64,000 nt of DNA from Phycisphaerae bacterium (lineage in GTDB: Bacteria > Planctomycetota > Phycisphaerae > Phycisphaerales > UBA1924), in contig JAUILU010000006.1 in the NCBI GenBank assembly GCA_030432905.1, forward strand, positions 62,001 through 126,000, in the 5' to 3' direction. The notes beneath the pieces were generated by a model. It saw only the letters and a list, made by a program, of their open reading frames with translations. It ran no database searches and had not been told where the DNA came from. Each line of letters begins with the position of its first letter. Positions within the stretch are counted from its first letter, which is position 1. Below are positions 1 through 64,000 of the stretch, piece by piece. The position numbers and the translations under genes are program-made.

Positions 1-1065
1 CTCGACGAGCTTCGGCGTTTCTTCGAGGTCAATCTCGCCCAAGTCTTCGCGGATCTCGGGCGGGATCACGGGCATGCCCAGCTTGGCATAGACCTGCTTC
101 TCCGTCTTGGACGCGACGGGTTTCACACCCCGGCTCTGCGGCGAACCCTTCTCCCCTTTCTCGTCGGGGAACAGGCCGTACTCGTTGAGCGTGAGTCCCT
201 GTTTGAGCGCACGCTCGCGGAGGCGGATGTTGTGTTCTTTCGAGCCTGTGAAATACATGAGGGCCGCGCCGAAACTCTCGGCGGGCACGATCCTGAGATC
301 GGCGCCGATGGTTGCCTTTTTGCCCGGGTCGGTCTTCCAGCGTCCCTTCTTGGTCGGCACCTCTATGCGTATCGAGCACTTCGTCTCACCCCGTGCGATG
401 ACGTCGAGCACATCGTCCGCTTCGCAGAACGCTGCACGTGCGAGTTCTTCTTTGTCGGTGACAACGAGCACGTCGATATCGCCGATCGTGTCCCTGCCTC
501 GCCTGAACGAGCCCGCGAGCTCGGCCTGCTTGACGCCGGGCGTCTCGCGCATGCGTTCGAGCAGCTTATCGGCGATCCTCGCCGCCACGCCCAGAGGCAA
601 ACGCTGGTTCGATTTCGAGGCGAAGGTCAGCGATCGTTTGATGTTGTCGATCGTCTTCTGGCCCATGCGGGGCAGGGACAAAATCTCGTCGCCGTCGATG
701 ACTTTGGCGAGGCTCTGTCGGTCCGTCACGCCGAGGTCCTGCCAGAGCTGGCGGACGGTCTTGGGCCCGAGGCCCTGGATATCCAGCACCTCCGCAAGAC
801 CCGCGGGCACCTCTTCACGGAGCGAGACCAGGTCCGTGACTTCGCCAGTTTCAGCGAGTTCCTCGATGAACGCCGCCACACCCTTGCCGATGCCGTCGAT
901 GGCGAGCAGGTCCTTGGTGTCCAGTGTGCTGAGGTCTGCGGTCTGGTTCTCGGCAACGCGGGCGGCCTTGGCGAACGCAGCGATCTTGAAGCGGTTGGCG
1001 CCAGTCAGTTCGAGCAGCGTTGACATCTCATTGAGATGCTCGGCGAGTGTGGTGTTGAATGACAT
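1..1065 (-). CDS. polX: DNA polymerase X family protein (PolX-like, N-terminal part; 3' end of gene lies outside window)
   Basis: Reverse-strand frame from ATG at 1065 is open to the window edge: MSFNTTLAEHLNEMSTLLELTGANRFKIAAFAKAARVAENQ...GIGKGVAAFIEEL...GLGPKTVRQLWQDLG...GSFRRGRDTIGDIDVLVV. HhH motifs plus the GSFRRG...DIDVLV nucleotidyltransferase signature. Absent from the ORF track because it has no stop in the window. Confidence 0.9.
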   Translation of the reverse strand, partial: MSFNTTLAEHLNEMSTLLELTGANRFKIAAFAKAARVAENQTADLSTLDTKDLLAIDGIGKGVAAFIEELAETGEVTDLVSLREEVPAGLAEVLDIQGLGPKTVRQLWQDLGVTDRQSLAKVIDGDEILSLPRMGQKTIDNIKRSLTFASKSNQRLPLGVAARIADKLLERMRETPGVKQAELAGSFRRGRDTIGDIDVLVVTDKEELARAAFCEADDVLDVIARGETKCSIRIEVPTKKGRWKTDPGKKATIGADLRIVPAESFGAALMYFTGSKEHNIRLRERALKQGLTLNEYGLFPDEKGEKGSPQSRGVKPVASKTEKQVYAKLGMPVIPPEIREDLGEIDLEETPKLVE

Positions 1066-1106
1066 AACCGATCGTAGGGGTCGGCCAGCGGGTGCAGTGG
1101 AGGGGG

Positions 1107-1337
1107 CTAGTCGCCGCCGAATTGCTTGAGAATCTCGGCTTCTACGCTCTCGATCACGCTCTCGCGTTCTTCCTCGGGTACGAGCGTCAGCGCCGCGAGC
1201 CAGCGCCTTGCGAGCTCGGGGCCGGCGGGTTTGAGCAGATCAACCAGCAGCCTGAGATGGTCGCTGGGCGACAGCATTTCCGATGCTGCGCGCTCGCGAC
1301 TGGGTTTCGGTTCTTTGAGAAGCGGATCCTGATCCAT
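1107..1337 (-). CDS. hypothetical protein (76 aa)
   Basis: ORF track; same strand and directly downstream of the HTH protein, overlapping it out of frame. Confidence 0.5.
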   Translation of the reverse strand: MDQDPLLKEPKPSRERAASEMLSPSDHLRLLVDLLKPAGPELARRWLAALTLVPEEERESVIESVEAEILKQFGGD

Positions 1338-1746
1338 CAGTCACCCCGGCAGCAAAATCGCTCAGCTCTTGAGGCTTCGATTTGCCGCGTACACGGACCT
1401 CAAGACCCTGGACAAACAGCTCAAGCCGATCGAGCCGTTCGCCCAGCGAGTCCAGCGTACCGGCAATGGCTGACAGAAGCTCGCCCGGATCTGCGTGACG
1501 GAGCGCGTGGTGCTTGGCGTCGGCGGTCCGCATCGGGCCTTCGCCCGTCAGCAGCCATTGGCCGTTGATCTCAAGCGCAGAGCAGATCGCCGAGATGAAC
1601 TCGACGCTGGGTGACTGTCCTTGGAGGTATCGGCGGACGGTTTCGGGGTGCGTGCCGGTGATCTCGCCGACTCGGCGGTAGGTCCGGTCGCCCGTAGCAG
1701 CCAGCAGGCGTTCGTGAAGGGGCGAAGCGGTCTCGGTCATGGACAT
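1240..1746 (-). CDS. HTH (XRE-like) DNA-binding protein
   Basis: ORF; TYRRVGEITGTHPETVRRYLQGQSPSVEFISAICSALEINGQWLLTGEGPM is typical of XRE/phage-repressor-like HTH domains. Confidence 0.7.
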   Translation of the reverse strand: MSMTETASPLHERLLAATGDRTYRRVGEITGTHPETVRRYLQGQSPSVEFISAICSALEINGQWLLTGEGPMRTADAKHHALRHADPGELLSAIAGTLDSLGERLDRLELFVQGLEVRVRGKSKPQELSDFAAGVTDGSGSASQRTETQSRARSIGNAVAQRPSQAAG

Positions 1747-1835
1747 GGTGTCTGACTCCGTGCTTGTCTGGCGGCTGGTTGCCCGGACGGCATCCTATCA
1801 GGTCGCCAACAGATCTACCGCCTTATCGACCCAGC

Positions 1836-3944
1836 TTATCCAGTATCTCCAAGCCCGAGCCAGCGCCCGTGTGTCTTTAAAACGCGCTGCAAGAGCAAAT
1901 TCTCGCTCGGTTTTTCGAGCCTTGGAGAACTCAGAATCCAATGTTGTGCATCGATCCGCGCCTTTGCCAAAAGATCTGTGTCTCGGATCAAATCCGCCAC
2001 ACGGAACGGTGGCAGACCCGACTGGCGCGACCCGAATATCTCACCCGGTCCCCGAATCTCAAAATCTCGCTCAGCAATGCGGAATCCATCCCCCGTTTGG
2101 GTCATGATCTTCAGGCGTTCGATTCCGTCGGTCGTCGCTGGCGAGGAAATCAGCACACATTTGGACGCCTGAGTTCCCCGGCCGACCCGGCCTCGGAGCT
2201 GGTGGAGCTGCGCCAAACCGAACCGGTCGGCCTGTTCGATGACCATGACCGAGGCGTTGGCGACATCAACGCCTACCTCGATCACCGTCGTCGCGACGAG
2301 CACGTCGATCAGGCCTCTCCGGAACCGCTCCATAATGTGTTCGCGAGTGTGCCTTTTGAGTTTGCCGTGAACGAGCGCGACCCTGAGTCCCTCGAGAAAG
2401 CCGGTCTCGAGTTCTTTGGCGATATCCCGAGCACCGACGAGCACGCCCGTTTCGCTCTCGATCGCGGGCGCGACGACGTAGGCCTGCTCGCCTGCATCGA
2501 CGTGCCTGCGGACCATCGCGTAGACCGATTCGCGATCCTCCGGCGGCGAATACGTCGTCTCGATCGGCTGGCGTCCCGGCGGCAGCTCATCGATCACGGA
2601 GACATCGAGATCGCCGAACAGCGTGATCGAGACTGTCCGCGGGATCGGGGTCGCGGTCATCACGACCACGTGCGGCGTTGTGCCCGACTCGTCCTCGCCC
2701 TTGGTCCTCAGCGTCGCCCGCTGCTCAACACCGAAGCGGTGCTGCTCGTCGATGACCGCGACCGCGAGCGAACTGAACCTGACGTGCTCGGTCAGCAGCG
2801 CATGCGTCCCGATGAGGATGTCGATGGTGCCGTCTTCGAGCCTCGCGAGCATGGCCTCGCGTTCGAGACCCTGGACCGAGCCGGTCAGCAGCTCGACTCT
2901 CACGTCCTGGTCCGCGAGCACTCGGCTGATCGACTCGAAGTGCTGCTCGGCGAGGATTTCGGTCGGTGCCATGAGCGCCGCTTGATGCCCGGATTCTTTC
3001 GCAAGCAGCATCGCGTACAACGCCACCATCGTTTTGCCCGAGCCGACATCGCCCTGCACGAGCCGGTTGGCGGGGATGTCGCGTGTGAGTTCTTCCGACA
3101 GCTCATCGACGACGCGCTGCTGGGCACCCGTGAGCGAGAACGGGAGCATACTTAGGATTTTGTGCGTGACCGCTGGGCTGGCGCGCAATGCCGGGGCGCG
3201 CTGAGAATCGCGGAGCTCGTAGCGTTTCATCGCGACACCCAGCTGGAGCATGAGCAGCTCGTCGTACGCGAGTCGGCGTCGGCCACGGGCGACCTCTTCT
3301 TCGTCGCGCGGCGTGTGCATCATGCGGTACGCCTCGGCCAGCGTCGGAAGATCGCGTTCTTTGCGGAACTCGTCGGTCAGGTGGTCCTCGATCAACGGCA
3401 GCGCGATCGGGAGCACCTTCTCGATCGTCTGCTCGATCGTGCGTGTGGGTACGCGCTCAGAGGCCGGGTAGATCGGGCGGAGCCTGGCTTCCTTGTCGTC
3501 GGCGGGCTCGGCGTCGTCGGTCAGAATCTCGTACTTCGGGTTGGCGATCTGCAGGCCGTGGTTGTAGGTTTTGGCCTTGCCTTGCACGCGGAGCGTCATG
3601 CCCGGGTGCAGCTTGCCCCGCAGGTATGGCGCGTTGAACCAGACGAGATCCAGCTTGCCGGTGCCGTCGGAAAGGACCGCCTGGAAGCGGGATTTTTTGC
3701 CGTAACCCGAGAGCCTGCACGCGGTGATCTCGCCCCTGGCCGACACGATGTGCTCGGGCACAAGCTCCGACATCGGGGCCTCGGCTTCTTCGTGTTCGTG
3801 TCGCGACGGCAGGTGCACGAGCAGCTGACCAATCGCGCGGAGCCCGAGCGTGGCAAGGTCGCGCGCCACCTGATCGCGCACGCCGGGCACGTCGGCGATG
3901 GGCGATGTGAGCTGGAGCGCTTTGGTGTCCTGTGAATCCGACAT
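1836..3944 (-). CDS. recG: ATP-dependent DNA helicase RecG
   Basis: 702 aa; OB wedge domain, GDVGSGKT Walker A, DEQHRFGV (DExH), TATPIPRT, QLRGRVGRG motifs. Confidence 0.97.
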   Translation of the reverse strand: MSDSQDTKALQLTSPIADVPGVRDQVARDLATLGLRAIGQLLVHLPSRHEHEEAEAPMSELVPEHIVSARGEITACRLSGYGKKSRFQAVLSDGTGKLDLVWFNAPYLRGKLHPGMTLRVQGKAKTYNHGLQIANPKYEILTDDAEPADDKEARLRPIYPASERVPTRTIEQTIEKVLPIALPLIEDHLTDEFRKERDLPTLAEAYRMMHTPRDEEEVARGRRRLAYDELLMLQLGVAMKRYELRDSQRAPALRASPAVTHKILSMLPFSLTGAQQRVVDELSEELTRDIPANRLVQGDVGSGKTMVALYAMLLAKESGHQAALMAPTEILAEQHFESISRVLADQDVRVELLTGSVQGLEREAMLARLEDGTIDILIGTHALLTEHVRFSSLAVAVIDEQHRFGVEQRATLRTKGEDESGTTPHVVVMTATPIPRTVSITLFGDLDVSVIDELPPGRQPIETTYSPPEDRESVYAMVRRHVDAGEQAYVVAPAIESETGVLVGARDIAKELETGFLEGLRVALVHGKLKRHTREHIMERFRRGLIDVLVATTVIEVGVDVANASVMVIEQADRFGLAQLHQLRGRVGRGTQASKCVLISSPATTDGIERLKIMTQTGDGFRIAERDFEIRGPGEIFGSRQSGLPPFRVADLIRDTDLLAKARIDAQHWILSSPRLEKPSENLLLQRVLKTHGRWLGLGDTG

Positions 3945-3956
3945 GAGCAGACCAGC

Positions 3957-4301
3957 TTAGTCGCTCGGCGAGTCGGTGCGTTTGACAGCTGGGTCGATCT
4001 GCCTCAGATACGCCCACGAGTAGATGCCCGTGTCGTGGCCGTCGGAGAAACGGATGCGGATCGCGTAGTTCCCGACGAGCTCCGCGCCGCGAGCGACGAC
4101 CGGTTCGTTCCACGAGGCAGAACTGGGCAGCACGGTCAGCGGGTTCTTGTCCATCTCCTTGCGGAGCTGGCGCATATCTGCAGAGGGCGACATCTTGCGC
4201 AGGTACGCGATGGAGTAGTAGGAGCTTGAGCCGTCGTGCCACTCGATGGCAAGGCCCTTGTCCTTTTTCAGGTCGATCGCTTTGGGTTCGTGATCCGACA
4301 T
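3957..4301 (-). CDS. DUF971 domain-containing protein
   Basis: MSDHEPKAIDLKKDKGLAIEWHDGSSSYYSIAYLRKMSPSA...GNYAIRIRFSDGHDTGIYSWAYLRQID; start moved from track position 4394 to the internal Met at 4301. Confidence 0.8.
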   Translation of the reverse strand: MSDHEPKAIDLKKDKGLAIEWHDGSSSYYSIAYLRKMSPSADMRQLRKEMDKNPLTVLPSSASWNEPVVARGAELVGNYAIRIRFSDGHDTGIYSWAYLRQIDPAVKRTDSPSD

Positions 4302-4346
4302 CTCTTTGGAGCGTAGGCTCCTGCGGCCAGCACGCCCGGAGGACGC

Positions 4347-5210
4347 ATGCCAAGCACCCGATTCGTCGATCGCCTGCTCGCCCGCATCGCCCACGTCGGT
4401 TCGCCGACCTGTATAGGGCTGGACCCCGTCGTCGATCGGCTCCCAGAGAGCATCCGTACATCTTCAACGAGCGACGCGGAGGCGGTCGAGGCGTTCTGTA
4501 TCGGGGTGATCGACGCGACCGCTGAGCACGCCGCGGCTTTCAAACCCCAGTCCGCGTGCTTTGAGCGGCTCGGTTCCGCGGGCGTCGCGGTTCTCGAACG
4601 GGTCGTCGCGCAGGCCAAAGCCAATGAAGTCCCGGTCGTGCTCGACGCCAAGCGTGGCGACATCGGCTCGACCGCCGAGCACTATGCCAAGGCCGTCCTC
4701 GCGATCGGCGCTGATTCTGTGACGGTCAACGCGTATCTCGGGCCGTCAACGATTGAGCCCTATCTGGATGCGGGTCTGGGCGTGTTCGTGCTTGTCAGGA
4801 CGAGCAACCCGGACAGCGACGCGGTGCAGTCGAACGAACTTACAACCGGCGGCACAGTCGCGGAACTAATGGCAGGCCTTGTCAGCAAGTCGGGCCAGCC
4901 GCGGGCTGGTGAGCGCGGCATGAGCGACGTCGGCGCGGTGGTGGGGCTGACCAAGTCCGCCGACGGCCAATCGCTTCGCAAGCTCATGCCCGGGCAGATT
5001 TTCTTGGTGCCGGGCTACGGGGCACAGGGCGGCTGCGCGGAGGATCTCAAGCCTCTGCTGACCGAGAGCGACATCCCCGGGCGGGGTGTGCTGGTCAACG
5101 CGAGCCGATCGGTGATCTACGCGGAGCCGGAGCCCGGCGAGTCCTGGTCGGCAGCCGTGGCGCGCGCGGCGAAGGCCATGCGAGATGACCTTGCCTCGGT
5201 GATTGGTTGA
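4347..5210 (+). CDS. pyrF: orotidine 5'-phosphate decarboxylase
   Basis: 287 aa; VVLDAKRGDIGSTAEHYAKA catalytic signature; long (type 2) OMP decarboxylase form. Confidence 0.95.
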   Translation: MPSTRFVDRLLARIAHVGSPTCIGLDPVVDRLPESIRTSSTSDAEAVEAFCIGVIDATAEHAAAFKPQSACFERLGSAGVAVLERVVAQAKANEVPVVLDAKRGDIGSTAEHYAKAVLAIGADSVTVNAYLGPSTIEPYLDAGLGVFVLVRTSNPDSDAVQSNELTTGGTVAELMAGLVSKSGQPRAGERGMSDVGAVVGLTKSADGQSLRKLMPGQIFLVPGYGAQGGCAEDLKPLLTESDIPGRGVLVNASRSVIYAEPEPGESWSAAVARAAKAMRDDLASVIG

Positions 5211-5219
5211 GTTGGAGGC

Positions 5220-5930
5220 TTAGCGCTTCCGGCGCGTAAGCCCAACACCGACGATGCTCATCGCAGCAATCGAGCCGGGCGCGGGCACGAAGAACGCCGA
5301 TCCCGAGTACGAGCCTTCCGATTGCCATTCGATCTCGGGCAGCATGGTCTGCGGATTGAGGTTGGCACCGTTGATCGGGATGCCAACGTCGGGGAAAGAC
5401 ATAATGTTGGTGAGCGTGAACGCCGCATCGGTCAGTTCAGATGTTGTTTGGAATCGGTAGAGGTTGTAGTCAGGCTCGTCAGCGGCTTCCCAGCCGTAGG
5501 TGACGGTGCTGCCTGCCGAGGACGAGGCCTGAATGGTCGCGGTCGAGCCCCAGCTGTTTTCATCGCCAAGAGCGGTCAGGATGCCGTTCTCGATGTTAAC
5601 GTGCATAACTGAAAGGGCGTCGATCGAGAAGCCGCCGTCGATGCCGTATGTGTGGACGTACTGGCCGGACGGCAGCATGGTCGAGTCTTTGTGTGTCAGC
5701 GTGAAGCCCGAGTAGAAACGCTCGTTGTATTCGAGCGTCGGCAGGGGGCCGTTGGCGTCGTCTACGAGCAGTCTCGTAGGGATCCGTACCGAACTGATAG
5801 TGCCATCGTTGGCGCCGCCGCGGAACTGGGGCACCTCGGTGGATACGTCGGACGCAAAGCTGAAGGTGACATTCTGCCCGCTGGCAATCCCGGCAGACAT
5901 GGAGAGAACAACGATCGCACCAAGACGCAT
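5220..5930 (-). CDS. secreted protein with PEP-CTERM-like C-terminal sorting signal
   Basis: N-terminal signal peptide (MRLGAIVVLSMSAGIASGQ) and C-terminal VPAPGSIAAMSIVGVGLTRRKR. Confidence 0.75.
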   Translation of the reverse strand: MRLGAIVVLSMSAGIASGQNVTFSFASDVSTEVPQFRGGANDGTISSVRIPTRLLVDDANGPLPTLEYNERFYSGFTLTHKDSTMLPSGQYVHTYGIDGGFSIDALSVMHVNIENGILTALGDENSWGSTATIQASSSAGSTVTYGWEAADEPDYNLYRFQTTSELTDAAFTLTNIMSFPDVGIPINGANLNPQTMLPEIEWQSEGSYSGSAFFVPAPGSIAAMSIVGVGLTRRKR

Positions 5931-6111
5931 GGCGACCCTTTCGTAGTCGGTGGCTTCATACAGTCACCCGACGCACACCTAGGGCGCACGCCGAGACAAT
6001 GTTCCACTGACCACGCCGCAAATATGCCACGCGTTCTCGGTCCTGCCAGCAATCTGGCAAAGAATATTCAGGTTGATATCGGAGGCATGCCTGATCGGGC
6101 CTGCCGGGGAG

Positions 6112-6657
6112 TCACATCGGCTTCTTGTCGATCGTGACGTCGTAGATGCTCAGCAGCTTCTCTTTGTCGAAGATCATTTCCTGCCTAGACAAGCCGACCA
6201 CGTCGTACTCGGTGGTCAGCTCGATCGCGTCGACCGGGCAGGCTTCTTCGCACATGCCGCAGAAGATGCAGCGGAGCTCGTCGATCTCGAACTTCTTGGG
6301 GTACTTCTCGCGGTCGTCCCAAGGGGATTCGTCGGCGACGATGTGGATGCAGTTGGCGGGGCAGAGAGTGGGGCACATCATGCACGCCACGCACTTGACC
6401 CTGCCGTCCTCGTCGCGGTTGAGGCGGTGGAAGCCTCTGAAGTTGGATTTTTCCATCCCGCCGTCCTGGGGCAGGTAGTCCTCGCGGCGTTCTTCGGGGT
6501 ACTGGATGGTCCTGCTGGTCTTGCCTTGGCCGAACGAGCTGAACAGGTGCCGCATTGTGGTGCCGAACCCGCGGAAGAATTCGGGGAGGTAGACGCTCTC
6601 AAGCCTGTTCATGGGCTTGGGGGCGATGGTGACGATATCTTGGTCTTTGATGGCCAT
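6112..6657 (-). CDS. nuoI: NADH-quinone oxidoreductase subunit I (2x[4Fe-4S])
   Basis: CVACMMCPTLCPANCI and CIFCGMCEEACPVDAI ferredoxin motifs; start moved to Met (MAIKDQD) at 6657. Confidence 0.92.
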   Translation of the reverse strand: MAIKDQDIVTIAPKPMNRLESVYLPEFFRGFGTTMRHLFSSFGQGKTSRTIQYPEERREDYLPQDGGMEKSNFRGFHRLNRDEDGRVKCVACMMCPTLCPANCIHIVADESPWDDREKYPKKFEIDELRCIFCGMCEEACPVDAIELTTEYDVVGLSRQEMIFDKEKLLSIYDVTIDKKPM

Positions 6658-6783
6658 GAACCGAGTATACGTCTCATAGCCAACGCTTGGGCGGCGATGC
6701 GGGCCGGAGAAGTGAGCAAGTTGCCAAGAGATTGCAGCCTTTGATTTGCAACCTGGGCTCCGAGCGGGGAGAATGCACCAGCC

Positions 6784-8214
6784 ATGGCCAAACGTCGCAA
6801 CGCGCCCGCACTTTTCGAGCTCCTCCGTGAGTCCAACTCCACCCGCACTGGGCAGGTGGGCAACGAGCAGATGCGCTCGCAGATCGGCGCCGGTGTCGTC
6901 CAGAACTCGGCACCTCGGCCGCCCGGCCACCCGGCGGTGATCGCCAAGGCCAAAGCGGATGAACAGGCCAAGGCCGACGCTCTCAAAGCTGAACAGGAAG
7001 CCGAACTCGCCAAGGCGCAGGCGAAGCTGAACCCTGAAAAAACAGCTGATCCGGGCTCCACGAGCGACGATCTCGGCATCGAGATGGACGGCCTCCTTGC
7101 CATGCCCGAGTTCAAAGCAGGCAGAGCCGTCGAGCCATTGCCGGAACCAGAAGTGACAAACGAATCCGAGCCGGAGTCAGAAACTCCCGCTGAGCCGGAA
7201 GTTGTCGCAAAGCCCGTGAGCGAACCGGTTTCCCAGCCGGAATCGAAACCGGTTTCTAAGCCAGTCGCCACGCCGAAAGCTCCTAAATCCAAGCCCGGCG
7301 GCAAGAAGGCGAAGCAGACCAAGAAGGCTGAAACCCCGTCACAGCCCAAGACTGAGCCGTCGGTGTCGAAGGTTGATGTGACAAGCGAGATCGAGTCGAA
7401 GCCGAGCCCCAGTCTGCCCAGTGTTGTTGCTGGTGCTCCCGAGAAGCACTCAGCCGAACAGGTGGACTCCAAGCCCGAGTCGCCGGGTGTCGATAGCGAA
7501 CCAAAGCAAACCGATCAGCCCGCTGCAAAGCAGGCCCAGCAGATCAAGGTTGGCAGCAAGCAAATTGAGGTCACGCCCATCAAGATGGGTATTTTCGGTG
7601 CCTTTATCCTGTTGCTGTTCTTTGCGATGTTTGTCGTTGGCAGTTGGGCAGGCCGATCCGAACTCGAGAAGGAGCGGGAGCCGCAGCTCTACAAAGATGC
7701 CGAGCGGACTCTGAAAAACATCGACGACGAGTCCGGACAAGAATCTCGCCCGATCGACCCGCTCCAGATTGCTCGCGATCAGGAGTTTGTCCCGCCGACC
7801 GTGAACAACGAGCAGGCCGAGGCCCCGGCGCAAACTCCTTCGCAGACGCCCACGAACGCTCAGTCACAGATCGAACCCGATCAAATAGTGAACGTGGACG
7901 CCCGCATCCCAGACAACAACTACCTGCATCTGGCGGCTCTGGCGGACTCTGAGGAGGCCCGTAGGCTTCAGATCTTCCTCGCTGAGAACGGCATCGATAG
8001 CTACATCCGTGAGGGGCCTCGCGGCGGCAGGACCGTCTACGAGCTCATCACCCTCGTCGGGATCCCCTCAGAGGGCTGGTCCACCAGCACAGAGAAGCTT
8101 TCGCATGTGCGAGAGATCCGGCGACTAGGGGGCATATGGTTCAACGAGCACGGCGGGTCGATTGACTACAGCCGGGCCAATCAGTCACAGTGGTACAAGG
8201 CACCGCCCCGGTAG
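6784..8214 (+). CDS. hypothetical single-pass membrane protein with long charged linker
   Basis: 476 aa; E/P/K-rich low-complexity linker, one TM (MGIFGAFILLLFFAMFVVGSWAG), C-terminal NYLHLAALADSEEARRLQIFLAENGIDSYIR (SPOR-like appearance). Confidence 0.65.
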   Translation: MAKRRNAPALFELLRESNSTRTGQVGNEQMRSQIGAGVVQNSAPRPPGHPAVIAKAKADEQAKADALKAEQEAELAKAQAKLNPEKTADPGSTSDDLGIEMDGLLAMPEFKAGRAVEPLPEPEVTNESEPESETPAEPEVVAKPVSEPVSQPESKPVSKPVATPKAPKSKPGGKKAKQTKKAETPSQPKTEPSVSKVDVTSEIESKPSPSLPSVVAGAPEKHSAEQVDSKPESPGVDSEPKQTDQPAAKQAQQIKVGSKQIEVTPIKMGIFGAFILLLFFAMFVVGSWAGRSELEKEREPQLYKDAERTLKNIDDESGQESRPIDPLQIARDQEFVPPTVNNEQAEAPAQTPSQTPTNAQSQIEPDQIVNVDARIPDNNYLHLAALADSEEARRLQIFLAENGIDSYIREGPRGGRTVYELITLVGIPSEGWSTSTEKLSHVREIRRLGGIWFNEHGGSIDYSRANQSQWYKAPPR

Positions 8215-8250
8215 CCCAGCAGGGTCCGGTTAGATCAAAAGAGCTTCGAT

Positions 8251-8412
8251 ATGAGTCTGAACAGTTCACTGAAAACCTCGGGCAACCTCTCCGGCAAGCG
8301 GAGCGTTATGAAGCGCGCCGAACGCCTTGAGAAACTCATCGAAGACGGCAAGTTCAAAAAGGGCTCGCAGTCGCCGCTCGGTCTCCCTAAGACCCAGGTC
8401 GTCGAGAAGTAA
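8251..8412 (+). CDS. small basic protein (TIGR04137-like), 53 aa
   Basis: Read directly: MSLNSSLKTSGNLSGKRSVMKRAERLEKLIEDGKFKKGSQSPLGLPKTQVVEK*; below the ORF-track length cutoff; resembles the small basic protein family of Planctomycetes/Verrucomicrobia/Chlamydiae. Confidence 0.85.
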   Translation: MSLNSSLKTSGNLSGKRSVMKRAERLEKLIEDGKFKKGSQSPLGLPKTQVVEK

Positions 8413-8436
8413 AGCCCCAAATCGGGACACTCAAAT

Positions 8437-9621
8437 ATGAACACTGAGCGTTTGATCTGTGATCGTGCGTTGGCTGTCGATGCGTCCGGAATTCGGCGCA
8501 TCTTCAACCTCGCTGCCAAGCTGGAAGATCCGATCAACCTCTCGATCGGTCAGCCCGACTTTAAGGTCCACGACAAGATCAAACGCGGCGCGATCGACGC
8601 CATCGAGCAAGATAAGAACGGCTACACCCTGACGCGTGGCATCGCGCCGCTGCTCGACAGGATCAACGAACACCTGAAATTCGATCTCGGCTGGGACGTC
8701 GCGGGCAACGACTCGATCGATTCGTTCGTGACCAGCGGCACCTCGGGCGCGCTCACGCTTGCGTTCCTCGCGCTCATGGGACCGGGCGACGAGGGGATCA
8801 TCCCGGACCCGTACTTTGCGATGTACCCGTACATGGCCGCCATCGCGGGCGGGACCGCGGTGCGCTGCGACACGTACCCGGACTTCCGCATGACCGCCGA
8901 GCGCGTCGAGCCGCTGATTACCGATCGCACGAAGTTCGTCCTTTACAACTCGCCCGGCAACCCGAGCGGCGTGGTCGGCACAGTTCAAGAGTGCCAAGAC
9001 CTGCTCGATCTCTGCAGGGCCAAGAACGTCCTGCTGATCTCAGACGAGATCTACGACGAGTTCACCTTCAGGGGCGGCATGACCGACGTCGCAAAGTCCG
9101 ACGGCAAGACACCTCGCTGCCCAAGCCCCGCGAGGCTCGAGGGTGCCGAGGACGACGTGCTGCTGATCCGCGGATTCGGCAAGACCTACGGCATCACCGG
9201 CTGGCGTGCTGGGTACGCCGCCGGCCCTGAACCGGTCATCAACGCGATGACGCGCATCCACCAGTACACTTACGTCTGTGCCCCTTCGATGGCGCAGTGG
9301 GGCTCACTCGCGGCGTTCGATGTGGATATGTCCGAGCATGTGGACGATTTCCAGAGCCGACGCGACATGGTCGTCGAGAGGCTCAGCGAGGTCACCGAGG
9401 TCTCGGTTCCCGAGGGCGCGTTCTACGTCTTCGTCAAGGTGCCGGAACGCCTCGGCCTGACCAGCAACCAGTTCGTCGATCGATGCCTCGAACGCGAAGT
9501 CATGGTCATCCCGGGCAGTGTGTTCAGCGACCGTGACACGCACTTCCGCGTCAGCTTCTCCGCGCCGCGCGCCAAGATCGAGCAGGGGCTCGATATTCTC
9601 TGCGAGTTGATGAAGGGCTGA
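8437..9621 (+). CDS. pyridoxal-phosphate aminotransferase, class I/II
   Basis: 394 aa; NSPGNPSGVV, LISDEIYDEFTF, GFGKTYGITGWRAGY (PLP lysine region). Confidence 0.92.
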   Translation: MNTERLICDRALAVDASGIRRIFNLAAKLEDPINLSIGQPDFKVHDKIKRGAIDAIEQDKNGYTLTRGIAPLLDRINEHLKFDLGWDVAGNDSIDSFVTSGTSGALTLAFLALMGPGDEGIIPDPYFAMYPYMAAIAGGTAVRCDTYPDFRMTAERVEPLITDRTKFVLYNSPGNPSGVVGTVQECQDLLDLCRAKNVLLISDEIYDEFTFRGGMTDVAKSDGKTPRCPSPARLEGAEDDVLLIRGFGKTYGITGWRAGYAAGPEPVINAMTRIHQYTYVCAPSMAQWGSLAAFDVDMSEHVDDFQSRRDMVVERLSEVTEVSVPEGAFYVFVKVPERLGLTSNQFVDRCLEREVMVIPGSVFSDRDTHFRVSFSAPRAKIEQGLDILCELMKG

Positions 9622-9622
9622 G

Positions 9623-10477
9623 TTAGAAACGAACTTCGCCGCCACCGTACAAGCCCTGCATCGTCGCTTCGACTTCGACATCGAACTCGGTGCTCTCAAC
9701 GTTCATGAACCGGTACCCGATGAAGACGCCGAACAGGCGGTGGAAGTCGTAGCCGAGTTCTGCTTTGGCGTCGATGACTGTGCCGTAGTCACCGAAGTAC
9801 ATGCCCGAGAGGTTGCCCCGGATGGCGATGTTTCGACCGAGGTCGAAGTTGGCTCCGATGCTGCCAACCGGGATCGGGATAATGGCTTCTTCGGTCTCGG
9901 TTGTGGTCGAGCCCATGACGTCGCCGGTGATGCTCGCTTCCGCGTCGATGACTCGTGCGCCGCCGCCGACGTAGATGGTGATGTACTTGAGCTCGGCGAG
10001 TTCGTAGAGCACGTTGAGCTCGTACATGGTGAGGTCTTCGTAGCTGTCGATGGTGCCGCTGAATTCCTGGTCGTCGAAGCTGACGGTGTTGGTTGTGCTG
10101 CCATCGAACTTGTAGTTGCCCATGTATCCCAGCTCGATGCTCAGATCGATGATGGGGATGGCGACGGTGATGCTCCCTATGGGGCTGATGTCGTCGGTGT
10201 CCTGGCCGAGTGTGTCCTCGAAATCGAGGACGTTGGTAGCGCCGCCGATCATGTCGCCGACTGTAATCTCGCCGTCGGCGGTCACGAACATGCCGCCGGC
10301 TCGGATTTTGACGAACGTGTCATCGCCGGCGTTTGGCGAATCGAGCGGGCCCGCCGTGAGTGAAGCCAGCGACGGGAACTGCTCTTCCCAAGTTGGCGAG
10401 CCGAGCAGGCCCTGCCGATCGTCGGCGAGCGTGGTGCAGGCGGGTGCGAGAATCAGCAAAGCGGGCCAGCGTTTCAT
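9623..10477 (-). CDS. predicted outer-membrane beta-barrel protein
   Basis: Signal peptide-like N-terminus; alternating hydrophobic/aromatic strands ending in Phe (GLYGGGEVRF). Confidence 0.65.
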   Translation of the reverse strand: MKRWPALLILAPACTTLADDRQGLLGSPTWEEQFPSLASLTAGPLDSPNAGDDTFVKIRAGGMFVTADGEITVGDMIGGATNVLDFEDTLGQDTDDISPIGSITVAIPIIDLSIELGYMGNYKFDGSTTNTVSFDDQEFSGTIDSYEDLTMYELNVLYELAELKYITIYVGGGARVIDAEASITGDVMGSTTTETEEAIIPIPVGSIGANFDLGRNIAIRGNLSGMYFGDYGTVIDAKAELGYDFHRLFGVFIGYRFMNVESTEFDVEVEATMQGLYGGGEVRF

Positions 10478-10509
10478 GTCCGTATCTCCGTGGCGGTTCG
10501 ACTCTGTGG

Positions 10510-11367
10510 TTATCGGGCAGCCAGCACCCGGTCCAGAAATATCGTCATCTGATCCAGCGCTGTTGAGAGTTGTTTCGACTGTTCTCCCCCGATTGGGAAG
10601 GGATTGGGCGTGTTGAGGACGTGGTCGCCGCCCTCGAGGATGAGCGTCTCGGCGTTTGGCATGGCATCGGCGATCCTGTGCGCCGAGTCGCAGGGCACGG
10701 TCGGGTCGCTGCTGCCGTGGATGATGAGCGATGGGCTGGGGATCCTGGCCGCCAATGCGAGCATGTCGTGCGCCTCGGGCTCGGCTTCCCGCTCATCCCA
10801 GAACGCCCGGCCCTTGCGGAGCGTCTGCCCGGTCCTGTTGCTGGTGATCTCCAAGTAGCCCTGTTCGTTGAGCTGCTGTTTCAGCGCATCGTTGAGTTGT
10901 TGGGTCTCGCTCGGCGCCGCGATGGTGACGATCGCATCGACCGGCTTCATCGCCGCGACCGCCCGGCGTCCCGCGCAGAGCAGCGAAGCCACGCCGCCCC
11001 GCGAGTGGCCCACGAGCACGATCGGCATGCCCGGCCCGACAAGCTCTTGCCTGTCGAGCGCGTGGATGAGCCGTTCGATGTCTTCGACTTGTTTGTTCCA
11101 GGTGTCTTTCTCGAACAGGTCCGGGCGCTCGAAGGATTCTATGGTCTCGGTCATGCCCGAGTGCGAGAGGTTGAACCGGTGCGCCGCGATGCCGATGCCC
11201 GCGAGTGTGTGCGCGAGTGTCGGGATGAACCCGTAGTCCTTGTAGCCAAAGAACCCGTGGGTAATCAGCGCCGCGGCACGGGGTGTGGTCTCGGGCAGGT
11301 GCGTGTTGCCGAAGATTGTTTCACCGTCGGCGCCGGGCAGGTTCCAATTCACGATGTCGATGGGCAT
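10510..11367 (-). CDS. alpha/beta hydrolase
   Basis: ITHGFFGYKDYGF, GHSRGG nucleophile elbow, IHGSSDPTVP, GGDHVL. Confidence 0.85.
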   Translation of the reverse strand: MPIDIVNWNLPGADGETIFGNTHLPETTPRAAALITHGFFGYKDYGFIPTLAHTLAGIGIAAHRFNLSHSGMTETIESFERPDLFEKDTWNKQVEDIERLIHALDRQELVGPGMPIVLVGHSRGGVASLLCAGRRAVAAMKPVDAIVTIAAPSETQQLNDALKQQLNEQGYLEITSNRTGQTLRKGRAFWDEREAEPEAHDMLALAARIPSPSLIIHGSSDPTVPCDSAHRIADAMPNAETLILEGGDHVLNTPNPFPIGGEQSKQLSTALDQMTIFLDRVLAAR

Positions 11368-11383
11368 GCCCGCAGCTTACAAG

Positions 11384-12205
11384 CTACGCGAAGTCGAGGA
11401 GCCCGCCCAGCTTGGCAGCCGCGACAAGCAGCACGATCGAAACGATCGGGCGGACAACGTTCACGGGCAGCCTGTGCACGAGCCACGAGCCGATCAGCGA
11501 GCCAACAACCGCGGACGGGCCGAGCAGGCCAGCGAGTTCGATGGCGTCGATCGCTTTCTGGCCGTGGTGGGGGAGGTTGATCATCTTCAACGTCGAGCCG
11601 ACGGGCGCCATGAGGCACATCGCCGCGGCGCTAGCTGCGATGGCTTGCCTGATTTTGATCTTGGCGACGGATTGGAGCGAGACGACGGTGATGACGCCGC
11701 CGCCGATGCCGAGCAGACCGGCGAGGAATCCGGTCGCGACGCCTGTGCCCACGATCGCGGGTGTTGATTTGCGGATGCGTTCGCTGTCTTCGAGCGTTTC
11801 TTCGTCGTCCTTGCCGAGCATCCGCCCGAGTTCGCCGACGAGCACCATTACGACGATGACCGCCGCGAGGATCTTCACGAGCGATTCGCCCTCGATCTGG
11901 TCCGACGCGAGCACGCCCAGAACGATGAACACGACCGCTGGGGGCAAGAGTCGGAGCAGGAGCGACTTGCGGACTTTGCCGGCCTTGGTGTGGCGCCAGA
12001 CGGCGGGGACCGCGACCAGGAAGTTGACCGCCATCGCGGCCGCCTGATAGGTGTGCTGCTCGGCGTGGGATGCGTCCTTGAACCCGATGAGAATGGCAAG
12101 GCCCGGCAGCATAATGACCGACCCGCCGAGGCCCGTCAGCCCGCCGATCAGCCCGGCGCAGAGTCCGATCCCCGAGATGAGTGCGGCTTGCAGTACCGGG
12201 TCCAT
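11384..12205 (-). CDS. sulfite exporter TauE/SafE family membrane protein
   Basis: 273 aa polytopic; GLCAGLIGGLTGLGGSVIMLPGL and GFLAGLLGIGGGVITV repeats. Confidence 0.9.
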   Translation of the reverse strand: MDPVLQAALISGIGLCAGLIGGLTGLGGSVIMLPGLAILIGFKDASHAEQHTYQAAAMAVNFLVAVPAVWRHTKAGKVRKSLLLRLLPPAVVFIVLGVLASDQIEGESLVKILAAVIVVMVLVGELGRMLGKDDEETLEDSERIRKSTPAIVGTGVATGFLAGLLGIGGGVITVVSLQSVAKIKIRQAIAASAAAMCLMAPVGSTLKMINLPHHGQKAIDAIELAGLLGPSAVVGSLIGSWLVHRLPVNVVRPIVSIVLLVAAAKLGGLLDFA

Positions 12206-12211
12206 TGATGC

Positions 12212-12973
12212 TTACATCGACGCGCGCTTGCGGTAGCCCACACCGATTCTTCGAGCAACATCAGCTGGGTGCTCGTCTTCCTCGGCCTGAGCCGCCAGCT
12301 CGTCGTAGACGCGCATCGTTTCGGTGTGCGCCCAGCGGACGTGCTCGAGCATCAGGTCGCGGGCGCGGTCGGCCTCGCCTCGCTCGACGGTCCGAAGGAT
12401 CACGTCGTGGTCGCTGAAGATCTCGCTGAGCTTGTCGTGCGTCAGCGGGCCGGGTCTGCAAGCGGTTGCATGGATCAGCAAACGGTTGTCGTTGATGATC
12501 TTGACAACGCGCCTGTTGCCGGCGGCGTGCAGCATCGCGGCGTGGAAGTCGCGGTCGAGGCGTTCAAGAAGGTCGTACGCGTCTTCGGAGATCTCTTCGC
12601 CGCCCTCACCCGAGTAGTCGGCCTTGAGCATCTCGAGCATCTTGTCGCAGACACCGCGCGCCTTGTCGAGCGACGGACGAACGGTCATCGAGGCGAGCGC
12701 GTGGATGGCTTCGCATTCGAGCCACTCGCGGACCTGGAACGCTTCGTCGAGTTCCTCGCGCGTCGGGCTTTTGACGAACGCGCCGTAGCCGGCAACGTGG
12801 TCGAGCACGCCCTCGCTTCGGAGCTGGCCGATCGCCTCGCGGACGGGGCTTCGGCTCACACCGGTTTCCTTGGCGACCGTAAGCTCGCAGACTCGGCTGC
12901 CGGCGCGGAGCGCACCGGTTAGCAGCTGGCTGCAAAGGTGGTCATACACAACGTTTCGAAGGCCCTTGGACAC
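12212..12973 (-). CDS. GntR family transcriptional regulator (FCD-type effector domain)
   Basis: N-terminal wHTH (LTVAKETGVSRSPVREAIGQLRSEGVL); C-terminal helical FCD-like region. Confidence 0.9.
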   Translation of the reverse strand: MSKGLRNVVYDHLCSQLLTGALRAGSRVCELTVAKETGVSRSPVREAIGQLRSEGVLDHVAGYGAFVKSPTREELDEAFQVREWLECEAIHALASMTVRPSLDKARGVCDKMLEMLKADYSGEGGEEISEDAYDLLERLDRDFHAAMLHAAGNRRVVKIINDNRLLIHATACRPGPLTHDKLSEIFSDHDVILRTVERGEADRARDLMLEHVRWAHTETMRVYDELAAQAEEDEHPADVARRIGVGYRKRASM

Positions 12974-13063
12974 AGCGATTCTCCGCCGGGCACGCCCGGA
13001 AACTCGGGGCGCCTCTCGGAAAGAGAATAGCGAGGCAGAGCTGTTGTTGGCACGATAACCGGC

Positions 13064-14488
13064 TTAGAAAGCCGAGATTAGCGCGAGAATGGCCGCCATG
13101 ATCGCCGCGGCACCGCTCAAACGTCCGATTAGTAGGTGCCGACTCGCCATCGACTCGGCCTTGCGGAGCTCGCCCTTGAGCACGTCGTAGCGGACATGCA
13201 GGGCAGACATCGCCTCGATCGTGTCCGAGTATTGCTGGGTCCGCAGGCTCGCACGCCTGCGTGCACGCATGACGATCGCGTGTGCCTTCTCAAGCGAAAG
13301 CTCGGCGGATTCCATCCGCTCCTTGTACTGATCCGCACGGGCGTCGGCACGCTCCATCTGCTCGTGCATGTACGCCGCCTCGGTGTTGCGGGCGTCGAGC
13401 TCGGCTTGGAGCGAGGCACGATCGGCAAAGTCTTCTGTCTTGATCGGCTCAGCAACGACGGGCATCGGGGCCTGCTCCGCTGGCTGGCCGCCGACCTGCT
13501 GCGAGAGCTTGGCGATGGTCTGGTCGCGCTCGGCGAGCCGACCCGAGAGCTCGGCCATCTCGCTGCGTGCCGAGTTGATCTGAGACTGGGTCTCGGCCTC
13601 GGCTTGCTTGAACGCCTCGATCTTCTCGATTAGTTCCGCGTTGGCGGCTTCGAGTTCCTCGGCGCGCGAATCGCTCGATTCAACACGCGTCTCGATCTCG
13701 GCCAGCTGTTCGCGTGCGATCGTCACCGCGGCCTGCGCCTCCGACAGCCTCGTCGAACGCTCAGCCAGTTCCTCGCGCACGTCAGCGAGCTGGCCCTCGG
13801 CATGCTCGAATTGAGACAGCGCCTCGTCGCGTTCCTCGGCCGTCGCGGCGAGCTCTTCGGTCAGCTTCAGCAGGTTCGATTCGTGCTTGGCAGCCTGCGT
13901 CGTAAGCTCGTCGAGCTGTGATTTGAGTTCGTCTGCGAAGGCTTCGAGTTCGCTCGCGCGAGTCGCCGCGTCGTCGAGCTGCGATTCCAGCTGCTGCTGG
14001 ATGGCCTCCGACTGCGACTGGTGCTCGGTCAATTCCTTGCGGAGCGTGCTGGCCTCGCTGTTCGACTCCTCGATCTTCAGCTTCAGTTCCGCGATCGTCT
14101 GCGACTGCGTGGTGTTGAGCTTGAGTTGCTCGTCGATCTCGGCCTTCTTCGCCTTCAGCTCGTTGGCTTGCTCGGCGGCGACGTCCCACACGCGCTCGGC
14201 TTCTTCGAGACGGTCCGACGCCAGACGGTTCGCGTGACGCAGCTCGCCCTCGACGGACTTGATCTGCTCCGCGGCGCCCTGCAGGCGGTGCTCAAGATTC
14301 GTGATCTGCTCGCTGAACTCGGCGATCGCCAAGGCGTGCGATTCGCGGAGCTGCTTCGGTGATTCCTCGCCGAGGATGTCGAGCGCTTCCATCGCGATCA
14401 TCTCAACACGGGCGAGCTTGCCCTCGGCGATCGAGTCTGCCGGGCCGGTGGTTCGGGACTTCGTCTGCTGATTCTTGTGCGATGCCAC
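13064..14488 (-). CDS. long coiled-coil protein with C-terminal TM segment
   Basis: 474 aa, E/A/L/Q-rich heptad-like throughout; hydrophobic C-terminus (LLIGRLSGAAAIMAAILALISAF). Confidence 0.75.
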   Translation of the reverse strand: MASHKNQQTKSRTTGPADSIAEGKLARVEMIAMEALDILGEESPKQLRESHALAIAEFSEQITNLEHRLQGAAEQIKSVEGELRHANRLASDRLEEAERVWDVAAEQANELKAKKAEIDEQLKLNTTQSQTIAELKLKIEESNSEASTLRKELTEHQSQSEAIQQQLESQLDDAATRASELEAFADELKSQLDELTTQAAKHESNLLKLTEELAATAEERDEALSQFEHAEGQLADVREELAERSTRLSEAQAAVTIAREQLAEIETRVESSDSRAEELEAANAELIEKIEAFKQAEAETQSQINSARSEMAELSGRLAERDQTIAKLSQQVGGQPAEQAPMPVVAEPIKTEDFADRASLQAELDARNTEAAYMHEQMERADARADQYKERMESAELSLEKAHAIVMRARRRASLRTQQYSDTIEAMSALHVRYDVLKGELRKAESMASRHLLIGRLSGAAAIMAAILALISAF

Positions 14489-14716
14489 GTCTTTGATCTC
14501 CGGAACAAGCTCTTATTGGGCTACTCCGAAGCCAACAACGGCACAAACCGCCCGCCAGATCAGTCGCAGACACGAACTGCTCAGCGATAACGATGACGGA
14601 CCAAGCGGTCCGCTTGCTGGTTGTGCCGCCGGCTCCCCGGATGTGGAGTCCTACGCTCAGCAGTGACCAAGACCGCGCTCCAATCAGAGTCTCAGCACAC
14701 GGGCCACAATACAGGC

Positions 14717-15739
14717 ATGATCTTCGGTCTCGTGACCGTTGTGCTCACGCTGGTGGGGTGGTCGGTGACGCCGCTGTTCATCAAGCACTTCTCTCACGAG
14801 ATCGACGCGTGGACGAGCAACGGCTGGCGTTACGGGTTCGCCGCGTTCGTGTGGGCGCCGTACCTCATCTACGGCGCCAAACGCGGCAAGCTCCCTCCCA
14901 AGCTCTTCCTCGCGGCGCTCGTGCCCGGCGCGATCAACAGCATCAGCCAGGTCGCGTTCACCTGGGCGCACTACAAGATCGACCCCGGGCTGCTGACGTT
15001 CGGCTTGCGGGCGCAGATGGTCGTCGTCGCCTTCGGAGCCGCGATCCTGTTCCCGATCGAAAGGCTGGTCATCAAGAAGCCCGCGTTTCTGGCGGGGCTT
15101 CTTCTCGTTGTGCTCGGCACCGCGGGCACGATCCTGTTCGACAACGACTTCGGCGCCAAGTCCAACACGCTCGGCGTTCTGCTCGCGCTTGGCGCCGGCG
15201 CCGGGTTCGCGTTCTACGCGCTGGCGGTCCGCTACTTCATGGTCGGCATGAGCCCGCTCTACTCGTTCGCCGCGATCAGCCAGTACACCGCGGGCAGCAT
15301 GGTCGTCCTGATGCTCATCTTCGGCGACAAGTTCGGCGTCACGACCCTCGACATGTCGGCAGACCAGATCGCGTGGCTCTTGATCTCATCAATCATCGGC
15401 ATCGCCGCCGGGCACGTGCTGTACTACATCAGCATCGCCCGCCTAGGCGTCGCGGTCTCGACGGGTGTGATCCAGCTCCAACCCTTCTGCGTCGCGATCC
15501 TGTCCTACATCTGGTTCGGCGAAGTGCTCGAATCCTCGCAATGGATCGCAGGCGGGATGGCGGTCACCGGGGCCGTCACGATGCTGGTTGTTCAGCACAT
15601 CACGACGTCACGCCTGAAGAAGCGGGCTGGCGATGAGTCGATGGAACTGCCGGCGGATCATGTGGCGGCGGCGGTTGAGTGTGAGACTATGGAGCCACAT
15701 TCCGGGCATGTGTCTGAAACGAGTCCTGTTAGCGAATAG
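14717..15739 (+). CDS. EamA/DMT family transporter
   Basis: ~10 TM segments; start moved to Met at 14717 (MIFGLVTVVLTLVGWSVTPLFIKHF). Confidence 0.85.
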   Translation: MIFGLVTVVLTLVGWSVTPLFIKHFSHEIDAWTSNGWRYGFAAFVWAPYLIYGAKRGKLPPKLFLAALVPGAINSISQVAFTWAHYKIDPGLLTFGLRAQMVVVAFGAAILFPIERLVIKKPAFLAGLLLVVLGTAGTILFDNDFGAKSNTLGVLLALGAGAGFAFYALAVRYFMVGMSPLYSFAAISQYTAGSMVVLMLIFGDKFGVTTLDMSADQIAWLLISSIIGIAAGHVLYYISIARLGVAVSTGVIQLQPFCVAILSYIWFGEVLESSQWIAGGMAVTGAVTMLVVQHITTSRLKKRAGDESMELPADHVAAAVECETMEPHSGHVSETSPVSE

Positions 15740-16281
15740 CCACAACTAAGGCATGCATTAGATTTCTCACTACGAATGATCTTGTGGGCTTTATGTAACG
15801 CGAAGTGCCACAGAAACAACAGCGTTAACGCGGCCCAAACCCCTTGCCATGGACTGAAGTCAGGGTGCATGATGCGATGGGAAGCGGCGGCACTCGCCAA
15901 AGCTATAAAAATTGAGTAAGGCAGGATCGCAAGTGTTGAACGTACAGAATGCCACATTAGGTGGTGGTGTACTAAGCAGATCAGAAACGGGAATTGAAAC
16001 GCCGTGTACCAAACAATGTTCCCGTTGAGCGGGATATTTGATTCGAAGCAATAGGTGTGAAGCGAATGGGTCTTCATGACGAGCAGGGGCGTAGAGATTG
16101 CAACAAGCAATCCAAATGCGGACTCGCGAGCAGTCTTAGTATGCTTGCGACCAATCTTTGCTTGAATACGGGTTTGCTTGTTGCGGTTAGACCATACTTC
16201 CCAAGATATAACGCTGAATGGCACCAGCGAGATAGCGGGTATAACAAGGGATGTGATGTCGATTGGTCCACTGAAGCTCAT
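15658..16281 (-). CDS. hypothetical membrane protein with C-terminal zinc ribbon (CLSCGYSLTGL...CPECG)
   Basis: 207 aa; several hydrophobic helices; CxxCGYxLxGLxxxxCPECG, common in planctomycetal proteins; locally AT-richer DNA. Confidence 0.65.
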   Translation of the reverse strand: MSFSGPIDITSLVIPAISLVPFSVISWEVWSNRNKQTRIQAKIGRKHTKTARESAFGLLVAISTPLLVMKTHSLHTYCFESNIPLNGNIVWYTAFQFPFLICLVHHHLMWHSVRSTLAILPYSIFIALASAAASHRIMHPDFSPWQGVWAALTLLFLWHFALHKAHKIIRSEKSNACLSCGYSLTGLVSDTCPECGSIVSHSTAAAT

Positions 16282-16320
16282 GTAGCAATTTACGCACTAC
16301 AAGCTAGGGAGTTGCTTTAA

Positions 16321-17649
16321 TCAGCGGATAGACACTCTCCAAGCTTTGCCTTCCCGCTCCACCCGCCTGTACAGCGTGTCCCGCTCGACCGGCTCGTACC
16401 CGGCTTCGCGGATCGCACGCTCAAGATCCCACACAGTTGTCTCTTGGTGCGTGGTCTGGCCGCCGACTTTGGTGATGTCGTACCAGACGACCGTGCCGTC
16501 GATGTCGTCGGCGCCGGCCTTGAGCATGAGCTGGCTCATCGCGAGCGTCTGCATGATCCAGAACGCCTTGGTGTGTGGGAAGTTGTCGAGCATGAGCCTG
16601 GCGACCGCGAGCGTGCGGAGGTTTTCTAACCCGGACGGGCCGTAGAGGTTCTCGAGTTCCGAGCCGTCGGGGAAAAATGGCAGGGGCGTGATGGTCTGGA
16701 AGTACCCGCCGCCCGATGCCATGTCGGGGTGGGGGAGCTTTGAGTCCTCGCGTGTGAGCGTGATCGCATCGACCGAGTTGTCGTCGATGCCCTCGTACTC
16801 GCCCGAGTACTTCCGCCAGTCGGGGTCGCCTGTGTAGCCGAGCCGCGCGAGCGCCTGGTCCTGTGCCCTGCGGAGCATGTCCATGTGAACGAGCCGGTCT
16901 TTGCGCTGCTCGATGTGGCCGTACAGAATCGTGCAGTTGGTGTTGAGCCCGAGCTCGTGCGCAACGGTGTGCACATCGAGCCACGCGTCGTGGCGGATCT
17001 TGCCCTTGAAGGCCTCGTCGTGGACGCGGTCGTCGAAGACCTCCGCGCCGCCGCCGGGCAGTGAGCCGAGACCCGCGTCCTTGAGTTCCTGCAGCACCCA
17101 CCGGATGCCGGCCTTGCGGTCGTCGCGCTTGAACTTTTTGGCGATTTTGGCTAGGTGCACGATCTCGACCGCGGTGAACGCCTTGATGTGCAGCTCGCTG
17201 CCCGCTTTGTCAACGACCTCGCGGATGGCGCGGCACATGTCGGGGTAGTAGTCCCAGGGCAGGTAGGGGTGCAGGCCGCCGACGATGTGCATCTCGGTCG
17301 CACCTGAGTCGATGGCCTTCTGGGCTTCGGCTCGGATGTAGTCGAGGTCGCGCGTGTAGGCGCCGTCTTCGTCTTTCTTTCTGAAAAATTCGCAGAATTT
17401 ACAACTCAGGGCGCAGACGTTGGAGTAGTTGAGGTGGCGGTTGATGTTGTAGTACGCCACACCCGGGTGCATGCGATCACGGACGAGGCTGGCCAGCTCG
17501 CACACGGACCAGACGTCGGGCGTGGAGTACAGCAGCTCGCCCTCTTCGAGCGACAGGCGCTGACCCGCGAGGATCTTGGCCCGGATCGCCTCCAGGCCTG
17601 GGTCGGTCTTGGTCGAGCGGGCGAGCGTTGGGCTGGCGAGCGTGGTCAT
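16321..17649 (-). CDS. mqnE: radical SAM aminofutalosine synthase-like protein (MqnE/CofH family)
   Basis: NVCALSCKFCEFFRKKDEDGAY radical-SAM CxxxCxxC motif, HIVGGLHPYLPWDYYPDM, TNCTILYGHIE; start set at MTTLAS (17649). Confidence 0.85.
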   Translation of the reverse strand: MTTLASPTLARSTKTDPGLEAIRAKILAGQRLSLEEGELLYSTPDVWSVCELASLVRDRMHPGVAYYNINRHLNYSNVCALSCKFCEFFRKKDEDGAYTRDLDYIRAEAQKAIDSGATEMHIVGGLHPYLPWDYYPDMCRAIREVVDKAGSELHIKAFTAVEIVHLAKIAKKFKRDDRKAGIRWVLQELKDAGLGSLPGGGAEVFDDRVHDEAFKGKIRHDAWLDVHTVAHELGLNTNCTILYGHIEQRKDRLVHMDMLRRAQDQALARLGYTGDPDWRKYSGEYEGIDDNSVDAITLTREDSKLPHPDMASGGGYFQTITPLPFFPDGSELENLYGPSGLENLRTLAVARLMLDNFPHTKAFWIMQTLAMSQLMLKAGADDIDGTVVWYDITKVGGQTTHQETTVWDLERAIREAGYEPVERDTLYRRVEREGKAWRVSIR

Positions 17650-17757
17650 GCGGGCGGTTCTTTCAATGATTCTTGAAAACATAATAGGCTTGGCCTGTGC
17701 GGGGTGCGCATTCTCGGCCGTCGTGCAGCCTGAACAGGCGGTATAGATGGGCGTTTC

Positions 17758-17792
17758 GGCTCTAACTTTGCCGTCCAAATGGGGTTAGAGCC
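17758..17792. repeat. perfect 9-bp inverted repeat GGCTCTAAC-N17-GTTAGAGCC
   Basis: 17758-17766 and 17784-17792 are exact reverse complements in the divergent intergenic region. Confidence 0.7.
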
Positions 17793-17826
17793 AATCTGTG
17801 GGCCTGTGGATCCGATGAATCGAGTG

Positions 17827-17862
17827 CCTGTTCCGGGTGATCGCCCGGACAGTCTGAACAGG
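17827..17862 (+). promoter_or_regulatory. nested hairpin whose 3' arm overlaps the predicted SD of the 17871 gene
   Basis: CCTGTTC(17827-33)...GAACAGG(17856-62) with inner CCGGG/CCCGG; AGGAG at 17860-17864, ATG at 17871. Confidence 0.5.
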
Positions 17863-17870
17863 AGCTGCCC

Positions 17871-18410
17871 ATGTCAATGGCCACCAGTGGACGTCCGAGT
17901 TTCGGTCTCGGGAGCAATTCGCAGGACGATGCCAAGAAGCTCGGCGTCAGGAAAAAGATCAGCCGCGGTGTCATCGGCATGACGCTCTCGGCGGTTGTCT
18001 GGCTCTTTGCCCTGGGCACCGCGTCCAAGTGCATTATCTTCGCCGAGCAGGTCTACAAGGGCGGCATGGCGGAGTTCTTCAGCGCCAGACTCGGCGGGCT
18101 GACATTCCCGCCGTTCGGGCTCCACTACGAGGGTCAGCTCGGCGCGGTCATCGCCGGCGGTCAGGCGCTCGCCGTGTTGGCTGGCCTTGGCATGTCGCTC
18201 TCGCCCGCATCGGGTATGCGCCGTCTCGGATCGATGATCCTGATCGCGTGGGCCGGGCTTTGGATCGCCGGTGCATCGAGCCTCGTGATGGAGGTCCCGA
18301 GCTCGGAGATGGTCATCATCACCGCCGCCTCGGGCGTGGTGTTCCTCTGCACGATCTACCGCGGCCTGCACCTGTGGAACAACAAGAAGCCCAAGCACGC
18401 CAAGGGCTGA
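17871..18410 (+). CDS. hypothetical membrane protein (179 aa)
   Basis: ORF with SD AGGAG and several hydrophobic helices. Confidence 0.65.
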   Translation: MSMATSGRPSFGLGSNSQDDAKKLGVRKKISRGVIGMTLSAVVWLFALGTASKCIIFAEQVYKGGMAEFFSARLGGLTFPPFGLHYEGQLGAVIAGGQALAVLAGLGMSLSPASGMRRLGSMILIAWAGLWIAGASSLVMEVPSSEMVIITAASGVVFLCTIYRGLHLWNNKKPKHAKG

Positions 18411-18411
18411 G

Positions 18412-18954
18412 TTACGAAGGCCGAGATGCGTCAGGCCCGAGCACACCGACGACGGTTCGCGCACACGGCTGGTCGATCGCCCGGAGCACGCCCGCGCAGA
18501 TCTCTTTGTGAGTCAGCCATCGGCTCTGGTTCGGTTCGATCACAAAGCCCAGCAGCACTGTTTCAGCGCCCGCATCGGAGTCTTCCGGTGCGGGTGTTTG
18601 TGTATGGCCGCTGCCCAGCACGCGGATGCGCTGGGCGTCTCCTGCGGCTTCGCGGACGGCTCGCTCAGCCGCGCTTGCGTGACTGTGGATCCATGTCACC
18701 CACAGCGCGGGTTGTCCCTGACCGCCGATCGCCCGTTCGATACCCGATTCGAGCGACCCGGGCTGGGAGTAGTCGCACTCGAATACGCGGATGGCCGGCC
18801 CCATGTCGCGTTCGTGTCGTGCAAGCGCAGAGACCCGCCAACCACGCGAGGCCAGTGTGCGGCAGACCCCAGCCAGCATGCCCGTGCCCCCGACGATCAG
18901 GGCGTGGTCGTGCTCTGGTTGGTCCGGTTGCTGTTCGATGGCACAAGCGTACAG
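18412..18954 (-). CDS. short-chain dehydrogenase-like NAD(P)-binding protein, probably non-ATG start
   Basis: The frame extends upstream of the track start to include [32 protein letters not shown] (Rossmann GGTGMLAG); no ATG/GTG/TTG in the short upstream frame, CTG at 18954 possible. Confidence 0.6.
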
Positions 18955-19108
18955 GGTCTGCCAGATCGGCAGAAGTGGGGCGGCGGATCGCCGATCGGGC
19001 GGTCAATTCGGGCGTTCTGACCCCGGAATCGTCGATTCTGCTCTTGGCACCGGGCTTGCATTCGTTTGGGCAGTCGCGTCCCCCGCGGCCAATTCGGAGG
19101 TACACACA

Positions 19109-21010
<1,902 letters not shown>

Positions 21011-21032
21011 GCCGCAGGATTCGGCACACTAC

Positions 21033-21069
21033 CAGGCCCGTTCCGTCATGGAGCGGGCCTGTTTGTTTT
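21033..21069 (+). terminator. intrinsic terminator after dnaK
   Basis: CAGGCCCGTTCC-gtcat-GGAGCGGGCCTG stem followed by T-rich tttgttttt. Confidence 0.85.
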
Positions 21070-21080
21070 TGAGCTCTGGC

Positions 21081-21737
21081 TTAGAGGTGTTCGATCTTGT
21101 GCGCCATGATTCGCGACGCCGCGCCGCGATGACTCAGCTTGTGCTTGAGCTCGGGTTCGAGTTCGGCGCTGGTCGTGATGTCTTCCGGAGCGACAAGGAA
21201 GATCGGGTCGTACCCGAAACCGAACTCGCCCCTTGGCACATCGCCCGGCTTCCCGATCGCGCCCTCGAACGTGCCGACGGCCTCAGCGAGCACTTCGCAC
21301 CCGTTCCCGCCCTGTGAAGGCCCGGCAAGACACATCGCGCAGACGAATCGCGCCTGCCGATCCGCGATCACCCGGTCGCCCAGAACATCCAGCAGCTTTT
21401 TGTTGTTGAGTGCATCGCGCTGTTCGCGGGGAAGATCGCTCGGGTCGATGTCGCAGCTGTAGCGGGCGCTGTACACGCCCGGCGCACCGTCGAGCGAATC
21501 GACGACCAGACCCGAGTCATCCGCGAGGCACAGCCGGCCTGTCTGCTCGGCGTACCCGATCGCCTTGATGCGCGCGTTCTCTTCGAAGGTCGATCCCGTC
21601 TCTTCGGGCTCGGTCAGGTCCATCCCGAGATCGCTGAGTGAGATGATCTGGACCCCGATCTCGTCCATGATCTCCTGAAGCTCGCGGACCTTCTTGGGGT
21701 TCCCGGTCGCAAGGACGATTGGCTCGGTGATGGTCAT
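21081..21737 (-). CDS. rdgB: non-canonical purine NTP pyrophosphatase (RdgB/HAM1 family)
   Basis: LATGNPKKVRELQEIM, ADDSGLVVDSLDGAPGVYSARYS, GFGYDPIFL, LSHRGAA; start moved to Met at 21737. Confidence 0.95.
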   Translation of the reverse strand: MTITEPIVLATGNPKKVRELQEIMDEIGVQIISLSDLGMDLTEPEETGSTFEENARIKAIGYAEQTGRLCLADDSGLVVDSLDGAPGVYSARYSCDIDPSDLPREQRDALNNKKLLDVLGDRVIADRQARFVCAMCLAGPSQGGNGCEVLAEAVGTFEGAIGKPGDVPRGEFGFGYDPIFLVAPEDITTSAELEPELKHKLSHRGAASRIMAHKIEHL

Positions 21738-21773
21738 GGACGACTGTAGGGTTCGGCGGAGCAAGAATGATCC

Positions 21774-22955
21774 ATGACCACCGACCGCCGGCGTGACATC
21801 GCAGAATCCGCAGCCTCGAAACTTGCGGGCCTCGAATCCGGGGATCTGTCCGGGGTGCGAGCGGTCGTGGGCTTTGACGGCTTCATCGACTCGATCATCC
21901 GGGTCGTCGATCAACGCCACTCGATGAAGCCCGACGACTTCCGCCCAGTGACCACGATCACCGGGTTCGCCGATCGGTGCGCCGCTGCAGCGGGCAAGAG
22001 CACGAACATGGAACTTCACGTCGTCGAGCGGCGATTCGGCGGCAACGGGCCGCTCTTCGCCTCCGCGATGGGGAGCCTCGGTGCTTCGGTCACGTTCATC
22101 GGTGCCGTGGGCTCGCCCGACGAACCGACGCTGCTCAGTCCTGTCTACCAGCCGATGGCTGACCGGTGTGAGCGCGTGTTCCCGGTTGCGCCCGCCGCGA
22201 GCACTGATGCGCTCGAGTTCGACGACGGCAAGCTCATGCTCGGCAAAACCGCGAGTGTCCAGGCTGTGAGCTGGCAACTGCTCAAGCAAACAGTGGGGCT
22301 CGACACACTCATGGAACTCTTCGAGCGATCAACCACGATCGGAATCGTCAACTGGGTCATGCTTCAGGGCGTGGAAGGGATCTGGCGTGGTCTCATGGAC
22401 GAGGTGCTGCCCGAGCTGACTCGGGACACACCTCGCCGGATGTTCATCGATCTGTGCGACCCAGCGAAGCGCACCGACGAGGATGTGCGCCGCGCCGCGG
22501 GGTTCCTGACCGAACTCAACAGCCACGTCCAACTCACACTCGGGCTCAACCAAGCCGAGGCGGAGCGGATGGGGCAGATCCTGGGTGTTGACATCTACGA
22601 AGGGCCAGGCAACCAATCGCTCGGTTCCGCGATGCAGCACGCCGCTGCTTCGATCCGCGCCAGGCTCGGGATCTCGTGCTGCGTCGTCCACCCGCGCGAG
22701 GGCGCAGCGGCAGCAGATACTCAGTCCTCAGCATGGTTCGAGGGTCCGTTCACAGCGAGGCCCAAAATCTCCACAGGCGCGGGCGATCACTTCAACGGCG
22801 GCTTTGCACTCGCCCAGGCGCTGGGGCTCAGCCTCGACGAATGCCTCGCGGCAGGGTGCGCTACGAGCGGTGCGTACGTGCGTGACGCCGCTAGCCCCGG
22901 AATAGAGCGTCTCATCGAGTTCCTGCGGGACCTGCCGAGGTCTCAGGTCGGCTAA
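21774..22955 (+). CDS. PfkB-family carbohydrate kinase
   Basis: GNGPLFASAMGSLGASVTFIGAVG and STGAGDHFNGGFALAQALG (PfkB signature 2). Confidence 0.85.
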   Translation: MTTDRRRDIAESAASKLAGLESGDLSGVRAVVGFDGFIDSIIRVVDQRHSMKPDDFRPVTTITGFADRCAAAAGKSTNMELHVVERRFGGNGPLFASAMGSLGASVTFIGAVGSPDEPTLLSPVYQPMADRCERVFPVAPAASTDALEFDDGKLMLGKTASVQAVSWQLLKQTVGLDTLMELFERSTTIGIVNWVMLQGVEGIWRGLMDEVLPELTRDTPRRMFIDLCDPAKRTDEDVRRAAGFLTELNSHVQLTLGLNQAEAERMGQILGVDIYEGPGNQSLGSAMQHAAASIRARLGISCCVVHPREGAAAADTQSSAWFEGPFTARPKISTGAGDHFNGGFALAQALGLSLDECLAAGCATSGAYVRDAASPGIERLIEFLRDLPRSQVG

Positions 22956-22976
22956 AAGCACGCCTACCATCGGGCA

Positions 22977-24509
22977 ATGCATAAACCACACCCAGATTTG
23001 AATCTCGAGCAGGACCCCAGATACGTCGCCGACGTGACGGGCAAGGAAGGGCTGGAGAGCGGCATCGCCGTCAGCTTCAACCCGGCGACGGGCGAGCCGA
23101 TCGCGGGTGTCAGGCTCGACACTGCCGAGTCCTACGAGCAGACGATCAGGGAATCGCAGGAAGCCTTCAAACGCTGGCGCAGCGTTCCCGCTCCTGTCCG
23201 GGGCGAGGTCGTCCGCAACATCGGCAACGAGATGCGCCGCCTTCTTGGCCCACTGGGCGAGATCGAGAGCATGGAAGTCGGCAAGATCCGCGCCGAGGGC
23301 ATCGGCGAGGTGCAGGAGACAGTTGATATCGCAGACTACGCCGTGGGCCTGTCGCGCATGGTGGGGGGCCGGACAGTTCCAAGTGAAAGGCCCCAGCACC
23401 GGATGATGGAGCAGTGGCTCCCGCTCGGGCTCGTGGGTGTGATCACCGCGTTTAACTTTCCGAACGCGGTCTGGGGATGGAATGCGATGCTCGCCGCGAT
23501 CTGTGGCGACATCACGATCTGGAAGCCCTCGCTGCTGGCGCCGCTGACGGCGATGGCAACCAATGCCGTCGCTGATCGCGTCGCGACCCAGATGGGGCAC
23601 CCGGGTGTGTTCAGGCTCGTCATCGGAACCGACGAAGAGATCGGCGAGCGCATGATCGCTGACAGAAGACTGCCGCTGATCAGCGCCACCGGAAGCTGCA
23701 ACATGGGTCGGCACGTGGGCCAGGTCGTCGCGGGCCGGCTCGGCAAGTGCCTGCTCGAACTGGGCGGCAACAACGCCGTTATCGTCGACAAGGACGCGGA
23801 CCTCGATCTGGCAGCCAAGTCCACCGTGTTCGGCTCGGTCGGAACCGCGGGCCAGCGCTGCACCAGCTCCCGCCGGCTCATCGCACACAAGGACATCGCC
23901 GACGATCTTGTTGGCCGGATGGCCCGGGCGTACAAGACGATCAAGATCGGCGATCCGCTCGAAGAGGGCACGCTCGTAGGACCCGTGATCGGTCAGCGGA
24001 CTGTTGACGCGTTCACAAACGCTGTCGAGCAGGCCAAGGCCCAGGGCGGCGAGGTGCTCGTGGGCGGCAACGTCGCCAAGCCCGAGGGCCTCGGGGGCTG
24101 GTTCGTCGAGCCCACGATCATCAAAGCACCGGCGAGCAACGAGCTGCCCATCGCGATGGAAGAGACCTTCGCCCCGATCCTGTACGTCTTCACGTTCGAC
24201 AGCATCGACGAGGCGATCGACATGCAGAACAGCGTTGATCAGGGCCTCTCGAGCGCGATCTTCGCGGGCTCGGTCAACACCACCGAGAAGTTCCTCAACG
24301 TCGACGGCTCTGGCAGCGACTGCGGCCTGGCGTACGTCAACCTCGGCACCTCCGGCGCCGAGATCGGTGGCGCGTTCGGCGGCGAGAAAGACACGGGCGG
24401 GGGCCGCGAGGCAGGCAGCGACAGCTGGAAGGCGTACATGCGCCGACAGACTTGCACCATCAACTTCGGGAACGAGCTGAGGCTCGCACAGGGGATTCGC
24501 TTTGAGTGA
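22977..24509 (+). CDS. aldehyde dehydrogenase, ALDH7 (aminoadipate-semialdehyde dehydrogenase-like)
   Basis: EQWLPLGLVGVITAFNFPNAVWGWNAMLAAICGD, LLELGGNNAVIVDKDADL, GSVGTAGQRCTSSRRL. Confidence 0.9.
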   Translation: MHKPHPDLNLEQDPRYVADVTGKEGLESGIAVSFNPATGEPIAGVRLDTAESYEQTIRESQEAFKRWRSVPAPVRGEVVRNIGNEMRRLLGPLGEIESMEVGKIRAEGIGEVQETVDIADYAVGLSRMVGGRTVPSERPQHRMMEQWLPLGLVGVITAFNFPNAVWGWNAMLAAICGDITIWKPSLLAPLTAMATNAVADRVATQMGHPGVFRLVIGTDEEIGERMIADRRLPLISATGSCNMGRHVGQVVAGRLGKCLLELGGNNAVIVDKDADLDLAAKSTVFGSVGTAGQRCTSSRRLIAHKDIADDLVGRMARAYKTIKIGDPLEEGTLVGPVIGQRTVDAFTNAVEQAKAQGGEVLVGGNVAKPEGLGGWFVEPTIIKAPASNELPIAMEETFAPILYVFTFDSIDEAIDMQNSVDQGLSSAIFAGSVNTTEKFLNVDGSGSDCGLAYVNLGTSGAEIGGAFGGEKDTGGGREAGSDSWKAYMRRQTCTINFGNELRLAQGIRFE

Positions 24510-25191
24510 GCAGCAGGTCATAGATCAACTGGCAGAGGCAGCCGTCGCTCCGATCGAATCGGGCATGCTCGTTGGGCTCGGCACCGGTCGCACCGCGCGA
24601 AGGGGTGTGCGCGCACTGGCCGAACGCATCCGCCACGAGGGGCTCAAGATCGACTGCATCGCGTCCAGCGAGGCGACCGAGCAGCTCGCCCGCGAACTCG
24701 AGATGAAGCTCGTTGATTTCGCGCTCGTCGAGGAAGTGGACTACCTCTTCGACGGCGCCGACGAGATCGACGCCAAGCTCCGAATGCTCAAGGGCTCGGG
24801 CGGCGCGATGACCCGCGAGCGCATCATCGCCTGGGCGAGCAAACGCCGCGTCTTCATGATCGACGGCTCGAAGTACGTCGATCACCTCGGCGAGAACTGC
24901 ACGCTCTCCGTCGCGGTCATGGCGTTTGGTCTTGCGAGCACCCGCGCCTCGCTTCGTGCGGTCGGTCTCAACGGCGTGTGCAGAAGAAGCCTTGACGGCG
25001 ACCTCTTCGTCACCGACAACGGCAACCTCATCCTCGACGTCACGCTCACGCCCGACCACTGCATCGAAGAACTCGCGGCGCACCTCAACGACATCCCGGG
25101 AGTCATCGACCACGGCCTGTTCCTGGGCGAAGCCGACGAGGTCCTCATCGACCGCGGCGGCAAGATCGACAAGTTGTTACGTCAGGACTAA
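24502..25191 (+). CDS. rpiA: ribose-5-phosphate isomerase A
   Basis: GLGTGRTA, DGADEIDAKLRMLKGSGGAMTREKI-like motif; overlaps ALDH end by 8 bp. Confidence 0.95.
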   Translation: MSEQQVIDQLAEAAVAPIESGMLVGLGTGRTARRGVRALAERIRHEGLKIDCIASSEATEQLARELEMKLVDFALVEEVDYLFDGADEIDAKLRMLKGSGGAMTRERIIAWASKRRVFMIDGSKYVDHLGENCTLSVAVMAFGLASTRASLRAVGLNGVCRRSLDGDLFVTDNGNLILDVTLTPDHCIEELAAHLNDIPGVIDHGLFLGEADEVLIDRGGKIDKLLRQD

Positions 25192-25315
25192 CTAACAACA
25201 TCAAGACGCATTTTGCACCCTAGTGCTACACAGCGCCCAAAATAAATTTTCTAGCCGAATCCAAGCACGGGACTCCTCGAAGGCGGTGATCAACACCTTT
25301 GTGGAGGAACGTTCA

Positions 25316-26044
25316 ATGAAGATGCAGCTCACTTTCTCGGCTCTATCACTGTGTGCGGCGATGGGCGGGTGCGCCGCGATCGAACACTCAGCTGGCAAGG
25401 ATTCTGACGCAGCGCGTGAGGCGGTGCTCACTCAAGAACGCCAGCAGCAGATCACGCCAGAAGAAATTCTCGCGGAACTCAAGGCAGGCAACGAGCGATT
25501 CGTACGAGGTGAAACAACACCTCAGAACTGGTTGAAGCAGGCAAGCCTGACTGCAAACGATGGACAATACCCCAAGGCAATCGTGCTGAGCTGTCTTGAT
25601 TCACGGGTGCCGACCGAGATCATCTTTGATCGAGGCATCGGTGACATCTTCGTGGGCCGGGTTGCTGGTAACTTCGAGAACACTGACATGCTCGGCAGCA
25701 TGGAGTTCGGCACGAAGCTTGCCGGTTCGAAGGTGATCGTGGTGCTTGGGCACACGTCGTGCGGTGCAGTCAAGGGCGCGATTGCCGAGGCGGAGCTAGG
25801 CAACCTGACCGAGACTCTGGCGAACATCACACCCGCGGTCGAGATGGCGAAGCAGGAATCACCTGATTCGACAGCGGACGACGCCGAGTTTGTTCAGCGG
25901 GTAGTCGAGAACAACGTGCGTATCACAGTTGCCGACATCTCTGATCGAAGCCCGGTCATGGCTGACATGATCGCAAGCGGCGATCTCATGGTTGTCGGCG
26001 CGTGGTACGACTTGGCCACCGGCAAAGTGCATTGGCTAAACTAG
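25316..26044 (+). CDS. beta-carbonic anhydrase with lipoprotein signal peptide
   Basis: MKMQLTFSALSLCAAMGGC lipobox-like start after GGAGG; CLDSRVPTE and HTSCGA zinc-ligand motifs. Confidence 0.88.
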   Translation: MKMQLTFSALSLCAAMGGCAAIEHSAGKDSDAAREAVLTQERQQQITPEEILAELKAGNERFVRGETTPQNWLKQASLTANDGQYPKAIVLSCLDSRVPTEIIFDRGIGDIFVGRVAGNFENTDMLGSMEFGTKLAGSKVIVVLGHTSCGAVKGAIAEAELGNLTETLANITPAVEMAKQESPDSTADDAEFVQRVVENNVRITVADISDRSPVMADMIASGDLMVVGAWYDLATGKVHWLN

Positions 26045-26076
26045 TTAGTCCGAAATCTGACATTGTTTAAAACAGC

Positions 26077-26100
26077 GAGCCCTCTCAACCGAGAGGGCTC
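26077..26100. terminator. hairpin between convergent genes (possible bidirectional terminator)
   Basis: Perfect 10-bp stem GAGCCCTCTC-aacc-GAGAGGGCTC. Confidence 0.75.
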
Positions 26101-26130
26101 GTCTGCTCATAGATAGAACTTGGTGAAGTG

Positions 26131-27615
26131 CTACTGGCCTTGCGCCAGCGAGAACCCTCGCTTGCCTTCGAATTCTTTGAGCAACTGGAAGCTCGAAACA
26201 GGGAATTTCTCGCCGATCTTCTCGAAGAGGTGGATCGGTTTCTGCTGGCCGATCCTGCCGATCATGTGGCGGTCGCGGAGCTCGAAACGTGCGCGGTAGT
26301 AGTCAACAACCTCGGTATAGACCGAGCCGGTCGGCCAGACCTGCGTGCCCCGGCTCGACATCATCGTCAGCTTGAAAGGCGACTTGGCGCAGATCAGTTC
26401 GAGCTTCTGCGCCAGATCGTGCGGCGCGAGCAGGGTCTCGATGTAAATGTCGCAGCCCCGGACGGCGCTCTCGACGGTCTCGTTCGTGCGCATGACGCGG
26501 TTGATCCGCGGGCGCTCGGGCGGCGTGAACTCGGGTGTATCCTCGCTCGGAACCTGACGCACGTACCGATCGCTCGGGGTCTTGCCGAGGTTGCTGGCGA
26601 TCGCCTCGGCAAATTCGATCGTGCCGACCGGCGCTTTCTCGCCGCGGACGTCGCCCGTGTGGACGCCCGATTCGAGCGTGTAGAGCAGCGAGTTCTCGAT
26701 GGTCGCGGCTTGTTTCCGCATGCCGATATGGCGAAGCAGGATCAAGCCCGAGAGAAGGAGGCTTGTCGGGTTGGCCTTGTTCTGGCCCGCGATGTCGGGG
26801 GCGGTGCCGTGGACCGCCTCGAAAATCGAGACCTTCTCGCCGATGTTTGCCGACGGTGCAAAGCCGAGCCCGCCGACGAGGCCCGCGGCGAGGTCGCTGA
26901 CGATGTCGCCCTGGAGGTTGGTCAGGACGACCATCTTGTACTGCTGAGGCTTGAGCACGAGGTTCATGCAGAGCGCATCGATGATGACGTCCTCGGTCTC
27001 GATGTCCGGGTAGTCGCGGGCGATGGTGTTGAACCGATCGAGGAACATCCCGTCGGTCATCTTCATGATGTTGGCTTTGTGGCCGCAGGTGATGCGGTCG
27101 ATGCCGAATGATTTAGCCGCCTCGAACGCGTACTGGTGGACCTGATCGCAGCCCGGCGCGGTGATGATGCGTTTGCAGTCAACAACGTCGTTGGTGAGCC
27201 GATACTCGACGCCGCCGTAGGTGTCCTCGACGTTCTCACGGACGACGTAGAAATCGACGGGCACGCCGGCTTGGCTGTAAACGGTCTCGACGCCCGGCAG
27301 GCTCTGGAAGTGGCGGAGGTTGGCGAACGCGCCGAGTGTTTTGCGGAGCGTGACGTTGATCGATTTGCCGCCGCCGCCCGAGGGTGTGCCCATCGGCCCT
27401 TTGTAGAGCAGGCCGAGGCGTTCGATGGTGTCGATCGCGCTGTCGGTGAGGCCCCGGGTGTCGCCAGAGTCGAAGACTGCTTTGCCCATCTCGACCGGGA
27501 TGAAGTCGAGGTGCTCAAGACAGCCGGCGGCTTCGAAAACCAGGAGGCAGGCCTTGGTAATCTCGGGGCCGATGCCGTCACCTTCAGCCAGAGCGATCTG
27601 CAATTTATCGGACAT
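26131..27615 (-). CDS. icd: isocitrate dehydrogenase (NADP+), Thermus-type long form
   Basis: 494 aa; EGDGIGPEI, NVTLRKTLGAFANLRHFQSLPGVET, RENVEDTYGGVEY, HGTAPDIAGQNKANPTSL. Confidence 0.9.
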   Translation of the reverse strand: MSDKLQIALAEGDGIGPEITKACLLVFEAAGCLEHLDFIPVEMGKAVFDSGDTRGLTDSAIDTIERLGLLYKGPMGTPSGGGGKSINVTLRKTLGAFANLRHFQSLPGVETVYSQAGVPVDFYVVRENVEDTYGGVEYRLTNDVVDCKRIITAPGCDQVHQYAFEAAKSFGIDRITCGHKANIMKMTDGMFLDRFNTIARDYPDIETEDVIIDALCMNLVLKPQQYKMVVLTNLQGDIVSDLAAGLVGGLGFAPSANIGEKVSIFEAVHGTAPDIAGQNKANPTSLLLSGLILLRHIGMRKQAATIENSLLYTLESGVHTGDVRGEKAPVGTIEFAEAIASNLGKTPSDRYVRQVPSEDTPEFTPPERPRINRVMRTNETVESAVRGCDIYIETLLAPHDLAQKLELICAKSPFKLTMMSSRGTQVWPTGSVYTEVVDYYRARFELRDRHMIGRIGQQKPIHLFEKIGEKFPVSSFQLLKEFEGKRGFSLAQGQ

Positions 27616-27672
27616 TCTGAGCCTCGCAAGCGGTGTGTGTGTAGTTCCTTGGAACCATAGCCCGCCGATGCG

Positions 27673-28611
27673 TCAGCCAGCAGCCGTCGCCCTGCGGAGT
27701 CGGTCCCTCACCGCATCCCAGATCGGCCCAATCCCGGTTGGTCTTTCGATCAAGATGAGATCCGCGTTCAAGGCGTCGGCTTCCCGCAGAGCCGCGTAGA
27801 GCCTTGCGGCGTACGCGCCCGCCTCGGTCGGCATTTGGATCGATTTCTGCCCAGCCGGCGCGGGCGAGATCGCGAGCAGGACAGCACCGGCGCCGAGTTG
27901 GTCTTCTGCAACTTCGTCGGCGAACTTGGTCGGTGTGCCGGGCGCATAGTGCTTGGTCAATAGACCGGGCGAGGGAAGCGGGGCAGCTGTGTTGCTTACT
28001 GGGTCGCTCTCGACCACGGGCACGACGTTGGCCAGATCTTCAACACCGATCACGCCCGGCCTGAGCACTTGGGCACAGTCTTCGGTCACGCGGACAACCG
28101 TTGATTCGATCCCGGTTGTGCAGGCCCCGCCCTCAATGACAAGGATGTCGGGTGTGAACGCACCATCGACATGAGCTGCAGCGGTGGGGGAGACACCGCC
28201 CGAGACATTGGCGCTCGGCCCGACGATCGGCCCGCCGAATTCGTTGATGAGTTCGAGCGCGATCGGGTGGTTGGGCATGCGGATCGCGACCGTGCCGCCG
28301 CCCCCGGTGACGTTGTTTGGCACCGCGTCGGACTTTGGCAGGACAAGCGTGAGCGGTCCGGGCCAGAACTGCTCGGCGAGCACAGCCGCGTGATCGGGCC
28401 AACTCGTAACCAGCTCCTGCGCCATCTCGATAGTTGAGACATGCACGATGAGCGGGTTGTTCGCGGGCCTGCCTTTGAGTGCAAACACCTTGTCCACGGC
28501 GTGGGTATCAAGGGCGCTGGCGCCGAGACCGTAGACGGTCTCGGTCGGGAACGCGACGACATCACCCCTTCGGAGTGATTCTGCCGCGGCCTCGATGTCG
28601 TGCGTGATCAC
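27673..28611 (-). CDS. L-threonylcarbamoyladenylate synthase (Sua5/YwlC/TsaC family)
   Basis: GDVVAFPTETVYGLGASALD, KGRPANNPLIVHV, GPSANVSGGVSPT; C-terminal Sua5 domain. Confidence 0.95.
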   Translation of the reverse strand: MITHDIEAAAESLRRGDVVAFPTETVYGLGASALDTHAVDKVFALKGRPANNPLIVHVSTIEMAQELVTSWPDHAAVLAEQFWPGPLTLVLPKSDAVPNNVTGGGGTVAIRMPNHPIALELINEFGGPIVGPSANVSGGVSPTAAAHVDGAFTPDILVIEGGACTTGIESTVVRVTEDCAQVLRPGVIGVEDLANVVPVVESDPVSNTAAPLPSPGLLTKHYAPGTPTKFADEVAEDQLGAGAVLLAISPAPAGQKSIQMPTEAGAYAARLYAALREADALNADLILIERPTGIGPIWDAVRDRLRRATAAG

Positions 28612-28614
28612 GGC

Positions 28615-30381
28615 TTACTCGTCGGCGGTCTCGGGAACGACAAACTGGATGCCGTTCTGCTCGAGCGTGCGACCAATGGAGGCGTACAGGCGTGCGATCG
28701 CGATGTTGTAGTTCACGAGCGCCTGGATCTCTTCGCCTTCGGCGATCGCCAAGGACTGCTGACGAGCGAAGAGCTGATCGAGGTTGAAGGCCGTGTAGCC
28801 GTCGGTCGTGTCGATCTGCACCTTGAACGCCCGCAGGTTCTCTGTCGCGGCGAACCTCGCGGTGCGGGTCTGCGCGATGAGCTGGTACCCGGTCACGACG
28901 TCGCGCATCGAGTTCTTGACGTCGAGCACGACCTGCTGGACCGTGTTCTGGAACGAGGTCACCGCCTGGATGTTCTCAAGCTGGCGGCGGCGCAGCTCGC
29001 TGTTGGCCGCGCGGTTGCCGATCGCGTACTCGTACGTCAGACCCACTACATAGTCGATGAAGTTGCCCTCCCAGACATCGCCGTACGCGTCGCCCACATC
29101 GCCGTCGAGTTCGGAGTAGCGAGCGGAGACTTCAAGATCGAGCCTCGGCAGCAGCTGGTTGCGGGCGACCTGCTTGCGGATGGTCGTGTCGTCGATCGAG
29201 AGCAACGCGCGGGTGATCTCGGGGCGTTCGGTGAGCGCGGTCGTGACAGCATCGACAAGGCTGAACCGGATCGGTTCGTCGATCGCCATGTCCGACGGCA
29301 GGAGCAGGACCTCGGAACCGATCGTCAGCTCGGGGTCGTTGATGAGCACCTTGAGAGAGTCGCTCGCCGAGCGCAGGTTCCGCTGGGCGCGGATGACCTG
29401 GGCCTTGCGGTTCTCGACTTCTGCCCTTGCGTCTGCGATCTGTGCCTGGGTCGCGTCGAGGATGTCACGCTTGACGATGATGTCGCGAGTCTCGATGCCG
29501 CGTTCAAGCAGACGCTGCTGGATGAGCAGGTTCTGGTGCGCCTGCACGAGTGTCCAGTAGGCCTCTTCGGTCTGTCGAATCGTGCGGATGACGTTCGATT
29601 CGAGCAGCGCAACCTCGTCGCGTTCGGTGTTCTTGGCGAGGCGGATCGAGGCGAGCGCAAAGTCTGAGCCCGCGCCGCGGAGCAGGGGCTGGGTCAGCTG
29701 TGCGCCGACGGTCACGGTGTTGGCCGGGTTCGGGATCACGGTCAGGCCGGGGGTGTCGTTGTCGCTCCACGACCACGATGTATCGACCGTGAACGAGCCG
29801 CCCGACGTCAGCCTTCTGCGAAGACCCGCGGAAACGTCCGACTGCTCGAAGACGTCGGCGGACGAGCCGACGAACGTTGTGCTTGTGCGTGGGCGATCGA
29901 TCGACTGGTACTGGCCGTTGACGAAGAACGTCCAGTCGAAGGCGGCTTCTGCCGCGACGAGTTGGCTTTCAGAGATCGCCGGGCTGAGCCGATCGAACTG
30001 GAGCTGCGAGTTGCGCTCGGTCGCCGAGCGTATGGCGCGTTCGAGGTTGACCGAGACGAGTCGCTGCTCACCACCGAGCAGGTCCTTGTCCATGGGGAAC
30101 GCGCCGCGTTCGTAGGACTCATGCCCGCCCATCTCGCGGAGCCGGCTCATGCGTTCTTCGGGGATGCCGAGGATATCGACAGTTGAGTCGCGTTCGGTCA
30201 GCAGGTACTCGGGGGATTTCTCGGCTTCGACCATTTCCCGGCGGACTGCGTCGATCACCGAGCGGGTCAGCACGCTGCTGTCACGCTCGACAATCGGGCT
30301 TGTGCAGCCGGAAAGGGCAAGACCTGCGCAAATGACAGGCGCGAATTTCACAAGAAAAGGGGACGCAGAGGGTCTAACCAT
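28615..30381 (-). CDS. TolC-family outer membrane efflux lipoprotein
   Basis: 588 aa; lipobox (ALSGC) and OEP repeats with coiled-coil regions. Confidence 0.85.
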   Translation of the reverse strand: MVRPSASPFLVKFAPVICAGLALSGCTSPIVERDSSVLTRSVIDAVRREMVEAEKSPEYLLTERDSTVDILGIPEERMSRLREMGGHESYERGAFPMDKDLLGGEQRLVSVNLERAIRSATERNSQLQFDRLSPAISESQLVAAEAAFDWTFFVNGQYQSIDRPRTSTTFVGSSADVFEQSDVSAGLRRRLTSGGSFTVDTSWSWSDNDTPGLTVIPNPANTVTVGAQLTQPLLRGAGSDFALASIRLAKNTERDEVALLESNVIRTIRQTEEAYWTLVQAHQNLLIQQRLLERGIETRDIIVKRDILDATQAQIADARAEVENRKAQVIRAQRNLRSASDSLKVLINDPELTIGSEVLLLPSDMAIDEPIRFSLVDAVTTALTERPEITRALLSIDDTTIRKQVARNQLLPRLDLEVSARYSELDGDVGDAYGDVWEGNFIDYVVGLTYEYAIGNRAANSELRRRQLENIQAVTSFQNTVQQVVLDVKNSMRDVVTGYQLIAQTRTARFAATENLRAFKVQIDTTDGYTAFNLDQLFARQQSLAIAEGEEIQALVNYNIAIARLYASIGRTLEQNGIQFVVPETADE

Positions 30382-30540
30382 CTTCTAGGTGTCCTTTGTC
30401 TCTCCGAACTGCGGCTTTCGCGCTCTGCGAGGCAGTTAGGTGTCGTAGACTATGCCCCCCGGCGTCACAAAGCCGCAACCAGTGTCTAGGTGACGGGTGG
30501 AAACTGGGGGAAATGGTATGAACACGAGGAGCGTGCTCGC

Positions 30541-32034
30541 ATGGTTGGCAAGTTAATTGGTGGTGTGGTGGTTTTGGGTGCCGTGGCCGGCTTCGGCCCG
30601 AGCGTCTTGGTCGGCCAAGTCTCGGCTCAGATTTCGTCGCAGGTCACACAGACCGAGCCGACTCATATGGTCGTCACAAACCAGCAGGCGATGGTCCGTT
30701 GCGGCGCCGGCATGGCGTACTACCCCGTCTCCGAGCTCCGCACCAACATGATCCTCGTCAAAGACGGGGAAACCCCTAGCGGCTGGGCACGCGTTCAATA
30801 CCCGAGCACCGCGTCCGCTTTCGTGCGGATCGAGTACGCCGATGTTGCCGCCGACGGCAAGACGCTGCGCCTCAACCGCGACGACTCGCTGATCGCGTAC
30901 AACACGCTCGCGGGCGCCAAGGGAAGCTGGAGCAAGCTCGTTTCCGAGCCACTTCCTCGCGGCACCGAATTCAAGATCAACGCCGAGGCGACCAACAAGC
31001 AATCGGGCGAGCTCGCTGGTTACCAGGTTGAGGCACCCGAGGAAGCCCGCGGTTACGTCCGTCTGAAGTTCCTCCGCGAGGCAACCAGCGCCGAAGTTGA
31101 CGCGTGGAATTCAACCGGTGGCGCAACACCGATGTCCGCCGATTCGTCGAGCTCTGAGTCACTCGCCAGCGACATGCCTGCTGTCGATCCCGGCACCGAT
31201 GCGATCCCGCAGACCGATCCCGGCGTTGGGCAAGTCACCGAAGACGTCGCCACCAACGAGGACACGAACGACACGGCAAACGACTCGCTCATCGAGCCGA
31301 TGATCGACCAGAACGACCAGGCAACCGAGGTCGCGCAGGACACGGGTGACGAGTCTGCAACAGACAACGCCGCCACGGATAACGCAAATGGCACCGATAC
31401 GGCGAGCAACGAGCAGGCAGGAGACACGACACCAGCCGTCGCGACAGAGCCCGCCAACCCCGAGCCCGCGCCGCTGAAGATCGGCAGCATCGAAGAACTC
31501 GAGCAGATCTTTACTGCGGTTCAGAAGCAGACCGCCGAGGAAGCCGAGTACGGCCCGCTCCTCGCCGAGGTCCAGCGGATGTACGACGAAACCCCGGATT
31601 CACCGGAGAACGCAGGCCTCCGCACCGCGCTTCGTCAGCGTCTTTCGGTCCTCAAGATCCGCCAGCGTGTGCAGGAAGCCGCCCGCGCGAACGCCGAGTC
31701 GGTGAACGCTGCTCGTGTCCGTGAGGGCGAATTGGTCGACCAGATCCGCGAACTCGAGATCAAACGCTCGTACGCCGTCGTTGGTCGCCTGCTTCCAAGC
31801 GCGGTCTACGACGGCCAGCGCCTGCCCCGTATGTACCGCATCCAGTCGGTTGACGGCACCGAGGCCCCGCGCACGCTCGGCTACCTGCGCCCGAGTGACG
31901 AGATCAGCCTCGAGAGCATGCTCGGCGAAACCATCGGCGTCGTCGGCACGCCGAACCTCGACCCGAGGCTCAACCTGCGGATCATCACGCCGATCAAGGT
32001 TGATCTGATCCACTCGATCGAAAAGGGCGGCTAA
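30541..32034 (+). CDS. hypothetical secreted protein with SH3-like N-terminal region and acidic linker
   Basis: Signal peptide (MVGKLIGGVVVLGAVAGFG), SH3-like MVVTNQQAMVRCGAGMAYYPVSEL; D/T/N/E-rich linker. Track start GTG 30490 also possible. Confidence 0.6.
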   Translation: MVGKLIGGVVVLGAVAGFGPSVLVGQVSAQISSQVTQTEPTHMVVTNQQAMVRCGAGMAYYPVSELRTNMILVKDGETPSGWARVQYPSTASAFVRIEYADVAADGKTLRLNRDDSLIAYNTLAGAKGSWSKLVSEPLPRGTEFKINAEATNKQSGELAGYQVEAPEEARGYVRLKFLREATSAEVDAWNSTGGATPMSADSSSSESLASDMPAVDPGTDAIPQTDPGVGQVTEDVATNEDTNDTANDSLIEPMIDQNDQATEVAQDTGDESATDNAATDNANGTDTASNEQAGDTTPAVATEPANPEPAPLKIGSIEELEQIFTAVQKQTAEEAEYGPLLAEVQRMYDETPDSPENAGLRTALRQRLSVLKIRQRVQEAARANAESVNAARVREGELVDQIRELEIKRSYAVVGRLLPSAVYDGQRLPRMYRIQSVDGTEAPRTLGYLRPSDEISLESMLGETIGVVGTPNLDPRLNLRIITPIKVDLIHSIEKGG

Positions 32035-32684
32035 ACGTTCTCTTCGGTCTCGGGTTTCAACTCAGCTTGTGAGACTTCCGGCTCGGCCTTCACAGGCTCG
32101 GGCTTGGGTTTCGCCTTCTCCGCGGGCTTGGCCGGCTTTGGTTCGTCGATGGCGAGCTTGGGCGGCAGTTCGGGCCTGCTCAGCAGCAGGAACATGAACG
32201 CCGCCACGCTGAAGCCGAAGAGCATCGTGAGGATGAAGCCGAGGTAGGCCTTGTCGCCCTCGGGGATGTCAGCCGCGAATTCGGGCTTGGCGCCTGAAAG
32301 GAACGACTCACGGTTGTCTGGCGTGTCCTCAGCGCCGCGGTCTTTGATGTCCGCGTGGTAGGCTTTGTCAAAGTACCGGTGGACACCGGAATCTCTGTAG
32401 TTCTTGCCGGCACGCATCAGGAACACGCCCGCAAACACGAGCGGCAGGATGAGCCCGAGATGGATCCCGATCATGCCGACCTTGCGTTTGGATTTGATCA
32501 TGAGCGTCATGATGCCCATGGCGATCATGATCGCGGCGCACGCGCCGGTCGCGATGACCGCGGTCTTGGCGTTGGCACCGGGCGGGGCGATGAGGTACGC
32601 CAGAATCCCGAACGCGAGCAGCAGGGCCGCGTAGAGGAACATGATCGTCGCGGCTCGTGAGATCGAGGCTTTCTGGCTGCTCAT
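32031..32684 (-). CDS. hypothetical membrane protein with K/P/E-rich tail
   Basis: 217 aa; several TM segments; 4-bp convergent overlap with the upstream gene. Confidence 0.65.
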   Translation of the reverse strand: MSSQKASISRAATIMFLYAALLLAFGILAYLIAPPGANAKTAVIATGACAAIMIAMGIMTLMIKSKRKVGMIGIHLGLILPLVFAGVFLMRAGKNYRDSGVHRYFDKAYHADIKDRGAEDTPDNRESFLSGAKPEFAADIPEGDKAYLGFILTMLFGFSVAAFMFLLLSRPELPPKLAIDEPKPAKPAEKAKPKPEPVKAEPEVSQAELKPETEENV

Positions 32685-32755
32685 CGGAAATCCTTTCGCT
32701 GAGGCTCTCTCAGTCTAGTGCTTCCGGGGCGAGCCGGGCTTCTATGATCTTCGGC

Positions 32756-34033
32756 ATGGACGCGGCCGACCAAACAGGTATTCCGAGATACGCCTCAGCA
32801 CTTTCGGTGCGTGCGGACTCGGCATCGGCGGCCAAAGAAGTGTCCGAGCGTGCCCTCGAACGCCTCGGGACCGATTCGCCCGACTTCGGCTGCCTGTTCT
32901 TTACACCTCATCACGTGGGCCGAGCACAAGAGATCGCCGCGATGGTCTCGCGGATCACAGGCGCCGGTCAGCTTGTCTCCATGTCGGCGGCGGGTGTGAT
33001 CGGTGACGGCATCGAGATCGAGAACTTGCCGGGAATCTCGTTGCTGCTCGGCGCGGTGCCCGGGCTTCGCGTCAGGCCGTTCAAGCTGCAGGACCTCCCG
33101 CGCGTTCCCGAGAGACCGAACGCCGACTGGTACAAAGAGATCTTCGCGCCAGCGATGCACATCGAGCAGGACCATGTCTGCACGCTCATGTTCGCGGATC
33201 CGTTCTCGGTGCCGCTGGTTCGGACGCTTCCCGCGATGAGCAAAGCGAGCAGGTCGGCTCCGGTCGTGGGGGGGCTGGCATCATCGGGGTCGGCTCCGGG
33301 ACAGAACGTGATCGGCATCAACGACCAGACCATGACCTCGGGCGGCATCGGGCTGAGTCTTTCGGGGCCGGTCTTCGTTGATGGCGTGGTGAGCCAGGGG
33401 TGTGCGCCGATCGGGCCGACGATGGTTGTGACGAAGGCCAAGGGCAACATCATCCTCGAACTCGGCGGGCGCCGCGCGGTCGAGACCATCCGCGACGCGG
33501 TCCGTTCGCTCCCGGTGTCAAAGCGCGCGATGCTGAGCAAGGGCATTCTGCTCGGCAGGGTCATCAACGAGTACAAAGACAGGTTCGGTCAGGGCGATTT
33601 CCTGATCCGCAAGGTCGAGAGCATCGAACAGACCAACGGCGCGATTATCTCGGATGATCTCTTCCGTGTGGGCCAGACCGTGCAGATGCACGTGCGCGAC
33701 GCGAAGACCGCCAAGGCGGATCTGTCGATGGTGCTCGATGCGCAGAAGCTCAGGGCGGCGCCGGACGCGGGCCTTGTGTTCACGTGCATCAGGCGAGGCA
33801 GCCAGCTCTTTGGCAAGCCCAACCACGACGCCTCGGCGATCAGCAGGTCGTTCACGCCGGCGCAGGCTGGTGTCGAGCAGGCCAAGAGCGGCAGCCACAT
33901 CGACGTGGGCCAGCAGGGCTTACCGCTGGCTGGCGCGTTCGCGGGTGGCGAGATCGGACCGGTCGGGCAGGAAAGCTATCTGCACACAATGACAACGAGC
34001 CTGGCGCTCTTTCGAAGCACCAGGCCCGTGTAG
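32756..34033 (+). CDS. FIST (FIST_N/FIST_C) domain protein
   Basis: DFGCLFFTPHHVGRA, GGLASSGSAPGQNVI, GVVSQGCAPIGPTMVVTKAKGNIILELGGRRAVE, C-terminal AGGEIGPVG. Confidence 0.88.
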   Translation: MDAADQTGIPRYASALSVRADSASAAKEVSERALERLGTDSPDFGCLFFTPHHVGRAQEIAAMVSRITGAGQLVSMSAAGVIGDGIEIENLPGISLLLGAVPGLRVRPFKLQDLPRVPERPNADWYKEIFAPAMHIEQDHVCTLMFADPFSVPLVRTLPAMSKASRSAPVVGGLASSGSAPGQNVIGINDQTMTSGGIGLSLSGPVFVDGVVSQGCAPIGPTMVVTKAKGNIILELGGRRAVETIRDAVRSLPVSKRAMLSKGILLGRVINEYKDRFGQGDFLIRKVESIEQTNGAIISDDLFRVGQTVQMHVRDAKTAKADLSMVLDAQKLRAAPDAGLVFTCIRRGSQLFGKPNHDASAISRSFTPAQAGVEQAKSGSHIDVGQQGLPLAGAFAGGEIGPVGQESYLHTMTTSLALFRSTRPV

Positions 34034-34078
34034 TCTTTTCTCACGCCGTTTGGGCGCGATTGATTCTGCTGTGGTGGA

Positions 34079-34429
34079 TTAGTAGTCGCTGAGGTCGGCG
34101 TTGCAGACCGGACAGTTCGGCGGCGTCTCGCCGTGACCGACGAGCGGGAAGAACTTGCTGCAGCTTGGGCACTGACCGGCGTAGACGCGGCGTGCATCGG
34201 CTTCGGGTGTGCTCAGCAGCACATCGTCGCGGCGTGTTTTCAGTTCGCCCGCAGTCATAGTTACCACGTCCTGGGGATCGTTGAGCACCGATTCTGGATC
34301 AATGAAGTGAACGACGTTCTGATCCTGCGGGTTCTCGGTCTTCATCGTTGTGAGCAGGTAAATCGCTCCGCCGATGGCGGCCACTGCAACGACCAGAAGA
34401 ATTACGTTTTTGCCGGCGCTATTAGCCAT
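34079..34429 (-). CDS. hypothetical membrane-anchored zinc-ribbon protein
   Basis: N-terminal TM; C-terminal CPSCSKFFPLVGHGETPPNCPVCNADL; start at MANSAGKN. Confidence 0.65.
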   Translation of the reverse strand: MANSAGKNVILLVVAVAAIGGAIYLLTTMKTENPQDQNVVHFIDPESVLNDPQDVVTMTAGELKTRRDDVLLSTPEADARRVYAGQCPSCSKFFPLVGHGETPPNCPVCNADLSDY

Positions 34430-34606
34430 GATGTGAATCCCCGTTAACCATGCACCAGCGCTGAACCGCTCTGCTGTATGCAATCAGTTTCAAGTCCGTG
34501 TGAACAACCATCTTAGCAGGCAACCCCTGCCAAATCGAGAAATGCCGCCGCGGGCATCTCTGATGCCTCATTTCGGGCAGGCAGGACCGTTTCGTCCAAT
34601 CTCCGC

Positions 34607-35986
34607 TCAAATCACCGCGGGCTCGATGATGCCCCGGCACTCGCCGAAGCCGATCCGCCTGTAACCATCGCGCTCGCAGTAGCCCCGGATGATGATCTCA
34701 TCACCGTCGGCCAAGAACTTACGCTCCTCGCCGGTCGGGAGTTCGATCGCCGTTCGCTCCGTGCCCGGCTTGATGACCGCAGGGTTTGCAAACGGGTCGC
34801 CGTCCCAGGTCATCTCGAGCAGGCAGCCCCGGCTCTCGCGCGTCGGGCCCGAGATGGTGCCCGAACCGAGCAGGTCGCCCGCCTGCATGTTGCAGCCGTT
34901 GCTTGAGTGGTGGGTGAGCATCTGGGCGATGGTCCAGTACATGTCCTTGAACGAGCCCTTGCTCAGACGGATCGGTTCCATGTCTTGGTCCCGCATCTGC
35001 TTGCTCGCGAGGAACACCTCAAGCGTGATGTCGAGCCCGCCTTGCGATTGGTCATGTTCGTCGGTGAGGTGGGGCAGTGGCTTCGGGTCGCCGTCGGGGC
35101 GCTGCATTGCTGGGCAACGGAATGGCACCAGCGCTTCCATTGTCACAAGGCACGGGCTGACTGTCGTCGCAAAGCTCTTAGCAAGGAACGGCCCGAGCGG
35201 CACATATTCCCATTTCTGCATGTCGCGCGCCGACCAGTCGTTGAGCAGGCACATACCGAGGATGTGGTCTTCCGCATCACCGATCGCGATCGGCTGGCCG
35301 AGCTCGTTGCCGCGCGCAACGACGACGCCCATCTCGAGTTCGTAGTCGAGCAGTTTGCAGGGACCGAAGCTCGGCGCTCCGCCTTCTTCTGCGGGCGAGA
35401 GCTGGCCGTTTGGTCTGCGGATCGGTGTGCCGCTGGTGACGACAGAAGAAGCCCGGCCGTGGTACCCGACAGGGATCCATTTGTAGTTCGGCAGCAGCGG
35501 GTTGTCGGGGCGGAACATCGTGCCGACGTTGGTGGCGTGGTACACCGATGCGTAGAAGTCGGTGTAGTCGTGACACTCGAAAGCGGGCAGGGTCTGGACC
35601 TCGTTCATCGGAACCAGCGCATGCTCGGCGACGTCGTGGCCCTTGAGTTCGTCATTGTCGGCGGAGAGCAGCGACACCAGGCGTGCGCGGAAACGCTGGC
35701 GTTCGTTGCGCGTCATGTCGCTGTAGATCTCGTCGAGCAGCATCGACTCGATGAGGTCCGTGTCAACGACTTCATCGAGCAGGCCGACCTGTGCGACGAG
35801 TTCGAGGATGAGGAGCTGGTCGCCGATGACCACCGCGGAGGTGAGGAAGGTGCGGTCCTCTTCATCAGCAAAGACAGCCCGCACGAAGGGCAGGTTCTGG
35901 ATCGGGAAATCCGTCGCGGGGTCGTTTGCGGATTCGACCCAGCTCTGCAGGCTCTGGTCGTGGGTCTCGTCGATCTCGTAGGGCAT
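34607..35986 (-). CDS. fahA: fumarylacetoacetase
   Basis: 459 aa; FYASVYHATNVGTMFRPDNPLLPNYKWIPVGYHGRASSVV, LNDWSARDMQKWEYVPLGPFLAKSF. Confidence 0.95.
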   Translation of the reverse strand: MPYEIDETHDQSLQSWVESANDPATDFPIQNLPFVRAVFADEEDRTFLTSAVVIGDQLLILELVAQVGLLDEVVDTDLIESMLLDEIYSDMTRNERQRFRARLVSLLSADNDELKGHDVAEHALVPMNEVQTLPAFECHDYTDFYASVYHATNVGTMFRPDNPLLPNYKWIPVGYHGRASSVVTSGTPIRRPNGQLSPAEEGGAPSFGPCKLLDYELEMGVVVARGNELGQPIAIGDAEDHILGMCLLNDWSARDMQKWEYVPLGPFLAKSFATTVSPCLVTMEALVPFRCPAMQRPDGDPKPLPHLTDEHDQSQGGLDITLEVFLASKQMRDQDMEPIRLSKGSFKDMYWTIAQMLTHHSSNGCNMQAGDLLGSGTISGPTRESRGCLLEMTWDGDPFANPAVIKPGTERTAIELPTGEERKFLADGDEIIIRGYCERDGYRRIGFGECRGIIEPAVI

Positions 35987-36095
35987 CGGTCCGGCTCCTG
36001 TGGTGTTTGGGTGCTCTGCTTGGGGAGTCTAGACACGGGTTGGCCGGGACCAAAACGGGCGTTGCGGGCTTCTGAGAGTTGATTTTTGAAGGAGC

Positions 36096-36136
36096 TTGAC
36101 ATCTGCGGATTTATATGTAACCTATACGTTACATAT
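36096..36136 (+). promoter_or_regulatory. candidate promoter plus ArsR-type operator palindrome
   Basis: TTGACA at 36096-36101; perfect inverted repeat ATATGTAAC-ctatac-GTTACATAT at 36113-36136 overlapping the ATG at 36135. Confidence 0.7.
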
Positions 36137-36485
36137 GAGCCACGACTCCATGGATGCGGTCTTTGCGGCTCTTGCCCACGCCGATCGCCGGCGGATCCTC
36201 GACCTCGTCAAGGACTCGCCGGGCGTGAAGGTGGGGGATGTCTGTTCTCACTTCGGCACCAGCAGGATCGCGGTGCTCAAGCACATTCAGGTTCTCGAAG
36301 ACGCCGGCCTACTCATCCGTGAGCGAGAAGGGCGGACGAAGCGTTTGTATCACAACGCGGTCCCGATCCAGCAGATCTACGACCGCTGGACAACCGAGTA
36401 CAGCAAGCACTGGGCGGGGCACATCTCGTCCATCAAGTACCGCATCGAAGAAGCGAACAAGGAACAACACAATGGCGACAAGTAA
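36135..36485 (+). CDS. ArsR family winged-helix transcriptional regulator
   Basis: MDAVFAALAHADRRRILDLVKDSPGVKVGDVCSHFGTSRIAVLKHIQVLEDAGLLIREREGRTKRLYHNAVPIQQIYDRW. Confidence 0.9.
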   Translation: MSHDSMDAVFAALAHADRRRILDLVKDSPGVKVGDVCSHFGTSRIAVLKHIQVLEDAGLLIREREGRTKRLYHNAVPIQQIYDRWTTEYSKHWAGHISSIKYRIEEANKEQHNGDK

Positions 36486-37002
36486 GCAGATCGATGAAGC
36501 CGCCCGCAAGGCGATCTTCAAGGTGTTCATCAACGGCACCGCAGAGCAGGTCTTCAACGAGCTCACGAAAACCGATGAGATCCAGAAGGCGATCTTCTTC
36601 AACCGGATGCACATCGACCGGTTCGAGCCGGGCGAAACCGTCACCATGCGGACGGCCAACGGCAAGTTCGTTTCCATGATCGGCAAGGTGCTCGAGTACA
36701 ACCCGCACACGCGCTTCACGCACACGCTCAAGTTCACGGCCTACGACGACCCGGAGTGCACGGTTGTCTACGAGATCGCACCCAAAGACCCGGGCGTTGA
36801 GCTCACGCTGACCGTCGAGAACATGCCGATGGGCACCAAGACCGCCAAGAACATGGCCTCGGGCGGCACGATGATCTGCAACAACCTCAAGAAGATTATC
36901 GAGACCGGGCAGCCAGCGTTCGGGTACCGCATGCTCGGCGTGCTCTTCAAAGTCATGGGGCCGCTGACACCAAAGAAGTGCAAGACAGAGAACTGGGTCT
37001 GA
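36472..37002 (+). CDS. SRPBCC/AHSA1-like domain protein
   Basis: MATSKQIDEAARKAIFKVFINGTAEQVFNELTKTDEIQKAIFFNRMHIDRFEPG; overlaps ArsR end by 14 bp. Confidence 0.8.
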   Translation: MATSKQIDEAARKAIFKVFINGTAEQVFNELTKTDEIQKAIFFNRMHIDRFEPGETVTMRTANGKFVSMIGKVLEYNPHTRFTHTLKFTAYDDPECTVVYEIAPKDPGVELTLTVENMPMGTKTAKNMASGGTMICNNLKKIIETGQPAFGYRMLGVLFKVMGPLTPKKCKTENWV

Positions 37003-37052
37003 GAAATCACATACTCACAGCCCGTGGTGGGGCGCACAACCGGAGAATCAGA

Positions 37053-37427
37053 ATGGGTAAGTCAATCGCAGCGGTCGTTGTCGGGTTTGTCGCTTGGAGC
37101 GTGCTTCACTTTGGGAATATGACACTCGTACGAGCGATCTTCCCCGATGCGATCGCGGAAGACGGCTCGTGTTTCGAGACCGCGCCGCTGCTTGTGACGC
37201 TGGCGATCACGTTCTTGCAATCGGTCGTCGCTGGCGCCGTGTGCCGACTGGTGGCCACGAAGGGCAAGGCGCCGCTTGCTTTGGCGATCCTGCTCACACT
37301 CGTGGGGATCGGTGTCGAGGGATCGATGTGGCACCTCGCCCCGGCGTGGTATCACATCGGCTTCATCGTGATGCTCGCGCCGCTCACACTTCTCGGTGCT
37401 GCGTTCGTCTCGAAGAAGGCGGCCTAA
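37053..37427 (+). CDS. hypothetical integral membrane protein
   Basis: MGKSIAAVVVGFVAWSVLHFGNM..., 4 hydrophobic segments, SD GGAGA. Confidence 0.7.
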   Translation: MGKSIAAVVVGFVAWSVLHFGNMTLVRAIFPDAIAEDGSCFETAPLLVTLAITFLQSVVAGAVCRLVATKGKAPLALAILLTLVGIGVEGSMWHLAPAWYHIGFIVMLAPLTLLGAAFVSKKAA

Positions 37428-37437
37428 ATCGGCACTG

Positions 37438-38388
37438 TCACAGCCAGCCGAGCTCGGCGAGTTCTTCGGTTGGCTCGGTGAAGCTGCACGAGCCGTAGCT
37501 GAACGCGAACTGCCTGCGTGCATCGACGATCTCGTCGGTGCTCAGGCTGATCTCGCCGTCGGGTGAGTGCCACAAGGCCCCCGAGTCGTTGAAGCTCAGC
37601 TTGCTCTTATCGTTCTCGACGAGCAAGAGCCTCATCGCAGCTTCGTCGATCTTCTGGTGGCGCACAAACGCGCCGGCGAGGAAGATGTTGAGGAAGCCGA
37701 ACATCGTGCCGTTGGGCGAGCCGTCTTCGTAGGTCAGTCGGTAGTCGCCTCGCAGCGGGTGGTGCAGGCCGGCGGTGCACTTGAACGGGACATCGCCGAT
37801 CGCGCAGCAGTTGATGAACCTCGCGACTTCCTCGGCGGTGGGGATGAGGTCGGGCGTGACGCCCCCGGTGCGGAGCTTCGCTGCGGCGGGCAGGCCCGAG
37901 AGAGCCGCGATCATGCCCCGCGGATCGGCGCGGTGGTCGATCTCGAAGAACGGGATGATGTCGTCGGGCATCGCCTCGATGGCTTCGTCGATGAACGTCG
38001 CGGTGGGGGCCTTGATCTCGATCGCGTCGATCTTGGCGAGGCCTCTGGACTCGTCGCTGTGGCGGTCGTTGAAGGCTTTGACCTGATCGAGCCCGGTCTG
38101 CGGGTCGTCGGCTTTGACGATCGCCGCGACTTTCCACGGCGCGGTCACGTCCGCCATCTCGGTGTAGCCGCTGGTTGCGAACGTGCCAGGCATGACGAGG
38201 GCTGCGTGCTTGCTGAATTCCTCGAGACGCCAGGCCGGGCAGATGAAGTGGCTCAGCACACCCGCGTTCGGCCCGCGGAGGTGCCGGGCGAATTCGGAGA
38301 CCGCGGGCTCCATGTCCAGCTGCGCCGGGGGGAAGAGTCCGGCGTAGTCGATCAGGCCGTCAATCAACGCGTCTATCGAGGCGGGCAT
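37438..38388 (-). CDS. conserved hypothetical protein
   Basis: 316-aa ORF with coherent protein composition; codon-consistent relative to antisense frames. Confidence 0.65.
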   Translation of the reverse strand: MPASIDALIDGLIDYAGLFPPAQLDMEPAVSEFARHLRGPNAGVLSHFICPAWRLEEFSKHAALVMPGTFATSGYTEMADVTAPWKVAAIVKADDPQTGLDQVKAFNDRHSDESRGLAKIDAIEIKAPTATFIDEAIEAMPDDIIPFFEIDHRADPRGMIAALSGLPAAAKLRTGGVTPDLIPTAEEVARFINCCAIGDVPFKCTAGLHHPLRGDYRLTYEDGSPNGTMFGFLNIFLAGAFVRHQKIDEAAMRLLLVENDKSKLSFNDSGALWHSPDGEISLSTDEIVDARRQFAFSYGSCSFTEPTEELAELGWL

Positions 38389-38436
38389 GGGCGGGTCTCC
38401 TGTGTCTCGTACACGATAGACCCCGCGCGGGCGGAT

Positions 38437-38871
38437 CTATTTCGCGAGCTTGGCGATCACACGCCAGGCATCGTGGTGCGTCAGATTCAGCCCTGTCTCG
38501 TTCTTGAACGCGCCCAGCACTTTGTCGAATCCGTCGGTGTACGGCAGCCGATCTCGCTGACCGAGCGAGCCTGCTTCCTCAGCAACGAGACCGATCAGAA
38601 GCTGCTGGTCCTCGTAGGCGATGCTCGGCGGCGTCGAGCTGCCGCGCCCGAGCCTCGGCAGCTTGCCCGCCTTGCGCAGGTTGTGAAGCCTGTGGAATAC
38701 CTCGCGGTGACTTGCCGAGTCGTCGGTCTTCTTCACCTCAGACATGAGCGTCTCGAACTCGTCCGTGTAGGGCAGATCATCGAGCGTCCGCCCGGCGAGT
38801 TCGTACGCGGCGACGATCGCCTCGTCTTTGGCGGCTCTGCTGACGTCATCACCGAAAAGCGAACCGCTCAT
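38437..38871 (-). CDS. hypothetical protein
   Basis: Start MSGSLFGDD at 38871 overlaps the stop of the upstream hydrolase by 4 bp (ATGA). Confidence 0.6.
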   Translation of the reverse strand: MSGSLFGDDVSRAAKDEAIVAAYELAGRTLDDLPYTDEFETLMSEVKKTDDSASHREVFHRLHNLRKAGKLPRLGRGSSTPPSIAYEDQQLLIGLVAEEAGSLGQRDRLPYTDGFDKVLGAFKNETGLNLTHHDAWRVIAKLAK

Positions 38872-39983
38872 GCTGCGCCCTCGGGTCGGCGTGTGCCGTT
38901 GGTCATGACGTCTTCCCATCGCGCCAGCACGTCAAAGGGTGTCTGCTCCGGGTCGAGAAACTCGGAGGTCATGTTCTCGAACATCGCGTGCCGGCGAAGG
39001 TCGGTCAGCCCACCGTCGAAGTGGCCGAACTGTGTCACGAACCGGCCCTTGAGTCCGGGTGGTGTGCCCAGCGCGTTGTAGATCGCCGACTGCGTCGGCG
39101 CGGGCACGATTTCGTCTTTGACCGCGACCTTGACGAGCGCCGGGCAGTCCACGTGCTCGGCGTGCAGCGCAGAGTCGAAGAGATCGAGCAGGTTCATGAT
39201 GCTCTCGGGGTCGCAGCCGGGCGCCATGAGGAATCGTTTGACCTCGCCCCCTGCGCCAAGGCTCCGAGGCTCGACGCGTTTGAGACGCCAGCGCCAGTCG
39301 CCGAACGTGGGCAGGCCGACAGCAATTCGGTCGATGAGCTGCTCGGGGTGCTTGCACGCCATGGCGCACGACCGGGCGGCCGCGATGACCGCGAGCCCGC
39401 CACCGAAGCTCTCGCCCTTGAGATACACGGGCAGATCCAGCCCGAGCGTGTGCCGGCACGCGCGGACACCGAGCAGCAGATCCGCGACGGTGTGCGACAG
39501 CACCCACTCGGTCGCCGAGGCGCCGTGGTTGACGGGTTCAGCAAGCCCGGTCGTGATCCAGCCGAGCTCGTTGGCTTTGAGGTCGCCCACGCGAGCACGC
39601 GATCCCGCGTAGCCTCGCATCCGCATCGCGACAACGACGCATCCCTCGGCGGCGTGGAACCGATCGATCGACTCGGCGAGCGAGGGCGGGTCGTCGTAGC
39701 CGTGAAGAAGAATGACGATCGCGCTTGGGTTGGAGGCTCTGGCTTCTTGAACCCGGCACCCGATCGGCACGCCGCCCGCGCCGTCGTAGGCATGGGTCGC
39801 GGTCGGGTCGGAGGGGTCGTCGTCCGCGCCGATGGGTCGGAGCACCGGCTCGCGGTCGTCGATGGAGCGGTGCCACTGCTGCCAGAACGCGCCGTGCATC
39901 GGGCTTCGGCTCGCGTGCGAGACACTGGCGAGCGTCTCCTGCCAGCCGAGATCAAAATCGTCGGGTTCGATCATGCTGCACAA
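38868..39983 (-). CDS. alpha/beta hydrolase
   Basis: ILLHGYDDPP, YLKGESFGGGLAVIAA (GxSxGG), C-terminal VKDEIVPAPTQ. Confidence 0.8.
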   Translation of the reverse strand: MCSMIEPDDFDLGWQETLASVSHASRSPMHGAFWQQWHRSIDDREPVLRPIGADDDPSDPTATHAYDGAGGVPIGCRVQEARASNPSAIVILLHGYDDPPSLAESIDRFHAAEGCVVVAMRMRGYAGSRARVGDLKANELGWITTGLAEPVNHGASATEWVLSHTVADLLLGVRACRHTLGLDLPVYLKGESFGGGLAVIAAARSCAMACKHPEQLIDRIAVGLPTFGDWRWRLKRVEPRSLGAGGEVKRFLMAPGCDPESIMNLLDLFDSALHAEHVDCPALVKVAVKDEIVPAPTQSAIYNALGTPPGLKGRFVTQFGHFDGGLTDLRRHAMFENMTSEFLDPEQTPFDVLARWEDVMTNGTRRPEGAA

Positions 39984-40018
39984 GCTTATCAGGGCCGACG
40001 TGTCGTAGAGTCCGGCCC

Positions 40019-40675
40019 ATGCAGACTGATGATCTCGAACTCAAGCTCGTGCACATCGACCAGCGGTTTGTCGTGGTTGACAAGCCCTCGGGGCTACTGA
40101 GTGTGCCGGGCAAGGGCGAGGACAAGCAGGACTGCGTTGTCTCGCGGGTGCTGAACCTGTTCCCGGAAGCGACCGGGCCGATGGTCGTGCACAGGCTCGA
40201 CATGGATACCTCTGGCCTGCTCGTCGTTGCGCTCGACCGCGGCTCGCAGCGGCACCTGTCCGTCCAGTTTCAGGACCGCCTCGTCGAGAAGCAGTACGTC
40301 GCGCTCGTGGATGGGATTGTCGAGGAAGAGTCGGGCGTGATCGATTTGCCGCTCCGCGTCGATTGGCCGAACCGACCCAAGCAGATCGTGTGCTTCGACG
40401 AGGGCAAGCCAGCCAAGACCGAGTACAAGGTCAAGCTCCGCGAGACCGACCGCACCAGGCTTGAGCTGACGCCCATCACCGGCCGGACGCACCAACTCCG
40501 CGTCCACTGCGCCGATGAGAGGGGGCTCGGGAGGGCGATACTCGGCGATTCGCTCTACGCGGAAGGCGAGGTTCGCGACGATCATCCGAGGCTGATGCTG
40601 CACGCGGCGAAGCTGAGCATCAGGCCGCCGGGGGCGAAGCGTGTGATGGACTTTGAGTCCGCTGCACCGTTCTGA
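40019..40675 (+). CDS. RluA-family pseudouridine synthase
   Basis: VVDKPSGLLSVPG, HRLDMDTSGLLVVA, ITGRTHQLRVH; start moved to Met at 40019. Confidence 0.93.
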   Translation: MQTDDLELKLVHIDQRFVVVDKPSGLLSVPGKGEDKQDCVVSRVLNLFPEATGPMVVHRLDMDTSGLLVVALDRGSQRHLSVQFQDRLVEKQYVALVDGIVEEESGVIDLPLRVDWPNRPKQIVCFDEGKPAKTEYKVKLRETDRTRLELTPITGRTHQLRVHCADERGLGRAILGDSLYAEGEVRDDHPRLMLHAAKLSIRPPGAKRVMDFESAAPF

Positions 40676-40676
40676 C

Positions 40677-41168
40677 TCAGACGGCTTTGATTGGAATTTC
40701 TGCGCTACTCGTTATCCCAGCCGCAACGAGAAGCGCAGCGGTTTCGCGCGCGTCGTGTTCGTCGAACGAGCCGCGGTCGAAGCTGTCGGCGTCGTACACG
40801 CCCCAGCATTCGCCCGACTCGTCGATGAGCGGGATGACCAACTCGCTCAGGTCGCGCGGGTCACAGGCGACGTAGCCCTCGCCCAGGTTGGCGACGTCGG
40901 TGACGACGAGCGTGGTCTTGGTGGTGCAGGATTGGCCGCACGCACCGTGGAGTCCGATGGGCGAGCACGCGGGCTTGTCTCGGCGTGCTTCGAGAATCAT
41001 CTCGTCGGCGCCGGGCTTGCGTGAGTAGAAGCCGAGCCAGCTGACACCGGTGGGGGAGAGCATCGGCCAGAGCGCATCGACAAACACAGACATGCGCTCA
41101 TCGCGAGTCATGTCCGAAGAGATCGCGCGATCGAGCGTCTGCCTGATCTGTGTGTAGTCGCGGTTCAT
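40677..41168 (-). CDS. GAF-domain protein, free-methionine-(R)-sulfoxide reductase-like
   Basis: HGACGQSCTTKTTLVVTDVANLGEGYVACDPRDLSELVIPLIDESGECWGVYDADS. Confidence 0.75.
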   Translation of the reverse strand: MNRDYTQIRQTLDRAISSDMTRDERMSVFVDALWPMLSPTGVSWLGFYSRKPGADEMILEARRDKPACSPIGLHGACGQSCTTKTTLVVTDVANLGEGYVACDPRDLSELVIPLIDESGECWGVYDADSFDRGSFDEHDARETAALLVAAGITSSAEIPIKAV

Positions 41169-41196
41169 GTGCGGTGCTCCGTTTCGGAGCCGGCGA

Positions 41197-41439
41197 TCAG
41201 AGGGTCGCCGAGGTGTACGGCAGGAGCGCCATGAAACGGGCACGCTTGATGGCCTGGGCGATCATCGCCTGCTCGCGGGCGCTGGTGCTGAGGCGCTTGC
41301 GGCTGTAGATCTTGCCGTTGGGGCTCATCATCCGGCGGAGGTCCTCGAACTGCTTGTAGTCGATGTACTTGACATCCTTACCAGAAGTCTTGGTGACCTT
41401 TGGCTTGGGACCGTGGCTGAATCTGTTGAAGCGGCTCAT
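41197..41439 (-). CDS. rpsR: 30S ribosomal protein S18
   Basis: VKYIDYKQFEDLRRMMSPNGKIYSRKRLSTSAREQAMIAQAIKRARFMALLPYTS. Confidence 0.95.
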   Translation of the reverse strand: MSRFNRFSHGPKPKVTKTSGKDVKYIDYKQFEDLRRMMSPNGKIYSRKRLSTSAREQAMIAQAIKRARFMALLPYTSATL

Positions 41440-41532
41440 TGCTGACCTCCGTCTTGGGCTGTGTCGGCCGACCCGCGTGGATCGGCGACGGAACTGTGTT
41501 TCTGGACACAGAGCGTAGGCCCGGGTGGGGGG

Positions 41533-42105
41533 TCAGTCGAATATCTCGTCGTCCTCTTGGCCGTAGTCGTCGTAGTTCGGCTCGTATTTGGGCCTCAGGA
41601 GGGCGTCTGCCGAGGCTCGGCCGCCACCGATGAGGAGTGGGACCAGCGTCAGCATGGCCAGGACGCCGTTCTGGATGTAGTTGCAGTTGGTGATCTCGGG
41701 CGGACAGAACATCTTGAGCTTGCCGAAGCAGCTGCAAATCACAGGGTGGGTCTGATTGAGGGCGTGTGCGATGAGCAAGAAGAAGCCCGCCAGCATCAGC
41801 ATGATGATCGTGGCGGCGGCTCTTGAGAACAGACCCATGATCAGCAGGAACCCAGCGATGATCTCCATCCACGGGAGAATGTGGGCGGCCAGCGAGATCA
41901 GCGTTTCGTTTTCTTTGCTGATCACGTCGAACGTGATGATCGCGCCCGCGACACTCTGCGGATCGATGACCTTCATCAGGCCCGCGAAGATGAACACCTG
42001 ACCGACCGCGACTCGGCAAAGAAGCGAGAGCCAGCTCGCGAGTGTTCCGGTGCCGGCGGCACCACTGGAAAGAGAATCCTGACTCATCGAGTCGTTACTC
42101 CGCAA
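41533..42105 (-). CDS. DoxX/MauE-like membrane protein
   Basis: 190 aa, 4 TM; RVAVGQVFIFAGLMKVIDPQSVAGAI and a CSCFG motif. Confidence 0.8.
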   Translation of the reverse strand: MRSNDSMSQDSLSSGAAGTGTLASWLSLLCRVAVGQVFIFAGLMKVIDPQSVAGAIITFDVISKENETLISLAAHILPWMEIIAGFLLIMGLFSRAAATIIMLMLAGFFLLIAHALNQTHPVICSCFGKLKMFCPPEITNCNYIQNGVLAMLTLVPLLIGGGRASADALLRPKYEPNYDDYGQEDDEIFD

Positions 42106-42730
42106 AGGGGTCCGGGCCGGATTGAGTTGGAAGCCCTGCCTGTGTCCAGCCGGGGTAGCCCGCGACGTAGATGTGGATCATGTTCACAAGCTCGGGGCGG
42201 TACGTCGCGATGTCCTCGGCGATGAAGTGCGACTCCTCGCAGTTGCCGCCGGAGCAGTAGATCACGATGTACTTGTCGTCGTTGAGGATGCTGACGGAGA
42301 AGGGCTCGCCGTTCTCGAAGGAATCGACGGGGAGACTGAACGCGCCGGCGATGTGGCCGTCTTCGAATGTGTCCTTGGGACGGGCATCGAAGAACTCGGC
42401 CAGGTTCTGCTCGAAGAGATAGCGGGCTTGGTCTGTGGTGATTTCTCTTTCAAGGATTCTCTGATCAGGCGGCAGCACGAATGGCTCATCCTCGTCCTGT
42501 TGAACGGAGGCATCCTGCGTATCTTCCGGGTCCTTGACCACGTCTTGCGGCGTCGGATCGTTCTCGACAGGGTCGGTCACGGGCTCGGTTTGCTTGGGCC
42601 CGCCAATCGTGTTCTGGACCGGGTCAAGCTCGCCTGCGAACTCGATCTTCTCGCCGAGCGCAAAGTGCGCTACCCCGACGAGCGCGGCGACCATAATGAT
42701 CCCGACGGTCTTGATCAGATAGCTTTTCAT
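42095..42730 (-). CDS. membrane-anchored rhodanese-like domain protein
   Basis: N-terminal TM; AEFFDARPKDTFEDGHIAGAFSLP...IVIYCSGGNCEESHFIAEDI. Confidence 0.88.
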   Translation of the reverse strand: MKSYLIKTVGIIMVAALVGVAHFALGEKIEFAGELDPVQNTIGGPKQTEPVTDPVENDPTPQDVVKDPEDTQDASVQQDEDEPFVLPPDQRILEREITTDQARYLFEQNLAEFFDARPKDTFEDGHIAGAFSLPVDSFENGEPFSVSILNDDKYIVIYCSGGNCEESHFIAEDIATYRPELVNMIHIYVAGYPGWTQAGLPTQSGPDPFAE

Positions 42731-42736
42731 GCGGAT

Positions 42737-43852
42737 TTACTGCCTAGCTGTCTGCACACGGACCACGCCGGTGATCTGAGTGCGGACAATCTTCTGGCCC
42801 GGAGCATCGGTCAGGAGCACGATGCTGCCCTGGATGATCCGCATGGTCTCGGTGGCGGTGCCCTTGACGGTCAGGAGGTAGCCGGTTTCTTCGCTGTCAC
42901 TGGGCAGCGGCTCGTAGCTGACCTTGATCGCGTCGCGGTCTTCGTCGCTCATGGTCTGCGTGACGAGGCGCGCCTTCTTGATCTTGAACGGGGTGCCCTT
43001 CGAGCTGACAACCTTGACGGTCTGCTCGAATTCTTCGCCCGGGGCCAGAGCGCTCAACGAGATCCGGGTCGGGTCGGCGGCGATGTCGCCGGTGACACCC
43101 GCGGTTGCGCGGACGATCATCTTCGGCGAGCCCTCGTCGTTGGTTTCGATGAGCAGGCTGCCGTCCACTCGTCCGATGCGTGCCTGCTCGGTCATGCTGA
43201 CTTCGAGCGTGGATTCGCCGACTTTCATCAACTGGCCGGTGCGTGGATGCTCGCGTTCGACGATCTCGGTCTTGACGACGCGGATGCTGAACGAATCTTC
43301 GCGGTCAACCGAAGCGGCGATGACCTTGAAGTCCTCGGTCATGCCAGTGACTTTCATTTCCACAGTGCCCTTCTCGCCCTGGAGCACCTTGCCGAAGGCA
43401 GCGAGTTGGGGTTCGGTGATTACACGCGGAATCACGAAGACCTTCAGCCCGACCTCGGCGGCACCGCTCGGGTCGTTGCTTTCGATCGTGACGCGCTTGC
43501 CGTGCTGGTTGCCGGTGCGGCGTTTCGGGTTGAAGCTGACTTCGAGTTGGGTCGATTCACCGGGCTGGAGCGAGCTTTGCTCGACTTCGCTTGCTGTGCA
43601 GCCGCAGGTGACGTTGATCTTGCCGATCTCGAGGACGTCGTCACCGGTGTTGGTGATGGTGACCATCTGCTTGACGGTTTCGCTGTCGTCGACGTCGCCG
43701 AAATCAACCACGTTGGTGCTGAGTGTGAGTTGGGGTCCGGACGTGGCAGGCATGCTTCTGGCAGGTTCGGTCGTGGCGTCCTGCGCGAGTGCTGCCGGAG
43801 CACCGGCGACTGCGATGAGTGAGGCGACGAAAGCGGCTGTGTGTGCACGCAT
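42737..43852 (-). CDS. DUF1573 domain-containing exported protein
   Basis: Signal peptide; VVDFGDVDDSETVKQMVTITNTGDDVLEIGKINVTCGCTASE. Confidence 0.88.
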   Translation of the reverse strand: MRAHTAAFVASLIAVAGAPAALAQDATTEPARSMPATSGPQLTLSTNVVDFGDVDDSETVKQMVTITNTGDDVLEIGKINVTCGCTASEVEQSSLQPGESTQLEVSFNPKRRTGNQHGKRVTIESNDPSGAAEVGLKVFVIPRVITEPQLAAFGKVLQGEKGTVEMKVTGMTEDFKVIAASVDREDSFSIRVVKTEIVEREHPRTGQLMKVGESTLEVSMTEQARIGRVDGSLLIETNDEGSPKMIVRATAGVTGDIAADPTRISLSALAPGEEFEQTVKVVSSKGTPFKIKKARLVTQTMSDEDRDAIKVSYEPLPSDSEETGYLLTVKGTATETMRIIQGSIVLLTDAPGQKIVRTQITGVVRVQTARQ

Positions 43853-44075
43853 TTTCAGTGTTCCTTCCGGAAGCCGGCCCTGATCGAGCCGCTTAGCCAG
43901 TGTTATCCCCGCTGAGCCTTAAGAATCGGCCCAGTCTCCTTCTCTCTACTCTACGGCACCACGGATCTGCGGTTGCGTGATCGATATCGCCCGTCACAAA
44001 TGGTGCGACCCCAATCAACAGCCGTCGCAGGTACCTCTTTACCCATTCTAACATATCTACGCGTTACAAACAGGT

Positions 44076-44083
44076 TATTTGTT
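44076..44083. repeat. left 8-bp target-site duplication TATTTGTT
   Basis: Identical to 46333-46340, immediately outside the left TIR. Confidence 0.9.
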
Positions 44084-44122
44084 CGGGAGTATGTACCTGT
44101 TGAAAATAACAAATCTTCACCC

Positions 44123-44151
44123 TTGACAGAGTAGTTTTCATCAAGTATCAT
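44123..44151 (+). promoter_or_regulatory. sigma70-like promoter of the transposase
   Basis: TTGACA (44123-44128), 17-bp spacer, TATCAT (44146-44151); ATG at 44158 lies at the predicted +1. Confidence 0.7.
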
Positions 44152-44157
44152 GTTAGC

Positions 44158-45126
44158 ATGACACGCAAGAAACCATGCAAAGTTGGCCAGAACAAGTCCG
44201 AGATCGTCCGCGACGTTCCCCTCGCCTGTGCCGACGAGCAGGCCGCCGTTGAGTTCATGGAGAAGCGCCGCTGGGGCGATTCGCCGTGCTGCCCGTGCTG
44301 CGGCTCGGTTGACGTGTACAAGATGACCAAGCGCGGCTCAGACGAGCGTGAGCAGCACTTCCGCTGGCGTTGCCGGGACTGCGCCAGCCTCTACAGCGTC
44401 CGCAAGGGCACCGTATTCGAGGACAGCCGTATCCCCATGCGTCACTGGTGCTTCGCGTTCTGGGCGGCGTGCTCGTCCAAAAAGGGTGTCTCGGCCAAGC
44501 AGATCGAACGCCAGACGGGCCTGAGCTACAAGTCGGCCCTGTTCCTCATGCACCGCATCCGCTTCGCCATGCAGGACACGTCAGGAGACAAGCTGACCGG
44601 CGTGGTTGAGGCAGATGAGACTTTCGTCGGCGGCAAGCCACGAAACAAGACCAAGCAGATCGACAGCGGCAAGCCGGGCAGCAGCCACCGCACACGCTAC
44701 ACCCGCAAGACTCCGGTGTTCGCGGCTGTCGAGCGTGGAGGGCGCGTCGTGACTCGCGTTATCCCCCGCGTCAACGCCAAGAACCTGCGCCAAGCCATAC
44801 TTGACACCATCGACGTGTCGGCACGCCTGATGACCGACGAGAACGTCTGCTACGTCGTCGTCGGCAAGCAGTTTGAGGGTGGGCACGAATCGGTCCCGCA
44901 CAAGAACCACGTCTACGCGAAGGGTGACGTTACCACCAACACGATCGAGGGCTTCTTCTCACTCGTCAAGCGCGGTATCTACGGCACGTTCCACGCGGTC
45001 AGCAAGAAGCACCTGCACCGCTACATGGACGAGTTTGCGTTCAGGTACAACACTCGCAAGGTTGACGACGGGGAACGCATGAGACTGGCTGTAGAAGGGG
45101 CTGTGGGGAAGCGGTTGGTTTACTAG
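44158..45126 (+). CDS. IS1595-family (ISXO2-like) transposase
   Basis: N-terminal zinc ribbon CCPCCGS...WRCRDCASLYSVRKGTVFEDSR; VVEADETFVGGK; NTIEGFFSLVKRGIYGTFHAVSKKHLHRYMDEFAFRYNTR. Confidence 0.95.
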   Translation: MTRKKPCKVGQNKSEIVRDVPLACADEQAAVEFMEKRRWGDSPCCPCCGSVDVYKMTKRGSDEREQHFRWRCRDCASLYSVRKGTVFEDSRIPMRHWCFAFWAACSSKKGVSAKQIERQTGLSYKSALFLMHRIRFAMQDTSGDKLTGVVEADETFVGGKPRNKTKQIDSGKPGSSHRTRYTRKTPVFAAVERGGRVVTRVIPRVNAKNLRQAILDTIDVSARLMTDENVCYVVVGKQFEGGHESVPHKNHVYAKGDVTTNTIEGFFSLVKRGIYGTFHAVSKKHLHRYMDEFAFRYNTRKVDDGERMRLAVEGAVGKRLVY

Positions 45127-45137
45127 AATGCTCTAGA

Positions 45138-45302
45138 TCAGGGCACGGCAACAGCACTACGAAGCCGAGAGAAAAAATTCTTCTGTTCCCTCTTCTTCTC
45201 TTTACTGATTCGATCAAGAATCTCCTGCTGCTGGTCCCGGATCTTTTTGATCGCTTCTGTCCGGTTGAATTTCTTTTGTGGTGTTTTCGTGCTTTTTGAC
45301 AT
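45138..45302 (-). CDS. small basic passenger protein (54-62 aa)
   Basis: MSKSTKTPQKKFNRTEAIKKIRDQQQEILDRISKEKKREQKNFFSRLRSAVAVP; track start 45326 also possible; overlaps the 265-aa ORF out of frame. Confidence 0.5.
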   Translation of the reverse strand: MSKSTKTPQKKFNRTEAIKKIRDQQQEILDRISKEKKREQKNFFSRLRSAVAVP

Positions 45303-46011
45303 GGGAATAACCTCTTGCCGCTTCACCGGCTGGCCCGGGCTCGACTTGTGATGCCGAATAAGTTACCAAACCAATCACTACTATAACACTCGCAAACGCA
45401 GCCAACAATGCCAGTGAACCTAGTTCAAGCCGTTTCCGGACCCTCCTGTTCGCATCCGCCAGCCTCATGTAGGCTAGTCGGGCCTCTTCTATACGCTGGG
45501 TTAACCAGTCTAGTTCGGGACCCATATTGCTGACTTCGTTTGGGTCGCCGTACAACACAACTAGTGCCGCACCAAACAGTTCTCTTGGGTCATCGTTCTC
45601 AGTTTCGCTTTCTTCAGCGTCTTCTTCTTTGGAAGACTTCGCTCGCACCTTCATTAAGCCCGAAAATACCCACCCTGATATGGGTGTCGGATCTCGTTCC
45701 AATGCAAGCAAAAATATCGCAATCACTAGCGCGAGCAGCCCAAATATAAACACACAGCCAACAATTAACGCCAAAACGGGCGTGTGTTGCAGACCCTCAG
45801 CTAAATCTCCAATCGACTCAACTTTAAAGAATCCCAAGCCAACTACCACAGCCAAAAGCGATAGCTTCGTTTTGCGGTCGTCTACCATTTTGGCCGCAAA
45901 ACTGCGCTCGTCATCAAGCAAATACTTGATTTGCACAAGTAGCTCTTTGGCGTACGATTCGTTACGAATCGACTTTTCTTCACTATTCTGAGCTTCTGGA
46001 TCGGGTGCCAC
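45214..46011 (-). CDS. passenger membrane protein (265 aa, 2-3 predicted TM)
   Basis: KLSLLAVVVGLGFF, TPVLALIVGCVFIFGLLALVIAIFLLAL, GSLALLAAFASVIVVIGLVTYSAS hydrophobic segments; acidic central loop. Confidence 0.7.
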   Translation of the reverse strand: MAPDPEAQNSEEKSIRNESYAKELLVQIKYLLDDERSFAAKMVDDRKTKLSLLAVVVGLGFFKVESIGDLAEGLQHTPVLALIVGCVFIFGLLALVIAIFLLALERDPTPISGWVFSGLMKVRAKSSKEEDAEESETENDDPRELFGAALVVLYGDPNEVSNMGPELDWLTQRIEEARLAYMRLADANRRVRKRLELGSLALLAAFASVIVVIGLVTYSASQVEPGPAGEAARGYSHVKKHENTTKEIQPDRSDQKDPGPAAGDS

Positions 46012-46065
46012 ACGTGTTGCATCGACACAGTATTTGCAAACACAGCAAATTTGTGCAAATCAAAA

Positions 46066-46233
46066 CTATTGATCGTCAAGTCCGGTCGATTTGCCACCTT
46101 TCGGCCATCCACCCTCTGGCCGCTTCTTCTCCAACGCCGTGTCGATAGCGTCCTCAAACTCCATATCGATCGCGAGGCGCTCCGGTTCCGGCCCGGTCTG
46201 CTTCTTCTCCGCTTTCTCTTCATTCATCGGCAT
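46066..46233 (-). CDS. small passenger protein (55 aa)
   Basis: Read directly: MPMNEEKAEKKQTGPEPERLAIDMEFEDAIDTALEKKRPEGGWPKGGKSTGLDDQ*; below the track cutoff. Confidence 0.65.
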   Translation of the reverse strand: MPMNEEKAEKKQTGPEPERLAIDMEFEDAIDTALEKKRPEGGWPKGGKSTGLDDQ

Positions 46234-46331
46234 CCTTGCATTCTACCCGCCCGCTAATGGCGCGGCAGGATTATAGGCGGATGTTCGGAGAATGGTCGAG
46301 CGGGGTGCGGTTTCAATAGGTACATACTTCC

Positions 46332-47588
46332 CTATTTGTTTGCAAAAAATTCGGACGTTCCTGTCGCCTCGTGGGCCTCTGCGAGTCGATTCAGGCCGAT
46401 GGCGTACGCAGCGGTTCGAAGGTCGATCGACTTGTCCTGAGCGAGTTCCCAGACCGAACGGAACTCGGACGACATCTTTGCCTGAAGCCTGTCGTGCACC
46501 TGATCAAGTGTCCATGCGTACCCCGCCCGGTTCTGGGTCCACTCGAAGTAGCTGACGGTGACGCCGCCCGAGTTTGCGAGCACGTCGGGGATGGTGATGA
46601 TCTCGCGTTTGCTGATGGCGTCGTCCGCGTCGTTGGTCAGCGGGCCGTTGGCGAGTTCGATGATGACCCTGGCTTTGACGTCGGCTTGGTTGTCAGCCGT
46701 GATGGTGTTCTCAAGCGATGCGGGTACGAGGATGTCAACATCCAGTCCGAGCAGGTCTTCGCCAGAGATTTCCTTGCCGTCGCCGGAAAGTTTGCGGGTG
46801 TTGTTTTTGGCATCTATGACCGATGCGACGTCGAGCCCGTCCGGGTTGTGCAGGCCTGTGCGAGAATCGCAGACCGCGACAACGTTGTAGCCGGCCTCGC
46901 TTGCGAGCTTGGCAAAGAGCTGCCCCGCATTGCCGAAGCCGTGGATCGCGACTGAGAGGTTGCTCGGTTTCCAGTGCTTGATTTTGACGAGTTCTTGAAT
47001 CTGGTAGAACCCGCCTCGCGCGGTCGCGTCGTCTCTGCCGACCGATCCCCCGAGCGCGACTGGCTTGCCGGTGATGACTGCGGGTGAGCGTTTGCCCGCG
47101 ATGACTGAGTATTCGTCCATCATCCAGGCCATGATGGTCGCGTTGGTGTAAACGTCCGGCGCCGGGACGTCGGTTTCCGGGCCGACGACGCCCGAGATGG
47201 CGCGCATGAAACCGCGGCTGAGTCGTTCGAGTTCGGCTTTGCTGAGCTTGCGAGGATCGACGATTACGCCGCCCTTGCCGCCGCCGAAGGGGATGTTGGC
47301 GACGGCGCACTTGATGGTCATCCAGAACGCGAGCGCCATGACCTCTTCGCGGCTGACGTCCGGGTGGAAACGGATGCCGCCCTTGCCGGGCCCACGTGCG
47401 TCGTCGTACAGGCAGCGGTAGCCGGTGAAGACCTGTTCGCTGCCGTCGTCCATCCGGACGGGGATATGGACTTCGAGACATTGCTTTGGTTGGCGGAGAC
47501 GGCTCACAGTCTCGGCGTGCGCGTTTGAGAACTTGGCAGAGGTGTCGAGACGCTTGATGGCGTTGGTGAACACATCGTTTGCTGACAT
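46332..47588 (-). CDS. gdhA: glutamate dehydrogenase (Glu/Leu/Phe/Val dehydrogenase family)
   Basis: GPGKGGIRFHPDVSREEVMALAFWMTIKCAVANIPFGGGKGG, VAIHGFGNAGQLFAKLA. Confidence 0.95.
   Translation of the reverse strand: MSANDVFTNAIKRLDTSAKFSNAHAETVSRLRQPKQCLEVHIPVRMDDGSEQVFTGYRCLYDDARGPGKGGIRFHPDVSREEVMALAFWMTIKCAVANIPFGGGKGGVIVDPRKLSKAELERLSRGFMRAISGVVGPETDVPAPDVYTNATIMAWMMDEYSVIAGKRSPAVITGKPVALGGSVGRDDATARGGFYQIQELVKIKHWKPSNLSVAIHGFGNAGQLFAKLASEAGYNVVAVCDSRTGLHNPDGLDVASVIDAKNNTRKLSGDGKEISGEDLLGLDVDILVPASLENTITADNQADVKARVIIELANGPLTNDADDAISKREIITIPDVLANSGGVTVSYFEWTQNRAGYAWTLDQVHDRLQAKMSSEFRSVWELAQDKSIDLRTAAYAIGLNRLAEAHEATGTSEFFANK
46333..46340. repeat. right 8-bp target-site duplication TATTTGTT
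   Basis: Identical to 44076-44083, immediately outside the right TIR. Confidence 0.9.
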
Positions 47589-47696
47589 CGAGGCTCCCTT
47601 CGGTTAGCCGATTGCTGCGCAGAGACTACCGTGCGCGCGACCGGTCTGCAGAGCGATGAGATGTCAGGCGATGCGGGCTGTCGGTTGAAGTCCTGC

Positions 47697-48470
47697 TTAG
47701 TAGTCCTTGCCACGAACGCCGTCGGCGGTGTTGTGCAGCCTGCGGATGTCGGTCATGTTGTTGGGGTTGGGTGTGCCCTCGCTCGCGTCGAGCGGGTTGA
47801 ACGCCTCGGCGTGCATGTCGGCGAACACCATCGGCGTCTTCTCGTCGTAGTGCCCCTCGACGATCTCGGGCTGCTCTGTGTGGTAGGTCAGGTGCCGATC
47901 CCAGAGCATGACTTTCTGCGACGTATACGTCACCTCGTGGGAGCGGATCGGGCCGAGCAGGCCTGAGTCTTCGGCGGCTGATCCAGACCAGTTGCGGGGT
48001 GAGGCGAGGAAGCTGTTGCTGTACTCGTAGCTGACGACTTCCATTGGCTCGACATCATCGAAAATCGAATCGAGAGTCGGCAAAGCCTTGTCTCGTCCCG
48101 GGCTGACCCAGGTCGAATACGCCTCCTCCCACGGAGTGATCGAGCTGAGAAGCGCCGGCCAGAGCGTGGCGGCGGGCCAGACTTCGGTGGTCGCCACGAT
48201 GGCTCCTTCGGGGAACCACTGATAGCTGTAGATGTCGCCCGGCACTGGGGCATCGACGTCCTCGACTTGGCCCGGGAAGGGGTATGTCCTGTGAGTGTCA
48301 GCGTACATCTGGAATGTCTGGCCGATCGAGCGGACGTTCGAGATTGAGAGCGTCTGACGCGCGGTGGTGTGGGCGGCGCCGAGCGCGGGCAGGATGATCG
48401 CGATGAGCAGGGCGACAATCGTAATGACGACGAGCATTTCGATGAGCGTGAATGCTTTGTTGTGTTTCAT
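47697..48470 (-). CDS. prepilin-type N-terminal cleavage/methylation domain protein
   Basis: MKHNKAFTLIEMLVVITIVALLIAIILPALGAA type IV prepilin-like signal. Confidence 0.88.
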   Translation of the reverse strand: MKHNKAFTLIEMLVVITIVALLIAIILPALGAAHTTARQTLSISNVRSIGQTFQMYADTHRTYPFPGQVEDVDAPVPGDIYSYQWFPEGAIVATTEVWPAATLWPALLSSITPWEEAYSTWVSPGRDKALPTLDSIFDDVEPMEVVSYEYSNSFLASPRNWSGSAAEDSGLLGPIRSHEVTYTSQKVMLWDRHLTYHTEQPEIVEGHYDEKTPMVFADMHAEAFNPLDASEGTPNPNNMTDIRRLHNTADGVRGKDY

Positions 48471-48483
48471 GTTCTCTGTTCCT

Positions 48484-49380
48484 TTATCCGCCTCTGCGTG
48501 CCATCATCACTTTCATTACTTGATCCATGAGTCTCTCGTTGCGCACGTTGACCTCAAAGCCCGCGGGCTGCCAGCCGGCGCCGGCGACGTTGCGCATCTG
48601 CAGGAGAACCACAACGTCCGGGGTTATCGACTTGGATCCCTTCGAGCGGAACGGCAGGCGGAGCTCGATTAGCTCACCGGTGGCGCCCTCGCTCGCAGCA
48701 TCTGGAAAGAGCCGGGTCGGTGAGCCGGAAATCGTGCTGCTTACGACCTCGGTTTCCTCGCCTGTGTCCGGGTCGGCGGACACATCGCGGTTCATGCCGA
48801 TGGCGATGCCCTCGCGCGATTCGAAGGCCCGAGTCGGCTTGCGCACTGTGATCTCGTTGGTGTCGAGCGACGCGAATTTCAGCAGGCCGGAGAAGAGCGT
48901 GAAGATGCCGTCGGTGGGGGATCGGCCCTCTTCGTCTGGCTCGGTGTTGCCGCCCATGTCCGCGATCTCGGCTGCGAAGCTGTCCTGCTCGCCCGTATTG
49001 AAAGGCTCAAGGAACGTGCGCACGCGTTCGCCGAGCACTGCGTTTCCGCCGGCGTTCTCGCTGTGTTCAGCCGCAATCGCGTCTGCCATCTGTGTCATCT
49101 GCTCGGCCACATCGCTGGCGTTGCTGACGGTCTGGAACGAGTAGTCAACGCCTGCGTCTTCTTCGAGTTCTTCGAACACTGGCGGGCCGGAAGGTGCCCG
49201 GCGTCGTCTCGGTTCGGGCGATGTGCCGTCGGCGCGGACGAGCGAGGGCTTTGGAATGTCTGTTCGTTCGGATCGGTTGGGGACGAGCTGGTAGATCATC
49301 AGACCGATACAGCCCGCGGCAGCGATCCCGACGACAGGCAGTTTCCATTGCGCAGCAGCGAACGCTCGTCGATTGACCAT
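48484..49380 (-). CDS. hypothetical membrane-anchored protein
   Basis: Single N-terminal TM (KLPVVGIAAAGCIGLMIYQLV); start set at MVNRRAF (49380); directly upstream of the prepilin-like gene. Confidence 0.65.
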   Translation of the reverse strand: MVNRRAFAAAQWKLPVVGIAAAGCIGLMIYQLVPNRSERTDIPKPSLVRADGTSPEPRRRRAPSGPPVFEELEEDAGVDYSFQTVSNASDVAEQMTQMADAIAAEHSENAGGNAVLGERVRTFLEPFNTGEQDSFAAEIADMGGNTEPDEEGRSPTDGIFTLFSGLLKFASLDTNEITVRKPTRAFESREGIAIGMNRDVSADPDTGEETEVVSSTISGSPTRLFPDAASEGATGELIELRLPFRSKGSKSITPDVVVLLQMRNVAGAGWQPAGFEVNVRNERLMDQVMKVMMARRGG

Positions 49381-49483
49381 CCGTTGATCCCCCTTGTAAC
49401 CCGCACGCAAGAGCCGCGGCGGTCTGGGTACACGGATGCGCACTGATAGCTAGCCCGTCACGAAACACTGAAAGTGTTTGAAA

Positions 49484-50557
49484 TCAAGCCGACTCGGCAC
49501 GCGCTTCGTGCTGGGATCTCGGCAGCAATCGGTGCCCTCCGGCGAGGAACTCGTCGAGCACACGATGCACCGACTCCGCGTCGGGCGCGGTGCGGATCGC
49601 TGTGTTCAAGGGCTTGCAGCTGACCTTGCGTGTGTTCATCGCCTTGACGAACCAACTGATCCGCGAGCGGATCTTGTGCAGCGCGTACGCCTCTTTGCGG
49701 AACTCGCACATCATGGTGAAGTAGCCGCGGATCATCTCGGCGATCTCTTCGTTGCTGGGCTGGTCGAGCGTTTCGCCCTTGGTTTGCAGGTCCCAGCTGT
49801 CGCGGAAGATCCAGGGCCTTGCGAGCGAGCCCCGCCCGATCATGACGCCGGCGCACCCGGTTGTTTCGATCATGCTGACCGCGTCCTGGGCAGAGTTGAC
49901 GTCGCCGTTGCCGATGACGGGGATTGTTCCGCCGGTGTGTTCGCGCACAGCGTCAACGACGTTCTTGATCTCGTCGTGGCGGCATTGGCCTTTAAAGCGC
50001 ATCTCGGTGGTCCTGCCGTGCACGGTGATCGCGGCGGCGCCGACGTCGATGAGCTTGCACGCGAGCACCGAAGCGCAGCTCTCGCCGACGGCCTGCTCGT
50101 CCCAGCCGATCCGCATCTTCGTGGTCAGCGGGATCGACTCGGGCAGCGCCTTACGGACTGCCTCCGCGATGCCGACGGCTTGGCCGATGTCGCACATGAG
50201 CTTGGACCCGCCGTCTTTTTTGACGACTTTGTCCACCGGGCAGCCCATGTTGATGTCCACGAGCGTCGCGCCGTGGTCGGCGGCCCATAAGGCCCCCTCA
50301 GCCATGAGCTTGGGGTCTGAGCCGTAGAGCTGCATCCCGACGGGTTTGTCCTGATCGTTGGTGGCTGCGAGATCGAGCGACTGCTGGGTCCCTCGGAGCA
50401 GGCCGTGAGGGGAAAGCAGGTCGGTGCACGCGAGCCCGACCCCGCCGTAGCTCCGGCAGGTGAGCCGCCACGCGAGGTCGCAATAGCCGGCCATCGGCGC
50501 CAGCATCATGTTGCTGGCGAGTTTGACTGAACCGATCTGGAGCGGAATCCCAATCAC
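49484..50557 (-). CDS. dus: tRNA-dihydrouridine synthase
   Basis: LAPMAGYCDLAWRLTCRSYGG, DINMGCPVDKVVKKDGGSKLM, TVHGRTTEMRFKG, VIGNGDV, GVMIGRGSLARPW. Confidence 0.95.
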   Translation of the reverse strand: MIGIPLQIGSVKLASNMMLAPMAGYCDLAWRLTCRSYGGVGLACTDLLSPHGLLRGTQQSLDLAATNDQDKPVGMQLYGSDPKLMAEGALWAADHGATLVDINMGCPVDKVVKKDGGSKLMCDIGQAVGIAEAVRKALPESIPLTTKMRIGWDEQAVGESCASVLACKLIDVGAAAITVHGRTTEMRFKGQCRHDEIKNVVDAVREHTGGTIPVIGNGDVNSAQDAVSMIETTGCAGVMIGRGSLARPWIFRDSWDLQTKGETLDQPSNEEIAEMIRGYFTMMCEFRKEAYALHKIRSRISWFVKAMNTRKVSCKPLNTAIRTAPDAESVHRVLDEFLAGGHRLLPRSQHEARAESA

Positions 50558-50626
50558 GAACGATCATAGTAGAGACAGGGACGCCCGAATCGGGTTTGCG
50601 TTCGCTAGCAGGGGTACAGTGCAGCC

Positions 50627-52138
50627 GTGTTCCAGAGCCTACTTACACGCCGATACCTGACCAGCAAGGTCATGCCCCTGCTCGCCTCGGCGGCGGTGAT
50701 GCTATCAGTCGCGATGGAACTGATCACCTGGTCAGTCATGGGCGGCTTCCTTGAGCAGCTCATTCAGTCCGGTCGGACGCTGATGGGTGACATAGAGATC
50801 AGCAGACCCCAGCGGGGCTTCCCCGACTACAAAGAACTGATGGCCCTGCTCGAAGAAGACGAGATGATCGAGGCCGCCTCGCCCACGATCGACGCCTACG
50901 GCCTCGTCAAGCTCAACGCCCAGCAGGTCACCACGTGCAGAATCAAGGGCATCGACCCCGAGAGCTTCGACCGCGTTACGGGCTACTACAACACGCTCTA
51001 CTGGACACCGAGAGACGAGGCGCTACCACGAGACAAGGAACGCAAAGACCCGCGGCTCGATCCAGCGAAGCACGAAGCGCTCGGCCAGCTTCAGAAACTT
51101 GGCGAGAACCTCGACGGCATCGATCTCGACACCGGCAGCGATCGCCCCCAGGCGGTCCTTGGCATCGAGGTCTTCGGCAAGCGAGGGCTCAGAACGCCCG
51201 AGGGGTTCGTCATGGACTTCCCGACGTTCCTGCCCGGCTTTGATGTCACGCTCAACGTCCTGCCCATCGACACCAGCGGCGGTTTCCTCGAACCGGTCGC
51301 ACGAAAGCTGCAGATCGGCAACGAGTTCTCGAGCAACATCTACGAGATCGACTCGCAGACGATCTATGTCCCGCTCGACGTTCTGCAGGACATGCTCAAG
51401 ATGGACGAGGCAGAGAAGGTCGATACCAGCGGCCGGGTCGAGTTCGTTTACGACGACAACGGCAACCCGATCGGGACCAAGCCCCGCGAAACGGTGGGGG
51501 TGGTTCCGGCGAAGGTGACCTCGGTGCTCGTGCGGGCCGCGGGTGACAACATCCCGCTCGAAGACCTGCGGGCGCGCGTCGAAGAGATCTACGAGCGGTT
51601 CGCCGCCGGTAACGAAGACATGCCTCTGCTCGGTTCGGTGAACGTGTACACCTGGGAAGACCGAAACGCGACGCTCATCGGCGCGATCCGCAAGGAGACA
51701 GCGCTCGTGCTGTTCATCTTCGGCATCATCAGCATGACGAGCGTCTTTCTTGTGCTCGCGATTTTCTGGAGCATGATCAGTGAACGCACGAAGGACATCG
51801 GGATTCTGCGGGCGCTTGGCGCAAGCGGGCCAGGCGTCGCGTGGTTCTGGGTTCGCTACGGGCTTGTCATCGGAACCGTCGGCTCGGTGCTCGGTATCGG
51901 GCTCGGGTATGTGGTCATCACAAACATCAACGCGATCCACGACTGGATGAGCAGCGCGCTCGGGATCGCGATCTGGGATCCGTCTGTGTACTACTTTGCC
52001 GAGATCCCGGAGGAGATGAACCTGACCAAGACGCTCATTATCGGCGCGGCGGGCATCGTGTCGTGCGGGCTCGGCGCGCTGATCCCGGCTTGGCGGGCGG
52101 CGAGCATGGACCCGGTCCGGGCGCTCCGGTTCGAGTAA
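50627..52138 (+). CDS. ABC transporter permease (LolC/LolE / FtsX-MacB type)
   Basis: N-terminal TM then large periplasmic region then FtsX domain (ERTKDIGILRALGASGPGVAW). Confidence 0.88.
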   Translation: MFQSLLTRRYLTSKVMPLLASAAVMLSVAMELITWSVMGGFLEQLIQSGRTLMGDIEISRPQRGFPDYKELMALLEEDEMIEAASPTIDAYGLVKLNAQQVTTCRIKGIDPESFDRVTGYYNTLYWTPRDEALPRDKERKDPRLDPAKHEALGQLQKLGENLDGIDLDTGSDRPQAVLGIEVFGKRGLRTPEGFVMDFPTFLPGFDVTLNVLPIDTSGGFLEPVARKLQIGNEFSSNIYEIDSQTIYVPLDVLQDMLKMDEAEKVDTSGRVEFVYDDNGNPIGTKPRETVGVVPAKVTSVLVRAAGDNIPLEDLRARVEEIYERFAAGNEDMPLLGSVNVYTWEDRNATLIGAIRKETALVLFIFGIISMTSVFLVLAIFWSMISERTKDIGILRALGASGPGVAWFWVRYGLVIGTVGSVLGIGLGYVVITNINAIHDWMSSALGIAIWDPSVYYFAEIPEEMNLTKTLIIGAAGIVSCGLGALIPAWRAASMDPVRALRFE

Positions 52139-52158
52139 AGGAAGGCCGACAGAAACAC

Positions 52159-52887
<729 letters not shown>

Positions 52888-52891
52888 GCGG

Positions 52892-53779
52892 GTGGGCATG
52901 CTGGCAGGTGCAGCGCTATCCTTGCCAACGGAGAAACAGTACCCAGTGTCCTCATTCACGACCTCTATTACCGACTCTACCGCGCCAGCCGAGGGCACTC
53001 TGGAAGTGACCGGGCTGTCTGGCAGGCCGATACAGGCGAAGGTCAAGGCGTTCGGTTCCGGGAAGACGCTGTGCTTCCTGCACGGCTTGGTGGGTCTGAA
53101 TGATCACTGGGAAGACTCCGCGATGAAGCTGGCCGACCGGAGGCGGTGCGTGCTGCTCGAGATGCCGCTCCTGAACCTGCGCGGCGACGACTGCTCGATC
53201 ACGGGCGTGACCGATCTCACCGCGAACTTCCTTCGTGAGCATGTCGACGGGCCTGTGTCGTTGGTCGGCAACTCGTTCGGCGGGCACGTCGCGCTTCGGC
53301 TGGCGCTCGACTACCCGGAATTGGTCGATTCGCTCATCCTCGCGGGTTCGAGCGGGCTGATCGAGAAGACCATGGTCAAGGGCGCCCAGATCCGCCCGAG
53401 CCGGGAATGGCTAGCCGAGAAGCTCGAAGAGCTTTTCTACGACAAGTCCAATGTCCGTGAGGAAGACCTCGACCGCGCTCACGCGGAGCTTTCGGTTCGG
53501 GGCGGCGCTCGTGCGATGGTTCGGCTCAGCCGATCGGCTCGACACGACCACCTCGGCGATCGGATCAAGGACATTAAGTCGCCGGTGCTTCTTGTGTGGG
53601 GTCGGCAGGACGTCGTGACGCCGCCCGAGGCCGCGGAGCAGTTTGCAAACTCGCTGCCTGATTCGCGGATGGTCTGGTTCGACAAGTGCGGCCACGCTCC
53701 GATGATGGAATGGCCCGAGAAATTCGCGCAGGCGATGGCCGAGTTCATCGACGAGCGCGACGCTGCGGCTTCGAAGTGA
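52892..53779 (+). CDS. alpha/beta hydrolase
   Basis: FLHGLVGLNDHW, LVGNSFGGHVALRLALDYPELV, VWGRQDVVTPPE, CGHAPMMEWPEKF. Confidence 0.88.
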   Translation: MGMLAGAALSLPTEKQYPVSSFTTSITDSTAPAEGTLEVTGLSGRPIQAKVKAFGSGKTLCFLHGLVGLNDHWEDSAMKLADRRRCVLLEMPLLNLRGDDCSITGVTDLTANFLREHVDGPVSLVGNSFGGHVALRLALDYPELVDSLILAGSSGLIEKTMVKGAQIRPSREWLAEKLEELFYDKSNVREEDLDRAHAELSVRGGARAMVRLSRSARHDHLGDRIKDIKSPVLLVWGRQDVVTPPEAAEQFANSLPDSRMVWFDKCGHAPMMEWPEKFAQAMAEFIDERDAAASK

Positions 53780-55404
53780 ACCGGGACCGCTCGACCTACT
53801 CATGGACCGCGGCGGTCGGCGCTGCCCTTGAGGCGCGCATGGCGCTGCGTGTGCCGAAACTCGACAACACCGACTACTGGCGCTCGCACACGGCAAGGCT
53901 GCAGTTCCGGCAGCTCCGCAGGCTGCTCGTCCGGGCGCGGTCAACAGAATTCGGCAGGAAGCACGGCTTTTCGAGGCTGAGCACACTGAGCGATGAAGAA
54001 CTGCTCGGGGCGTACAGGGCCGAGGTTCCGATTCAGGACTACGAGGGCTACCGGGCGTACATAGAACGCATGCGCGAGGGCGGCGAGCCCGATGTGCTCT
54101 GGCCCGGGCTGGTGATGGACTTTGCCCAGACCAGCGGCACCACGTCCGGCGACAAGTTCATGCCCGTCAGCAAAGAGCTGTTCCGGTCGAACTTCCTGTC
54201 GAGCCTTGACATCTTCGCGAACCTGATGCGGTGGGGCGTCTCGCTGCCCAAGATGATGTCGGGCCGATGCCTGTTCCTTGGCGGTTCGACGGATCTCGAA
54301 GTCAACGAGCACGGCATCCGCACGGGCGACTTGTCTGGGCTGGTGACCCCGATGATCCGCTGGCCCATCTCGCAGGTGTACACGCCGGGGCCTGATATTG
54401 CGCTCATGAGCGACTGGCCCGCGAAGATCGAGGCCATGGCGCAGCGGACGATCGACCAGGACGTGCGCATGATCAGCGGCATCCCGAGCTGGGCCTCGGT
54501 GCTCTTTGCACGCGTGATCGAGCTTGCAAACGAACGCGGCATGAACGCGACGTGCATGCGGGACGTCTGGCCGAACCTAGATCTGTTCGTACACGGCGGC
54601 GTGAACTACGCGCCGTTCAAGTCGCGCATCGCAGAGCTCGTCGAGGGCGACGCCAACGCCGACATGCAGTGCAGGCTTGAGCTCTACCCCGCGAGCGAGG
54701 CGTTCGTGGCATTGCAGGACGAGCGGCACGAGCGAGGCTTGCGACTGTGCGCCGACCTCGGCAACTTCTTCGAGTTCGTCCCGATCGAAGAGATCCACGA
54801 CGCCAACCCGACCGCGTGCGCCGCGTGGGAGGTCGAGCCCGGGCAGAGGTACGTCGTCGTGCTCTCGACGTGTGCCGGGTTGTTCCGGTACATCTTGGGT
54901 GATGTGGTCGAGTTCGACACGGTGCCCGGCGGGCTCGATGGTTCGGGAGGCACTGGCCCTTCGCGGATGCGGATCGTCGGTCGGCACAGGCTGTTTATTA
55001 ACGCGTTCGGTGAGAACCTGATCGTCGAGCACATCGAGAGCGCGATCGCGAGGGCCGCCGAGTCGGTGGGGGTGCGGATCGGCGAGTTCACCGCGGCGCC
55101 TGTCTACCCGAGCGGCACGACCCGTGCGGGGCTTGAGGTCGCTGTCGAGGCCGAGCTTCCGGCGGAATTGGTCGGGAGGTTCCGCGACGTGGTCGACGAG
55201 ACGATCAAAGCGCAGAACGTGGACTACACAACGAAGCGGACGGATGGGTTGGGGATGGCCGAGCCGACGATTACGGTGCTCCGCGAGGGCGCGTTCCACG
55301 CGTGGCTCGACAGCCGGGGAAAGCTTGGCGGCCAGCACAAGTGCCCGAGGTGCGCCAACCACCGAGAGTTCATCGAAGGCGTCATCGCCAGCAACCCGGC
55401 CTAG
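53776..55404 (+). CDS. GH3 auxin-responsive promoter family protein
   Basis: DFAQTSGTTSGDKFMPVS adenylation motif, RYVVVLSTCAGLFRYILGDVVEF, GRHRLFINAFGENL; GTG start 53776 overlapping upstream TGA. Confidence 0.88.
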   Translation: MNRDRSTYSWTAAVGAALEARMALRVPKLDNTDYWRSHTARLQFRQLRRLLVRARSTEFGRKHGFSRLSTLSDEELLGAYRAEVPIQDYEGYRAYIERMREGGEPDVLWPGLVMDFAQTSGTTSGDKFMPVSKELFRSNFLSSLDIFANLMRWGVSLPKMMSGRCLFLGGSTDLEVNEHGIRTGDLSGLVTPMIRWPISQVYTPGPDIALMSDWPAKIEAMAQRTIDQDVRMISGIPSWASVLFARVIELANERGMNATCMRDVWPNLDLFVHGGVNYAPFKSRIAELVEGDANADMQCRLELYPASEAFVALQDERHERGLRLCADLGNFFEFVPIEEIHDANPTACAAWEVEPGQRYVVVLSTCAGLFRYILGDVVEFDTVPGGLDGSGGTGPSRMRIVGRHRLFINAFGENLIVEHIESAIARAAESVGVRIGEFTAAPVYPSGTTRAGLEVAVEAELPAELVGRFRDVVDETIKAQNVDYTTKRTDGLGMAEPTITVLREGAFHAWLDSRGKLGGQHKCPRCANHREFIEGVIASNPA

Positions 55405-55422
55405 CTCGCGGAGAACCACGCG

Positions 55423-56148
55423 GTGTGCACGCTGACAGCGATCAATCTTGCGGCAACCGGTGTGGGTGACGGGTACCGAGTTGTGATGAGCCGCGACGAG
55501 CAGCGCACGCGAAGCCGATCCGTCGAACCGGAATGGAGAGACATCAAAGGTCTCGGCGTGGTCTGGCCTACCGATCCTGATTCGGGCGGCACATGGATCG
55601 GGGCCGCGGAATCGGGGCTGACGTTGGCTCTGGTCAACAGCTTCCCGGAATCGTTGCCCGCTCTGCCAGCGGATCTTGTGTCTCGAGGAACAATCATTCC
55701 GGGCTTGCTCGATTCGCAGGGCATCGAAGATGTGGTCGATCGGCTCTCGCAGATGGACGTCGAGCGGTTCGCGCCCTTTCGGCTCCTTGCGATTGATCTG
55801 GTTGGGGACGAGGACGGCAATGTATCACCAAGGATGCTGATCCTGGATTGGACACGTCAAGAACTGGCAGTTGAGACGCATCTCGACGGGCCGGTCTGTC
55901 TTGTCAGTTCTGGGCTCGGTGATGCCGAGGTGTCTCCCAGACTAGAACTATTCGGTGAGATGGTCGTTGAAGCGGGGCTCTCGATCGAGAATCAGGACGC
56001 GTACCACGAGCACAACTGGCCCGGTCGGCCAGAGATCAGTGTCATGATGTCGCGTGATGAGGCATCGACAGAGTCCGTAACAGCTGTTGAATGCAGAGTT
56101 TCCGAGGATGAACCTGTGAGGATGCACTACAGGAGACTGTCGCTGTGA
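55423..56148 (+). CDS. NRDE/TANGO2-family protein
   Basis: MCTLTAINL...YRVVMSRDEQRTRSRS; N-terminal Cys2 and RDE motif. Confidence 0.8.
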   Translation: MCTLTAINLAATGVGDGYRVVMSRDEQRTRSRSVEPEWRDIKGLGVVWPTDPDSGGTWIGAAESGLTLALVNSFPESLPALPADLVSRGTIIPGLLDSQGIEDVVDRLSQMDVERFAPFRLLAIDLVGDEDGNVSPRMLILDWTRQELAVETHLDGPVCLVSSGLGDAEVSPRLELFGEMVVEAGLSIENQDAYHEHNWPGRPEISVMMSRDEASTESVTAVECRVSEDEPVRMHYRRLSL

Positions 56149-56366
56149 GCGGCTCCGGGTCAAATATGCCGACGGCGGGCTCCGAAGAGCGTGTGCGACG
56201 CCTTGAGAGGGACATCGAAACGCTGGCCAAGATCTGCGAGGAGAAGGAGCAGCAGATCCGGTTGCTTTCGAGCCGAATCGAGCAGCTTCGGGCCAGTCGC
56301 TGGCGGAAAATCGGGCAGCGGCTCGGGCTCGCGATGACCATGGATTGGGAGAAACCCGAGGGCTGA
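56145..56366 (+). CDS. small coiled-coil protein (73 aa)
   Basis: EERVRRLERDIETLAKICEEKEQQIRLLSSRIEQLRASRWRKIGQRLG; GTGA overlap with the upstream gene. Confidence 0.6.
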   Translation: MSGSGSNMPTAGSEERVRRLERDIETLAKICEEKEQQIRLLSSRIEQLRASRWRKIGQRLGLAMTMDWEKPEG

Positions 56367-56409
56367 TTGGATTGGCGAACTCTGCCTGAGTGATCTACAG
56401 TAGGGCCAC

Positions 56410-57756
56410 ATGGATACCTTCCTGAAAGATCTCTTGCCCACGGGCATCACCGCGACCCAGCTCTTTGTCAGCCTGCCGTTTCTGGCGATCATGCTGCATG
56501 TGATCCTGGGGATGGTGGCGTACCTGATCTACGTCGAACGCAAGGTCTGCTCCTACATCCAGGACCGCGTGGGGCCAAACCGCGTCGGGTTCGACTTCGG
56601 TCAGTCGTGGCTCCGCTTCCTGAAAGGGGCGCTCGGGCTGGGCCAGCCGCTCGCCGACGGCATCAAGTTCATGCTCAAAGAGGACTACATGCCAAAGAGC
56701 GCCGACAAGGTGCTCTTCACGCTCGCGCCCGCGACGATCGTGATCCCCGCGATGATCGGCTTCCTGATCGTGCCATGGGGCGGCTACATCAACGTGCCCG
56801 ACATGACGGTCCCGATTCTCGGTGAGATCGGCGGGCGGGTGCTGCTCGCCGGCGCGAACCTGAACGTCGGTGTGATCTACATCATCGCCGTCGCGTCGCT
56901 CGGTGTGTACGGCGTCGTGCTCGGCGGCTGGGCTTCCAACAACAAGTACTCGTTCCTCGGCGGCCTGCGCGCCAGTGCCCAGATGGTTTCCTACGAGATC
57001 CCGCTCGGGCTCAGCCTCATGTGCGCCCTCCTGATCTGCGGCACCATCATGCCCATGGGCATCATCGAGTACCAGGTCCAGAACGGCTGGCTCATCCTCG
57101 CGCACCCGCTCGCGGCGATGCTGTTCTTTGTCTCGGTGCTCGCCGAGGCCAACCGCGCTCCGTTTGACAACGCGGAGGCCGAGCAGGAACTGGTCGGCGG
57201 CTACCACACCGAGTACTCGTCGATGCGATTCGCGTTGTTCTTCCTCGCCGAGTACATGCACATGGTGACGAGCTGTGCGTTCTTCGCGCTCTTGTTCCTC
57301 GGCGGGTTCCACCTGCCGGCGATCCCGGGGCTCGGTATCGAGGAGACCTCGATCCTGGCGGGCCTGCTCAAGCTCGGCGTGTTCATGGGCAAGGTGCTCG
57401 TATTGATCACGTTTATGATCGTGATCCGCTGGACAGTGCCTCGTCTGCGGTACGACCAGGTGATGTTCCTCGGCTGGCAGAGCATGATCCCGCTTTCGAT
57501 GCTGATGCTGGTGATGACCTCGGTCATGGTGTTCTACCAGTGGACCGCGTGGTACCAGCTTCTCGCGGCGAACGCTCTGCTGACGGCTGTCATCATGCTG
57601 TTCCTGCCGGTGCTGCCCAAGAACAAGGTCAACAACCGCGTGCCGATGTACGGCTCACGCTTCAACCCGATGCCGGGCGAGCGTGTGCAGACCGTTGCGC
57701 CGGGCGGGCTGGCAAGCGAAGACCGCCCGGTCGAGGGCATCTCGCCGGCGATGTAA
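56410..57756 (+). CDS. nuoH: NADH-quinone oxidoreductase subunit H
   Basis: YLIYVERKVCSYIQDRVGPNRVG, ASAQMVSYEIPLGLSL, EANRAPFDNAEAEQELVGGYHTEYSSMRFALFFLAEY. Confidence 0.97.
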   Translation: MDTFLKDLLPTGITATQLFVSLPFLAIMLHVILGMVAYLIYVERKVCSYIQDRVGPNRVGFDFGQSWLRFLKGALGLGQPLADGIKFMLKEDYMPKSADKVLFTLAPATIVIPAMIGFLIVPWGGYINVPDMTVPILGEIGGRVLLAGANLNVGVIYIIAVASLGVYGVVLGGWASNNKYSFLGGLRASAQMVSYEIPLGLSLMCALLICGTIMPMGIIEYQVQNGWLILAHPLAAMLFFVSVLAEANRAPFDNAEAEQELVGGYHTEYSSMRFALFFLAEYMHMVTSCAFFALLFLGGFHLPAIPGLGIEETSILAGLLKLGVFMGKVLVLITFMIVIRWTVPRLRYDQVMFLGWQSMIPLSMLMLVMTSVMVFYQWTAWYQLLAANALLTAVIMLFLPVLPKNKVNNRVPMYGSRFNPMPGERVQTVAPGGLASEDRPVEGISPAM

Positions 57757-57794
57757 GCCTGCTTAGCGGTTGTACTGTTTAGAACGAGCTGGGT

Positions 57795-58757
57795 TTATTG
57801 CCGCGTATCGAGCTGTGATTGCCGCTCGATGACGATGCTGTTGGGTTTGATGAACGACCTGCCGTTGTAGGCATAGCTCTGCCCGCTGACGCGGACGGCG
57901 ATCGCGTCGCCGTGGTTCTCGATGATGCGCTCGACCTGCTCGAGCAAGTGGCAGGGCAGCACGACCAGCGGCGCTTCGATCACAAAGTCGGGGTCGTTGT
58001 CGAAACTGACGGCGATCTCGCCGGCGGACTGGTAGGTCAGGCGTGCTCTTCGGCGCATGAACGTTCGACCCTCGGGGACGGGTGCCCGGCCGCTGCCGAT
58101 GTTGCTGGTCATCGGCTGGAGGATCGCGCGGTCGGCGTGGCGAGCTTCTTCAAGTTCGTCGATCAGGTCCTGCACGCTCTTGCTGAGTGGATCAGAGAGT
58201 TCGAGGTTCTCGGTGATGTCGCCCGGTTCTTCGGGTTCGGTGGCTTGTGCTTCTGATTCGCCGGAGGCCTCGGCAGTGATCGCGGTGATGAGCAGGTAGT
58301 TCCTGCCCCGGTAGAGCAGGACTTCGCCGGTCAGGGCGACCTCGTTGTGCGCGGTGTCGAGGCCGACGATCTGGATCAGGCGTGTGAGCGTTTGCGAGGG
58401 CAGCACGATCATGGGTTTGATCGCGGATTCATCGACGAGGTCCGTCGGCTCGAAGATCCACGCGCCCTGCACGGATCGGTGAACGAGCCCTTCGAGCTGT
58501 ACGATGAACGAGCCTTCCGGGAGCAGCCTGCCCTCGACCGGCGGCAGGCCGAGGTCGGCGTGCGAGCGGATCGGTGCGACGCCGGCTTCGCGGGTGGGCT
58601 TGAGGCCCTTGGTTTTCTCGCCCGAGTTTTTGAGTTCCTCGGCGACGGTCTCAAGGCTCGGATCGCTGAGCGTCGGGTCGTCTTCGGGCTGAAGCCCGGC
58701 GGCCTGGCCCGCCAGCGCGAGCGTGAGCGTTGCTGAGAGTCGAATGAATCCGTTCAT
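57795..58757 (-). CDS. hypothetical exported protein
   Basis: Signal peptide MNGFIRLSATLTLALAGQAAG; 320 aa, no clear family recognised. Confidence 0.7.
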   Translation of the reverse strand: MNGFIRLSATLTLALAGQAAGLQPEDDPTLSDPSLETVAEELKNSGEKTKGLKPTREAGVAPIRSHADLGLPPVEGRLLPEGSFIVQLEGLVHRSVQGAWIFEPTDLVDESAIKPMIVLPSQTLTRLIQIVGLDTAHNEVALTGEVLLYRGRNYLLITAITAEASGESEAQATEPEEPGDITENLELSDPLSKSVQDLIDELEEARHADRAILQPMTSNIGSGRAPVPEGRTFMRRRARLTYQSAGEIAVSFDNDPDFVIEAPLVVLPCHLLEQVERIIENHGDAIAVRVSGQSYAYNGRSFIKPNSIVIERQSQLDTRQ

Positions 58758-58950
58758 CGCGTTTCCTCGTATCCTTCCGAGGGAAGTATCGGTCAGGCGT
58801 GCCAGACACGGTCAGCGGGCTTTGGCTGCTCGGAGTGTATCTGGTATCGTAAGCGAAGCCCTGCGGGGCTGATGAGGCGGTCTGTACGGGCTTGGCCTTG
58901 TTGATCCCAAGCGGGGACAAGACTACCTTTTCCCTCGGCGAGAGCCGGTC

Positions 58951-59024
58951 GGCCGTGTGCCCAAGTGGTCTAAGGGGGTGGATTGCAAATCCACTATTCG
59001 TGGGTTCGAATCCCACCGCGGCCT
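58951..59024 (+). tRNA. tRNA-Cys (GCA)
   Basis: Cloverleaf: acceptor GGCCGTG/CGCGGCC, anticodon arm GTGGA-TTGCAAA-TCCAC (anticodon GCA), T arm GTGGG-TTCGAAT-CCCAC; CCA not encoded. Confidence 0.95.
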
Positions 59025-59132
59025 TTCTCCCTGTTTGAATATCGGCATGGATCCTATCCCCGCGGCGGGGCACGCCAGCCGGGCAGGCGGTAGGCTTACC
59101 TACCCAGAATTGTCACCAGACGGAGATCTACG

Positions 59133-60959
59133 CTGCACAACGAACTCGTTTCAATCGCGGTGATCCTCGGCCTTGGCGTGTTCGCGCAGGTCGCGGCTGT
59201 GCGCATGAAGATGCCGGCGATTCTCCTGCTGCTGGTCATCGGCATACTCGTTGGCCCGGTGCTCCGAAAGCTCGTACCCGATTCGCTTATCGCGATCGAT
59301 CCAGATGATCTTCTAGGTAATCTGCTCACGCCTATTGTCGGATTGAGCGTGGGCATGATCCTCTACGAGGGAGGCCTGACGCTCAGCTTCCGCGAACTGA
59401 AAACAGGCGCGAAGGTCATCACCATGCTCGTCACGGTCGGGGCGGCGATCACGTGGCTGCTCTCGGCGTTCCTCGCGGTTGTGGTGCTCAAGCTGCCGTG
59501 GGGGCTGGCGTTGGTCTTCGGAGCGATCCTGACAGTTAGCGGCCCGACGGTGGTGCTGCCGCTGGTCAGGCACGTCAGGCCCAAGGGCGCGACTGGCTCG
59601 ATCCTGCGGTGGGAGGGCATCGTCATCGACCCGATCGGCGCGCTGCTTGCGGTGATCGTCTTCGAGGCGGTGCTTGTCGGCGGCGGTCAGGCCGCGGCAT
59701 ACGACGTCTTCTACCGCGTGGTTTACACGATCATCGTGGGCGGTGGGCTCGGGTTTATCGCAGGCTGGTTCATGGCGCTGATCATCCGCAACTTCCTCGT
59801 GCCTGACTATCTCCAGAACGCGGTCTCGTTCGCGATGGTGATCGTGACCTACGCGGTCTGCGACAAACTTCAACCCGAGTCGGGGCTGCTTGCAACCACG
59901 GTCATGGGCATGTACCTAGCGAACCAGAAGTCGGCGGACGTCGAGCACATTTTGGAGTTCAAAGAGAACCTGCGTGTGCTGCTGATCTCGTCGCTGTTCA
60001 TCGTGCTCGCCGCGAGACTGGACCTGTCTGATCTGCAGGACCTCGGCTGGTCGACGTTCTTCTTTGTGCTGCTCCTGATCCTCCTGATCCGCCCGGTCGC
60101 GGTGATCTTCTCGACGATGGGTTCGAGGCTGAACTGGCGTGAGAAGGTGCTGCTCGCGTGTGTCGCGCCCCGCGGTATCGTCGCAGCGGCCATCGCGCCG
60201 GTGCTCGCGCACGAACTCTCGGATCGGTACCCCGAGCACGCGGACCGCTTAGCGCCGCTCATGTTCGCGGTGATCGTGGGCACGGTGATGGTCTACAGCA
60301 TCTGCGCCCCGATCGCGGCCCGGAAGCTCAAGCTCGCCGACACCAACCCGCAGGGCGTGCTCATCCTGGGCGGCCAGCCATGGGCCCGCGCGATCGGCAA
60401 AAAGCTCAAATCGCTCGGTGTGCACGCGATGATCGTCGATACGAACTACGCGAACACAGCCGCGGCTTGGATGGACGGCGTGCCTGCGCACCACGGCAGC
60501 GTCATGTCCGACGGCGCACTCAACGACCTCGAACTGACCGGCATCGGCAGATTCGTGGCGCTCACGCCCAACGATCAGGTCAACACGCTGGCGTCGCAGA
60601 AGATGGTGCGGGCGTTCGGGAGTGTGAATGTCTACCGCCTCGCCGGGCGTGAGGCCGACGAGAACAAGGACAAGAAACACGAAGACGTCGGCCGCGTGCT
60701 CTCAAGACCGTCTGCGACCTACAAAGCGATCACCACGCTCTTCGGCAAGAGCGGCGGAGTTCAGGTGACCGAGCTCACCGCAGAGAACACACTCGAGAAG
60801 TTCATTCAAGAGAAGGGCGACAGCGCGATACCGCTCTTTGTGCTCGGCGAATCTGGCAAGCTGACAGTGGTGGCGCCGCAGCAGGCGATCCCGTTCCAGC
60901 CGGGACAGAAGCTGATCAGTATCGCGTCGAACGTCGCGAAAGAAGAAGACGAGGACTAA
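59133..60959 (+). CDS. CPA-type cation:proton antiporter with C-terminal TrkA-N-like domain
   Basis: Polytopic antiporter region plus GVLILGGQPWARAIGKKLKSLGVHAMIVDTNY; track start GTG 59160, likely CTG start at 59133 after GGAG. Confidence 0.85.
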   Translation: MHNELVSIAVILGLGVFAQVAAVRMKMPAILLLLVIGILVGPVLRKLVPDSLIAIDPDDLLGNLLTPIVGLSVGMILYEGGLTLSFRELKTGAKVITMLVTVGAAITWLLSAFLAVVVLKLPWGLALVFGAILTVSGPTVVLPLVRHVRPKGATGSILRWEGIVIDPIGALLAVIVFEAVLVGGGQAAAYDVFYRVVYTIIVGGGLGFIAGWFMALIIRNFLVPDYLQNAVSFAMVIVTYAVCDKLQPESGLLATTVMGMYLANQKSADVEHILEFKENLRVLLISSLFIVLAARLDLSDLQDLGWSTFFFVLLLILLIRPVAVIFSTMGSRLNWREKVLLACVAPRGIVAAAIAPVLAHELSDRYPEHADRLAPLMFAVIVGTVMVYSICAPIAARKLKLADTNPQGVLILGGQPWARAIGKKLKSLGVHAMIVDTNYANTAAAWMDGVPAHHGSVMSDGALNDLELTGIGRFVALTPNDQVNTLASQKMVRAFGSVNVYRLAGREADENKDKKHEDVGRVLSRPSATYKAITTLFGKSGGVQVTELTAENTLEKFIQEKGDSAIPLFVLGESGKLTVVAPQQAIPFQPGQKLISIASNVAKEEDED

Positions 60960-60962
60960 GCC

Positions 60963-62006
60963 TTGGCCGAGCGTACAGATGATCTTGGTCGCCTCGATCC
61001 CTCGGCTCTCGAGTCGCTGAGCGAGGAGTTCCGGCGCGACTATGCCGCGGTGCGTGAGCAGATCAGCAAAGTTGTTGTGGGCAACGTCGCGACGATCGAC
61101 GGCGTGCTTGTGTGCCTGTTCACAGGCGGGCACGTGCTGCTCGAGGGGGTGCCGGGCATCGGCAAGACGCTGCTGATCCGCTCGCTCGCAGAGGCGCTTA
61201 GTCTGGAGTTCAGCCGAGTGCAGTTCACGCCCGACCTGATGCCCGCTGACATCACGGGCACGACGATCGTCAACGAGGTCGAGCGCGCCGGTGGCGGCGT
61301 GTCGCGCGAGTTCACCTTCCAGCCCGGCCCTATCTTCGCGCAGATCGTCCTCGCCGACGAGATCAACCGTGCGACCCCGAAGACGCAGTCCGCGATGCTC
61401 GAGGCGATGCAGGAGCGAAGCGTGACTGTCGCAGGTGAGTCGCACCGGTTGCCTTCGCCCTTCTTTGTCATGGCGACGCAGAACCCGATCGAGCAGGAGG
61501 GGACGTACCCGCTGCCCGAGGCGCAGCTCGACCGTTTCTTCTTCAAGCTTGTCGTCGGCTATTCCAGCCGGGACGAGATGCAGGAGATCCTCAACCGCAC
61601 CACGCGGGGCGACATGCCCGAGATCAAACCGGTGCTCAGCGCCGAGTCGATTTTGAAGTATCAGCAGCTCGTGCGGTTGGTCGCGATCGCCGAGCATGTG
61701 CAGGACTACGCGGTCCGGCTCGTGCTCGCGACGCATCCCGGGGGCGAGTACGCGACGCCGATGGTGAACAAGTACGTCGCGGTGGGGGCGTCGCCCCGCG
61801 CGGCTCAGGCGTTGGTGCTCGCGGCCAAGTGCCGGGCGCTGGTTGCGGGCAGGCCGAGCGTGGGTGTGGACGACATCCAAAAGATCGCCAAGATGGCGCT
61901 TCGGCACCGGATCCTGACAAATTTCGAGGCCGACGCGGACGGCGTTGGAGCAGACGAAATCATCGAGAACGCGGTTTCGACGCTTCCACGCGAGCAAACA
62001 GTCTGA
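60963..62006 (+). CDS. MoxR-family AAA+ ATPase (TTG start)
   Basis: GHVLLEGVPGIGKTLLIRSLAEAL, FQPGPIFAQIVLADEINRATPKTQSAMLEAMQERSVTV, FFVMATQNPIEQEGTYPLPEAQLDRF. Confidence 0.95.
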   Translation: MAERTDDLGRLDPSALESLSEEFRRDYAAVREQISKVVVGNVATIDGVLVCLFTGGHVLLEGVPGIGKTLLIRSLAEALSLEFSRVQFTPDLMPADITGTTIVNEVERAGGGVSREFTFQPGPIFAQIVLADEINRATPKTQSAMLEAMQERSVTVAGESHRLPSPFFVMATQNPIEQEGTYPLPEAQLDRFFFKLVVGYSSRDEMQEILNRTTRGDMPEIKPVLSAESILKYQQLVRLVAIAEHVQDYAVRLVLATHPGGEYATPMVNKYVAVGASPRAAQALVLAAKCRALVAGRPSVGVDDIQKIAKMALRHRILTNFEADADGVGADEIIENAVSTLPREQTV

Positions 62007-62155
62007 CGATACGGAACCGGTGAGCGTTTACTGACGTCATACATGGGCAGCGGGTCCAAATGTCGCCGGCTTCGGCTGGGCGCATCCGGACCGGCTTGCC
62101 GATGAGAGTCAGAGCGTTCGGGGCCGACCGATTTGAGTTTGTGTTGGAGAGGTGC

Positions 62156-64000
62156 ATGCAGGCCAGTCTGAATAATGGCACATGTACATCATCCGCCGAT
62201 CTTCGGCGGTTCGTTCGCCGGTGCGGTGCTGCGCTACCCGTTGCCGCAGCAATGTTTGCATCGGTCGTGCCGCTCGCAGTGACTGGTTGCGGCGAATCGA
62301 GCCAAGAGATTGAAACCGCTTTCGAGCCCGTAGCGCCTGAGCTTCTGAACGATCCGAGGTTCGGTGTGTTCCCGACCGAGCGGATCGACGCGGTGCTCGG
62401 GTTGCCGCTGGTGATCCGTGTCGATTTCGCGGGCAACTTTTTGCCCGAGGACGTCGGCCAGGTTGTGCTCGACGACGGCAGAGCGCTTGATACCCGCGTC
62501 GTGTGGATCGGTGTCAAACCCGGCGAACGCAGCGGGTCGTGGCTCGAGCCCGCGGGCGAGTGGGTGGCTCGATCGGTGCAAGAGGTTGCCGAGGGATTTG
62601 TCCCCGAGGGCGAGCTTGGCACGTGGGCGATCCTGCTGGACCCGCCGATCGACGCGGTTGGTCAAGGAATGTGGATCGCCGGCACTCGGCACTCGGTCAA
62701 CTGGCTCCCTGATCCGACGGTTGTTGCCTCGCGAGTGTCGGCCCGCGCGTGGCAGAGCCCGCTGACCGCAGAGATGCGCGAATCGCAGAGGCTGCGCTTT
62801 CTGGTCGAACCCGAACGCAAGAGCCCGTTCCGCAGGTGGCGTTACAGCCTGATGGTCGGCGAGATCTCGCCCAGAGCGGAACGCCGGGTCGTTGAAATCG
62901 ACGGCAGAATCAGAAGACTCGGTTCGTCGGTCGAGTGGGCGTCGGGTGAACTCACGGGCGAGGTGCTCGAACTGCTCGCAAGTCAGCGCGAGTCCAAATG
63001 GGCAATCGGACTGGCGAGGCTTGATCAGGCCGACAACGAGCTGGCCGAGCAGGTCAGGCAGAGGCTCTGCACGATCGTTGATTTTGGCGCGGGTGAGCTA
63101 GCGCCGCTCTGGCCGCTAGACAGAGAGGGCATCGATCGGCTGCTTTCGGATCTGCTGGATCAGCGTCTCCAGCCCCGAGAGCGCGCCCGGCGCGCCAAGC
63201 TCTGGCTCGACGATCAGCAGACCGCCGTCGCGTGGGTCGTCAGCGATGCGCCACGCACAGACGCGGCGACCGGTCGCTCGGTCGCAACGATCGCCGTGGC
63301 GAACATGGACTACGAGGCGAGGCTCGCCTCGGTCGAAAGCCGGAGCAACGCGGGTGGTTCTGAGCTGTCGTCGCTCGGGGCGCTCAGCGCCCGGGCCTAC
63401 GAGGTGCCCTGCGGCACCGCGGTCGGCGAGATCCCCGCTGTGGTCGCGAAGGTCGGCAACGACGAGCGCGTGCTCGCGGTCGGGGGTGTCGATGTCAAAG
63501 CAAGACCCCCGGGTCTGCGCATCGACCGCTTCTTCGGTGACTGGTCGCTCGCCACACTACAGGCCAACGTCATTCCGACGATGCCCGGCGGGGACGCGTA
63601 CCGCACGGGGGCGCTTCTGTACCGCGAGCCGGGCGGCCGGTGGATGCTCTACATCGAATGCGTGACTCCGAGGCGCGATCAGGAAGACGAGAGCGTTCGC
63701 GTCACGCTCGGCCCCGAGGGCGCGCCGGGTGATCTCATCGTCAAGCTCTCGCCGGGCTCAGAACCGAAGGTCGAGTTCGAGCGAGGCGCCGCACTGCTGG
63801 CACCGTTCGTGCCGGATGCCGAGGTCGAGACCTTCCCGGGCGGTTGGTCGGCCCGGCTCGTGGTGCCGGAGCGTTCGATCGAAGCCAACGGCGATCGGCT
63901 CAGGCTCGGCATCGAACGCACGGACAGCCTTGGGCGGCGCTCGGCTTGGCCCAGGCCCATGCTCCCCTGGCAGGGCGCGTGCGGCAGGGCGGCGATCGAT
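62156..64000 (+). CDS. large hypothetical lipoprotein (3' end outside window)
   Basis: Frame open to the window edge: MQASLNNGTCTSSADLRRFVRRCGAALPVAAAMFASVVPLAVTGCGESSQEIE...; lipobox AVTGC; absent from the track because it has no stop in the window. Confidence 0.75.
   Translation, partial: MQASLNNGTCTSSADLRRFVRRCGAALPVAAAMFASVVPLAVTGCGESSQEIETAFEPVAPELLNDPRFGVFPTERIDAVLGLPLVIRVDFAGNFLPEDVGQVVLDDGRALDTRVVWIGVKPGERSGSWLEPAGEWVARSVQEVAEGFVPEGELGTWAILLDPPIDAVGQGMWIAGTRHSVNWLPDPTVVASRVSARAWQSPLTAEMRESQRLRFLVEPERKSPFRRWRYSLMVGEISPRAERRVVEIDGRIRRLGSSVEWASGELTGEVLELLASQRESKWAIGLARLDQADNELAEQVRQRLCTIVDFGAGELAPLWPLDREGIDRLLSDLLDQRLQPRERARRAKLWLDDQQTAVAWVVSDAPRTDAATGRSVATIAVANMDYEARLASVESRSNAGGSELSSLGALSARAYEVPCGTAVGEIPAVVAKVGNDERVLAVGGVDVKARPPGLRIDRFFGDWSLATLQANVIPTMPGGDAYRTGALLYREPGGRWMLYIECVTPRRDQEDESVRVTLGPEGAPGDLIVKLSPGSEPKVEFERGAALLAPFVPDAEVETFPGGWSARLVVPERSIEANGDRLRLGIERTDSLGRRSAWPRPMLPWQGACGRAAID

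Follow-up and report, generated by a model that had tools for sequence, protein, structure and literature searches.

Passenger-carrying insertion sequences of the IS1595 family are known from the ISNha5 group. The family comprises the groups ISPna2, ISH4, IS1016, IS1595, ISSod11, ISNwi and ISNha5, and its members have been described with a single transposase gene (PMC8101967). Here we describe an IS1595-family element in a 64,000-nucleotide stretch of DNA (the window) from a Phycisphaerae bacterium. It resembles the family in its transposase domains, the N-terminal zinc ribbon and the DDE triad, in an 8-bp target-site duplication (TSD) and in terminal inverted repeats (TIRs) that start near GG. 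In contrast to the family as described (PMC8101967), the window element possesses a conserved second small gene and an exchangeable passenger, and most of its relatives additionally carry a tRNA. These extra genes do not exclude membership in the family, since the single gene is given there as the usual state. We have little doubt that the locus represents a complete, probably transposition-competent IS1595 element which arose by one 8-bp-staggered insertion at the 3' end of a glutamate dehydrogenase (GDH) gene and which combines a core accessory gene with an exchangeable passenger.

The element occupies positions 44084-46332 (2249 bp, about 2.25 kb), is bounded by its TIRs and is flanked by an exact 8-bp TSD (Table 1). 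Both the position of the TIRs with their identity of 19/22 and the duplicated octamer on either side had been proposed in a first-pass annotation, and both proved exact when the sequence was rechecked. The TIR pair is the first entry among the inverted repeats of the region. By itself, a 19/22 inverted repeat is without significance, with an expectation of about 0.8 per 64 kb for repeats within 5 kb; the figure falls to about 1e-5 once an exact 8-bp repeat is required at its flanks. When the whole window was searched exhaustively for inverted ends set between 8-bp direct repeats, a single pair exceeded 14/22 matches, the element's own, and this pair encloses a transposase gene. The genome itself (3.4 Mb in 12 contigs) had been suggested as a place to look for other copies, and neither a second transposase copy nor any further or solo TIR, with up to three mismatches allowed, was detected there. 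As the element is single-copy in this genome, there is no direct sign of recent activity.

Evidence for an insertion comes from G513, a genome of the same genus, in which GDH (81% amino acid identity) directly adjoins a DUF1573 gene (68%) with no insertion in between. The joined flanks of the window (...AGGTTATTTGTTTGCAAAAAATTCGG...) align with the corresponding G513 sequence (...GGATTATGTGTTTGTAAAAAATTCGG...), where the target octamer occurs once (TATGTGTT) with one difference from the window. The lack of an empty-site allele in relatives had been named as an argument against transposition, and the orthologous DUF1573-GDH junction of G513, which is free of the element, provides such an allele. 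In the window, GDH ends in TAG (46332-46334), a stop codon to which the element contributes its last base: the joined flanks read AAC AAA TAA and, with the element, AAC AAA TAG. Since both junctions end at the same codon, the GDH protein is left unchanged by the insertion.

Table 1. Features of the window element and its insertion site (TSD, target-site duplication; TIR, terminal inverted repeat)
Feature	Position	Strand	Basis or remark
Left TSD copy, TATTTGTT	44076..44083	no strand	Octamer single in G513 empty site (TATGTGTT)
Left TIR, CGGGAGTATGTACCTGTTGAAA, 22 bp	44084..44105	+	Consensus CGGAAGTRTGTACYT common to relatives
Promoter-like site, TTGACA-17-TATCAT	44123..44151	+	11/12, consensus match only; just upstream of transposase start
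IS1595-family DDE transposase, 322 aa	44158..45126	+	PF12762, PF12760 and NF033547 matches; alignment
Small ORF overlapping passenger 3' end	45138..45326	-	Coding status doubtful
Variable passenger, 265 aa, predicted all-helical membrane protein	45214..46011	-	ORF; GTG start uncertain
Accessory small gene (GPEPERL...EDAIDTALEKKRPEGGWPK), 53-55 aa	46066..46233	-	Element-specific family
Promoter-like site, TCGACC-18-TATAAT	46270..46299	-	10/12, consensus match only; upstream of small gene
Right TIR, reverse complement GGGAAGTATGTACCTATTGAAA, 22 bp	46311..46332	-	19/22 versus left TIR
Right TSD copy, TATTTGTT	46333..46340	no strand	Overlaps GDH stop codon
Flanking glutamate dehydrogenase (GDH) gene	46332..47588	-	Sequence, domain match, G513 comparison

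A transposase search of 251 genomes of the order yielded 16 loci (the window among them) from 15 genomes, and six loci were obtained from GTDB contigs, some of which belong to the same genomes as the transposase-search set; in all, 33 loci including the window were examined. The ends of the relatives follow CGGAAGTRTGTACYT, then GTTGAAA or GACGCAA. A perfect 8-bp TSD (8/8) together with the same class of ends was found at 19 of the 33 loci, the window and 18 others, a count in which a few single cases are perhaps over-fitted because the TSD score helped to pick the end pair, and most of these pairs were first seen by TIR matches alone. Other transposase copies with non-matching ends, which had been considered as evidence against the proposed element, did not emerge, since matching TIRs and 8-bp TSDs are present at the 18 other loci. 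Four elements (L043:9703, L045:3129, L026:2770 and L048:4662) have a chromosomal tRNA gene no more than a few kb away (tRNA-Leu in three cases, tRNA-Thr in one), and a preference for tRNA-gene neighbourhoods as targets is possible.

The window transposase matches PF12762 at 2.4e-40, PF12760 at 7.8e-9 and the NCBIfam IS1595 model NF033547 at 1.6e-55. Across 25 aligned homologues, residues C45, C48, C72 and C75 of the zinc ribbon as well as D153/D227/E264 are invariant, and the window protein is full length and retains every one of them, so that the DDE_Tnp_IS1595 domain with its triad and the N-terminal zinc ribbon are both present. Thus, the assignment as a complete IS1595-family element is upheld by the domain matches, the empty site and the agreement of the relatives' ends.

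Outside the transposase ORF lie 1280 of the 2249 bp, in line with the earlier estimate of about 1.2 kb. The first-pass annotation regarded this DNA as passenger cargo, which is correct in part; another part is an accessory gene conserved throughout the family, which had been missed. The passenger of the window is predicted to be a real gene from the length of its ORF and was probably acquired horizontally. Its G+C content is 48.9% with a GC3 of 0.46, compared to 61.6% and 0.83 for the transposase. No homologues of the passenger were found in 294 Planctomycetota genomes, plasmids, IMG/VR, Pfam, NCBIfam, PADLOC or the PDB, and its AlphaFold model is of low confidence (pLDDT 57). At other loci, the passengers belong to DUF3800 (L004, L044) or are DUF5343-like, below the Pfam cut-off (L007), consist of an HTH protein plus an IrrE peptidase (L021, L046), or contain NYN (L009, with a PADLOC HEC-09 match at 5e-67), P63C (L024), Panacea/SocA (L050) or GAF (L023) domains. 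This pattern suggests that passengers may be exchangeable between elements and often resemble defence or toxin-antitoxin genes. The L050 passenger is similar to Panacea (SocA-like) toxin-antitoxin systems (PMC8832971) in that PF13274 is found beside a small predicted membrane protein; the feature is confined to this one relative, and the window passenger is devoid of PF13274.

Homologues of the small gene, encoding about 50-90 residues, occur at 15 of the 16 transposase-selected loci (the exception is L051), and every complete relative except one carries such a homologue. When 400 genomes of the order were searched with a profile, the gene turned up in 28 genomes at 29 loci, 26 of which adjoin a transposase, while two are situated on short contigs and one is L131. 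At the latter (L131:4824-6267 in G638), the small gene is accompanied by a UGG tRNA, a DUF3800-like ORF and a TIR-like end, with no transposase; the locus has no defined right end and is perhaps a non-autonomous derivative. A phylum-wide scan of 392 genomes revealed no convincing stand-alone copy. The protein consensus, KPGPxPERLKIDGDWEDAVxKALxKxxPxxGWP, corresponds to no family in Pfam, NCBIfam or PADLOC and to nothing in IMG/VR, and a comparison with the PDB gave a chance-level match only. Strand and position of the gene relative to the transposase vary, and it always resides inside the element. Because it is constant within the elements, we take it to be a core accessory gene, and our guess is that it most likely encodes a small factor for transposition or element expression.

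According to the explanation that we favor, a single insertion with an 8-bp staggered cut placed the element at the extreme 3' end of the GDH gene; the N-terminal part of the transposase would recognize the TIRs, the enzyme would carry out DDE chemistry, and all DNA between the TIRs would move as a single unit. The non-transposase half consists of the core accessory gene and one exchangeable passenger, here a low-GC membrane protein; relatives have other genes in place of this passenger, and most of them also carry a chimeric tRNA that is absent from the window copy. That the 1.28 kb of non-transposase DNA might instead be ordinary chromosomal sequence trapped between unrelated inverted repeats could be considered because an inverted repeat of 19/22 is no rarity in itself; yet the idea is contradicted by the empty site and is at odds with the exact TSD, the matching ends of the relatives and the conserved small gene, leaving it virtually no credibility. 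More weight, but still that of an unlikely explanation, can be given to an old immobile remnant whose transposase or ends are dead and whose passenger persists or decays by chance. The single copy in the genome, the three mismatches in 22 TIR positions and the stop codons inside the transposases of the relatives L022 and L025 would fit such a remnant, whereas the full-length window transposase with all invariant residues, the 8/8 TSD and a sister species that is free of the insertion argue for the intact element.

A related question is whether the small gene might serve the passenger rather than transposition, that is, as its antitoxin or regulator. In the window it immediately precedes the passenger, shares its strand and follows a promoter-like site, and several of the relatives' passengers resemble toxin-antitoxin genes. 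However, the small gene stays constant while the passenger changes completely, and its position and strand vary relative to both transposase and passenger. We therefore regard this role as doubtful, albeit slightly less so than the immobile remnant, and retain the core accessory gene as the preferred reading.

In the relatives, a type II tRNA of 84-104 nt was detected inside the element at 16 loci by ARAGORN and a covariance model (at a few of them one end of the element is not defined or lies beyond the contig), and 11 of the 16 transposase-selected loci contain one. Such tRNAs are located at L005:5769-5855, L021:6486-6569, L023:6097-6181, L024:8864-8948, L044:4837-4922 and L047:4634-4728 and at ten more loci. 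The anticodon is UGG in 14 of them, UUA (reading UAA) in L023 and UAG in L047, the last having a Ser-type body; the best match among the host tRNAs is Leu for 15/16 and Ser for 1/16. A complete cloverleaf and a body of one isotype with the anticodon of another are both found in the relatives. Across 12 element tRNAs, 99.6% of the cells are paired in the cloverleaf, and 52 two-sided changes compare with a shuffled mean of 14 (0/500 shuffles). Thus, the element tRNAs behave as real, structure-selected tRNAs. All twelve aligned sequences have A as the discriminator base. Both tRNA-bearing hosts that were examined, G220 and G407, also possess normal Leu tRNAs, and type I tRNA-Pro(UGG) genes of the ordinary kind occur among the chromosomal loci inspected. 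Since bacterial LeuRS is independent of the anticodon, the element tRNAs are predicted to be charged with leucine and to misread CCA and CCG. They are similar to allo-tRNAs and other non-canonical tRNAs (reviewed in PMC7609411) in that the anticodon does not match the body. In contrast to allo-tRNAs with their altered 8/4 or 9/3 acceptor/T-arms, however, the element tRNAs display the normal 7/5 arrangement, and they combine a Leu body, A73 and UGG within IS1595 elements of defined ends. A literature search, with subscription papers mostly outside its range, gave no match for transposon-encoded tRNAs of this kind, and an earlier description is possible.

The window element is different in this respect: ARAGORN, an unfiltered covariance model, Rfam and a cloverleaf scan detected no tRNA within its TIRs, and it also lacks the short UGG tRNA-like sequence of some relatives. 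These sequences of about 70 nt (L004:7110-7200, L007:7040-7128, L129:3788-3880 and L130:5928-6020) keep UGG in an anticodon-like loop and an acceptor/T-arm-like fold, with no full tRNA at these loci. The distribution of the tRNA over the transposase tree forces at least four changes, so that one common origin is unsupported. We also rejected the idea that the element's transposase needs CCN to be read as Leu, as Pro does not take the place of a majority Leu in any alignment column and CCA/CCG use is not markedly shifted. Two otherwise intact transposases, L022:4386-5336 and L025:6225-7169, contain one in-frame stop each (TAG and TAA, respectively), and both elements carry a UGG tRNA, which would not suppress these stops. 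Dense tRNA arrays were observed in G407 (C1, about 2040000-2048500) and G220 (C32, about 13700-22000); they include unusual 74-76-nt 'Leu' tRNAs and are possibly of phage origin.

The window element thus belongs to a known IS family; new are the conserved accessory gene and, at the level of the family, the chimeric tRNAs, which are the surprising part. Ends, TSDs and the empty site define a group of passenger-carrying Planctomycetota IS1595 elements with a conserved accessory gene outside the families of Pfam, NCBIfam and PADLOC. It might tentatively be speculated, at somewhat less than even confidence, that this lineage carries a kit of transposase, small protein and, in most members, a codon-reassigning tRNA (a Leu body with UGG, sometimes a UUA suppressor) along with defence-like passengers, that the tRNA puts Leu at Pro codons and thereby serves the element, and that the window copy has lost it. 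If so, the tRNA might serve, for example, to addict the host, to cause mistranslation during stress or to act against phages. Should the relatives' tRNAs be functional, genes able to change how proline or stop codons are read would be spread by an insertion-sequence lineage, and mobile DNA would have a new route for influencing host translation.
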